From positions 1 through 34,577 of IMG/VR virus record IMGVR_UViG_3300010370_000118: DNA of 34,577 bases, one strand, 5' to 3'. The translations under genes and the position numbers were made by a program. The notes under the pieces were generated by a model. It ran no database searches. It was not told the origin of the DNA and saw nothing but the letters and a program-made list of their open reading frames with translations. Source of the DNA: a virus. This document shows positions 1 to 34,577 of this stretch, piece by piece; position 1 is the first letter of the stretch; every line of letters begins with the position of its first letter.

Positions 1-13
1 GATCGAATATACC
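1..13. repeat. 13-bp terminal direct repeat, left copy
   Basis: The first 13 bases (GATCGAATATACC) are identical to the last 13 bases of the window. This means either that the sequence is a circular or circularly permuted genome cut here, or that it is a linear virion genome whose cohesive ends were filled in. It lies between the end of the 250-residue morphogenesis-like gene and the small terminase gene, where a lambda-type phage carries cos. Confidence 0.8.
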
Positions 14-41
14 CACACGCAGGGAACGCAGAGGGACCCAA

Positions 42-794
42 TCACCGGGGCTTGAACACCAACCGCTCAAAGATTGACGGAAACTTCTCCGCGAACTTTT
101 GCGAGAGAATCTGCTGCACAGGGAAGGCTGCCTGGTAGCGCGGTTGACGCGTGATGTAGAAGACGGTGTGGAAGCCCCGGGCGAGGCCGCCGTTGCGTGG
201 CCTTGGGCCCACGCGTGCGTAGATACCACGTGGCAAGCCGCCGGGTTCGCCCACGAAGTAGTCAGATTGCCTGCGTTTGCGTTGGCTGCGACGTGCGCCG
301 GATACGTTGCCGAGGTAGCCAGTTTCACGCAGACCCTTTAGGCGGCTCAGCACTTGGGTGTAGGTAGCGCCGCTGAGGTTGCCATAGGCATTGAGCCTGA
401 GGGGATGCACGTCAGCTGGCACGGTGTACTCATTGCTTCGCAGCACGCCTGTGGCTTGCAGCGAGCGCTCGTATCGCTTGAGGTCACGCGGCTGGCCGGC
501 GACCATGGGCTGCAGGTACTTGGCAGCTGGTGTGCCTTTGACTGCGGTGTCCTTAAAGCCGAAGCGTGCGGTGAGGTTACCGGGCTTTGCGGGCTGCACA
601 AAGACGGCGTTAGTGGTCCACTTGGTCGGGCGATCGACGTAGCGCGGTGTAACGGCTTTGAGGTGATCGCGGGAGTCATAGGCGGCCAGGGTCATCGCCC
701 TGGCGGTGTCCTTATCAAGGTTGCCGCGTACTGCAGAAGTAAACCGAGCCAGCTTGTCGAGCTGGCTGGTGTCAACGATGAAGTCGATCTTCAC
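42..794 (-). CDS. Putative phage morphogenesis protein, minor tail Z / gp10-like
   Basis: This 250-residue basic protein has an N-terminal helical segment, then a stretch resembling phage proteins with the pattern FVQPA..G.L.A...FKD and GTPAAKYL.P (about residues 65-95). A conserved-looking YFVGEPGG motif follows near residue 180, and the C-terminus is basic. From memory such proteins occur in siphovirus and prophage head-tail modules and are labelled minor tail Z-like or unknown. Its ATG overlaps the sliding-clamp stop as ATGA. It is the last gene before the terminase pair once the ends are joined, which is an odd place for a neck or tail protein. That it is a gene is fairly certain; the role is a weak inference. 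Confidence 0.6.
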   Translation of the reverse strand: MKIDFIVDTSQLDKLARFTSAVRGNLDKDTARAMTLAAYDSRDHLKAVTPRYVDRPTKWTTNAVFVQPAKPGNLTARFGFKDTAVKGTPAAKYLQPMVAGQPRDLKRYERSLQATGVLRSNEYTVPADVHPLRLNAYGNLSGATYTQVLSRLKGLRETGYLGNVSGARRSQRKRRQSDYFVGEPGGLPRGIYARVGPRPRNGGLARGFHTVFYITRQPRYQAAFPVQQILSQKFAEKFPSIFERLVFKPR

Positions 795-1843
795 GACCGG
801 ATCTGCACTGGCATCAGGAGGTAAGTCTGACCGGGCTCGCCTTGCAGGACGACAGGCGCTGTTGAGCTGTTGGATTGAATGGTGATCGTGTCGCCACCCA
901 TGCTGCGTAGGCCGTCGATCAGGTAGTGGGCATTGACGGCAAGGGTTGGCAGCTTGCCATCGGCTGCGATGGATTCGATGCCGCTGTTGGCTTCGACTTC
1001 GGCGCTGAGCTTGAGTGCAGAAGCGGATGCCTTCAGCTTGACGACGCTGTTGTGCTGGTCAGCGATCACTGCAACGCGCTCCAGGGCGTGGAGCAGGGTG
1101 ATACGGTCAGCGGTCAGCGTGGCCTTGAACGTGGCGGGGATAAGCGCCTGCGCGTTGGGGTATGCGCCGTCCAGGATGCGGGAGATGATGCGCGTGCCAT
1201 CGGCAAGGGTGATGGCGGCATGAGCGTTGTCGCAGGCGATAGCGGCCGGTTGGCGCACCATCTGCAGCGTGCGGGCTGGGATGACCACATCCAATGCGGC
1301 CGCATCACACGGCATGGTGCGCGTGGCAAGGCGATGGCCGTCGGTTGCCTCAAGGCGCAGTTGTGCGCCATCGGCCGCCAGGTGAACGCCGGTCAGGATC
1401 TGCTTAGCCGCATCAGCGCTGCAGGCCAGCAGCACGGCGCTGAGCGGATCGGAGATGTCCACCAGATCGCCCGCATCGGCCTTCACCACAGGCAGTGCGG
1501 GGAAGTCATCGGCCGAGGCTATGGAGAGGCTGTAGGAGCCGCCTGCAGCGGCCAGCGTGAGGCGTGTGCCATCTACTGCCAGGGAGACGGCATCTGAAAG
1601 ACGGCTTGTGATGTCCGACAGCAGGCGATATGGCACCACGGCGCTGCCGGCAGTGGTTACAGCGGCTGGGATGGTGGCGTGAATGCCTAGCTCAAGGTCA
1701 TAGGCGGTCAGGTGAAGCTCGCCATCATCAGTGGCGACCATGCAGACGCCCGCAAGGATCGGGTGCGTCTTGCCGGTGCCAACAGCGCGGGAGAGCGTGC
1801 GGAGGGCTGCGTTGAGGTCAGCGTGAGAGCAGGTGAGTTTCAT
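791..1843 (-). CDS. dnaN: DNA polymerase III beta subunit-like sliding clamp
   Basis: This 350-residue protein has the length and three-domain pattern of a bacterial beta clamp. It opens with MKLTCSHADLNAAL and R..V....THPIL, has LEATDGHRLA at the domain 1-2 boundary (about residues 163-172), and ends in a LLMPVQIRS tail typical of clamps whose C-terminus closes the binding pocket. The clamp encircles DNA and tethers the replicative polymerase. No polymerase is encoded here, so it presumably serves host Pol III. The start overlaps the preceding small gene as ATGA and has no clear Shine-Dalgarno, which suggests translational coupling. The N-terminus and the ending recall cyanobacterial DnaN, which hints at host origin. 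Confidence 0.93.
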   Translation of the reverse strand: MKLTCSHADLNAALRTLSRAVGTGKTHPILAGVCMVATDDGELHLTAYDLELGIHATIPAAVTTAGSAVVPYRLLSDITSRLSDAVSLAVDGTRLTLAAAGGSYSLSIASADDFPALPVVKADAGDLVDISDPLSAVLLACSADAAKQILTGVHLAADGAQLRLEATDGHRLATRTMPCDAAALDVVIPARTLQMVRQPAAIACDNAHAAITLADGTRIISRILDGAYPNAQALIPATFKATLTADRITLLHALERVAVIADQHNSVVKLKASASALKLSAEVEANSGIESIAADGKLPTLAVNAHYLIDGLRSMGGDTITIQSNSSTAPVVLQGEPGQTYLLMPVQIRS

Positions 1844-2040
1844 TGAGCAGCAGCTTCGGATAGTGCGTTGATGATGCGGTCGCAGTCGGACTGGAATGCG
1901 GCGACCACTTCCAGCGGGATGGGGCTGGCGTCGTCTTGTGCGTTGTCGCGGATGGCGCAGGCGTAGGCGTGCGCCAGGAGGAGGGCGTCATGCAGCCGTG
2001 TCAGGACGGGCTGCTGTTTGGTTGAGGCGGTTGATGACAT
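1840..2040 (-). CDS. Small hypothetical protein, 66 residues
   Basis: A short, mainly helical acidic protein starting MSSTASTKQQ. I do not recognise a family. The ATG at 2040 is preferred over an in-frame TTG six bases upstream. It overlaps the 3' end of the ribbon-helix-helix gene by 53 bases, and its TGA overlaps the clamp ATG as ATGA, so it sits in a tightly coupled trio. The long upstream overlap is the main reason for caution. Confidence 0.55.
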   Translation of the reverse strand: MSSTASTKQQPVLTRLHDALLLAHAYACAIRDNAQDDASPIPLEVVAAFQSDCDRIINALSEAAAQ

Positions 2041-2263
2041 AGGCAACGATCAGCTCGATGTGCCGATGTGGCAGGTCGCCGTGCATGAAGGCCGCGGCAT
2101 CGGACACGAGGCGATGGTACGCCGCCGTACTCAACCCTGCAACATCCCCACCAGTGGCCAGCGCCCGGGACCGGATCAGCGCAGCGCGTGTGGTGCCGAT
2201 GGCCGCGGCCTCCTGGTCCAAGCGGGCCACGTCGTCGGGCTTGAAGCGAACTTTGATCTCCAT
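1988..2263 (-). CDS. Ribbon-helix-helix DNA-binding protein, 91 residues
   Basis: The N-terminus (MEIKVRFKPDDVARLDQEA) followed by GTTRAALIRSRAL matches the beta-strand, helix, helix pattern of Arc/CopG/MobC-like ribbon-helix-helix proteins. The remaining 50 residues are helical. Such dimers bind short tandem or inverted repeats. The gene begins 18 bases from a region made of tandem 9-bp boxes (2282-2309), so autoregulation or origin binding through those boxes is an attractive inference. It is the first gene after the non-coding block and is followed by the small gene and the clamp. Confidence 0.75.
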   Translation of the reverse strand: MEIKVRFKPDDVARLDQEAAAIGTTRAALIRSRALATGGDVAGLSTAAYHRLVSDAAAFMHGDLPHRHIELIVAYVINRLNQTAARPDTAA

Positions 2264-2281
2264 GCGCGGCAGGGTAAGGCC

Positions 2282-2309
2282 TCTAACGGTTCTTACGGTG
2301 TCTAACGGT
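2282..2309 (-). repeat. Left iteron array, three copies of TCTWACGGT
   Basis: Three copies stand head to tail at 2282-2290 (TCTAACGGT), 2291-2299 (TCTTACGGT) and 2301-2309 (TCTAACGGT). They are the reverse complement of the right-hand array boxes, allowing A or T at the fourth base. Confidence 0.85.
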
Positions 2310-2386
2310 AGGCGTAAGACCGAGATCCCGCGCCACGACTGGGATCTGCCTCCTTACTTACACTTCTTACACTAAAAAGGGTATAG

Positions 2387-2437
<51 letters not shown>

Positions 2438-2451
2438 ATGGCTTGCTGGAA

Positions 2452-2478
2452 ACCGTAAGAACCGTAAGAACCGTAAGA
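2452..2478 (+). repeat. Right iteron array, three perfect copies of ACCGTAAGA
   Basis: Three identical 9-mers follow one another without gaps at 2452-2460, 2461-2469 and 2470-2478. They point opposite to the left array, so the two arrays form a large inverted arrangement around the GA tract. Confidence 0.9.
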
Positions 2479-2515
2479 AACCCAGTGATAGCAAGGGTTT
2501 TCAGCCTTACAGCAG

Positions 2516-2534
2516 CCGTTAGATCCCTAACGGT
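2516..2534. repeat. Inverted pair of the same box over the primase stop codon
   Basis: CCGTTAG at 2516-2522 and CTAACGG at 2527-2533 are perfect inverted copies of the iteron core separated by four bases. The pair spans the TAG stop of the primase-helicase gene (2527-2529). It could be a high-affinity dimer site or a small hairpin. Confidence 0.7.
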
Positions 2535-5004
2535 CCAGGGCAATGGCCACCGCGCGACTGCTGGTGAGGCCACGGAAGTGTGTAACGCCTGCCTTGCTGG
2601 CACCAGGCAAGCGAGCCAGCACAGTGGGCCAGCAATTCGCCCAGGCGGTGTCGGCGAGCATTGCCGCAAGCGCAGGAGCGGTGTTGGAGATCAGCATCTG
2701 GCCGTCGTCGGCGCGGATGCCGTGACGACCCAGGACGGCCTGCGCTTCGGTGGCGGTGACCTGTGCATCAGTGGCGCGATGCTGGGCGATGTCCACCAGC
2801 TCCTTAACGGTGCGAGTGACGACACGCTCGCCACCTTCAACGCGCAGCTGGCGATGGAGGATGTGGTCAAAGCACCTCTGCTCATCGGGCACCTCGACCG
2901 ACTGGCTGTAGCTGGTCCAGTCATTGCGCTCGATGAGATCCCACGCCTGCTCACGTGTCGGCACCTCGCGTGAGCTGAGCGACCATGCGCCGGCCAGCAG
3001 CGTGCCGTATTGATCGCCCAGTCGCTGGGAATCAAAGGCATCAGCCGCGGCCTTGATGAAGACGCGCACCGATTCACGGATGACGGGGATCAGCTCAATG
3101 GTGCGCGCCTGCAGGCGTTGGCCGATGGCATCGGTGATATGGCGATCCAGGTCGCGGTCCAGCGATTCCCAATGCGCGGTGCGCTGATCCTTCGGCAGCT
3201 CGCTGGGGTTGCGCAGGGTGAGTTGCGCAAAGCGGCTGCGGTCAGCGCCTTGCTTCAGTGCTGTGGCAATGGATGACATCATGAACATCGATCGGATGGT
3301 GTATCGCTGCGTCTCGCCTTCGGGGCTGCCCTTGAGCGTGTGTGCGCGTGACTCACTGCTGGCAACACGCGCCAGGCCTAGTACGGCCTGCATCCGCTGC
3401 TGGTCATTGCGCTCATTGCTCTCGGCTTCATCGAACACGACCGGCAGCGCATCGGCGCGCAGGGCCTGACGGATGCCGGGCTCAGTGGTGTTGCCCGCAA
3501 CGATCAGGCCCATGTCGCCCAGCAGTGGCGCGACGAAGCGGCCGAGCACCTCAGACTTGCCGGAGCCTGAGCCGGCCGTGAGCCAGATATGCGGTCTCCA
3601 GTCAAGGGCACCACAGATCGGCGCCAAGGTGGCCCAGCCTGTTAGCAACAGGCCTGATGCCGGCACCTCCCAGAGGAAGCGGTTGGCAAGCTCCAGGATC
3701 TCGAATGCCGCGTGATCCGACAGCGGCGACGCACTGCCCGGGCCATGGAGGCGGCTGAGGCGTTGGTAGACATAGCGACTGCCTGGCAGGCCATCACGCA
3801 CTGGCCGGCTGGTGCCGCTGACGATCAGCTGATCACCGAGGTGAAGCACCGGGCTGTCGTTATCCCACCAGGCGCCGCGACCACGGATGCGGTCAGGACT
3901 ATAGACGCCGACTGTGGCCTGCTTGGCATAGAGGCTGCTGGCGGCTGCGGTCCAGTTGACGCCAACGCGGCCGCCGGGATAGAGCGTCTCCCAGTACGGC
4001 AGCTCCGCCAGCGCGCAAAGGTTGGTGCTGGTGTGTGAGGCACGCGATAGGCGGATGACTTGGCCAGTGCTGGCGGGTTGGTAGAAGTAGCTGTCACCGT
4101 CAAAGCCAAGACAGGCGAATGGCTCATCCGCCGCGACTGGCGGCAATGGCGGCGGCGGCTCCACGACAGGCTCCACCACCTGCTCCACTGCCTGCTCAAT
4201 CGGCGGCGTGCGATTGGCCTTGAGGTATGCCGCGGCCTCCACTTCAGACCACTCGGCATCTGCCAGATCCCATCCTTCAGGTGCATCAGCTGGTGGATGC
4301 ACGATGCGCACCTGATCGGCGCCGGCGACCAGCAGCCGCGGCGCCAGCTTGGCCATGGCGTCTTTGCCGACGGCATCAGCATCAGGCCATAACGTGCAAC
4401 GCCGGCCTGCCAGCGGTGACCAGTCGGCCTTGTCGATGGCCTTGCAACCGGATGGCCAGGTGATCGCTACAGCAGATGGGAACAGGCGCTGCGCTGCGTC
4501 TGCGGTCTTCTCACCTTCAACGATGAGCACCGGTGCATCAGGCCGGCTGCGCAGTGCATCGAGGCGATACAGCGGACGCGGTGCTGGTGGCGCCTTCCAA
4601 CGCCATGCCTCGCCATCCCACCAAAGCGGGCGGATCTTCTTGCCCGGGAAGCGGCAGACCAGGAATCCACTGCCATAGGGCCAGACGTGCTCAGCGCCCT
4701 TGGTCGGTGGATCCGGCACCTGTCCGAGGTGCTGCTCAATGCGGCGGCAGGCATCGGCGTACGGCCAGCCGGTGATGCGCATGAGCAGGTCCATCCCGGT
4801 GCCACCACCGCCGGCACCATCACGGCCACCGCATTGGTTGCAGAACCACGATCCGGTGCCATCGCGGTCATCGAAGCGGTAGCGATCGGTGCCACCGCAG
4901 CAGGGGCAGGGCTGATGCTTGTCTGTGAGCTGGTCAGCAGTAAGGCCGCCAAGCTCCGCCAGCAGGTCAGGCCACCTGCCCCGGGTGAGGTCTGTGATGG
5001 TCAT
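2527..5004 (-). CDS. Bifunctional primase-helicase
   Basis: This 825-residue replication protein makes primers and unwinds DNA. Residues 31-58 form a P4-type primase zinc ribbon (CPCC...CNQC, cysteines about 33, 36, 55, 58). TOPRIM-like motifs follow: VLIVEGEKTADA at about 159-170 and WPDADAVGKD at about 206-215. After a P/V/E-rich linker (about 268-295) comes a DUF927-like ATPase/helicase with Walker A AGSGSGKS (about 477-484) and Walker B VVFDEAE (about 522-528). The layout is like phage P4 alpha or D5-type primase-helicases. Its ATG overlaps the upstream ribbon-helix-helix gene as ATGA, and its 3' end runs into the candidate origin. Confidence 0.9.
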   Translation of the reverse strand: MTITDLTRGRWPDLLAELGGLTADQLTDKHQPCPCCGGTDRYRFDDRDGTGSWFCNQCGGRDGAGGGGTGMDLLMRITGWPYADACRRIEQHLGQVPDPPTKGAEHVWPYGSGFLVCRFPGKKIRPLWWDGEAWRWKAPPAPRPLYRLDALRSRPDAPVLIVEGEKTADAAQRLFPSAVAITWPSGCKAIDKADWSPLAGRRCTLWPDADAVGKDAMAKLAPRLLVAGADQVRIVHPPADAPEGWDLADAEWSEVEAAAYLKANRTPPIEQAVEQVVEPVVEPPPPLPPVAADEPFACLGFDGDSYFYQPASTGQVIRLSRASHTSTNLCALAELPYWETLYPGGRVGVNWTAAASSLYAKQATVGVYSPDRIRGRGAWWDNDSPVLHLGDQLIVSGTSRPVRDGLPGSRYVYQRLSRLHGPGSASPLSDHAAFEILELANRFLWEVPASGLLLTGWATLAPICGALDWRPHIWLTAGSGSGKSEVLGRFVAPLLGDMGLIVAGNTTEPGIRQALRADALPVVFDEAESNERNDQQRMQAVLGLARVASSESRAHTLKGSPEGETQRYTIRSMFMMSSIATALKQGADRSRFAQLTLRNPSELPKDQRTAHWESLDRDLDRHITDAIGQRLQARTIELIPVIRESVRVFIKAAADAFDSQRLGDQYGTLLAGAWSLSSREVPTREQAWDLIERNDWTSYSQSVEVPDEQRCFDHILHRQLRVEGGERVVTRTVKELVDIAQHRATDAQVTATEAQAVLGRHGIRADDGQMLISNTAPALAAMLADTAWANCWPTVLARLPGASKAGVTHFRGLTSSRAVAIALDR

Positions 5005-5132
5005 CGCTTGAGTGCCTGCTCCAGCAGTAGGCGGATGGCAGTCGAGCGCGACATGCGATCACCACGCCAGGCATCAAGAAGCCGCAGCAGCTCTGGCGTA
5101 AGGCGGACGGGCGTTGGATGGGCCAGCTTCAT
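5001..5132 (-). CDS. Small ribbon-helix-helix protein, 43 residues
   Basis: MKLAHPTPVRLTPELLRLLD followed by MSRSTAIRLLLEQALKR matches a minimal ribbon-helix-helix repressor: a beta strand (PVRLTP), one helix, a turn, then the second helix. An 85-residue version starting at 5258 is open, but its extra 42 residues are low-complexity and cover two perfect dyads, so I chose the ATG at 5132. It is the first gene of the minus-strand block and probably controls the divergent promoters beside it by binding those dyads. The stop overlaps the primase-helicase ATG as ATGA. Confidence 0.72.
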   Translation of the reverse strand: MKLAHPTPVRLTPELLRLLDAWRGDRMSRSTAIRLLLEQALKR

Positions 5133-5143
5133 GCGTGCGGCGG

Positions 5144-5188
5144 AAGGCTTGCGCACCGTAGCCGCCGCTGCTACTGTCGGCAAGCCTT
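5144..5188. promoter_or_regulatory. 45-bp nested dyad, candidate operator or leader hairpin
   Basis: Outer arms AAGGCTTGC (5144-5152) and GCAAGCCTT (5180-5188) are perfect complements. Inner arms GTAGC (5158-5162) and GCTAC (5170-5174) share the same centre, with 5-base spacers on both sides and a 7-base loop. Such symmetry is unlikely by chance and fits a repressor site, a cruciform, or a hairpin in the leader of the ribbon-helix-helix gene that starts at 5132. Confidence 0.75.
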
Positions 5189-5242
5189 GGCCGTCTTTAG
5201 CCGGGCACCAGTCACGCCACTGGTTTAGACCCACAGACGGCC
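5189..5242. promoter_or_regulatory. 54-bp nested dyad abutting the first
   Basis: Outer arms GGCCGTCT (5189-5196) and AGACGGCC (5235-5242) are perfect complements. Inner arms CCAGT (5208-5212) and ACTGG (5219-5223) are centred on the same point with 11-base spacers on both sides. It starts one base after the first dyad ends, so the two fill most of the divergent gap. A weak plus-strand promoter (TTGCGC at 5149, 17 bases, TACTGT at 5172) would start transcripts near this hairpin; I would not rely on it. Confidence 0.72.
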
Positions 5243-5256
5243 CCGCACTTAACCAC

Positions 5257-5385
5257 ATGAAACAGTTCGAGCTTTTTAGTGAACAGGAGCGGCCTTGCGA
5301 GGTGGCATTGCCGCCTGGTGATGTTGTTTGGGGCTGCGATTACGGCAGCGGCTACTTCCACATCTGGAAAGCATGTTCAACTTGA
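5257..5385 (+). CDS. Small hypothetical protein, 42 residues
   Basis: ATG at 5257 opens a 42-residue frame beginning MKQFELFSEQERPCEVALPP and ending in a TGA just before the helicase start. It contains two cysteines and an aromatic stretch (WGCDYGSGYFHIW). Starts like MKQFELF are common in small phage proteins upstream of replication genes, but I do not recognise this one. It is the first gene of the plus-strand block, directly after the paired dyads. Confidence 0.65.
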   Translation: MKQFELFSEQERPCEVALPPGDVVWGCDYGSGYFHIWKACST

Positions 5386-5392
5386 CATAGCC

Positions 5393-6745
5393 ATGAACCT
5401 TCGCCCCTACCAACAACAACTCATCAGCGACATCCGCCTGCAGTACCAGCTGGGTCATCGCCGTGTTCTGGCGGTGCTGCCCACTGGCGGCGGCAAAACC
5501 GTTTGCTTCAGCTACATCGCCCAGGCTGCTGCCAAGAAAGGCAACCGCATCTGCATCCTCGTGCATCGGCAGGAGCTGCTGGACCAGGCCAGCCGCAGCC
5601 TGACGGTGATGGGTGTGGCGCATGGCCGCATCGCTGCCGGTCGCGGCATGGACCTGAGCCATGCAGTGCAGGTGGCGAGCGTCGCCACGCTGGCGCGGCG
5701 ATTGCATCTGCTGCCGCCGGAGTTCTTCCAGCTGCTGGTGGTGGATGAAGCGCACCACACCAATGCCGGCACATGGGCCAGCGTGGTGGCGCACTTCAAC
5801 ACCGCGCGCCTGCTAGGCGTGACGGCGACACCGATCAGAGGCGACGGCCGTGGCCTTGGTGAGTGGTACCAGTCGATGGTGCAGGGTCCATCAGCGGCAT
5901 GGCTGACAGAGCATGGATTCCTCGCGCCTGCCAAGGTGCTGGCCCCGCCGGGCTTCAACGCATCCGGGCTGCGCAAGCGGATGGGTGACTTCGATAGCCG
6001 CCAGGCGGAGGAGCGTGTCACCGAGATCCACGGCGACTGCTACAGCCACTACTGCAAGCACCTCAGTGGGCAGACTGCAATTGCGTTCTGCTGCAGCGTG
6101 GCCCACGCAGAGGCGGTAGCGGATCTGTTCAAGCGGCAGGGTATCGCCGCGGCCAGCATTGACGGCAGCATGGACGCCACCACCAGGCGCCAGCTATTGG
6201 AGGATCTTGGTGCCGGCCGGCTGAAGGTGCTGACCAGCTGCGCATTGATCGGTGAAGGCGTGGATGTCCCGAGCGTCGGTGGCTGCATCCTGCTGCGGCC
6301 AACGCAATCAGTCGGCCTGCACCTGCAGATGATCGGCCGGTGCCTGCGGCCACAGGATGGCAAGCGCGCGGTGATCCTGGATCACGTCGGCAACACGCTG
6401 CGGCTAGGCCACCACCTGGAGGATCGGGACTGGACGCTGGAGGGCATCAAGAAGCAGGATCGCGAGAAGGCACCGAGCGTCAAGGTGTGCCCGGTGTGCT
6501 TTGCGGCAATGGCCAGCACTGCGCAAGCGTGCGGCGACTGCGGCCACGAGTTCCGCGCGCAGGAGCGTGAGCTGATGGTGGTGCCGGGTGAGCTGCAGGA
6601 GGTGACGGCACGCGCACGCAAGCGTGAGCAGGGCGGCGCCAATAGCCTCGAGGCCCTCCGCCAGCTGGCGCAGCAGCGCGGCTACAAGCGCGGATGGGCG
6701 GAACGGGTGTATCAGGCAAGATTGGCGAAGCGGTATGGCATTTGA
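5393..6745 (+). CDS. SF2 DEAH-box helicase with C-terminal zinc ribbon
   Basis: This 450-residue ATP-dependent helicase resembles UvsW/RadD-type SF2 enzymes. It shows an N-terminal Q-like motif (LRPYQQQ), Walker A PTGGGKT (30-36), DEAH (118-121), TATP (144-147), motif V region GEGVDVP (288-294) and motif VI QMIGRCLRP (312-320). A four-cysteine ribbon follows (C366, C369, C380, C383), then a basic helical tail. The ATG at 5393 gives the classic start MNLRPYQQQL; the frame stays open 38 codons further upstream but those residues overlap the small gene. It probably acts in fork remodelling or recombination-dependent replication, in line with the recombinase genes downstream. Confidence 0.92.
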   Translation: MNLRPYQQQLISDIRLQYQLGHRRVLAVLPTGGGKTVCFSYIAQAAAKKGNRICILVHRQELLDQASRSLTVMGVAHGRIAAGRGMDLSHAVQVASVATLARRLHLLPPEFFQLLVVDEAHHTNAGTWASVVAHFNTARLLGVTATPIRGDGRGLGEWYQSMVQGPSAAWLTEHGFLAPAKVLAPPGFNASGLRKRMGDFDSRQAEERVTEIHGDCYSHYCKHLSGQTAIAFCCSVAHAEAVADLFKRQGIAAASIDGSMDATTRRQLLEDLGAGRLKVLTSCALIGEGVDVPSVGGCILLRPTQSVGLHLQMIGRCLRPQDGKRAVILDHVGNTLRLGHHLEDRDWTLEGIKKQDREKAPSVKVCPVCFAAMASTAQACGDCGHEFRAQERELMVVPGELQEVTARARKREQGGANSLEALRQLAQQRGYKRGWAERVYQARLAKRYGI

Positions 6746-6755
6746 CCGAGCAGGG

Positions 6756-6783
6756 TTGACCATGGCGGAGCATGGTGTATGAT
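6756..6783 (+). promoter_or_regulatory. Sigma-70-type promoter P1
   Basis: TTGACC (6756-6761) and TATGAT (6778-6783) are 16 bases apart, a good match to the bacterial vegetative consensus. It lies just after the helicase stop and directs the 60-residue protein, methyltransferase-like and nuclease genes. Confidence 0.75.
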
Positions 6784-6785
6784 TT

Positions 6786-6812
6786 GGGGACAGCGGACGA
6801 GATCCGCGCCCC
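6786..6812 (+). promoter_or_regulatory. Hairpin leader of P1
   Basis: GGGG (6786-6789) pairs with CCCC (6809-6812), and GCGGA (6793-6797) pairs with TCCGC (6803-6807) around a CGAGA loop. The hairpin would lie at the extreme 5' end of the transcript. The bases that follow, up to the ATG at 6825, closely match those after the P2 hairpin (CCCCAA, CC, GAGA, CCATGACC). Confidence 0.65.
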
Positions 6813-6824
6813 AACCTGAGAACC

Positions 6825-7007
6825 ATGACCCTCCAGCAAGTCCTCCAAGCCAAAGCCGCCGAGAAAGCCGCCAAAGATGCCTTTTTTGCAGCCACTGGCG
6901 CCGCCGGCAGCAAGATGACCGCCAAGCAGCGCAAGCTGCAGGCTGCCATGATCGCCGCCACTCAAGCCCGCCAAGCTGCGATGACCGCCTATGCCGCTGC
7001 GCTCTGA
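6825..7007 (+). CDS. Small alanine/lysine-rich helical protein, 60 residues
   Basis: An almost wholly helical protein rich in Ala, Lys and Gln (MTLQQVLQAKAAEKAAKDAF...), without a recognised family. It might bind nucleic acid or form a small coiled coil; nothing decides this. It is the first gene after promoter P1 and its stop is followed at once by the GTG of the methyltransferase-like gene. Confidence 0.7.
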   Translation: MTLQQVLQAKAAEKAAKDAFFAATGAAGSKMTAKQRKLQAAMIAATQARQAAMTAYAAAL

Positions 7008-7601
7008 GTGCGCGTCCTCATTGCCTGCGAATACAGCGCCCGCGTCCGCGATGCATTTCGCAGGCGCGGGCATGACGCATGGAGCTGCGACCTGTTGGAG
7101 TGCGAAGGCGATCCGCGCTGGCATTTGCAGCAACCGGTGGAGCAGGTGCTGGTCGATGGATGGGATCTGATGGTGGCGCACCCGCCATGCACGCATCTCG
7201 CGGTCAGCGGCTCGCGCCACTTCCACCGCAAGCAACAGGAGCAGGCCGAAGCGCTGGACTTCGTGCGCCTGCTGATGGAGGCGCCAATAGATAGGTGGTG
7301 CATTGAGAACCCGATCAGCGTGATCAGCTCTGCCATTGCCCCCCCTGATCAAATCATCCAGCCGTGGCAGTTCGGGCATGGTGAGACAAAGGCGACGTGT
7401 TTATGGCTGAAGAACCTGCCGAAGCTCAAGCCGACGCAAGTGGTTGATGGGCGCGATGCGCGCGTGCATCGGATGCCACCGGGCCCAGACCGCTGGAAAG
7501 AGCGCAGCCGCACCTATCAAGGCATTGCCGACGCCATGGCCCAGCAGTGGGGCGCGACTACGCTGCCGACGGCGGTTGAGCAGTTAGCGCTTGGCATCTG
7601 A
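7008..7601 (+). CDS. DNA cytosine methyltransferase-like protein
   Basis: This 197-residue protein resembles short phage proteins annotated as C5-cytosine methyltransferases. The N-terminus IACEYSARVRDAF may be the cofactor-binding motif, HPPCTHL (about 58-64) holds the PPC catalytic motif with its cysteine, and IENP (about 99-102) is the ENV-like motif. Conserved IQPWQFGH and TCLWLK follow. It lacks room for a full target recognition domain, so activity or specificity may differ from Dcm-type enzymes. It starts at a GTG placed directly after the preceding stop. It may protect phage DNA from host restriction or mark it. Confidence 0.75.
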   Translation: MRVLIACEYSARVRDAFRRRGHDAWSCDLLECEGDPRWHLQQPVEQVLVDGWDLMVAHPPCTHLAVSGSRHFHRKQQEQAEALDFVRLLMEAPIDRWCIENPISVISSAIAPPDQIIQPWQFGHGETKATCLWLKNLPKLKPTQVVDGRDARVHRMPPGPDRWKERSRTYQGIADAMAQQWGATTLPTAVEQLALGI

Positions 7602-7938
7602 GCAAACCATCCAGCAGCAGATCCGCCTCCAGTGCTCCAGAGGCCCGGTGCGCCTGCATCGCAACAACACCGGCACGCTCCTCGACCGCAATGGCCGGCC
7701 GGTGCAGTTCGGCCTGGCGAAGGGCAGCGCAGACCTGATCGGCTGGACCACGCGCACGATCACACCAGACATGGTGGGTCAGCGCATTGCGGTATTCACC
7801 AGCATCGAAGTGAAGACCGCTACGGGCCGGTTGCGGCCAGAGCAGCGGCAGTGGATGGAGGCTGTGCAGGCTGCTGGTGGCATCGCTGGCGTCGCCCGCA
7901 GCATTGAGGACGCAGCACGGTTGACAGGGGCTGCATAG
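7591..7938 (+). CDS. VRR-NUC domain nuclease
   Basis: This 115-residue protein matches the VRR-NUC family of PD-(D/E)XK nucleases: FGLAKGSADLIG (catalytic Asp about 48), SIEVKTATGRLRPEQ (Glu about 73, Lys about 75, Gln about 85) and the GG.AGVARS ending. Phage stand-alone VRR-NUC proteins are thought to act as structure-specific, Holliday-junction-type nucleases. A stop lies just upstream in frame and no ATG or GTG precedes the domain, so a TTG at 7591 is the likely start, overlapping the preceding gene by 11 bases. Promoter P2 lies inside its 3' end. Confidence 0.88.
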   Translation: MASEQTIQQQIRLQCSRGPVRLHRNNTGTLLDRNGRPVQFGLAKGSADLIGWTTRTITPDMVGQRIAVFTSIEVKTATGRLRPEQRQWMEAVQAAGGIAGVARSIEDAARLTGAA

Positions 7939-7948
7939 GGTGTAGGAT
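7921..7948 (+). promoter_or_regulatory. Sigma-70-type promoter P2
   Basis: A consensus TTGACA (7921-7926) lies 16 bases before TAGGAT (7943-7948), the same spacing as P1. It overlaps the last codons of the nuclease gene and precedes the recombination operon. Confidence 0.75.
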
Positions 7949-7956
7949 GGATGCAA

Positions 7957-7970
7957 GCCGGGAGACCGGC
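7957..7970 (+). promoter_or_regulatory. Hairpin leader of P2 with a GNRA tetraloop
   Basis: GCCGG (7957-7961) and CCGGC (7966-7970) close a GAGA loop, a GNRA tetraloop in RNA. The hairpin is followed by ACCCCAAACC and GAGAGCC ahead of the ATG at 7988, nearly the same as after the P1 hairpin. Confidence 0.65.
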
Positions 7971-7987
7971 ACCCCAAACCGAGAGCC

Positions 7988-8173
7988 ATGACCACCACGA
8001 CCCTTGCACTGCTGGCAGCGCTGCTGCTGCTGCCGGTGCTGATCATCCTCTGGGCCACCGAAAGCACTGAGCAGCGCGCACGACGCCTGCGCAGCTACGG
8101 ATGGAGCCAGCGCCGCATTGCGGAGCACATGAACATCACCACCTATCGCGTCCGCCGGGCGCTGGCGGCATGA
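7988..8173 (+). CDS. Small membrane-anchored helix-turn-helix protein, 61 residues
   Basis: A hydrophobic N-terminal segment (about residues 5-23, ALLAALLLLPVLIILW) is followed by a basic stretch and a sequence that reads as a helix-turn-helix: GWSQRRIAEHMNITTYRVRRAL (about 38-59). A DNA-binding motif on a membrane anchor is unusual for a phage protein. It is the first gene after promoter P2 and overlaps the next small membrane gene as ATGA. The function is unknown. Confidence 0.72.
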   Translation: MTTTTLALLAALLLLPVLIILWATESTEQRARRLRSYGWSQRRIAEHMNITTYRVRRALAA

Positions 8174-8295
8174 ACACCATCAACAACATTATCTGCGGCC
8201 TGATCGCTGCAGCCACCTTCGCCATGATCGGCATCGACGGTGCCGCGCACCATGGCTCCACGCATTCCGGCACGCAGGTGGAGGTGCGGAAGTGA
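8170..8295 (+). CDS. Small membrane protein, 41 residues
   Basis: MNTINNIICGLIAAATFAMIG begins a 41-residue protein with one transmembrane segment (about residues 6-24) and a short hydrophilic tail containing two adjacent histidines. The ATG overlaps the preceding TGA, and its stop overlaps the next GTG as GTGA. No family is recognised. Confidence 0.65.
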   Translation: MNTINNIICGLIAAATFAMIGIDGAAHHGSTHSGTQVEVRK

Positions 8296-8438
8296 GCCAC
8301 CGCCGCTACTGGTTTCAGATCAAAGCGACCAATCAGATCCAGTCCGTATGGGCCGTGAGCTTCACCGAGGCCAAGGCCAAGGCTGCGCTGATGTACCTGC
8401 CGCACTGGCGCGGCATCGAATGGCTTGACCTTCAATGA
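8292..8438 (+). CDS. Small conserved-looking phage protein, 48 residues
   Basis: The GTG at 8292 overlaps the preceding stop and opens MSHRRYWFQIKATNQIQSVW, with WAVSFTEAKAKAALMYLP in the second half. The pattern looks like short phage proteins that recur in replication operons, but no function is known to me. The stop overlaps the next ATG as ATGA. Confidence 0.7.
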   Translation: MSHRRYWFQIKATNQIQSVWAVSFTEAKAKAALMYLPHWRGIEWLDLQ

Positions 8439-8623
8439 CATCCGACCAACAGATCCACACGCTGCTAACAGCGCAGCGCTTCGGCGGCAACTTCCTCCGC
8501 CGCCTTGCTGATGCCGGCCTGGCGGCAGATCCCAGCAACCGCGCAATCCTGTTTCGCGCCTTCCCGCAGCTGATGCAGGTCTTCGGCCCCGGCAGCAGCC
8601 TCTATAGCGAGGACTTGGGATGA
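8435..8623 (+). CDS. Small hypothetical protein, 62 residues
   Basis: MTSDQQIHTLLTAQRFGGNF begins a 62-residue helical protein with FLRRLADAGLAADPSNRAILFRAFPQL in the middle. It resembles small phage proteins found next to RecE/RecT-type genes. The ATG overlaps the preceding stop, and its own TGA overlaps the exonuclease ATG. Confidence 0.7.
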   Translation: MTSDQQIHTLLTAQRFGGNFLRRLADAGLAADPSNRAILFRAFPQLMQVFGPGSSLYSEDLG

Positions 8624-9411
8624 CCAGCAACGCCGAATACCACGCCGACCCTGCCGTCAGCGCCAGCCACCTCCATGCTGTAGCCGCCAGTCCGTATCAC
8701 TACTGGAAGCGGTTCATTGATCCGCAACGCCAGTCGGTGGAGCCGACAGCAGCAATGCGGCTCGGCAGCTTGGTGCATTGCGCCGTGCTGGAGCCTGATG
8801 AGCTGCTGCAGCGCTATGGCGTCTGCGGCCCGCGCAACACCAAGGCCGGCAAGGAGCAGGCTGCTGAGATGGCGGCCAGCGGCATCGAATCCGTCACCGA
8901 GGCGGACATGGCCCTGGCGCAGGCGATGTGCGCTGCAGTGCGGGAGCATCCTGCCGCAGCGCTACTGCTGGCCAGCGGCAAGGCTGAGCAGAGCTTCTGG
9001 TGGGATGACATCACCAGTGGCCTGCGATGTAAGTGCCGCCCGGACTGGTACAGCGGCACCACGATCGTGGACCTCAAGACCACGACGGATGCCAGCCCTT
9101 CAGGCTTCGCCAAGTCGGTGGCGAACTTCCGCTACCACGTCCAGGCCAACCACTACCTCGCCGGCACCTTTGCGGAGCGGTTCATCTTCATCGCTGTCGA
9201 GAAGACCTATCCGTATGCGGTTGGCGTGTATGAGCTGGATGCTGAAGCTATGGCTCATGGCGCTGAACTACGCCGGCAAAACATGCAGACCATTGCTGAC
9301 TGCCGCGCGATCAATGAATGGCCGGGCTACAGCACCGGCATCGAACCGCTGAGCCTGCCCAGCTGGGCGCTGCGCCCTGACACCACTACTGTGACCTCCG
9401 ATGACTTCTAG
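8620..9411 (+). CDS. RecE-like exonuclease, PD-(D/E)XK family
   Basis: This 263-residue protein matches the C-terminal nuclease domain of exodeoxyribonuclease VIII (DUF3799). The start SNAEYHADPAVSASHLH is followed by RLGSLVHCAVLEPD (His about 53), AEQSFWWDD (Glu about 123), CRPDWY (Asp about 142), VDLKTTTDASP (Asp151, Lys153) and YHVQANHY (Gln about 175). It would resect double-strand ends 5' to 3' and hand the single strand to the annealing protein encoded next. It overlaps the preceding gene as ATGA and the next by 11 bases, so the pair is translated together. Confidence 0.92.
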   Translation: MTSNAEYHADPAVSASHLHAVAASPYHYWKRFIDPQRQSVEPTAAMRLGSLVHCAVLEPDELLQRYGVCGPRNTKAGKEQAAEMAASGIESVTEADMALAQAMCAAVREHPAAALLLASGKAEQSFWWDDITSGLRCKCRPDWYSGTTIVDLKTTTDASPSGFAKSVANFRYHVQANHYLAGTFAERFIFIAVEKTYPYAVGVYELDAEAMAHGAELRRQNMQTIADCRAINEWPGYSTGIEPLSLPSWALRPDTTTVTSDDF

Positions 9412-10162
9412 CCTTGCGCTCTGGACACCAGAGCAAACGCAGCTGATCAGCACCACCATTGCACCGGGCTGCAGTGGTGATGAGCTGCGACTCTTTGCCT
9501 ATGCCTGCCAACGCACTGGGCTGGATCCATTCTCGAAACAGATCTATGCGATCAAGCGCGGCGGCAAAATGACCATCCAGGCCGGCATCGACGGTCTCCG
9601 CAGCATCGCAGAACGCACCGGCCAACTTGATGGCAGCGAGACGTACTGGTGCGGTGAAGATGGCCAGTGGGCTGATGTATGGCTGAGCAGCAAGCCACCA
9701 GCCGCGGCTAAGACCATCATTCACCGCAAGGGCAGTCAGCATCCATTTGTTGGCGTAGCACGATTTGCGGATTACAACGCTGGCCAGGGGCTGTGGTCGA
9801 AGATGCCAGCCGCGATGATCGCCAAGTGCTCCGAGGCCCTGGCACTGCGCAAGGCATTTCCTGCTGACCTCTCAGGCGTCTACAGCGCTGATGAGATGCA
9901 GCAGGCTGAGACGGTCACGGTGACGGAGGTGGCGGCGCCTGCTCCTGCGCTACCGGCAGGTGACAGCAAGATGTATAACGCCGGCAAGGCTGCAATCGCC
10001 AAGGCTAAGACCATGGCGGAGCTTCAAGATGTGACCAACCGCGCTGAGAAGCGCCGCGCTGATCTATCAGCTGAGCAATACGAGAATCTGCTTCGCATGG
10101 CAGTTGAGCGTGAATATGAGTTGATGCCGCAAGAAACCAGCGATCCTTTTGGCGATGACTGA
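9401..10162 (+). CDS. Single-strand annealing recombinase, Bet/RecT type
   Basis: This 253-residue protein matches the phage recombination protein Bet family: LRLFAYACQRTGLDPFSKQIYAIKR (about 29-53), MTIQAGIDGLRSIAERTG (about 56-73), then WSKMPAAMIAKCSEALALRKAFP (about 127-149), followed by a variable acidic C-terminus ending DPFGDD. It anneals complementary strands during recombination and is the partner of the RecE-like nuclease upstream. The acidic tail resembles those that bind SSB or other proteins. The start lies within the last codons of the nuclease gene. Confidence 0.93.
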   Translation: MTSSLALWTPEQTQLISTTIAPGCSGDELRLFAYACQRTGLDPFSKQIYAIKRGGKMTIQAGIDGLRSIAERTGQLDGSETYWCGEDGQWADVWLSSKPPAAAKTIIHRKGSQHPFVGVARFADYNAGQGLWSKMPAAMIAKCSEALALRKAFPADLSGVYSADEMQQAETVTVTEVAAPAPALPAGDSKMYNAGKAAIAKAKTMAELQDVTNRAEKRRADLSAEQYENLLRMAVEREYELMPQETSDPFGDD

Positions 10163-10364
10163 GCCATTTCTCACGACTGAGCAGCTTGCGGCCCGCTGGG
10201 GCCTGCGGCCATCTGCTGTGAAGAATCAACGCGCGCGTGGTATCGGTCCGCCGTATATCACGCTGCCGCGGTTGGCAACCCCAGCCGGCACGCCACGCGT
10301 GCAGTATCCACTCGCCCAAGTCTTGGCCTTCGAGGAGGCCAATGGCATCACCCCGCTGAACTGA
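10155..10364 (+). CDS. Helix-turn-helix protein, excisionase/MerR-like, 69 residues
   Basis: MTEPFLTTEQLAARWGLRPS followed by AVKNQRARGIGPPYITLP is the usual pattern of the HTH_17 family used by excisionases and small regulators. With no integrase present it is more likely a transcription or replication regulator than an excisionase. ATG at 10155 overlaps the annealing-protein stop by eight bases; a TTG six bases further upstream is also open. Confidence 0.75.
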   Translation: MTEPFLTTEQLAARWGLRPSAVKNQRARGIGPPYITLPRLATPAGTPRVQYPLAQVLAFEEANGITPLN

Positions 10365-10365
10365 C

Positions 10366-10710
10366 ATGAGCCTCTACGCCACCGGTATCGTTCGCATCAT
10401 TTCTGATCCGCAGCTTCGTGCATTTGATAGTGGCACCATGGTATGCAACTTTGCCGGTGGCATCCATGAAGGCAAGGACAAGGCTGGCAACTGGATCAAT
10501 AATGCGATTGATATTGAGGCATGGGGCCGATCTGCCGAGATCATCACAGACAAGGTACGCAAAGGCGACAGCATCTGTGTCACCGGCATGATCCGCCGCC
10601 AAGAATGGGATGACAAGGAGACTGGCAAGAAGCGCAGCAAGCACGTGCTGAGCGTCAGCCGGTTTGAGTTCCTGCCGCGTAGCGCTGCAGCCAGTGAGGA
10701 TGTGTTCTGA
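10366..10710 (+). CDS. ssb: Single-stranded DNA-binding protein
   Basis: This 114-residue OB-fold protein begins MSLYATGIVRIISDPQLR and has CNFAGGI and NNAIDIEAWGRSAEII, then VRKGDSICVTGMIRRQEW, the usual SSB order. The tail is short and ends EDVF rather than the DDDIPF of bacterial SSB, so binding to host partners may be altered. It coats single-stranded DNA in replication and with the annealing pathway. It follows the helix-turn-helix gene by one base and its stop touches the next ATG. Confidence 0.9.
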   Translation: MSLYATGIVRIISDPQLRAFDSGTMVCNFAGGIHEGKDKAGNWINNAIDIEAWGRSAEIITDKVRKGDSICVTGMIRRQEWDDKETGKKRSKHVLSVSRFEFLPRSAAASEDVF

Positions 10711-10946
10711 TGGGCGTTGTATTCACTGGTACTGACCACAACGGCAACCATTGGCATGTGACCTCGTGGTCTGACATGGATCGCTATGTGAGGTTTGTGA
10801 AGCGCAATAGCAAGCGCAAGCTGCTCGATCAAGTGGCGCTATGGACATCCACTGGCAAGTGGTCCGCTGATCGCTGGCAGCCTGATCCGCCAATAGTGCC
10901 GGCTGCCATCTTGCTCGCTGTTGAGGACACGCTCAATGACAACTGA
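10710..10946 (+). CDS. Hypothetical protein, 78 residues
   Basis: MGVVFTGTDHNGNHWHVTSW opens an unrecognised 78-residue basic, tryptophan-rich protein (several Trp, KRNSKRK). It begins in the SSB stop as TGATG and overlaps the next gene by 11 bases, so it is part of the same operon. Confidence 0.72.
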   Translation: MGVVFTGTDHNGNHWHVTSWSDMDRYVRFVKRNSKRKLLDQVALWTSTGKWSADRWQPDPPIVPAAILLAVEDTLNDN

Positions 10947-11187
10947 AGAAGCATTCCGCCAATGGTGGCGGGAATCGTATGGCGTACCACCTGGCACCCA
11001 TGCGGTGATGACGCATGTTGCATGGGCGGAGCACTTGATGGGGCAGCAGCCGATGCCGCCGGCCGAGTTGATAGCGGAGTGGTCTGCTGCTGCCAGCGAC
11101 GGCGGCAATGCAACGCTCAGCCAGTCGGATGAGCGCATTGCTGCGATGGCGATCGAGTGGGCATGGAGGCAACATGCTGCCGGCTGA
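10936..11187 (+). CDS. Hypothetical protein, 83 residues
   Basis: MTTEEAFRQWWRESYGVPPG begins an 83-residue helical protein with several tryptophans and HVAWAEHLMG in the middle. The general look recurs among small phage proteins, but no function is known to me. ATG at 10936 is preferred over an in-frame TTG at 10921. It overlaps both neighbours. Confidence 0.68.
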   Translation: MTTEEAFRQWWRESYGVPPGTHAVMTHVAWAEHLMGQQPMPPAELIAEWSAAASDGGNATLSQSDERIAAMAIEWAWRQHAAG

Positions 11188-11344
11188 CTACACACGCTGC
11201 ATGGGGCTATCACCTGAATGCCCAATGCGTCAGCGCTGCGCTAGGCATTGCGACATCCCTGATGACCGCGAGATCAGCTGGGTGCGAAACCTGAACCCTG
11301 CTGAAGATGCGGAGTGCCTGTACTTCATTCCTTTTGCTCGATGA
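11174..11344 (+). CDS. Cysteine-rich small protein, 56 residues
   Basis: MLPADYTRCMGLSPECPMRQ followed by RCARHCDIPDD and a later DAECLYF gives five cysteines in 56 residues, suggesting zinc or iron-sulphur binding. A good Shine-Dalgarno GGAGG (11165-11169) lies four bases before the ATG and decides this start over an upstream in-frame ATG at 11108. Small phage proteins with this CMG....C....C pattern are common and of unknown function. Confidence 0.7.
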   Translation: MLPADYTRCMGLSPECPMRQRCARHCDIPDDREISWVRNLNPAEDAECLYFIPFAR

Positions 11345-11571
11345 CTGACCTTTCTCCTGCTGCCCAGGCGGTGCTGGATGCGTTCCGTGCTGTGCCTGAC
11401 CTGCGTGATTGCCCCAGCATCGCCGCCGCCCTGCGTGCTGCTGCGGATCAGGTGGTGCCGGAATACGAGACAACACCTGGAGGATCCAAAGTCTGGCAAA
11501 GCGAGCCAGTGCCTTCTATCCGCGCCGCGCTCCTCGCCATCGCCGCCGAGCTGGAGGGTGCCAGTGGCTGA
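11341..11571 (+). CDS. Hypothetical protein, 76 residues
   Basis: MTDLSPAAQAVLDAFRAVPD leads into SIAAALRAAADQVVPEYE and ends RAALLAIAAELEGASG. This two-helix pattern recurs in phage and prophage proteins of unknown role. Its ATG overlaps the preceding stop as ATGA. Confidence 0.72.
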   Translation: MTDLSPAAQAVLDAFRAVPDLRDCPSIAAALRAAADQVVPEYETTPGGSKVWQSEPVPSIRAALLAIAAELEGASG

Positions 11572-11758
11572 CACCGATCACCTCTACGTGCGCTTCGCAT
11601 CGCTGGAGTGGAAACTCGGCTGCCACATGGCTGAATGGAAGGCCGCGCGTGAGCTGGCCTACCGCATGGGCAAGGCTGGTGATGAGCTGAACCAGGCCCA
11701 CTGCGATGGTGTGGTGCGCTTGCTGCAGGAGCATCTGGAGGGCCATGGCCAAGCGTGA
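11564..11758 (+). CDS. Hypothetical helical protein, 64 residues
   Basis: The GTG at 11564 overlaps the preceding stop by eight bases and opens a 64-residue, probably all-helical protein (MADTDHLYVRFASLEWKLGC ...). It has His/Cys residues spread without a clear metal site. No family is recognised. The same frame is open further upstream, but that would run inside the preceding gene. Confidence 0.65.
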   Translation: MADTDHLYVRFASLEWKLGCHMAEWKAARELAYRMGKAGDELNQAHCDGVVRLLQEHLEGHGQA

Positions 11759-12074
11759 CACCCTGCGGCTGAGCCAACATCAGTTCATCGAGACCGGCAG
11801 GGATTGGAATGGTCGATGGTTCATCGCTTACAGCAGTGGTGCATCCATCTTCCTCCGTGAACCGAAGGAATTGCGGCGCTTCCTGAAGGTAGCGAAGGGC
11901 CTGCCCATGCGTGAGTCGCTCGACTCATGGCTGGCCAGCCTTGCTGATATGGATGCCAAGCGCAAGCAGCCTGAACAGCAAGGCCTCAGCGATGAGGTGC
12001 TGGCGACTGGCTTTGGCCCCGAATGCCATCTCGATGAATCAGATCCCAACCATCAAACAAGAACGGTCATATAA
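11745..12074 (+). CDS. Hypothetical protein, 109 residues
   Basis: MAKRDTLRLSQHQFIETGRD begins an unrecognised 109-residue protein with a basic first half (FLREPKELRRFLKVAKG) and an acidic, polar second half. It overlaps the preceding gene by 14 bases. Its TAA stop coincides with the TATAAT element that precedes the sigma factor gene. Confidence 0.68.
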   Translation: MAKRDTLRLSQHQFIETGRDWNGRWFIAYSSGASIFLREPKELRRFLKVAKGLPMRESLDSWLASLADMDAKRKQPEQQGLSDEVLATGFGPECHLDESDPNHQTRTVI

Positions 12075-12099
12075 TGGCCGCGGCCAGCACATGCCGCGG
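12070..12099 (+). promoter_or_regulatory. TATAAT element with GC hairpin leader before the sigma gene
   Basis: A perfect TATAAT (12070-12075) is followed by CCGCGG at 12078-12083 and again at 12094-12099. They can pair around a 10-base loop, and the first copy lies in a 10-bp palindrome (12076-12085). No good -35 is visible. The layout (-10, then at once a hairpin, then the start codon) repeats that of P1 and P2. The hairpin ends at the GTG start and could also limit translation. Confidence 0.55.
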
Positions 12100-12968
12100 T
12101 GGATAGCGTCAAGGATTACCTATCAGAGATCGGACGTTTCCCGCTGCTGAGCGGTGAGCAAGAAATCCAGCTGTCACGGCAAGTGGCGCGGATGCGGGAG
12201 CTGCAGACACTGCCAGGTGAGCGCACGAAGGTTGAGCAGCGCACGATCAAGCGCGGGCAGCGTGCGCTTGAAACCATCATGAACTGCAACCTGCGACTGG
12301 TGGTGCATATCGCAAAGCGCTACACCAGCCGGCTCAAGTGCAACAGCATGGACATGATGGACCTCATCCAAGAGGGTTGCATCGGCCTGCATCGCGCGGC
12401 TGAACTTTTTGATGGCACCAAGGGCTACAAGTTCTCCACTTACGCGTACTGGTGGATTCGACAGGCGATCACCAGGGCGATTGATACAAAGGAGCGCCTG
12501 ATCCGAGTACCGCAGCATACGCTGGATCTGGTCTACAAAGCAGCCAAGCTGCAACGCGAGCACATGCAGCAGCATGGCGAGCCGATCGCAACAGCAGCAT
12601 TGGCAGCTGAGATGAATATCACGATTAATGAGCTGCAGATGATTATGCAGCGCAATATCCCGCATGGCAGCCTTGATCAACTGACGCATGATGATGGGTC
12701 GCCAATTCTTGACCTAATTGCAGCCAATGATCCAGAGATTGATGAGGCGCTATCGTCAGAATATGGTGAGCAGCTGCAGCTGGCTTTTTTTCGTCTAGAT
12801 GAGGTCGATAGGCATATTGTCTCTTCGTATCATGGCCTTAAAGGACCGAAACAAACGCAAACAAACATTGCCAAGGAACTTGGGATTACGCGAAGCAGGG
12901 TAGGACAGCGCCATGACTGCGCTCTCCGTCGCATGAGATTGATGATTACCGCTCAACAATGCGCTTAG
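12099..12968 (+). CDS. RNA polymerase sigma factor, RpoD-like (group 2 type)
   Basis: This 289-residue sigma-70 protein has a region 1.2-like start (DSVKDYLSEIGRFPLLSGEQ), region 2 with NLRLVVHIAKRY (64-75), MDLIQEGCIGLHRA (87-100) and YKFSTYAYWWIRQAI (110-124), region 3 with RLIRVPQH, and region 4 with a helix-turn-helix at about 254-275 (QTNIAKELGITRSRVGQ). It lacks region 1.1, like alternative cyanobacterial group 2 factors, to which the N-terminus looks similar from memory. It would direct host polymerase to phage or altered host promoters. Upstream in frame a stop precedes the GTG at 12099, so that start is forced. The second half is visibly less GC-rich than its neighbours. Confidence 0.93.
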   Translation: MDSVKDYLSEIGRFPLLSGEQEIQLSRQVARMRELQTLPGERTKVEQRTIKRGQRALETIMNCNLRLVVHIAKRYTSRLKCNSMDMMDLIQEGCIGLHRAAELFDGTKGYKFSTYAYWWIRQAITRAIDTKERLIRVPQHTLDLVYKAAKLQREHMQQHGEPIATAALAAEMNITINELQMIMQRNIPHGSLDQLTHDDGSPILDLIAANDPEIDEALSSEYGEQLQLAFFRLDEVDRHIVSSYHGLKGPKQTQTNIAKELGITRSRVGQRHDCALRRMRLMITAQQCA

Positions 12969-13142
12969 CTCAATCTCTGCGATGTGGCCGGTAGCCTGCT
13001 CCAGCAGCTTGCAGTAATACGCTTGTTGTTTGATGAGCGACGCACATAGCTCCCGCACCTGATCAGCGTCATGATGGTGTAGAACGCTACGGGCCTGGGC
13101 TTCAATATGAAGCTCCTCCTCAAGCGTCCATTGAACAATCAT
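12795..13142 (-). CDS. Hypothetical protein, 115 residues, antisense overlap with sigma gene
   Basis: The first half (MIVQWTLEEELHIEAQARSV ... LCASLIKQQAYYCKLLEQAT) is a helical, coherent protein with a pattern I associate with small cyanophage proteins. The second half, from about residue 59 on, is read from the strand opposite the 3' end of the sigma factor gene for 174 bases and looks less protein-like. A start at 13160 or 13184 is also open. The gene may originally have ended near the sigma stop and been extended by loss of a stop codon. Function unknown. Confidence 0.55.
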   Translation of the reverse strand: MIVQWTLEEELHIEAQARSVLHHHDADQVRELCASLIKQQAYYCKLLEQATGHIAEIELSALLSGNHQSHATESAVMALSYPASRNPKFLGNVCLRLFRSFKAMIRRDNMPIDLI

Positions 13143-13203
13143 CCACTGGCCCCAGCTCATGACAGATCGGCCACTACCACCCAAACTACAGAAGGTGGGT
13201 GAT

Positions 13204-13329
13204 ATGTGGCGCGTGACGTATGGATCAATTGTGAAGGAACATCGCCAGGATTGGCAAGCAATCTGGCATTATGAGCAACTGTGTGAGTATTACAGGCTGG
13301 AGTGCGATCGATTCAAGGATTGGCAATGA
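13204..13329 (+). CDS. Small hypothetical protein, 41 residues
   Basis: ATG at 13204, preceded by AGAAGGTGG, opens a 41-residue protein (MWRVTYGSIVKEHRQDWQAI ...) rich in Trp, Tyr and charged residues. It is divergent from the 115-residue gene and its last 17 bases overlap the endolysin 3' end on the other strand. I do not recognise it. The residue mix looks like a real protein. Confidence 0.5.
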   Translation: MWRVTYGSIVKEHRQDWQAIWHYEQLCEYYRLECDRFKDWQ

Positions 13330-14482
13330 TTGCCCATCCAGTGTTGGCGCCTTCCACCATCCAGCGTGGCCCCCAGTTTTTGCGGCTATAGGCCAGGCCG
13401 CCGCCGCGATTGCCGGCGTAGGTGCCTTCTGCGACGAGCATCTCGCCCCATGGATCATTGACGATCACGGCAGTCGGTGTAGTGCCGATCACGATCAACC
13501 AGTGGCCGCCACCTGATGGCGCTGTAGCTGGCCCATGGTGCAGGAAGCCGCATGGCACGGGGATGCCACGCGCAATCTGTTGCTCGATGTCAGACCATCC
13601 GCAGTTCTGGCGGAACTTCGCCGTGATGCCGTAGGTGGCCAGCGCCTTGATCTGCGCTTGCGGGTCAGTGGAATCACCGAAGCGCTGCACTACCTTCAGA
13701 TATGCATCATCTGCATTGGCACCCTTCAGCGCATCAGGCCGCAGGAATGCCACAAGCATGGCGCAGCTGCTGCTGAAGCACATGCGATGCGCCTGCCCTG
13801 CTACCTTCGAATCGCGCTGGCTGTAGTACGGCACCTTGAGCGGCCCGATCGCGCCGGTCTGTTGCTGCAGTGGCCCGCAGAACAAGGCAACTTCGGCCGC
13901 GCGCCTGCGCTCAAGGCCAGCTAGCACGGCCTCGCCAGCGTGTACCCACTTCGGCAGTTCAGCGCGGACGACATCGCAGGCATCCTCGCCGGCCAGTAGG
14001 CGCTTCCTTAGCGTGCTGCCTTCTAATGCGCCGAGGCCCAGGTTGTAGGCAAAGCTGGTGATCGCCGCCACCTGCTCCGGCCGCCAGGTGCGCGCCATCG
14101 GTAGCAGCTTGAGCACGCCGGCGCCGTAGAGGTGCTCCACATCATTGGCCAGCATCTCATCGGCCATTGCCTGGCTGATGGTATCGCCAATCTTGACTGG
14201 TGCGTCGAGCAGCTTTGTGGATCCCCAGCCGATGGTTGGTACGCCAGCAGGGCAGAGATATGCCTCCAGTCGGCAGCCCTCGAACTCCTTGATGATCTTC
14301 AATGCTGGCGCTAGCCATGATGGTGCCAGTGGTGGCTTCACATCAGGCGCTGCGCGATACAGCTCAGCGAACTCGGCCAGCTGATCAGCGCTTAGATGCT
14401 CCTGCAGCCAGTTCCATGCCGCTAGTTGATGCGGCTGCGCCTTGTACCACTTCGCAGCATCCGCGAGTTGGATGATACCCAC
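13313..14482 (-). CDS. Two-domain endolysin: GH24 lysozyme plus C39-like cysteine peptidase
   Basis: This 389-residue lysis protein has a helical N-terminus (1-50), then a T4/P22-type lysozyme domain: catalytic Glu68 in EFEGCRLEAY, Cys77 where Asp is usual, and Thr83 in VPTIGWG. T4 lysozyme keeps activity with Cys at that Asp position, and CPAG at this place is common in phage lysozymes. From about 215 a C39-like papain-fold domain follows, with QAHRMCFSSSCAM (Cys235), GGHWLIVIG (His327) and VNDPWG (Asp343). The first part would cut glycan strands; the second may cut or bind peptide links. The start is a GTG two bases after the preceding small gene. There is no signal peptide, so a holin is expected. 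Confidence 0.9.
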   Translation of the reverse strand: MGIIQLADAAKWYKAQPHQLAAWNWLQEHLSADQLAEFAELYRAAPDVKPPLAPSWLAPALKIIKEFEGCRLEAYLCPAGVPTIGWGSTKLLDAPVKIGDTISQAMADEMLANDVEHLYGAGVLKLLPMARTWRPEQVAAITSFAYNLGLGALEGSTLRKRLLAGEDACDVVRAELPKWVHAGEAVLAGLERRRAAEVALFCGPLQQQTGAIGPLKVPYYSQRDSKVAGQAHRMCFSSSCAMLVAFLRPDALKGANADDAYLKVVQRFGDSTDPQAQIKALATYGITAKFRQNCGWSDIEQQIARGIPVPCGFLHHGPATAPSGGGHWLIVIGTTPTAVIVNDPWGEMLVAEGTYAGNRGGGLAYSRKNWGPRWMVEGANTGWAIIANP

Positions 14483-14484
14483 GA

Positions 14485-14646
14485 TCAGCGGCGGCGCTTT
14501 TTGTTGTTCTGGCTATTAGCGATGCCTTGCAATGCGCCGATGACCAGCTGCACCCATCCGTTGGCTTTAACCTCCGGCAGATAGCTCAGCAGTTCACTGC
14601 CAGCTAGCAATGCAACCGCGATTGCTGCGATCTCTTCAGCCGTCAT
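14485..14646 (-). CDS. Small membrane protein, possible holin, 53 residues
   Basis: MTAEEIAAIAVALLAGSELL begins a 53-residue protein with a hydrophobic N-terminal helix (about 6-23), a second amphipathic helix (WVQLVIGALQGIA) and a very basic tail (NNKKRRR). Its place directly before the endolysin, two bases apart, and the basic tail after a membrane helix fit a small holin or lysis accessory protein. This is inference from position and shape only. Confidence 0.62.
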   Translation of the reverse strand: MTAEEIAAIAVALLAGSELLSYLPEVKANGWVQLVIGALQGIANSQNNKKRRR

Positions 14647-14670
14647 CAGCCTGATGCGTGTGTCCCTAGG

Positions 14671-14955
14671 CTAACCACGCGGCGCATGAGTAGCTGCTGG
14701 CGGCTGCTCCAGGTGGATGCGTGGATTCATCGCATCAATCACAAATGGCATTACTACAGACAGAATCGCCACTGCACCCATTGCCACTGCTACTTTGGTC
14801 TCAATTTCACGCATCCGCGTGAAGAGGTTGTTCATATCATTGCGCCGCTCTGCCATCTGCACCAGGACAGATTCAATCTTGCCCTCCATGGTGCCGAGTT
14901 TATGATAGATGTCGCCATGCGACACGTGATCTGGGTCCATGCGCGGCTCTGTCAC
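14671..14955 (-). CDS. Coiled-coil membrane protein, XhlA/holin-like, 94 residues
   Basis: The pattern is HGDIYHKLGTMEGKIESVLV, then a heptad region to about residue 54, one transmembrane helix (VAVAMGAVAILSVVMPFVI, about 55-73) and a proline-rich tail. Proteins with a short coiled coil and a C-terminal membrane helix next to endolysin genes include XhlA-type lysis proteins. The GTG at 14955 gives 94 residues; an ATG at 14940 (MDPDHVSHGD) is equally possible. Confidence 0.68.
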   Translation of the reverse strand: MTEPRMDPDHVSHGDIYHKLGTMEGKIESVLVQMAERRNDMNNLFTRMREIETKVAVAMGAVAILSVVMPFVIDAMNPRIHLEQPPAATHAPRG

Positions 14956-14964
14956 TCAACTAGG

Positions 14965-15336
14965 CTAACGATCGCTCAGCAGTGAAATGGTGACGTCGAT
15001 GTAGCCGCCAGTGCGATGCGTTTCCTCTGGCTGGCTGGCATAACGCCAGTACGTGGTAGCCGGCACCAAGTCCTCAAAGCTGGTATGGCCGGCCCATGCT
15101 TCGGCGCTAAGCGGGAAGCTGGTGTAGCTACCATCCTGCTCGCGGTAGTGGTCACGCAGTAGTTTGGCCTGCGCTGCGGTCAATGCGACGAAACCAAGCT
15201 GCAACGTGTGGCCATAGGCTGTGCCGCCGTGCTTAAAACGCACTGGGCCGCCAGCAAATAGGGCAACGGTGCTGATGGGATATTCCCCGAAGCTATGGCT
15301 ACGAGTGACTGGTCGCAGCGCAGGGAATGTCGCCAT
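14965..15336 (-). CDS. Minor tail protein, gpM-like paralogue, 123 residues
   Basis: MATFPALRPVTRSHSFGEYP and the later TLQLGFVALTAAQAKLLRDH, DGSYTSFPL, YWRYASQPEE and DVTISLLS parallel the first 120 residues of the 218-residue protein at 16931-17587. The pattern recalls lambda gpM-type minor tail proteins. The two genes are probably duplicates; this copy lacks the C-terminal extension. It starts in the stop of the preceding gene as TGATG. Confidence 0.78.
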   Translation of the reverse strand: MATFPALRPVTRSHSFGEYPISTVALFAGGPVRFKHGGTAYGHTLQLGFVALTAAQAKLLRDHYREQDGSYTSFPLSAEAWAGHTSFEDLVPATTYWRYASQPEETHRTGGYIDVTISLLSDR

Positions 15337-15752
15337 CAGTTCTGCAGCGTGATGACACTCGTGCTAACGGTGAATGTACCAGCTGCAGATGCAACATCCG
15401 TGCCAAAATCATTGAAGGCCACCAGCTCATCGGCGCTGCTGGCACCACCGCGGGATTTGTAGATCACGGCGCCCCTGGCGGTGATGGTGCTTGATGCCCA
15501 GCTGACAGCAGCAAAGCTAAGGGTTACCTTGTCATTGGCGGTGTCTTTGGTCACGGTGCAAGCGGAGGTGACGCCACCAGCGGTGTAGCCAGTGCCGCTA
15601 ACTTCGTTGGTTACATCATCGCGCTTGTCGTGCGTGTCCTTATTTGCGGTGTAGCTGCTGGTGACGAGCATCACCTTGAAGGTATCAGTATCGAAGTCGA
15701 TGGCGCCTTTGGCCATGTCGTCGATGCAGGAGTTGTAGATGAAACTGGCCAT
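15336..15752 (-). CDS. Putative virion structural protein, 138 residues
   Basis: MASFIYNSCIDDMAKGAIDF opens a protein predicted to be mainly beta strand (FKVMLVTSSYT; KVTLSFAAVSW; TARGAVIYKSR). From memory, similar proteins occur in tail or fibre modules of many phages and prophages without known role. It lies between the LamG-like protein and the second gpM-like protein, so tail tip or fibre association is likely. Confidence 0.72.
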   Translation of the reverse strand: MASFIYNSCIDDMAKGAIDFDTDTFKVMLVTSSYTANKDTHDKRDDVTNEVSGTGYTAGGVTSACTVTKDTANDKVTLSFAAVSWASSTITARGAVIYKSRGGASSADELVAFNDFGTDVASAAGTFTVSTSVITLQN

Positions 15753-15755
15753 GGG

Positions 15756-16529
15756 TCAAGCGTCAGGGAACGCGGCATTGGGTGGCGTGAAGTTGGCGGT
15801 GTACCTGGCCACGCCTTTGGTGATGCGGAGGTCGTCGATGTAGCCTACCAAGTTTCTTGGTGTATAGACATTATTCCGGGCGACTACCATTGAGGCCGCG
15901 CCGTTGAAACTAGCGGACGATGTTCCTGTGCCTAAACTTGTTCCATCGCCCCAGAGCGTGACTGTACTGCCGGATCGCGTCAATGCTATATGATGCCAAG
16001 TATCATCAGACCAATCACCCGAAGAAGATGACACCACTAAACTTCCATTAAGATAGACTGCTAACTGCCCTCCAGTCGAAGAATTATTGTTAATCACAAA
16101 AGTGAATCCGGAAGAGACCGTCTCGTTTCCGACTAACTGCGCATATTGCACGCTGCTATTAGTCTTGAGCCACATCTCAATTGTAAAATTACCAGTACCA
16201 AGCGCCGGATCTGTGAATGTCAACGAGTCGGAAGTGCCATTAAAGTAACCACTCGCCCCACCAAACTTGCTTTGCGCGGTGCTGATCTGCGCGTTGCCGT
16301 TGGCCGTGACGGTGAGAGCGTTGAGGCTGCTGTCAGTGAACGTCGTGCTGCCGTTGCTGCCGTCCATGTGGAGTAGCAGCGAAACACTGGAAAAAAACGG
16401 ATCATCTGTAGATGGCCAGATTGCCTCGCGCCGTGCCGCGCTCTGCTCATTCGGAAACCACAACCCAGAAGCTGCCTCAAGCGTTGGCACCCTGCGCTTC
16501 CCCAGCAGCCCCCCATTAAACCCCAGCAT
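15756..16529 (-). CDS. LamG / concanavalin-like lectin domain protein, 257 residues
   Basis: After about 45 residues the protein shows a laminin-G-type fold: LLLHMDGSNGSTTFTDSS, FGGASGYFNGTSDSLTF, TGNFTIEMWLK, WHHIALTRSGSTVTLWGDG and GYIDDLRITKGVARYT at the end. In phages such domains usually sit on fibres and bind surface sugars, so this is a candidate host-recognition protein. ATG at 16529 overlaps the preceding stop as TGATG; a GTG just upstream is also open. The middle (about 15.96-16.15 kb) is clearly AT-richer than its surroundings, which suggests recent acquisition. Confidence 0.85.
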   Translation of the reverse strand: MLGFNGGLLGKRRVPTLEAASGLWFPNEQSAARREAIWPSTDDPFFSSVSLLLHMDGSNGSTTFTDSSLNALTVTANGNAQISTAQSKFGGASGYFNGTSDSLTFTDPALGTGNFTIEMWLKTNSSVQYAQLVGNETVSSGFTFVINNNSSTGGQLAVYLNGSLVVSSSSGDWSDDTWHHIALTRSGSTVTLWGDGTSLGTGTSSASFNGAASMVVARNNVYTPRNLVGYIDDLRITKGVARYTANFTPPNAAFPDA

Positions 16530-16897
16530 CACGAAATATCCTCGTAGCTGATGACCAGCTCCAGGTCGCTAGCAGCGCTGGCCACGGCGCGGAGGCTGTC
16601 GCCTTCCTCTAGGTAGATGTATGCCTCACGGGTCACCAGCACCTGCGTCGCATCAGCCGGCACCGTGATGGTCTTGGCGAGGTAGAAGTCAGTAGTGCCG
16701 TTGTAGTAGGTCAGGCTGATGTCAGCGTTGTTGGTGCCGTCCACGTTGGCGCAGTAGACGCTGTTGATCTTGAAGACCTTGCCGCTGGCGGCGCTGTTGG
16801 TCAGCGCTGCAGCCAGACTAGTGGTCACGGCGTAACCGTCGGTCTTACCGGTTACAGTCGTGACCGAAGTGCCACTTTTAATGTTTGGCGCTGCCAT
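16529..16897 (-). CDS. Putative virion protein, 122 residues
   Basis: MAAPNIKSGTSVTTVTGKTD begins a beta-rich protein containing VYCANVDGTNNADISLTYYN and AYIYLEEGDSLRAVAS. This NVDGTN....Y and YLEEGD.L pattern recurs in marine and cyanophage virion proteins from memory, with unknown role. It lies between a gpM-like protein and the LamG protein. Confidence 0.72.
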   Translation of the reverse strand: MAAPNIKSGTSVTTVTGKTDGYAVTTSLAAALTNSAASGKVFKINSVYCANVDGTNNADISLTYYNGTTDFYLAKTITVPADATQVLVTREAYIYLEEGDSLRAVASAASDLELVISYEDIS

Positions 16898-16930
16898 GGT
16901 TCCGCCTGACTTGCCGTCAGTCTAGCCTCT

Positions 16931-17587
16931 TTAGAACAGGAGAATATCTGTTGCCTGCCAGCCCCAATCCAGCCAGAACGGTTGCGCGCCTGATGTTGCA
17001 TTGCCGTCTCCAGCGCCCGGGGTGAACGTGACTGTGACCGTGTAATCCTCGCGGGTGGTCTGTACGTCTGGGCCATTTGTCCAGTAGCCACCGCCGAGTT
17101 CGGCCGTTACAGTCAGATTGATGCCTGTAGCCACTGGGCTGAATGGCGACCCGAATGCTTGGCCTGTGACAATCGACGTCAACACGCCATAAAGCACGCC
17201 CGTGGTAGTAGCGCCTTCGCCCGTCACTGACTCCAGTGCCAGCGATACCGTGTGGCGATTGTTGACTAAATCCTCAACCGTAGGAGACTCGATATAACGC
17301 CAGCGATAACCGCTCAGTTGAAAGTCGTTTGCCGTAACACCAGACCAAATAGCAGAAGGCAGCGCGAATGATTCGTAGCTGCCGAGCTGGCCATTGTAAT
17401 GACTTAGCACTGACAGCATGTCAGCTTCTGTCAGCGCCACGAAGGTCAGGCGCAGCTGGCTGCTGAGCATGACCGTGCTATGCCGCACTCGGGTTTGCTT
17501 GCCGCTTAAAACGCTAAACGATGTATTGGGATAGTCGCCAGGCGTAAAGGTACGGCCGCTTGGCACCAGGGCAGGGAAGTTAGCCAT
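16931..17587 (-). CDS. Minor tail protein, gpM-like, 218 residues
   Basis: Residues 1-120 (FPALVPSGRTFTPGDYP, LRLTFVALTEADMLSVLSHY, GSYESFALP, YRWRYIESP) parallel the shorter protein at 14965-15336. About 90 more residues follow (from GEGATTTGV), probably an extra beta domain. Lambda gpM-type proteins belong to the tail tip. Here it lies downstream of the gpJ-like tip gene rather than between tape measure and tip. Confidence 0.76.
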   Translation of the reverse strand: MANFPALVPSGRTFTPGDYPNTSFSVLSGKQTRVRHSTVMLSSQLRLTFVALTEADMLSVLSHYNGQLGSYESFALPSAIWSGVTANDFQLSGYRWRYIESPTVEDLVNNRHTVSLALESVTGEGATTTGVLYGVLTSIVTGQAFGSPFSPVATGINLTVTAELGGGYWTNGPDVQTTREDYTVTVTFTPGAGDGNATSGAQPFWLDWGWQATDILLF

Positions 17588-17590
17588 GAT

Positions 17591-17725
17591 CTACCACTTG
17601 CCGAGCGGGCACTTTGCCATCGGGATGCGCGCCTTGAGTTGCATCAAACAACCGCATACCTTGCACTGCCACCCCGGCAACCGCAGATGGTCACATGCTT
17701 TGCAAATGGCGAGACGGTCTTCCAT
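17591..17725 (-). CDS. Four-cysteine zinc-ribbon-like small protein, 44 residues
   Basis: Reading from the ATG at 17725, which overlaps the tip-protein stop as TGATG, gives a 44-residue protein with CKAC near the start, CKVCGC in the middle and CPLGKW at the end. The two CxxC pairs suggest a zinc knuckle. Small proteins with this C..C...C..CGC...CP.GKW layout occur in tail regions of cyanophages from memory and may be virion or assembly factors. It ends three bases before the gpM-like start. Confidence 0.75.
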   Translation of the reverse strand: MEDRLAICKACDHLRLPGWQCKVCGCLMQLKARIPMAKCPLGKW

Positions 17726-20106
17726 CAGATCGCTGTGTAGTCCAAGACTACTGTGCCATTGACCCTAACTGTCTCCAGCGTAAGCCGGGGGATAGTAGTC
17801 CATGGTTGATTCGCCAATGGCAGTGATCCATCTGCCACGCAATAGTTTGGTGTTGTGAGGTTTGGCGGACATCCGCGCGGCGGGGCAATTTCTGAATGCG
17901 CTACAACAACACCGCTGGAATTGACGATGTAGAACGTAAACGATGCACAAGTGCCACCGCCTGCTTGATACCATGGCGGCACGCCATAGCTGATCGGCAC
18001 TTCGTCGCCTGCAGAGAAACCCAGTGGGTAGTAGCAGGTCTCGTGGTATCTGCTTTGGAATGTGACCACCGCTCCAGGGGCGCCCGATCCAGGTACGCCA
18101 CCTGTACCCATTGTCGCAAGGCTGCTCTGGCGAGTACCATCCAGGCATTCCATCACGTTATACACCTGAGTGCCTGGCGGGCCAACCATTATGAAGCTAC
18201 CAGGATCACCTCCAATGCCTGTCAGCTGCAACTGGGGCGTATTCGGCTGCCCCAGTAATGCGCTGTTCAGATAAACTACTTCGTTATTTGCAACGTCAAT
18301 TGTCGCCACAAGTTCGTTGTTGATATACCAAGAGGATGTCTTGATGCTGCCGCCTGGGCATGCTGCCGCAGGGCGAATCTTGCTGCCGAGACCTATTGGA
18401 TCGTTGCCTGTGCTGCTGGTGCCGTTGTAAGACTCAAACGGTTGCGGCACCATTGGATCAAGCGGATTTGCTGTTGATGCGCCCGGTCTCGCTTCGCCGC
18501 CGCCGTACAAACCATTGCCACCACCGACATAGGCACCGGTTGCTCCGCCGCTGCCGCCCGCACCAGATCCTCCGCCATCAACAGCAGGCCCAATCCCAGG
18601 GATCAGCGTTGTTTCATCGTATGGTTCTTCCCCAGCGGTGAATGTTTCGGCCGGGATGGTCGTATCACTTGAACTGTTAATATCACAACTCACCCCTGTC
18701 TTGTTGCTAGTTAGCAATACGCCGGTGCCCACTGCAGCCGCTACATCAACAGCAACCATGCTGCGGCCTTGGCTATCAACTGGGCAGTGCGTCAGATCAA
18801 AAGTCAGATCACCCTGCAAAGTCTTAGTGACTCGCGTGACCTCATACAAGAAATCATGATCGACTTCTGATGCGCCATTCGACTGGCGAGACAGCGTGAC
18901 GCGTACAATATCGCCAGCGGATATGATGGCATTCATTGCGTCCGGCCGGCAGCCAATCCGCAGCGTATGTGAGATATATCGCCGCCGCGCAAGAATATAT
19001 GCGCCAGCTTTTACTGCATGATTCTCAACAGTGCAAAATGCACTCATGTCATGCTGCTCAAATGGGCCGGCCTCGGCAGTGCCGACGTACCGCACATCAG
19101 CAGTGCGGATGATGCCAAAATCATCAGTCAGCTGCTGACGCCAGATCATCTGGGCACAAAATGGCTTGCGATCAGCTAGCGGGACAAAGCTGATCTCAAA
19201 TGTATCTGGGATAATGTGCTCTTCTGTAAAAGTAAACTTCCAGGTGAGCGCCGTAGTCTTGATCGTGTAATCATTGTTGATTGGCAGCAATGGGCGCAGG
19301 CCGCGCTTGCCATTCACGCGTGTTTCTGTGACCAAGAAATATGGCGAGAGTTGCGCCATCAAGTCTGGCAGATTGGTGCTCTCGCTGATGTTGATGTCGC
19401 AGTTGAAGTTGTTTGTGGCTAGAAAGTTAGCGGCTGTTGTGAGTGTTGTTGTATCAATCAAGCTGGCTGGCATCTTGGCGCTGGTTATCATGCACCACTG
19501 CACTAGATCAGCAAAGTTATTGCTGCTGCCGGTGGTTCCTTCAATCAGCCGTGGCACTTGCATTCCATTGCGGATGAAGCAATGCACCTGCCGATTCCAG
19601 TAGTCAAAGCCATCTGGAATCGTGACGTTGAAACTCAGTGTGCTCATGCCTGAATACAGGCCGATGCTTCCGCAGTAGTAGCTGGCTTCCGGCAGGTCAA
19701 AGCCGGTTTGCTGCACCAAGAAATTGCCGGGTGTCCATGTGCCGGCCCGGCGCCCATAGGTCTGCGTATAAGTGCCAATGCGGCAGCTGCGCTGAAACAC
19801 ATCGCGCACCTGAATACTGCCAAGCTGCCCTTCGGATAGGACTAGGTGGTAATAAGCGGTGACATTATTGCTGGCATCATTCTCGAATCGTGCCTCAGTG
19901 GCGCCAGGACTGATCAGGATGCCGCCTGTGCCGGCTCCTTCATTGCGTTTGCAAAATACAATCGGCACTGGCTCGCCAATGACCGCAGCGCGTTGCGGGC
20001 TGTCAAGTTGGTTGCTGCCTTCCGCTGCTGCCTCTGCTGCTGGTGCATTGACCTGCCCAGCTTCGATCGCCATCAGCACCAGTGAATCAGCGATCTCGAT
20101 GCTCAT
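17725..20106 (-). CDS. Central tail tip protein, gpJ-like
   Basis: This large protein (793 residues from MSIEIADSL) follows the tape measure and one minor tail gene, the position of lambda gpJ. The first 450 residues look like the tail hub: VIGEPVPIVFCKRN, YHLVLSEGQLGSIQVRDVF, LVQWCMITSAKMP, FNCDINISESTNLPDLMAQL and HTLRIGCRPDAMNAIISAGDIVR. A Gly-rich linker (about 501-545) leads to a C-terminal domain that may contact the host. ATG at 20106 forms ATGA with the preceding stop and has AAGGGG upstream; an ATG nine bases earlier is less likely. Confidence 0.82.
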   Translation of the reverse strand: MSIEIADSLVLMAIEAGQVNAPAAEAAAEGSNQLDSPQRAAVIGEPVPIVFCKRNEGAGTGGILISPGATEARFENDASNNVTAYYHLVLSEGQLGSIQVRDVFQRSCRIGTYTQTYGRRAGTWTPGNFLVQQTGFDLPEASYYCGSIGLYSGMSTLSFNVTIPDGFDYWNRQVHCFIRNGMQVPRLIEGTTGSSNNFADLVQWCMITSAKMPASLIDTTTLTTAANFLATNNFNCDINISESTNLPDLMAQLSPYFLVTETRVNGKRGLRPLLPINNDYTIKTTALTWKFTFTEEHIIPDTFEISFVPLADRKPFCAQMIWRQQLTDDFGIIRTADVRYVGTAEAGPFEQHDMSAFCTVENHAVKAGAYILARRRYISHTLRIGCRPDAMNAIISAGDIVRVTLSRQSNGASEVDHDFLYEVTRVTKTLQGDLTFDLTHCPVDSQGRSMVAVDVAAAVGTGVLLTSNKTGVSCDINSSSDTTIPAETFTAGEEPYDETTLIPGIGPAVDGGGSGAGGSGGATGAYVGGGNGLYGGGEARPGASTANPLDPMVPQPFESYNGTSSTGNDPIGLGSKIRPAAACPGGSIKTSSWYINNELVATIDVANNEVVYLNSALLGQPNTPQLQLTGIGGDPGSFIMVGPPGTQVYNVMECLDGTRQSSLATMGTGGVPGSGAPGAVVTFQSRYHETCYYPLGFSAGDEVPISYGVPPWYQAGGGTCASFTFYIVNSSGVVVAHSEIAPPRGCPPNLTTPNYCVADGSLPLANQPWTTIPRLTLETVRVNGTVVLDYTAI

Positions 20107-20567
20107 AACCTGCACCCCTTGCCGATCAGCCTAGTTGTTAGCGTGCGCGGCGGCACTTGCGCACCGACTGGCGCCAAACTAGACCCCAGTTCCAGAGTGA
20201 TCGTCGTGAAGCCGCCGCTGGCAGACACAATCTCCCCAGTGAATTGCGCGATCAGCTCTTGACCAGCCTGCGGTGTCGTATTGCCAAGAAGAGTGTTGAA
20301 TTGATAAAGCCGTAATTCAACCAGCCTGGCTTCACGCACTGCTGGCGCTATCTGGTCAAGGACTACGCTTGTGGCAGGTAGCGTTACTGCAATTCCGCTT
20401 TCGTCGCCAGTCTGGCCGCTGGTAATACCATCTGCCTCAAATGCTTGATATTGCCAAGCTGCTGATTCCCATGTAACTGTCGTATGCGCGTAATACGACT
20501 GCCATCGCGCGTAGGTAATACTGCCGCTGTCGTAGATGCGTAGGTATTGTGCTTGCGCCCGTCCCAT
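20103..20567 (-). CDS. Minor tail protein, 154 residues (DUF1833 / gpL-like)
   Basis: The second half, IAPAVREARLVELRLYQFN then ELIAQFTGEIVSASGGFTTITLELGSSLAP and TRLIGKGCRL, resembles phage minor tail proteins of the DUF1833 or gpL group that join the tape measure end to the tip. The C-terminal cysteine motif recalls gpL-type proteins. It starts in the tape-measure stop as TGATG and ends in ATGA with the tip gene. Confidence 0.7.
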   Translation of the reverse strand: MGRAQAQYLRIYDSGSITYARWQSYYAHTTVTWESAAWQYQAFEADGITSGQTGDESGIAVTLPATSVVLDQIAPAVREARLVELRLYQFNTLLGNTTPQAGQELIAQFTGEIVSASGGFTTITLELGSSLAPVGAQVPPRTLTTRLIGKGCRL

Positions 20568-22939
20568 CAGGCCATCCCCAGCGCGATGCGTGCCGATGGT
20601 GTACGCAACTTGCCTATCACACTATTGGCGGTTGCACGCATGGCCCGCTCCATGTCTGCCACCGTAACGTAGCGCTCGCCGTTGAACTCCATCACCGGGC
20701 CCGTCGTCACATTGATGACCGGCGCACCGCCTGCAGTAGCGCCCGCCAGGACATTACCGCCACGTGCGCCTGCCAGGTAATTAGCACTGGCGGCTGCCAT
20801 CTTGGATTCCGGCACGATGTATTCACGCTCGCCCCCTTCACCAACCATCGCAAGCGTTGGCCGGCTTACGACACCGCCCTGCGCAAACTCAGGCACGGTG
20901 AGCTTAGGAATCAACGGGATATCAGGCGCCGGCAGCCGGTTGAATGCTGCGATCAGGATATTGATTAGCCCTGTCACTGCATTAACGCGGCTGGCCAGAT
21001 ATTGCAGCACACTACGAAACACGGCCTTGATTGTATCAACCACAGTCTTGAAAGCAGCGCCGATTGCGCTGCCGATCTTCTTGAAGATATCAACGGCGCC
21101 ATCGTAAAGGCCCTTGAAAAAGCCTAGGATTGGCTTCACGTAGTAGTCCATATAGGCCTTGGCGCCAGCCTTTAGAAGGTTGCCGATTGTATTAAATGCA
21201 TTGCCGATGAAATTAACCACAGCGCCAAAAGCAGCGCCGATCTGATCGCGGAACGCATAGATCGCAACGCCTGCTGCCACGATCAAGGCAACAATCCCGA
21301 CAGGGCCTGTGATCAATACTATGAAAGCAGTAGCCAATCCGGCGATGATGCTGCCAGCGCTTGCCAATGCACCACCAGCGGCGAACAATGGACCAAAGCC
21401 GGCAACGATCGTGGCCACCGAAGCGATGACTGGCAGCAGCGCAAGCAATGCCGCAATTGCGCCGCCCACCGCCAAGATTACATTCTGCACAGGGCCTGGC
21501 AGGTTGCTGAACGCTTCAATTGCGCCTGCGATAGCATATCCGATCTTACTAATAGTAGGTTCTGCTTTTTCTGCAACTTTGGCAATGCCTTCTGCAATTT
21601 TAGTGATAGCAGGAAGTGCCGTCTCCACAGCTCTATCAAATGGCCTAGCAATCGCACTTTGTATTCTGGCAATTGATTCATTGAATTGATCTGCGGCTTT
21701 CGCCATTGGCGAAGTAATCGTGGCTTGATACTTCTCTAGCGCTTCCCTGCCATTATTTAGCATCGGAATCAACTCAACGCCTGACCTGCCAAAGATATCT
21801 TGTGCTAGTGCGCTTTTTTGAGCGCCATCCTCCATCTTGCTAAATCGATCAGCAACTTCAAGCATGATCGCATCTAGCGGCATCAACTTCCCTTGTGCAT
21901 CAATAGCTGAGATGCCAAGCGATGTTAATGCTGCCCGCACGCTTTGTCCGCCGCCGTTCAAGACAGCAATCTGGCTAGCGGCTTGCTTCTTTATCTCTTC
22001 AATTTGACCCTGCATCGACTGTTCGCCAATCGCTTTCTGCGCAGCTAACAAATCTTTAAGTGCCTTTTCCTCTGCATATTTTCTCTCTTGTAATGCATTA
22101 TCCTCTGCGCGTCGTGCATCGCGCAGTTGTCGCTCGCGTTCTTTTTGCAATGCTTGATTGCGGTCTGCTAATGCGCTCAATGCATCTTCATGCTCAGCTT
22201 TCAGCGATTCAATCAGTTGAGTTCTGGCAGCATCTGACAGCGTTTTGTCGGATTCAATAGCATCACGACGCATCTCGAATTGACGATCAATCTGGCGCTC
22301 TTGCAAGCGCAATGCCTTGTCAGCTGCTTGCCGCTGGCGATCCGCTTGGTCATCAAACCGATCATCTAAAAGAATCTGCTCTTCTCTGTATCGATTGTTC
22401 AACTCGCGCAGCCGTTTGTCTGTCTCGTCCTCAAGTATGCCTATCTTCGTTCTAGTGCTTTCACGTATAGCATCAATCTGGCGCCGCTCACTTTGTTTGA
22501 TTGCATCTTCGGCTGTCCTTGCCGATCGCTGTACTGCAGTTCCAAATGTATTAGCTCCGTTTTCAGCAGTAGCAAGGCCTTTGCTTAGCTTGCTCATTGC
22601 TTTTGCCACTGTCTCAACGCTAGTGCCACTATCCTTGGCAGCCCGCTCAAAGCGGCTAAGCGTTTCAACGGCAACACCAGTACGTTGGCTCATATCATTT
22701 AGATCGTCCGCAGCATCAATCGCGCTTTTGCCGAGTGCTACCACGCCACCAGCCGCAACTGCCGCCAGCAAGCCAGACATCAGCCCGCTGACACCTTTTG
22801 CCGCTTGCCCCATGCGGCTCAATCCGCCCTGCGCAACTTGCGCCAGGCGGTTTAGGTTGCCAAAGCTCTTGCTAAGGCCATCAATTTCGCCCTGCCCCTG
22901 GACATCGGCCCTGACCTTAAGGACAGCATCAAGGTTCAT
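20567..22939 (-). CDS. Tail tape measure protein
   Basis: This 790-residue protein sets tail length and is carried in the tail lumen. It has the PhageMin_Tail pattern split in two: TGVAVETLSRFERAAKDSGTSV (about 88-109) and, after a long insert, ALAQDIFGRSGVELIPMLNN (about 378-397). The insert (about 140-325) is a charged, Arg/Gln/Glu-rich coiled coil and its DNA is noticeably less GC-rich. Hydrophobic helices lie at about 485-562, typical for membrane insertion during DNA entry. The C-terminus has the motif VVSRPTLAMVGEGGEREYIVP, common to tape measures. It overlaps the chaperone gene as ATGA. Confidence 0.93.
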   Translation of the reverse strand: MNLDAVLKVRADVQGQGEIDGLSKSFGNLNRLAQVAQGGLSRMGQAAKGVSGLMSGLLAAVAAGGVVALGKSAIDAADDLNDMSQRTGVAVETLSRFERAAKDSGTSVETVAKAMSKLSKGLATAENGANTFGTAVQRSARTAEDAIKQSERRQIDAIRESTRTKIGILEDETDKRLRELNNRYREEQILLDDRFDDQADRQRQAADKALRLQERQIDRQFEMRRDAIESDKTLSDAARTQLIESLKAEHEDALSALADRNQALQKERERQLRDARRAEDNALQERKYAEEKALKDLLAAQKAIGEQSMQGQIEEIKKQAASQIAVLNGGGQSVRAALTSLGISAIDAQGKLMPLDAIMLEVADRFSKMEDGAQKSALAQDIFGRSGVELIPMLNNGREALEKYQATITSPMAKAADQFNESIARIQSAIARPFDRAVETALPAITKIAEGIAKVAEKAEPTISKIGYAIAGAIEAFSNLPGPVQNVILAVGGAIAALLALLPVIASVATIVAGFGPLFAAGGALASAGSIIAGLATAFIVLITGPVGIVALIVAAGVAIYAFRDQIGAAFGAVVNFIGNAFNTIGNLLKAGAKAYMDYYVKPILGFFKGLYDGAVDIFKKIGSAIGAAFKTVVDTIKAVFRSVLQYLASRVNAVTGLINILIAAFNRLPAPDIPLIPKLTVPEFAQGGVVSRPTLAMVGEGGEREYIVPESKMAAASANYLAGARGGNVLAGATAGGAPVINVTTGPVMEFNGERYVTVADMERAMRATANSVIGKLRTPSARIALGMA

Positions 22940-23235
22940 TTCTGCTGCTCGCCTAATGCCTGCAGGATTTCAGCTTCGATGATCTGCAGATCGCTCAGCA
23001 TCGCAGCCTCATCAGTCACTGACCGCAGTCTAAGCACCCACGCCACTGCGCCATAGTCCATCCCGATCACCCCACCCGGGCCGGCGCGCCATTGCGTCTG
23101 GCAATCCAAGAACAGCATCAACGCCGGCCATGCGTCAGGCTCAACCGCAAAATGCTCAGGCTCGTCAGGTTCAAACCCAACAACCCCAAGCACTGCGGCA
23201 TCATCTGCTGTCTTGTCGATCACGCCACCCTTCAC
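22936..23235 (-). CDS. Tail assembly chaperone T part (DUF1799-like), read through by -1 frameshift
   Basis: The frame encodes EPDAWPALMLFLDCQTQWRA followed by GPGGVIGMDYGAVAWVLRL, the DUF1799 pattern found in the gpT position of lambda-like phages. Its only early start is a GTG in the loop of the frameshift hairpin with no Shine-Dalgarno, so it is probably made mainly as a fusion to the upstream chaperone. The shifted frame adds LRDAARHW before that GTG. The fusion would have 227 residues and cover 22936-23618. In lambda the G-GT protein binds the tape measure and recruits tail tube subunits. Its stop overlaps the tape measure ATG. Confidence 0.82.
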   Translation of the reverse strand: MKGGVIDKTADDAAVLGVVGFEPDEPEHFAVEPDAWPALMLFLDCQTQWRAGPGGVIGMDYGAVAWVLRLRSVTDEAAMLSDLQIIEAEILQALGEQQK

Positions 23236-23265
23236 CCAATGACGGGCGGCGTCTCTCAGTTTTTT
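23222..23265 (-). promoter_or_regulatory. Programmed -1 frameshift signal
   Basis: On the minus strand the heptamer A AAA AAC (23265-23259) stands in the correct frame directly before the TGA stop (23258-23256) of the chaperone gene. Six bases later a 9-bp stem follows: ACGCCGCCC (23252-23244) pairs with GGGTGGCGT (23230-23222), with one G-U pair and a 13-base loop. Slipping back one base leads straight into the DUF1799 frame. This is the standard arrangement of a -1 frameshift cassette. Confidence 0.9.
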
Positions 23266-23618
23266 GCTTTGTTGCCAGTGACGCTCTCGAAGTACGCCAC
23301 CACGATGCCGCTTGCCACTGCCGGGATGTCGAGCAGCTCAGCCTTGGACTTAGCGCTGAATGGCACTTCCTCGCCGTCTTCATCCAGGACATTTGCCCAT
23401 CCCGCCAGCACCTCGTCGGCTACTGATTGGTCGGTGATCTCAACGCCTGGATCATTCTGCTTCGCCCGCACCTGATCCTGGATCTCGTTGATCCGTGTCT
23501 GCGGCAGCCGGTTGAAGACCGCATCAAACGTCTGCCGCTCCATGCGGCCACCATCGGCTGGCAGCCGCAGCACTACCGGCCACGTATAAGTGGCGGACCG
23601 GCTAAGGACAAAGGCCAT
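23256..23618 (-). CDS. Tail assembly chaperone G part
   Basis: This 120-residue protein lies between the tail tube and tape measure genes, the position of lambda gpG. It begins MAFVLSRSATYTWPVVLRLP, followed by FDAVFNRLPQTRINEIQDQV and VLAGWANVLDEDGEEVPFS, a pattern shared by siphovirus tail assembly chaperones (strand-rich start, then helices). It ends VTGNKAKN at a slippery heptamer, so a share of ribosomes makes the longer fusion. The chaperone coats the tape measure before tube polymerisation. The ratio of the two products usually matters for tail assembly. Confidence 0.85.
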   Translation of the reverse strand: MAFVLSRSATYTWPVVLRLPADGGRMERQTFDAVFNRLPQTRINEIQDQVRAKQNDPGVEITDQSVADEVLAGWANVLDEDGEEVPFSAKSKAELLDIPAVASGIVVAYFESVTGNKAKN

Positions 23619-23623
23619 ACAGA

Positions 23624-24784
23624 TCAGGCAAAGGTCAGGACGACTTCATCATTGCCGGCACTGGTCGGGACAGCAACATAAGGCAGATTAAGCATCTGCA
23701 CGCCATCCTGATCGGCATAGGTCGGATTGCTGATATCCACCTTCGGCGCCACGAGCGTAACACGGTTGCCGGCAGTTGTGCCATGCAACAGCGTCAGCAC
23801 GCCAGTCGTATCACTGTTGGCCACGGTGAAGTAGTCCTTAGTGGCGATGCTGACGGCCTCGATCATGCATTCACCAGACGGCGCCCGATTGGTGATCATG
23901 ATCTCCTTTTCGCAACCCACCAGCTCGCGGTAGATCACTTCATTGGCCATCTCAAGGCTCAGCGACTGCAGGCAGCCACTGTGGCTGAGGAAGCTGAAGG
24001 TGCTGCTGTTGCCAGCATTGAAGATCAAAGGCGTCGCCTGATTGGTATAGGTCGTGGTAGGTGCTGCCGTATCAGTCGGTGCGTTGTAGATCCCGGTGAA
24101 CTCAAAGTCAATCGTCGGGATGGCGCCAACCTCGACATTTAGCGAGAACGTGCCGCGGCAGCCGGTCGCCTTATGCAGGATGCCATCGTTGTTGAAGTAG
24201 ATCGTCGCGCTACCGAAGCTAGCGCTGACGGGCTTGTAGCCAACGTTTGCAGCGATGCTATAGGTGCTGGTGGCATCAGGTGTGAATGCCGCTGAGGTCT
24301 TCTGCACCGTGGCGACCTTGGTGCTGCCCACGTAGTCAGTGATCACCCCGCTGCTGCCAGACCCGGTGCCGCCAGTCAGGCTGATGATCATGCCGACATA
24401 GGCGTCATCCGTTGCAGATGCGCCTGATGCCAGTGTGATGCTGCCTGCAGATCCGGCCTGCGCAGTGCCAGTGACAGCGGTGCCGGTCGTGGTTTCAGCC
24501 ATGCCGCACGCTTTCAGCAGGCTGCCAAAGCGTGGTGCAGTAGCGGCAGTGCCAGAGCCAGCAAGCTCCACCTGGAAGCTGATCGACACTCGCGCCTGCG
24601 CCAGCAGCTGGTCACTGTTGCCGAGGTATGGACGGATCAGTTCACGGCTGACGACATCAGCCTCCAGCGGCGTCACATCAATCGACCGCACCAGCAGCGC
24701 ATCAGTGCCGGCCGGGCTGGAGTCAGTTCCGTATGTGCTTTCGGACTTGACGAGGATGAGTTGCTTGCGTGTCAGCAGTGCCAT
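23624..24784 (-). CDS. Major tail tube protein
   Basis: This 386-residue protein begins MALLTRKQLILVKSESTYGT, then SPAGTDALLVRSIDVTPLEADVVSRELIRPYLG, a start typical of siphovirus tail tube proteins. FGSLLKACGMAE is also typical. A Ser/Gly/Thr-rich segment (about residues 102-170, ITLASGASATDDAYVGMIIS) looks like an inserted beta domain exposed on the tail. The second half has repeated beta strands. It stands between the tail terminator and the chaperones, as in lambda (gpV). Confidence 0.9.
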   Translation of the reverse strand: MALLTRKQLILVKSESTYGTDSSPAGTDALLVRSIDVTPLEADVVSRELIRPYLGNSDQLLAQARVSISFQVELAGSGTAATAPRFGSLLKACGMAETTTGTAVTGTAQAGSAGSITLASGASATDDAYVGMIISLTGGTGSGSSGVITDYVGSTKVATVQKTSAAFTPDATSTYSIAANVGYKPVSASFGSATIYFNNDGILHKATGCRGTFSLNVEVGAIPTIDFEFTGIYNAPTDTAAPTTTYTNQATPLIFNAGNSSTFSFLSHSGCLQSLSLEMANEVIYRELVGCEKEIMITNRAPSGECMIEAVSIATKDYFTVANSDTTGVLTLLHGTTAGNRVTLVAPKVDISNPTYADQDGVQMLNLPYVAVPTSAGNDEVVLTFA

Positions 24785-24890
24785 TGTCAGATGCCTCAGG
24801 GCTTGGTGTGGCCGGCTCGACAGGGCGCCTTACGCCGGTTTCAGGATCCAGGATGTAAGACCCACCCTGGCCATGGTGTTCATCTAGCAT
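24723..24890 (-). CDS. Small hypothetical protein, 55 residues
   Basis: ATG at 24890 opens MLDEHHGQGGSYILDPETGV followed by a proline-rich stretch. The GQGGSY..DPETG.R pattern is common to small phage proteins encoded around the tail tube gene, which supports a real gene. It overlaps the start of the tail tube gene by 62 bases in another frame, so the real end of function may be earlier. Role unknown. Confidence 0.5.
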   Translation of the reverse strand: MLDEHHGQGGSYILDPETGVRRPVEPATPSPEASDNGTADTQATHPRQVRKHIRN

Positions 24891-24901
24891 CGTAGCTGCG
24901 C

Positions 24902-25330
24902 TCAGGCTGCCGCCAGATTAGCGACCGCCGTGCGATAGCGGATCAGGTAATCGCAGGCGATCACGCCAGCCGGCTGGTCTGCCTCGATCATGTCAAACTG
25001 CACGCCGCGGGGCTCAATGCTCATCGCATAACCGCCAATGGTCTGGTCTGCCATGACTTTGCTGTGCAGATCTTCCACAATTGCGTCTGCCTGCTGGTCT
25101 GGAATAATGCCGCGCACGATCACAGCGATCCGTACGGTCAGAGTCCAATCGGTCTTGCAAAAGCTGACATCCGTGTTCGCCTGATCAGAGATCGGCTCCA
25201 CCACAATCGCCGGCGATTCACCGCGGGTGATTGGCTCCACCCTGCTGCGGTAGATCCTGGTACTGACGCCAGTGGTGCCGGTAAGCGCAGTGCGTATGCC
25301 GGCAATGATTGACTCGCGGCGTGTCGTCAT
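24902..25330 (-). CDS. Tail terminator / tail completion protein, gpU-like
   Basis: This 142-residue protein has the pattern of minor tail U-type proteins: RRESIIAGIRTALTGTTGVS, TRIYRSRVEPITRGESPAIVVEP, DWTLTVRIAVIVRG and ADAIVEDLHSKVM. These cap the tail tube and connect it to the head. The position before the tail tube gene agrees. It begins three bases after the fibre-like gene. Confidence 0.82.
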   Translation of the reverse strand: MTTRRESIIAGIRTALTGTTGVSTRIYRSRVEPITRGESPAIVVEPISDQANTDVSFCKTDWTLTVRIAVIVRGIIPDQQADAIVEDLHSKVMADQTIGGYAMSIEPRGVQFDMIEADQPAGVIACDYLIRYRTAVANLAAA

Positions 25331-25332
25331 GG

Positions 25333-25965
25333 CTAAGCGCTAGCGACCTGAGTGGCCGTACAGATAATGCCAGGGATGGCCGGATGTGTGACGCCAGCGG
25401 CCTCGGCATGGATGTAGGCATTCACATCTGATGTGGCCCACATGATCTCGATGTAGTCCTTTGCCGCCAGTTGTAGCGCATAGTTGACAGTGCCGATTAC
25501 ATTGCCATGCGCGCCGCCATGGCTGGCAATAATGCTAAATCTGCTATCAGAATCTGCAACGTCTCCGCTGGATCCGCTGTCATTTTTGCGCAGCCACACA
25601 TTGGCATCGTGAATCTGCGTGTCGTTATTGCTGAACTGAATCGAGAATGTGATGCTGTAGATGCCCGGATAAAGAACCGTGATACGGCCGCCAGACGCGA
25701 TCGTCACGCCGCGGCTGGCAGGGTCCGCTGATCGCAGCAAGATTGCAGTCGGGGTGTCGGCTGTCGCTGCATATTGCGACGTGGAGTCCCAGAAGCTGCC
25801 CCAGTAGCCCGGGCAGCCATGATATGCCAGCTGATTCCACCGCTGGATGCCATTGCCGATCTTGAGGCTGCCAGTGTCGGATTCCTGCCCGAACTCACCA
25901 GCCAGCAGCAATGGATTGCTCGCCGCCCATGCCGCCCTGGTATTGACGCGGATTGGTGCGCTCAT
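25333..25965 (-). CDS. Fibre-like protein with Mtd-type N-terminus, 210 residues
   Basis: Residues about 5-47 (RVNTRAAWAASNPLLLAGEFGQ, then KIGNGIQRWNQLAY) match the short domain found at the N-terminus of Mtd-type and other phage fibres (Mtd_N / hyaluronidase N-term). Residues about 80-205 look like a C1q/TNF-like jelly roll (SGGRITVLYPGIYSITFSIQ, DANVWLRKN, YIEIMWATS). Together this is a trimeric fibre head. It is odd that it sits among neck genes between the head-tail joiner and the tail terminator. It may decorate the capsid or neck rather than the tail tip. It overlaps the upstream gene as ATGA. Confidence 0.76.
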   Translation of the reverse strand: MSAPIRVNTRAAWAASNPLLLAGEFGQESDTGSLKIGNGIQRWNQLAYHGCPGYWGSFWDSTSQYAATADTPTAILLRSADPASRGVTIASGGRITVLYPGIYSITFSIQFSNNDTQIHDANVWLRKNDSGSSGDVADSDSRFSIIASHGGAHGNVIGTVNYALQLAAKDYIEIMWATSDVNAYIHAEAAGVTHPAIPGIICTATQVASA

Positions 25966-26240
25966 GTCTTTTGCAGCCCAAGCTGTACCAATGCGCCATC
26001 GTCAATGTACTGCGTCTCACGCACGGTGTAAGCAACACCTGCCACGGTGATGCTGTCGCCATATTTCAAGCTGCCGAAGTTTGATGCACGCGCTGTCAGC
26101 GTGTAATCAGTGCTCAGGATTGCGTCACTCAGCAGCACCTGCGACGGCATATCAAGTATGCCCAATGCCGTCACAGCGCCTGCCGCGCATGTGACGCCGA
26201 AGTCATCGAAAAACAAATCCAGGCTTTCAGTGATCGCCAT
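25962..26240 (-). CDS. Head-tail joining protein, gpFII-like
   Basis: This 92-residue protein matches the small gpFII-type joiners: MAITESLDLFFDDFGVTCAAG near the start and YGDSITVAGVAYTVRETQYI, DDGALVQLGLQ at the end. It would form the head-side interface for the tail. Neighbours on both sides overlap by one and four bases. Confidence 0.82.
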   Translation of the reverse strand: MAITESLDLFFDDFGVTCAAGAVTALGILDMPSQVLLSDAILSTDYTLTARASNFGSLKYGDSITVAGVAYTVRETQYIDDGALVQLGLQKT

Positions 26241-26377
26241 CAGAACGCCAGCGGATCAAGATACAGATCAAGCCACTGCAGATAGAGCGCGTCATCAGCA
26301 GCTGCCGCTGCCGCCGCTGTAATACTGCCGCGGATTGATAGCCGGATGCTTTGCCGTAGCCCCGTGCGTAGGTTCAT
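26240..26377 (-). CDS. Small hypothetical neck-region protein, 45 residues
   Basis: From the ATG at 26377 a 45-residue frame reads MNLRTGLRQSIRLSIRGSIT, then seven alanines, and ends ALYLQWLDLYLDPLAF. Its ATG overlaps the preceding stop as ATGA and its TGA overlaps the next ATG as TGATG, which is strong support despite its size. Similar short proteins before gpFII-like joiners occur in phages; role unknown. Confidence 0.68.
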   Translation of the reverse strand: MNLRTGLRQSIRLSIRGSITAAAAAAADDALYLQWLDLYLDPLAF

Positions 26378-26712
26378 GCTGCCCCCACCAGGCCGGTAAC
26401 GCTAGGGGTGCCGCCACTCAAGCTGACAAGCCGCAGCCTGATGTACTTCACTGGGCAGCCACTCAAGGCATAGCCATAGGTGCCATTGGCAGTGATTGTC
26501 GTATCAGTGCCAGCCTGATCAAGGTTGAAGTAGCTGCTGCCATCAAGGCTGCCCTCAAATCGGATCACCACGTTCGTGCCGATGCTCGATACCGTGACCT
26601 GGAATGTCATGCTGACACCGCCGCACTGCACTGCAGTGCCAGCACCAGCGCTGGTCAGCGTGCCGAGGCTTTCAACCTCAAAGCCACTGAATGTACCGAT
26701 TGGCTCAGGCAT
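26374..26712 (-). CDS. Putative head decoration or neck protein, 112 residues
   Basis: This beta-rich protein contains VVIRFEGSLDGSSYFNLDQ and KYIRLRLVSLSGG. The same strand pattern (R.E.S.D.S.F, then Y(I/V)RL) appears in the 125-residue protein at 26791-27168, so the two may be related. It is the first gene after the terminator. A capsid-decorating or adaptor role is inferred from position only. Confidence 0.7.
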   Translation of the reverse strand: MPEPIGTFSGFEVESLGTLTSAGAGTAVQCGGVSMTFQVTVSSIGTNVVIRFEGSLDGSSYFNLDQAGTDTTITANGTYGYALSGCPVKYIRLRLVSLSGGTPSVTGLVGAA

Positions 26713-26737
26713 GACGTGCTAGCGATGCGCTCAGTCT

Positions 26738-26770
26738 AAAAAGAAAGGCCCCAGCTATAGCCAGGGCCTT
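26738..26770 (-). terminator. Intrinsic terminator between capsid and neck/tail genes
   Basis: On the minus strand AAGGCCC (26770-26764) and GGGCCTT (26751-26745) form a 7-bp stem around a 12-base loop, followed by TTCTTTTT ending at 26738. It lies just after the stop of the 125-residue gene. It would lower transcription of neck and tail genes relative to capsid genes, or mark where a second promoter begins. Confidence 0.85.
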
Positions 26771-26790
26771 GATGCTTAACAGGCCCCAAG

Positions 26791-27168
26791 TCAGCCGTAC
26801 TTCTTCAGGCCGTAGCCGAAGCAGGTAACAGCGCTGGATGCAGTGCCAGTTTCAGCCGTGCAGCTCAGGCGCACATAGCGCTTGAGTGCATCACGATTGA
26901 GAGTGAGCACTTGCTTCGATGCCGCATTGCCGATAGCGGTGAAGGTGCCGCCAGTCACAGCAGTGAAGGTGCTGTTATCGGCAGATTCCTCAATGCGGAA
27001 GGTCAGATCAGCGCCGGAGCCAGCAGCAGTGCCGGAGAGGATGATCTGGATGTCGCCGTCGTAGTCCAGGAGATCAACGCCGGTTTGGTCGCCAGTGCCG
27101 GTGATGGTCGTGGTAGCCAGCAGCGTGAAGTGCTGCAGCTTCTCAAGTGTCTGCTGAAAGATCGCCAT
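26791..27168 (-). CDS. Putative capsid decoration protein, 125 residues
   Basis: MAIFQQTLEKLQHFTLLATT leads into a beta sandwich (GDIQIILSGTAAGSGADLTFRIEES, DALKRYVRLSCTAETG). It is the last gene before the intrinsic terminator and shares its transcript with the capsid, which suits a protein needed in high copy such as a decoration protein. No family is recognised with certainty. Its start overlaps the preceding gene by 26 bases. Confidence 0.7.
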   Translation of the reverse strand: MAIFQQTLEKLQHFTLLATTTITGTGDQTGVDLLDYDGDIQIILSGTAAGSGADLTFRIEESADNSTFTAVTGGTFTAIGNAASKQVLTLNRDALKRYVRLSCTAETGTASSAVTCFGYGLKKYG

Positions 27169-27355
27169 TGCGGGTCACCTTAGTGCGTGGTTTGCGTTTG
27201 ACCGTTGCAGCAGGCGCCGGCTCCACTGCGGGAGCCGGTTGTGCCTTGCCCATGTTCTGCAGAACCCTTGCGTCTGATTCCTCAGCATCAAAGATCTGCC
27301 CTGCCTTAACAGCCACACCCCTGATGGATGTGTCTTTAAGGATCTGAATCAACAT
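27143..27355 (-). CDS. Small hypothetical protein, 70 residues
   Basis: MLIQILKDTSIRGVAVKAGQ is a short beta domain of the kind seen in small phage proteins near the capsid gene (IRG..VKAG.I.D..E.DAR.L...GKA). A Pro/Ala-rich linker and a basic tail (KRKPRTKV) follow. It starts in the capsid fusion stop as TGATG. Role unknown; perhaps related to head completion. Confidence 0.72.
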   Translation of the reverse strand: MLIQILKDTSIRGVAVKAGQIFDAEESDARVLQNMGKAQPAPAVEPAPAATVKRKPRTKVTRNGDLSADT

Positions 27356-29982
27356 CAGAGGGTGTTGTTGCCGCGGCAGAAGGCCTCAGGGTGACGGACC
27401 GCAAAGTCCACATCCTGCAGCGCAATCACGCGCACGGTGCCGCTGGTGGCCTGACCGTAAGGATCCACGGTCAGATCCAGCCCGGACCACATGCCCATGA
27501 TGAGCTGCGACCACACGCCGAAGAACACATCACCCGACTCCACCTGATTGGAGACCACGGCGTTGTAACCGTTGACGGTGCCGCCAGGCTCATAGACATA
27601 GGCGCCGGTATCAGTGCCCTTGTCCTTGGTCTTGAGATTGCCGCGCATCGTGGCATTCATCAGATACGCCATGGCGCCGATGTCGGCGTTGTCCGCAGCG
27701 ATCTTGGACTCCATGCTCACCACCTCGGTGTAAGTCGGGGTGGCGGCGCCGAAGTCCTCGGTATTGATGCCGGTGGTGAGCTTGATGCCAAGCGGTTGGT
27801 TGGTATTGCCCAGGCCGTAGAGGCCCACGCGGTCGATCTCAAGCGCCAGCACAGTGGCCAGATCCTGGCGGATCATCTGCTCCACATCAATGCTGGCCTG
27901 CAGCATCAGGCGGCGGCTGTAGTCGGTGAAGGCGCCCACGGTCTTGGGCGACATGTTCACCTGGTCCACGCCCTGCTGGCTCTCGGTAGGAGCGCCGCTT
28001 TCAGCAACCCAGTAGGCAGTGGCTGCACCGGTCTGGCGGGGGATCGCCACGTTGCCGGACAGGCCAGTCAGCGAGGTGACGCCAAGGCCAGCCAGTGCAG
28101 AGCGATTGCGCAGCAGCTCAATGAAGCTGCCGGGGCGGAAGTCAACGCCCACCAGATCACCAGCAGCCGAGGCGGTGCCAACGGTCAGGTCGCGGCGCAG
28201 CACCTCAGAGGGCACCATGATGCCCTGAGCGGTCTTGCCGGCACGGGCAGCGGCAGCCTCGGAGCACTCACGCTCAAATGCGGCGGCCTCCTGCAGGCGG
28301 CGGTCGCCAGGGTTGGCCAGTGCATTGATGGCGCGCTGGAAGCTGAACTCCCGCACTTCTTTGTGCGACAGGCCGATGTCGCCTGCGGTCTCGCTGACCG
28401 GTTGCGCCTTGGCACCAAGCTGATCCAGGACAGCAGCGCGAGCCTCATCAAGGCTGCGGCCGCCTTCAATCAGCTGGCGGCCGAGGTCGGCCATGCCATG
28501 CTTCTCAGTGATTGCAGTGATGCCGGAGATGCGGGCGCGCTCAGCCTTAGCAGCCTCGGCAGCCGCTTCAGCCCGCACCGCCATCAGTTCGGTGGTGTCT
28601 TCCATGTCGGTAGAAGGTGGGACAGTTGAATGCGGCTGGGCCGCGATGTGAGCATCCAGTGAACGCCCTAGACCGATTGTAGGGTCCGCCGGTATTGAAA
28701 CCAGCGAAACCTCATAGGGGCTCCAACGCGTGGCGACAAAATCATCGCCGCGCTGCTCCATCTTGTCGATTGAATAGCCGAAGCTCACATTACGCAGCAC
28801 GCCATCGCGTACATCGCCTAGCACTTCCTGGGCAAACGCATTACGGCTGAATCGCACCCTGGCATAACCGCGGCGCTTGTCACCGTCGATATAGGCGCGC
28901 TCCACCACGCCAATGATCCGGTCCGGGTCATGGTTAAACAGCAGCGGTGCGCCATCATTAAGTCGGCTGAGGTCTGCTGCCTTGCCATCATGGCTCAGGA
29001 TCTCATTGCCGAAATACCGGGCGACGGGATACTCGCTAGAGAACGGGAACTCAATCGTCCGATCTTCCACCTCGTCAAAGGTCGTTGCCAATGCGCGCTG
29101 ATGCCGGCCGATGCCGGGCATCGCACGTAGCTCCTGGATCTTGCGCAGCGTGGAGAACTTATGGCCGACCATTGTCTCCGTAGGCCGCCAGCCCTCATCA
29201 GTCTCCGCATAGATGCGGATCAATGCTGCTGGATCCTCGGTTGTTGCTTCAATGCTGAACTCAGTGCCTGGCACCCCTAGCGTGCCCTCGCGCATGATGT
29301 GCTCAATGCGGCCGCGTGCAGTGCCGCCGCTTGAATCCCACTCCACGAAGTCGCCTTCAGTCAGCTCATCCGCTGCAGCGCGCTCACCAGTTGCTTCCTC
29401 AAACAGCATTGCGGTCATGTCGTGATCAGCCAGCCACTGCCGCGCTTCAGTTGGCGTGAACCGTGCCGCATCAAACCGCACGGCTTGAATCTCGGATTCG
29501 CCATCCTTGATGCCATAGATGAAGTCCACGCCTTCACCGCCCTCATCATTGACACGGCGCAGCTCGTCGTATTGATCAGGGTCGGTCAGCCTTGCGGCGT
29601 GCTCATTCGGATACGGCCGTGCTAGTTCCATCGCGCGATCTTGCAGTGCCTTGATCCTATCGGCCTTGGCTGTCGCCCAACTCTGGCCGGGATCGCCGCC
29701 CCATGCCGCCCATGCCACGCGGCCCGGTGATGGATATCCATCTTCGCCAGGGCTGAAGCCTTCGCCCTGCTTGTCCACCTCATGCCGCGCGAACCATGCC
29801 GCCATGGTGATCACCGTGTCGGGTGACAGCTGATAGCCACTCAGGATCTGGCTGGCCCTGGTGGCTGCCACATCAGTGCCGCCCTGCTGGCCGTCAGCCT
29901 TCCAGTCGCGGTAACGCTGCGCCTCAGCGCGCATACCATCCGTCGGCTCAAGGTTGATCTCAGTGCCGTTGACGTTTGCCAT
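27355..29982 (-). CDS. Fused prohead protease - scaffold - major capsid protein with extra N-terminal domains
   Basis: This 875-residue protein combines several parts. Residues 15-110 resemble a phage domain with SPDTV..MA.WFARHEVDKQGEGF and AWAAWGGDPGQ. Residues 165-190 look XkdF-like (AVRFDAARFTPTEARQWL). Residues 205-260 look like a DUF2945/Tudor domain (GDFVEWDSSGGTARGRIEHI). Residues 305-445 are an HK97-type prohead protease with candidate His351 (LFNHDPDRIIGVV) and Ser400 (NVSFGYSI). Residues 455-585 are helical, scaffold-like. Residues 590-875 are an HK97-fold capsid (VPSEVLRRDLT; GLYGLGNTNQPLGI). Self-cleavage would release mature capsid. A strong GGAGGAAGG lies before the ATG. Confidence 0.93.
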   Translation of the reverse strand: MANVNGTEINLEPTDGMRAEAQRYRDWKADGQQGGTDVAATRASQILSGYQLSPDTVITMAAWFARHEVDKQGEGFSPGEDGYPSPGRVAWAAWGGDPGQSWATAKADRIKALQDRAMELARPYPNEHAARLTDPDQYDELRRVNDEGGEGVDFIYGIKDGESEIQAVRFDAARFTPTEARQWLADHDMTAMLFEEATGERAAADELTEGDFVEWDSSGGTARGRIEHIMREGTLGVPGTEFSIEATTEDPAALIRIYAETDEGWRPTETMVGHKFSTLRKIQELRAMPGIGRHQRALATTFDEVEDRTIEFPFSSEYPVARYFGNEILSHDGKAADLSRLNDGAPLLFNHDPDRIIGVVERAYIDGDKRRGYARVRFSRNAFAQEVLGDVRDGVLRNVSFGYSIDKMEQRGDDFVATRWSPYEVSLVSIPADPTIGLGRSLDAHIAAQPHSTVPPSTDMEDTTELMAVRAEAAAEAAKAERARISGITAITEKHGMADLGRQLIEGGRSLDEARAAVLDQLGAKAQPVSETAGDIGLSHKEVREFSFQRAINALANPGDRRLQEAAAFERECSEAAAARAGKTAQGIMVPSEVLRRDLTVGTASAAGDLVGVDFRPGSFIELLRNRSALAGLGVTSLTGLSGNVAIPRQTGAATAYWVAESGAPTESQQGVDQVNMSPKTVGAFTDYSRRLMLQASIDVEQMIRQDLATVLALEIDRVGLYGLGNTNQPLGIKLTTGINTEDFGAATPTYTEVVSMESKIAADNADIGAMAYLMNATMRGNLKTKDKGTDTGAYVYEPGGTVNGYNAVVSNQVESGDVFFGVWSQLIMGMWSGLDLTVDPYGQATSGTVRVIALQDVDFAVRHPEAFCRGNNTL

Positions 29983-31514
29983 CAGGCGCCTTCCTCCGGT
30001 GCGGCATTTGCCTCGGGCGCATATGGATCCTGCGGGATGATCGAACCGGGCGGCCTGGCCTGCGTTAGGCCAGCGTTGCTCACTTTGCCTGGATCAATGT
30101 CAAGCACTAGGCCATGCTTCTCTGCCAGCAAGCGCTCAGCCTCTAGCTGAATAAACAGCTCTTCAAGATCGCCGCCTTGCTCGGCCACCACCTCCGACAG
30201 TGACTTGAAGCCACATCGCACGGATTCCTTGTAAGCCGCCACCTCCTTGGCGGGGTCCACCCACGCCCAGCCGCGTGGCATCCACCGCACCATCTTGTAG
30301 CGATCAGGCGCCACCTCAAAGCCCGGCAGCGATAACGCATTGCTCAGCACCGCTAGGTCCAGCCATTCGCTAAAGACCCGCCGGTGAAAGTTCTCAACCA
30401 TCCATGCCTGCAGCACACGCCAGTGGTCGCGGTCTTCCAGCAGGCTCAGTCGGCTGCTGCTGTAGTTGGTCTGGCTGAAGTCGCGGCTGATCGTCTCATA
30501 GCTGCAGCCAATGCCGGCTGCCATGGCTCGCAGCATCGCGCGCAGGAATGGCTCGAACTGCCCATCAGGACTGTCAAGGCTTGGCACCGTGACCGACTCG
30601 CCGGGATTCAGATACTTGAACACGCCTGGCTCAAACTGGCTGACGCGCTCGCCATCCATCACATCATCACCAATCAGCTCGCCCTCTGGGCTGGTGATGA
30701 AGCCCATCAGCGCGCTACTGGCCCTGGCGCGCACGACCTCAGCCTGCTCGTAGCCGGCCAGGTGATGCAGGCGTTGGATGGCGCTAGCGAACCATGTCAC
30801 CCCACGCGTCTGGCCCGGCCGCTCCGCGCGGTATAGGTGGATGATCTCCTCCGCCGGCACGCGCTTGTGGCGTTGCGTGCTGATCTGCTGGTTGCTGAAC
30901 TGGTAATCACCAGGGTGATAAGCCAGAAAGTGATAGGCGATCGGCCGGCCCCAGCCGTCTACCTCAACGCCCATCCTGATCTCATTGCCTTCCTTGCTGC
31001 GGCCGTTCAGCCCATCGTCCAGCAGGTCAGCCTCCAGCACCTCCAGCGCCAGCGGGATTGCCCCACCGCCGAAGCCCTGCCGCACCAGGCGGATGAATAC
31101 CTCGCCACTTTCAGCGCACGCGCGGATCGCAAGCCGCTCGATGTCCGCAAAGCTCAGCTTGCCGCCGGTGTGGCAATACCTTGCCTGCGACCACTGGCGC
31201 CATGCCGCTTCGATCGCGTCATTGATCGGCGCATCAAGTCGTCCACCGCGCTGCATCCGCACCTGCGCCTGGAACGGGATGCCCTGCCCGATCACATTGC
31301 TCTCGATTGCACGTAGCGCCTGGCGGGCGTAGTCATTGTCACGGCACAGCTGCCTTGCGCGATCGCGCAGCTTCTGCGCTGAGCCGTACACCTCGCTGTC
31401 GGCGCTGGTGTTGCTCGTCACCCAGTCCGCCGTCAGCCGGCTGAACTGCGCACCCTGGTACATGCGCCGCCGCGGCGCCACGGGTGCCGGCTGTTGCTTG
31501 CGCTTCTTCGCCAT
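29982..31514 (-). CDS. Portal protein, lambda type
   Basis: This 510-residue protein matches lambda-type portals: SEVYGSAQKLRDRARQLCRDNDYARQALRAIESNVIGQG near the start, ADIERLAIRACAESGEVFIR-like wording in the first third, then HLYRAERPGQTRGVTWFASA and SYETISRDFSQTNYSSSRL in the middle, and WVDPAKEVAAYKESVRCGFKSLSEV near the end. Twelve copies would form the DNA gate at one capsid vertex. It begins in the stop of the gpW-like gene as TGATG and is followed directly by the protease-capsid gene. Confidence 0.95.
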   Translation of the reverse strand: MAKKRKQQPAPVAPRRRMYQGAQFSRLTADWVTSNTSADSEVYGSAQKLRDRARQLCRDNDYARQALRAIESNVIGQGIPFQAQVRMQRGGRLDAPINDAIEAAWRQWSQARYCHTGGKLSFADIERLAIRACAESGEVFIRLVRQGFGGGAIPLALEVLEADLLDDGLNGRSKEGNEIRMGVEVDGWGRPIAYHFLAYHPGDYQFSNQQISTQRHKRVPAEEIIHLYRAERPGQTRGVTWFASAIQRLHHLAGYEQAEVVRARASSALMGFITSPEGELIGDDVMDGERVSQFEPGVFKYLNPGESVTVPSLDSPDGQFEPFLRAMLRAMAAGIGCSYETISRDFSQTNYSSSRLSLLEDRDHWRVLQAWMVENFHRRVFSEWLDLAVLSNALSLPGFEVAPDRYKMVRWMPRGWAWVDPAKEVAAYKESVRCGFKSLSEVVAEQGGDLEELFIQLEAERLLAEKHGLVLDIDPGKVSNAGLTQARPPGSIIPQDPYAPEANAAPEEGA

Positions 31515-32086
31515 CAGCCGAACCTCACGAACAGATTGTGGGGGTTGCCGAGGCCATTAGCTGCCAGCTGTGCAGCTTGCTCGCGCTTCACCTCAGCTTT
31601 CAGCTTGGCCTCGAGCTGCAGCAGGTCCGCCATCGGCAGCTTCTTCAATCGCCTGCTGCCGATCGTGTATTCGGCCACCGCGCCGCCAGCCGCCATCGCG
31701 CGGATTGCGGCCTGCACCGCATCAAGATCCTGCTGCGCCTGGCTCCTGCCATCAAATGCACCAGGACTGCCGGCATACTGCAACGCCGCCAGCACCTCAA
31801 GCTGCCCGGCGCCTAGCGTCAGCTTCTCTGCGCCATAGGTTGCAATCGCCTGCCAATACCACTGCCCGGCATCGAAGCCGCTGCTGGTGCTAGCTGCAAT
31901 GGTGAACTCCCATCCCTGCCCATAGGCAGTGCCGACGCTGGTGGCGCCTTCGCTTGCCGTGTTAGTGCGCAGGTAATAGGTCAGCGTCCAGGTGCCGCTG
32001 CTCACTGTATTGCCGAAGGCATCCACGCTCGGTTCATCCCGCCACTTCACGGTGTCGCCGGCCCTGATCGTCGCTGGGATGTTCAC
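31514..32086 (-). CDS. Two-domain head protein with C-terminal gpW-like joiner
   Basis: The first 105 residues (MNIPATIRAGDTVKWRDEPS, WTLTYYLRT, FDAGQWYWQAIATYGAEKLTLGAGQLEV) look like a small beta domain. The rest (FDGRSQAQQDLDAVQAAIRA, YTIGSRRLKKLPMADLLQLE, NPHNLFVRF) has the layout of lambda gpW, the 68-residue head-tail joiner. From memory this combination occurs between terminase and portal in several prophages. Its job is probably joining head and tail; the function of the first domain is unknown. Confidence 0.78.
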   Translation of the reverse strand: MNIPATIRAGDTVKWRDEPSVDAFGNTVSSGTWTLTYYLRTNTASEGATSVGTAYGQGWEFTIAASTSSGFDAGQWYWQAIATYGAEKLTLGAGQLEVLAALQYAGSPGAFDGRSQAQQDLDAVQAAIRAMAAGGAVAEYTIGSRRLKKLPMADLLQLEAKLKAEVKREQAAQLAANGLGNPHNLFVRFG

Positions 32087-32088
32087 CG

Positions 32089-33933
32089 CTACCAGTTGCT
32101 AAGGAAGGCTGAGCCAGCCTTAACCGACTTTAGCGGCGCTCTAATCCGCGCTTGCTGTGGCTTATCCAGCTGATCCCAGATCGTCTTGCGGTCATAGCGC
32201 GTGTAGAGATGGCACAGCGCAGCGTACGCATACACCATGCAGTCCAGCGCCTCATTGCGCGCGGATGGCTTCTTCACCCATTCCCTCGTGGCAAAGCCTG
32301 AGCGGTTGTATCGCAGCACCTGCTTCTCAGCCGTCAGCTGCTCGAAGTATTCAACCGTTGCCTCCATGTGGAAGTGCAAGTAACCCGGCCCCGGCTCGCT
32401 ATGGCGGATTCGTCCAAACAGCGTGGTCTTGATCGTGTCGCTGCCAACCGGATGCACGATCGCGCCGCGCTTCAAGGTCTGACCCTTAGCGTTCAGATCC
32501 ACCTTGCTGCCCTTGCCGATCGGCGGCTTGCCCCGCTGACTGGCGCCCTTGATGGCGATCACGCCCTGCCGCGCGCGCTCCCTGGCGTATTGGTACACCT
32601 CAGCGGTGTAGTGGCCGCCGGAGTCAATGGCTACCACATGGGGCCGCAGGCCATGGCCCTGCGCATGTGGCCATTCACGTAGCACCAGCGCATCCAGTTG
32701 CTTCCACAAATCCGGCCGGCTCGGGTCGCCATAGATCTCCTGGTGATCCAGGAGCCAGCCTTCCTCATCCCTGCCCCATGCCCAGACGCTGATCGCCAGG
32801 CGGTTGTCCTGTACGTCAACGCCAACCGTCACAGCCAGCCCGCCATCAGGGACCACGCCAGGCTTGTAATGCTCGCACCGCTCCATCAGCCCGGTGGCGC
32901 TCACCTTGCTGGCGTAGTCCTCCGCAAATGTCTCCGCCAGGCGGGTGTTCACAAAGCTCTTGAGCATCGGCGCATCCGCCTTGCTGCGCAGGAACTCATC
33001 CACCATGTCGCCCCAGCTGAGCCAGCCCAGTGGGCTATAGAGACCGCTCAGTTGGAAGCCAGCAGTGCGCCCATCGCTTGGTGCCGTCGCGCGCCATTCG
33101 CCCTGCCGCAGCATCGCCGGCTTGTGCAGCTCACCGAAGCGCTCCTGACATGCCTCGCATTCATACATCGCGCTGGCCGGCTCATCCTTCTCCCATTTCA
33201 GCTGCGCCCACTTCAGCCATTGCATCGCACCGCAGCTCGGGCATGGCACATAAAACCGCCGCTGGTCGCTGCGGTTGTACTCCGCCTCGATGCGGCTGAA
33301 ATCCTTAATCGTTGGCGTGCTGGTGAGCAGGATCTTCCGTCGTGCAAATGTCGTCGCGCGCTTCTCCGCCAAGCTCACCGGGTCGCCTTCACCGTCCACA
33401 TCCAGAGGAAACGCATCCACCTCATCGAGGAACACGTACCGACACGGCGTCGATCGCAGGCCGGTGGCGCTGTTGCTGCCGGTCAGCAGCAGCATCCCGC
33501 CAGGGAACTCCTTGCTGAACATCGTGTTGCCACTATCCCGGCTGCGGCTTGGTGCGATGCGCTCCGCCAGCACCGGCGTATCGGTGATCATGCTCTCCAG
33601 CCGCTGCTTGCTCAGGCGCTTGGCCATCTCGACTGTGGGTTGCACCGCTAGCAGCGGGCCCGGCGCATGGTGGATGCAATAGCCCAGCCAGTTGCTGCCC
33701 GCTTCGGTCTTGCCAGTCTGCGCGGCGAACATCATCACCACGCGCTGCACCGTGCTGTTACTGCTCAGGCAATCCATCGGTTCGCGCAGGTATGGCGTCC
33801 GACTGGTGCGCCATGGCCCAGGCTCCGCTGATGCCTTGCTGCTGAGCATCCGATACCGGTCTGCCCACTCGCTGACAGTCAGCTGCGCCTCAGGCCGCAG
33901 CCCATCCATGAACCCACTGCGGTACGCGTTCAT
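32089..33933 (-). CDS. Terminase large subunit, GpA family
   Basis: This 614-residue packaging motor and nuclease resembles lambda gpA. Walker A-like AAQTGKTEAG lies at about 70-79 and Walker B YVFLDEVD at about 166-173. A zinc-finger-like group follows (C231, C234, C259, C262). The nuclease part begins about VTVGVDVQDNRLAISVWAWG and continues to GGHYTAEVYQYARERA. GpA-type enzymes cut cos sites and leave cohesive ends, which bears on the 13-bp terminal repeat. The ATG overlaps the small subunit stop as ATGA. Confidence 0.95.
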   Translation of the reverse strand: MNAYRSGFMDGLRPEAQLTVSEWADRYRMLSSKASAEPGPWRTSRTPYLREPMDCLSSNSTVQRVVMMFAAQTGKTEAGSNWLGYCIHHAPGPLLAVQPTVEMAKRLSKQRLESMITDTPVLAERIAPSRSRDSGNTMFSKEFPGGMLLLTGSNSATGLRSTPCRYVFLDEVDAFPLDVDGEGDPVSLAEKRATTFARRKILLTSTPTIKDFSRIEAEYNRSDQRRFYVPCPSCGAMQWLKWAQLKWEKDEPASAMYECEACQERFGELHKPAMLRQGEWRATAPSDGRTAGFQLSGLYSPLGWLSWGDMVDEFLRSKADAPMLKSFVNTRLAETFAEDYASKVSATGLMERCEHYKPGVVPDGGLAVTVGVDVQDNRLAISVWAWGRDEEGWLLDHQEIYGDPSRPDLWKQLDALVLREWPHAQGHGLRPHVVAIDSGGHYTAEVYQYARERARQGVIAIKGASQRGKPPIGKGSKVDLNAKGQTLKRGAIVHPVGSDTIKTTLFGRIRHSEPGPGYLHFHMEATVEYFEQLTAEKQVLRYNRSGFATREWVKKPSARNEALDCMVYAYAALCHLYTRYDRKTIWDQLDKPQQARIRAPLKSVKAGSAFLSNW

Positions 33934-34457
33934 TCCGTCAGCTCCGACAGCGCCGCACGATGCTCATCGCTTAGCAGCTGGTGGATCACCGTAGGGTCCG
34001 TCTCCCCCGCCAGCTGGTGGCTAAGCCGATCCGCCAGGTTGGCCAGTGCTTCCCTGATGCTGCGCCCCAGCGCAAACGCTTCTTTCTTCACCTCATCAGC
34101 GCTGATCAGCTCACGCCGCTGTTGGCTCACTTGCAGCTTGGCCAGCTCCGCCTGGTAATGCTCGCGCCGTGCCCTGCTTTCATTCAGATCCGGAATCTCA
34201 TCATCAGGCAGTGCATCCACCCTGCGCTTCAGCTCACGTGGCGTCGGATCCGGCAGTTGCACCTTGCTGCTGGCCGTCGCCTTGGTGTTCTTGTTCCATA
34301 GCTCCAACGCCAGATCACGATCAAGCCACCGCTGGCCATCTTTGTCCACGATCGCTGCCTTGATCCTGCTCTTGCTCGCGTGGGTCACCGCACCCTTCGT
34401 GCAACCCTTCAGCAATGCGAACTCGGCAAACGTGACCAGCAAGGGTAGTTTAATCAC
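33930..34457 (-). CDS. Terminase small subunit, Nu1-like
   Basis: This 175-residue protein begins with a helix-turn-helix-like segment (LVTFAEFALLKGCTKGAVTH ... RWLDRDLALELW, about 8-55), the DNA-binding part of Nu1-type subunits. A charged helical region follows (about 75-135), then a C-terminal part (GETDPTVIHQLLSDEHRAAL) that should bind the large subunit. It starts at GTG 34457; the start codon overlaps the first of three CTAAACC heptamers. It recognises the packaging site and hands it to the large subunit. Confidence 0.88.
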   Translation of the reverse strand: MIKLPLLVTFAEFALLKGCTKGAVTHASKSRIKAAIVDKDGQRWLDRDLALELWNKNTKATASSKVQLPDPTPRELKRRVDALPDDEIPDLNESRARREHYQAELAKLQVSQQRRELISADEVKKEAFALGRSIREALANLADRLSHQLAGETDPTVIHQLLSDEHRAALSELTE

Positions 34458-34485
34458 TAAACCGATGCTAAACCCTCACTAAACC
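34457..34485 (-). repeat. Three CTAAACC heptamers at 11-bp spacing
   Basis: On the plus strand CTAAACC begins at 34457, 34468 and 34479, exactly one helical turn apart (GGTTTAG when read on the minus strand). The first and third copies share the longer CACTAAACC. They overlap the start of the small terminase gene, and could be sites for the small terminase itself (cosB-like) or for a repressor. Two GGCGTTT copies lie further out at 34522 and 34531. Confidence 0.75.
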
Positions 34486-34564
34486 CCCTGACGATCGTGT
34501 GCCCAGATCGCTTGCGCTGCAGGCGTTTAGGGCGTTTTGCGTCTGGCGCTAGATAATGTGCGAG

Positions 34565-34577
34565 GATCGAATATACC
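34565..34577. repeat. 13-bp terminal direct repeat, right copy
   Basis: Identical to bases 1-13. It ends 108 to 120 bases upstream of the small terminase start. Together with the left 41 bases this forms a non-coding gap of about 148 bases on a joined genome, where a lambda-type packaging site would be expected. Confidence 0.8.

Follow-up and report, generated by a model that had tools for sequence, protein, structure and literature searches.

The stretch of viral DNA analysed here (34,577 bases, referred to as the window) has as its nearest annotated DNA relatives the Synechococcus phages S-H1, S-LBS1 and S-CBS1. Its plus strand is a replication arm that includes an exonuclease VIII-like protein, a RecT-like protein and an SSB, and its minus strand encodes the endolysin, tape measure and terminase. 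Two promoters, P1 and P2, lie within the plus arm, ahead of proteins of 60 and 61 amino acids, respectively. P1 is preceded by a helicase gene of the replication arm (5279-6745, +). The 60-aa protein behind P1 (6825-7007, +), for which no family match was found in Pfam or PHROGs, is followed by a DNA methyltransferase (7008-7601, +; PHROG 757, E 4e-72) and by a VRR-NUC nuclease (7591-7938, +; PF08774) whose 3' end overlaps the -35 element of P2. The 61-aa protein behind P2 (7988-8173, +) has a hydrophobic N-terminus and a weak helix-turn-helix match under the curated cut-off. The phage also encodes a sigma-70-family factor (12099-12968) at the end of the plus arm, adjoining the minus strand late genes; its regions 1.2, 2 and 4 score over the Pfam cut-offs and region 3 falls slightly under. 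A small repressor-like ORF (phrog_4738; 5001-5258, -) is divergent from the helicase gene.

The two promoters are built alike. P1 (6756-6783, +) consists of a -35 element TTGACC (6756-6761), a 16-nt spacer and a -10 element TATGAT (6778-6783); a hairpin with stem GCGGA/TCCGC and loop CGAGA (6793-6807) begins 9 nt after the -10 element and is followed by the start-associated sequence CCCCAACCTGAGAACC with the ATG (6809-6827). P2 (7921-7948, +) has TTGACA (7921-7926), again a 16-nt spacer, and TAGGAT (7943-7948), then a hairpin with stem GCCGG/CCGGC and loop GAGA (7957-7970) beginning 8 nt after the -10 element, and CCCCAAACCGAGAGCC with the ATG (7972-7990). The initial annotation had noted the equal spacing, a GC hairpin within about 10 bases of each promoter and a nearly identical run CCCCAA..CC.GAGA.CC ahead of the start codon, and all three hold. 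No other sigma-70-like site is found between 5500 and 9500 (2 versus a shuffle mean of 0.5); the family promoter pattern likewise matches nowhere in the window except at P1 and P2, each with 0 mismatches (at 3 mismatches the pattern is loose, with 0.47 window matches expected by chance), and their start runs are the only window matches to CCCCAACCCGAGAACCATG at up to 3 mismatches (0.01 in shuffles). A covariance model of the cassette, built from 29 rows to which both window copies belong, recovers both at E about 1e-12, and no other hit in the window falls under E 0.49. The GAGA-type loop that had been proposed as a common feature does not generalize: of the two, P2 alone has an exact GAGA tetraloop, the loop of P1 being CGAGA, and the loops of relatives vary freely (ACAA, GCAA, ACGAC, AAGAC, CAAGC, CAACCAGT and AACCG among them). 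The view that the two promoters drive two operons is likewise not supported, because the -35 element of P2 lies within the 3' end of the VRR-NUC gene and a simple scan finds no terminator between P1 and P2, its sole call being a stem within P1's own promoter. Intrinsic terminators, that is a GC stem with a T-run, were not called at either leader hairpin. An operator-like palindrome between the P1 hexamers (ACCATG...CATGGT) was dropped as a candidate element, as it is not kept in relatives.

Folded singly, the leaders are only moderately unusual (z -1.67 for P1, -2.30 for P2), so that the case rests on comparison; Rfam gives 0 matches in the window and 0 in seven related loci. The modest z-scores of the individual leaders would be in keeping with two GC-rich leaders of one genome being alike by chance, an explanation that is refuted by the comparison described below (dozens of contigs, a fixed position and covariation) and whose probability we take to be practically nil.

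Judged by sequence comparison, P1 and P2 each represent a promoter-leader cassette that recurs in many uncultured cyanosiphovirus relatives. Searches of IMG/VR by hairpin, by start sequence and by promoter alone yielded overlapping sets of cyanophage-like contigs, the first two bringing in many chance matches too. Among 30 records of our own choosing, the promoter pattern at up to 2 mismatches is found in 22, with one match in the reversed-pattern control, and the covariance-model search of related phages suggested in the initial annotation finds the leader in 20 at E<=0.1, with 1 to 3 strong matches (E below 1e-9) per record. The position of the hairpin was assessed in a set collected blind to the leader, which comprises the matches listed by the promoter-only scan of IMG/VR (80 loci plus L255-L278) and is a sample of that database, not a census. 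Among these matches, 54 of 60 distinct 36-nt leaders contain a stem scoring at least 5, and in 49 of the 60 the stem starts exactly 8-9 nt after the -10 element; in 300 dinucleotide shuffles the corresponding means are 8.4 (maximum 17) and 1.05 (maximum 5). Restricting the count to loci among the matches listed that were first fetched by the promoter-only scan, a choice that works against the known stem classes, leaves 41 of 47 with a stem of at least 5 and 36 of 47 with the stem at 8-9 nt. If hairpin-fetched loci are included, 62 of 68 leaders have a stem, with 15 stems in all; the leader-blind figures (54/60, 13 stems) are the cleaner ones.

The leader-blind matches listed contain 13 different stem sequences, mostly of 5-7 bp. 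This diversity bears on the proposal that a repressor binds the inverted repeats as operators in the DNA. The repeats do adjoin promoters, and a repressor-like ORF is near (5001-5258, phrog_4738); however, 13 different stem sequences among the matches listed are hard to square with the site of one protein, and the GGAGGC/GCTTCC class depends on a G-U pair, a position that in a DNA dyad would be mismatched. We therefore regard DNA operators as highly improbable.

The stems differ in sequence in a manner that preserves pairing. In an alignment of 29 copies, picked by us from 104 rows as hairpin-bearing and with L189 and L276 misaligned in the stem, 95.9% of stem cells are paired versus 80.1% after shuffling, and 20 cells are altered on both sides versus 7.0 in shuffles; slid versions of the stem pair at 25-45%. 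Three of the five stem pairs change on both sides, one of them being A-U in 12 copies, C-G in 12 and G-C in 4, and RNAalifold, unaided, predicts the identical five-pair hairpin. The initial annotation had surmised that structure rather than sequence is kept, and this is borne out by the 13 stems at one position among the matches listed, by the compensation at three of five pairs and by the same gene occurring with different hairpins. Relatives present the opposite of bases kept without their pairing: the pairing is kept while the letters change. As far as the aligned sequences tell, what is conserved of the hairpin is its shape and its place, whereas the stem has been swapped or has undergone compensated changes, and a fixed position and shape with variable letters suggests that the shape itself may be needed to express these small genes. 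An outer GGGG/CCCC stem is left out of this claim (56.9% of its cells are paired, and it is missing in the GCCGG class). Separately, two loci (L210 11629-11681 and L271 3945-3997) have near-identical flanks with swapped stems, CGCC/GGCG versus CGGGA/TCCCG, the structure being kept and the letters changed.

A fixed distance from the promoter would also suit an event on the nascent RNA, and the hairpin might act on RNA polymerase in early elongation, by pausing it, by affecting its escape from the promoter or by serving in antitermination as HK022 put does. The put RNA works through a specific sequence and structure, unlike the present leaders, in which stem and loop letters vary; moreover, according to the simple scan the stretch between P1 and P2 offers no terminators to read through. 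An action on the elongating polymerase is in our estimate very unlikely.

The cassette stands in front of many different genes. A crude grouping of the proteins behind it, which counts loci and in which some contigs entered twice, yields 31 clusters, or about 30 groups once the chance hit L146 is discounted; 11 clusters have more than one stem sequence. From this grouping, and from the openness folding described below, chance and duplicate hits were omitted (L044, L267, L118, L220:7616, L094:425, L217:575, L271:3945, L210:11629, L246:7999-8040 and L258:3008), and the chance hits L146 and L240 were retained. Relatives of the P1 gene have leaders with GCAGGC-AAG-GCCTGC, GGGGTCC-CAAAC-GGATTCC or GCGG-ACGAGAG-CCGC; by our reading one of them (L006) has the hairpin TCAGGAG-GCAG-CTCCTGA, and another (L016) has no obvious leader hairpin. 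In most of 24 loci examined, the methyltransferase is preceded by neither the family promoter nor the P1 gene. Relatives of the P2 gene were picked by protein alone (80 fetched, 77 with a readable start, 49 distinct upstream regions). Sixteen of the 49 upstream regions were judged to have the family promoter, the automatic promoter tag being too loose (the tags of L415, L419, L429 and L443 were judged spurious), and 15 of these 16 have a stem of at least 5. The L366 protein is 100% identical to the P2 protein of the window, yet its leader is wholly different. Around 300-401 of L366 there is possibly a pairing GGGGGC ... GCCCCC with a 15-nt loop.

This exchange of leaders lends itself to the explanation that the cassette serves chiefly for recombination or shuffling, the role proposed for the T4 PeSLs, with the hairpin a by-product of shared ends. 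One cassette is found before many unrelated small genes, different stems before the same gene, and a protein identical to the P2 protein of the window has another leader in L366. However, shuffling alone would keep neither the pairing under letter change nor the exact distance from the -10 element, and we consider shuffling as the main role quite unlikely.

Isolated phages gave little. A blastn search of them with two cassette copies returned short, chance-level matches only, and S-H1, S-LBS1 and S-CBS1 contain no match to the promoter pattern at up to 2 mismatches. At a looser setting, S-H1 (L002 12877-12948) has a diverged cassette with the promoter TTGCAC-16-CATACT at 12877-12904, followed 8 nt after the -10 element by GCGGG-GCACGAG-CCCGC; its folding z is only -0.92, and the same setting gave ten further places in S-H1, mostly chance-like. 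Covariance model R1 finds a weak partial match in S-H1, at another place than the diverged cassette. Elsewhere in S-H1 (L002 12553-12620), an annotated start at 12579 seemingly lies within a leader that bears the hairpin GCAGGC-GATTG-GCCTGC, and the true start may be farther downstream.

Not every member has all parts of the cassette. Hairpin-less leaders occur (L301, L303, L306, L175 and L181, with about 26 nt from the -10 element to the ATG), and the hairpin is therefore not indispensable; some hairpin leaders are without the start-associated sequence, ending for example in TCCCACCCATG. Where present, this sequence is C/A-rich and takes the form CCCCAA.CC.GAGA.CC-ATG. A further class of leaders with the same promoter (L298-L300, L302, L304 and L305) has CGAGGG..CCCTCG or CGAGCGG..CCGTTCG and then a long conserved leader (GCGGAACCGGGTACACGACGCGTCACC...). 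A host origin of the start sequence was considered and rejected: a genome scan with 18 fixed letters found 17 stretches, near the chance expectation (about 20 by our own estimate). One of these stretches lies in a Prochlorococcaceae MAG (L291 3540-3610), where CACCCCAACCCGAGACCCATG closes the rplA leader behind a possible hairpin, possibly by chance; since this MAG is the only one of 101 genomes of its family with the match, a host-wide leader is not supported.

The same phages harbor a second structured element before operon-internal genes, linked to the stop codon of the gene upstream. It reads CACGCGGC..GCCGG-A-GCCGCACCCAATC-CGGC and was found in 85 copies in 85 loci (e.g., L178 1554-1582) with a search pattern that fixed stem 1 and left stem 2 free; in 82 of the 85 a stop codon lies at most 8 nt upstream. 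The element is a candidate H-type pseudoknot. Stem 2 occurs in the compensated versions GCCAG/CTGGC, GCTGG/CCAGC and CCGGG/CCCGG, and in the S-H1 copy (L002 3006 on) stem 1 is ACGGC/GCCGT. A loose pseudoknot scan gave 160 hits versus 87 in the reversed sequence, so that weight can be given only to the forms that recur (88, 15 and 10 copies). The element has no Rfam match and is absent from the window; by our reading, it occurs in 18 of the 49 distinct upstream regions of the P2-gene relatives.

The start sequence invites the explanation of a shared post-transcriptional switch, in which a phage or host protein or a small RNA would recognise the hairpin shape together with CCCCAA.CC.GAGA, the small genes being switched together. 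The sequence is far more conserved across unrelated genes than a weak ribosome-binding site requires, it is also found behind the different structured element in operons, and T4 gp32 and gp43 illustrate that leader structures of phages can be protein targets (PMC3014915). On the other hand, stem and loop letters vary widely, unlike those of the T4 operators, some members are without the hairpin or without the start sequence, and the analysis turned up no candidate binding protein. We consider a common switch unlikely.

The reading that we favour, with about even confidence, is that P1 and P2 are copies of a mobile gene-start cassette of cyanosiphoviruses, whose 5' hairpin would hinder end-dependent decay and leave the start free, giving a standard expression of the small gene behind it. 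The cassette comprises a sigma-70-type promoter with a conserved spacer, a GC-rich hairpin predicted to begin at about +3 to +4 of the RNA, and a presumably unstructured C/A-rich start sequence. Transcription usually starts 7 nt after the -10 element. Host RNA polymerase would start 6-7 nt after it, and the mRNA would begin with 2-3 unpaired nucleotides, followed by the hairpin: assuming starts at A6790 and A7955, the predicted distance of the hairpin from the 5' end of the mRNA is 3 nt for P1 and 2 nt for P2. With the start placed 7 nt after the -10 element, both window leaders, and most of those printed among the 81 folded, have 2-3 free nucleotides, the hairpin and about 20 open nucleotides up to the AUG. 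The 81 were taken from 95 distinct leaders, the remainder being too short ahead of the start sequence. In 69 of the 81, the 19 nt up to and including the ATG are less open once the 5' part is shuffled; the average gain of the native leaders is small (mean 0.738 versus 0.677). In the folding model, such an arrangement agrees with shielding of the 5' end against end-dependent decay and with a free start site, and the suggestions of the initial annotation, mRNA 5'-end protection or shared translational control, would be compatible with it. The hairpin may hinder 5'-end-dependent decay and may also keep the next 20 nt from pairing elsewhere, as a form of start-site insulation; the small gene would thereby be expressed in a standard way, and the cassette itself was probably moved by recombination. 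The pyrophosphohydrolase of Bacillus is described as preferring single-stranded 5' ends (PMC3997798). Cyanobacteria are reported to possess RNase E as well as RNase J, a 5'-3' nuclease, and to be without close RppH homologues, so that the logic of decay in E. coli may not carry over (PMC10989914). Protection of the 5' end is also not the whole story, because the promoterless operon-internal element precedes the same start sequence.

This second arrangement allows a bolder reading, which we find rather unlikely, namely a universal gene-start module in which the promoter-borne 5' hairpin and the operon-internal pseudoknot are interchangeable before the same gene and both selected on shape; together they would form a phage-wide post-transcriptional system for small accessory genes, one that the hosts do not share. 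The cassettes vary in their hairpin letters but hardly in promoter, position or start sequence, and so form a natural series with which the role of a 5' hairpin in a cyanobacterial host could be addressed directly. They also mark the starts of many small unknown cyanosiphovirus genes and might supply exchangeable 5' leaders for expressing genes in cyanobacteria.

A search of mainly open-access literature found no description of the cassette in cyanophages, and the main text of the S-LBS1 paper mentions neither hairpin, nor stem-loop, nor leader. The 5' stabilising stem-loops of ompA, papA and aprE are similar in that a hairpin is predicted a few nucleotides from the mRNA 5' end; however, these are described for single host genes (PMC3997798), whereas here the cassette is phage-wide and stabilisation is putative. 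The operators of T4 genes 32 and 43 are also structures in phage leader RNA upstream of the start codon but, as described, serve autoregulation and depend on particular structures or loop letters (PMC3014915); the cyanophage leaders are not known to bind a protein. Halovirus HF2 has repeated intergenic sequences with promoters; it differs in being an archaeal virus with AT-rich motifs, and the opening of the abstract does not mention a hairpin leader (PMC8707807).

The closest known kinds are the T4 PeSL cassettes and the SAS/ESAS of mycobacteriophages, neither of whose definitions the cyanophage cassette matches in full. T4-like phages have PeSL (promoter early stem-loop) cassettes, repeated short units of promoter and stem-loop that have been tied to gene shuffling (PMC4503421). 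Repeated cassettes before exchangeable genes are found here too, with about 30 downstream protein groups. The title of the cited paper speaks of promoter-terminator motifs, whereas the cyanophage stem-loop lies within the leader just past the predicted transcript start; the stem comes after the -10 element and is followed by ACCCCAA, with no T-run. In Cluster K mycobacteriophages, start-associated sequences are described, about half of them with inverted repeats, and their role is given as unknown (PMC3203893). The likeness lies in a conserved sequence that immediately precedes the start codons of many genes unrelated to one another and is itself often preceded by an inverted repeat (PMC12699233). 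Comparison of the two consensus sequences sets the SAS consensus GGGATAGGAGCCC apart from the cyanophage CCCCAA.CC.GAGA.CC. ESAS are described as imperfect 17-bp inverted repeats conserved in sequence within a genome, unlike the cyanophage stems, which are mostly of 5-7 bp with 13 sequences among the matches listed. Compared with SAS and ESAS, the cyanophage cassette is thus distinguished by stems that are short, variable in sequence, and placed at a fixed distance from the promoter.
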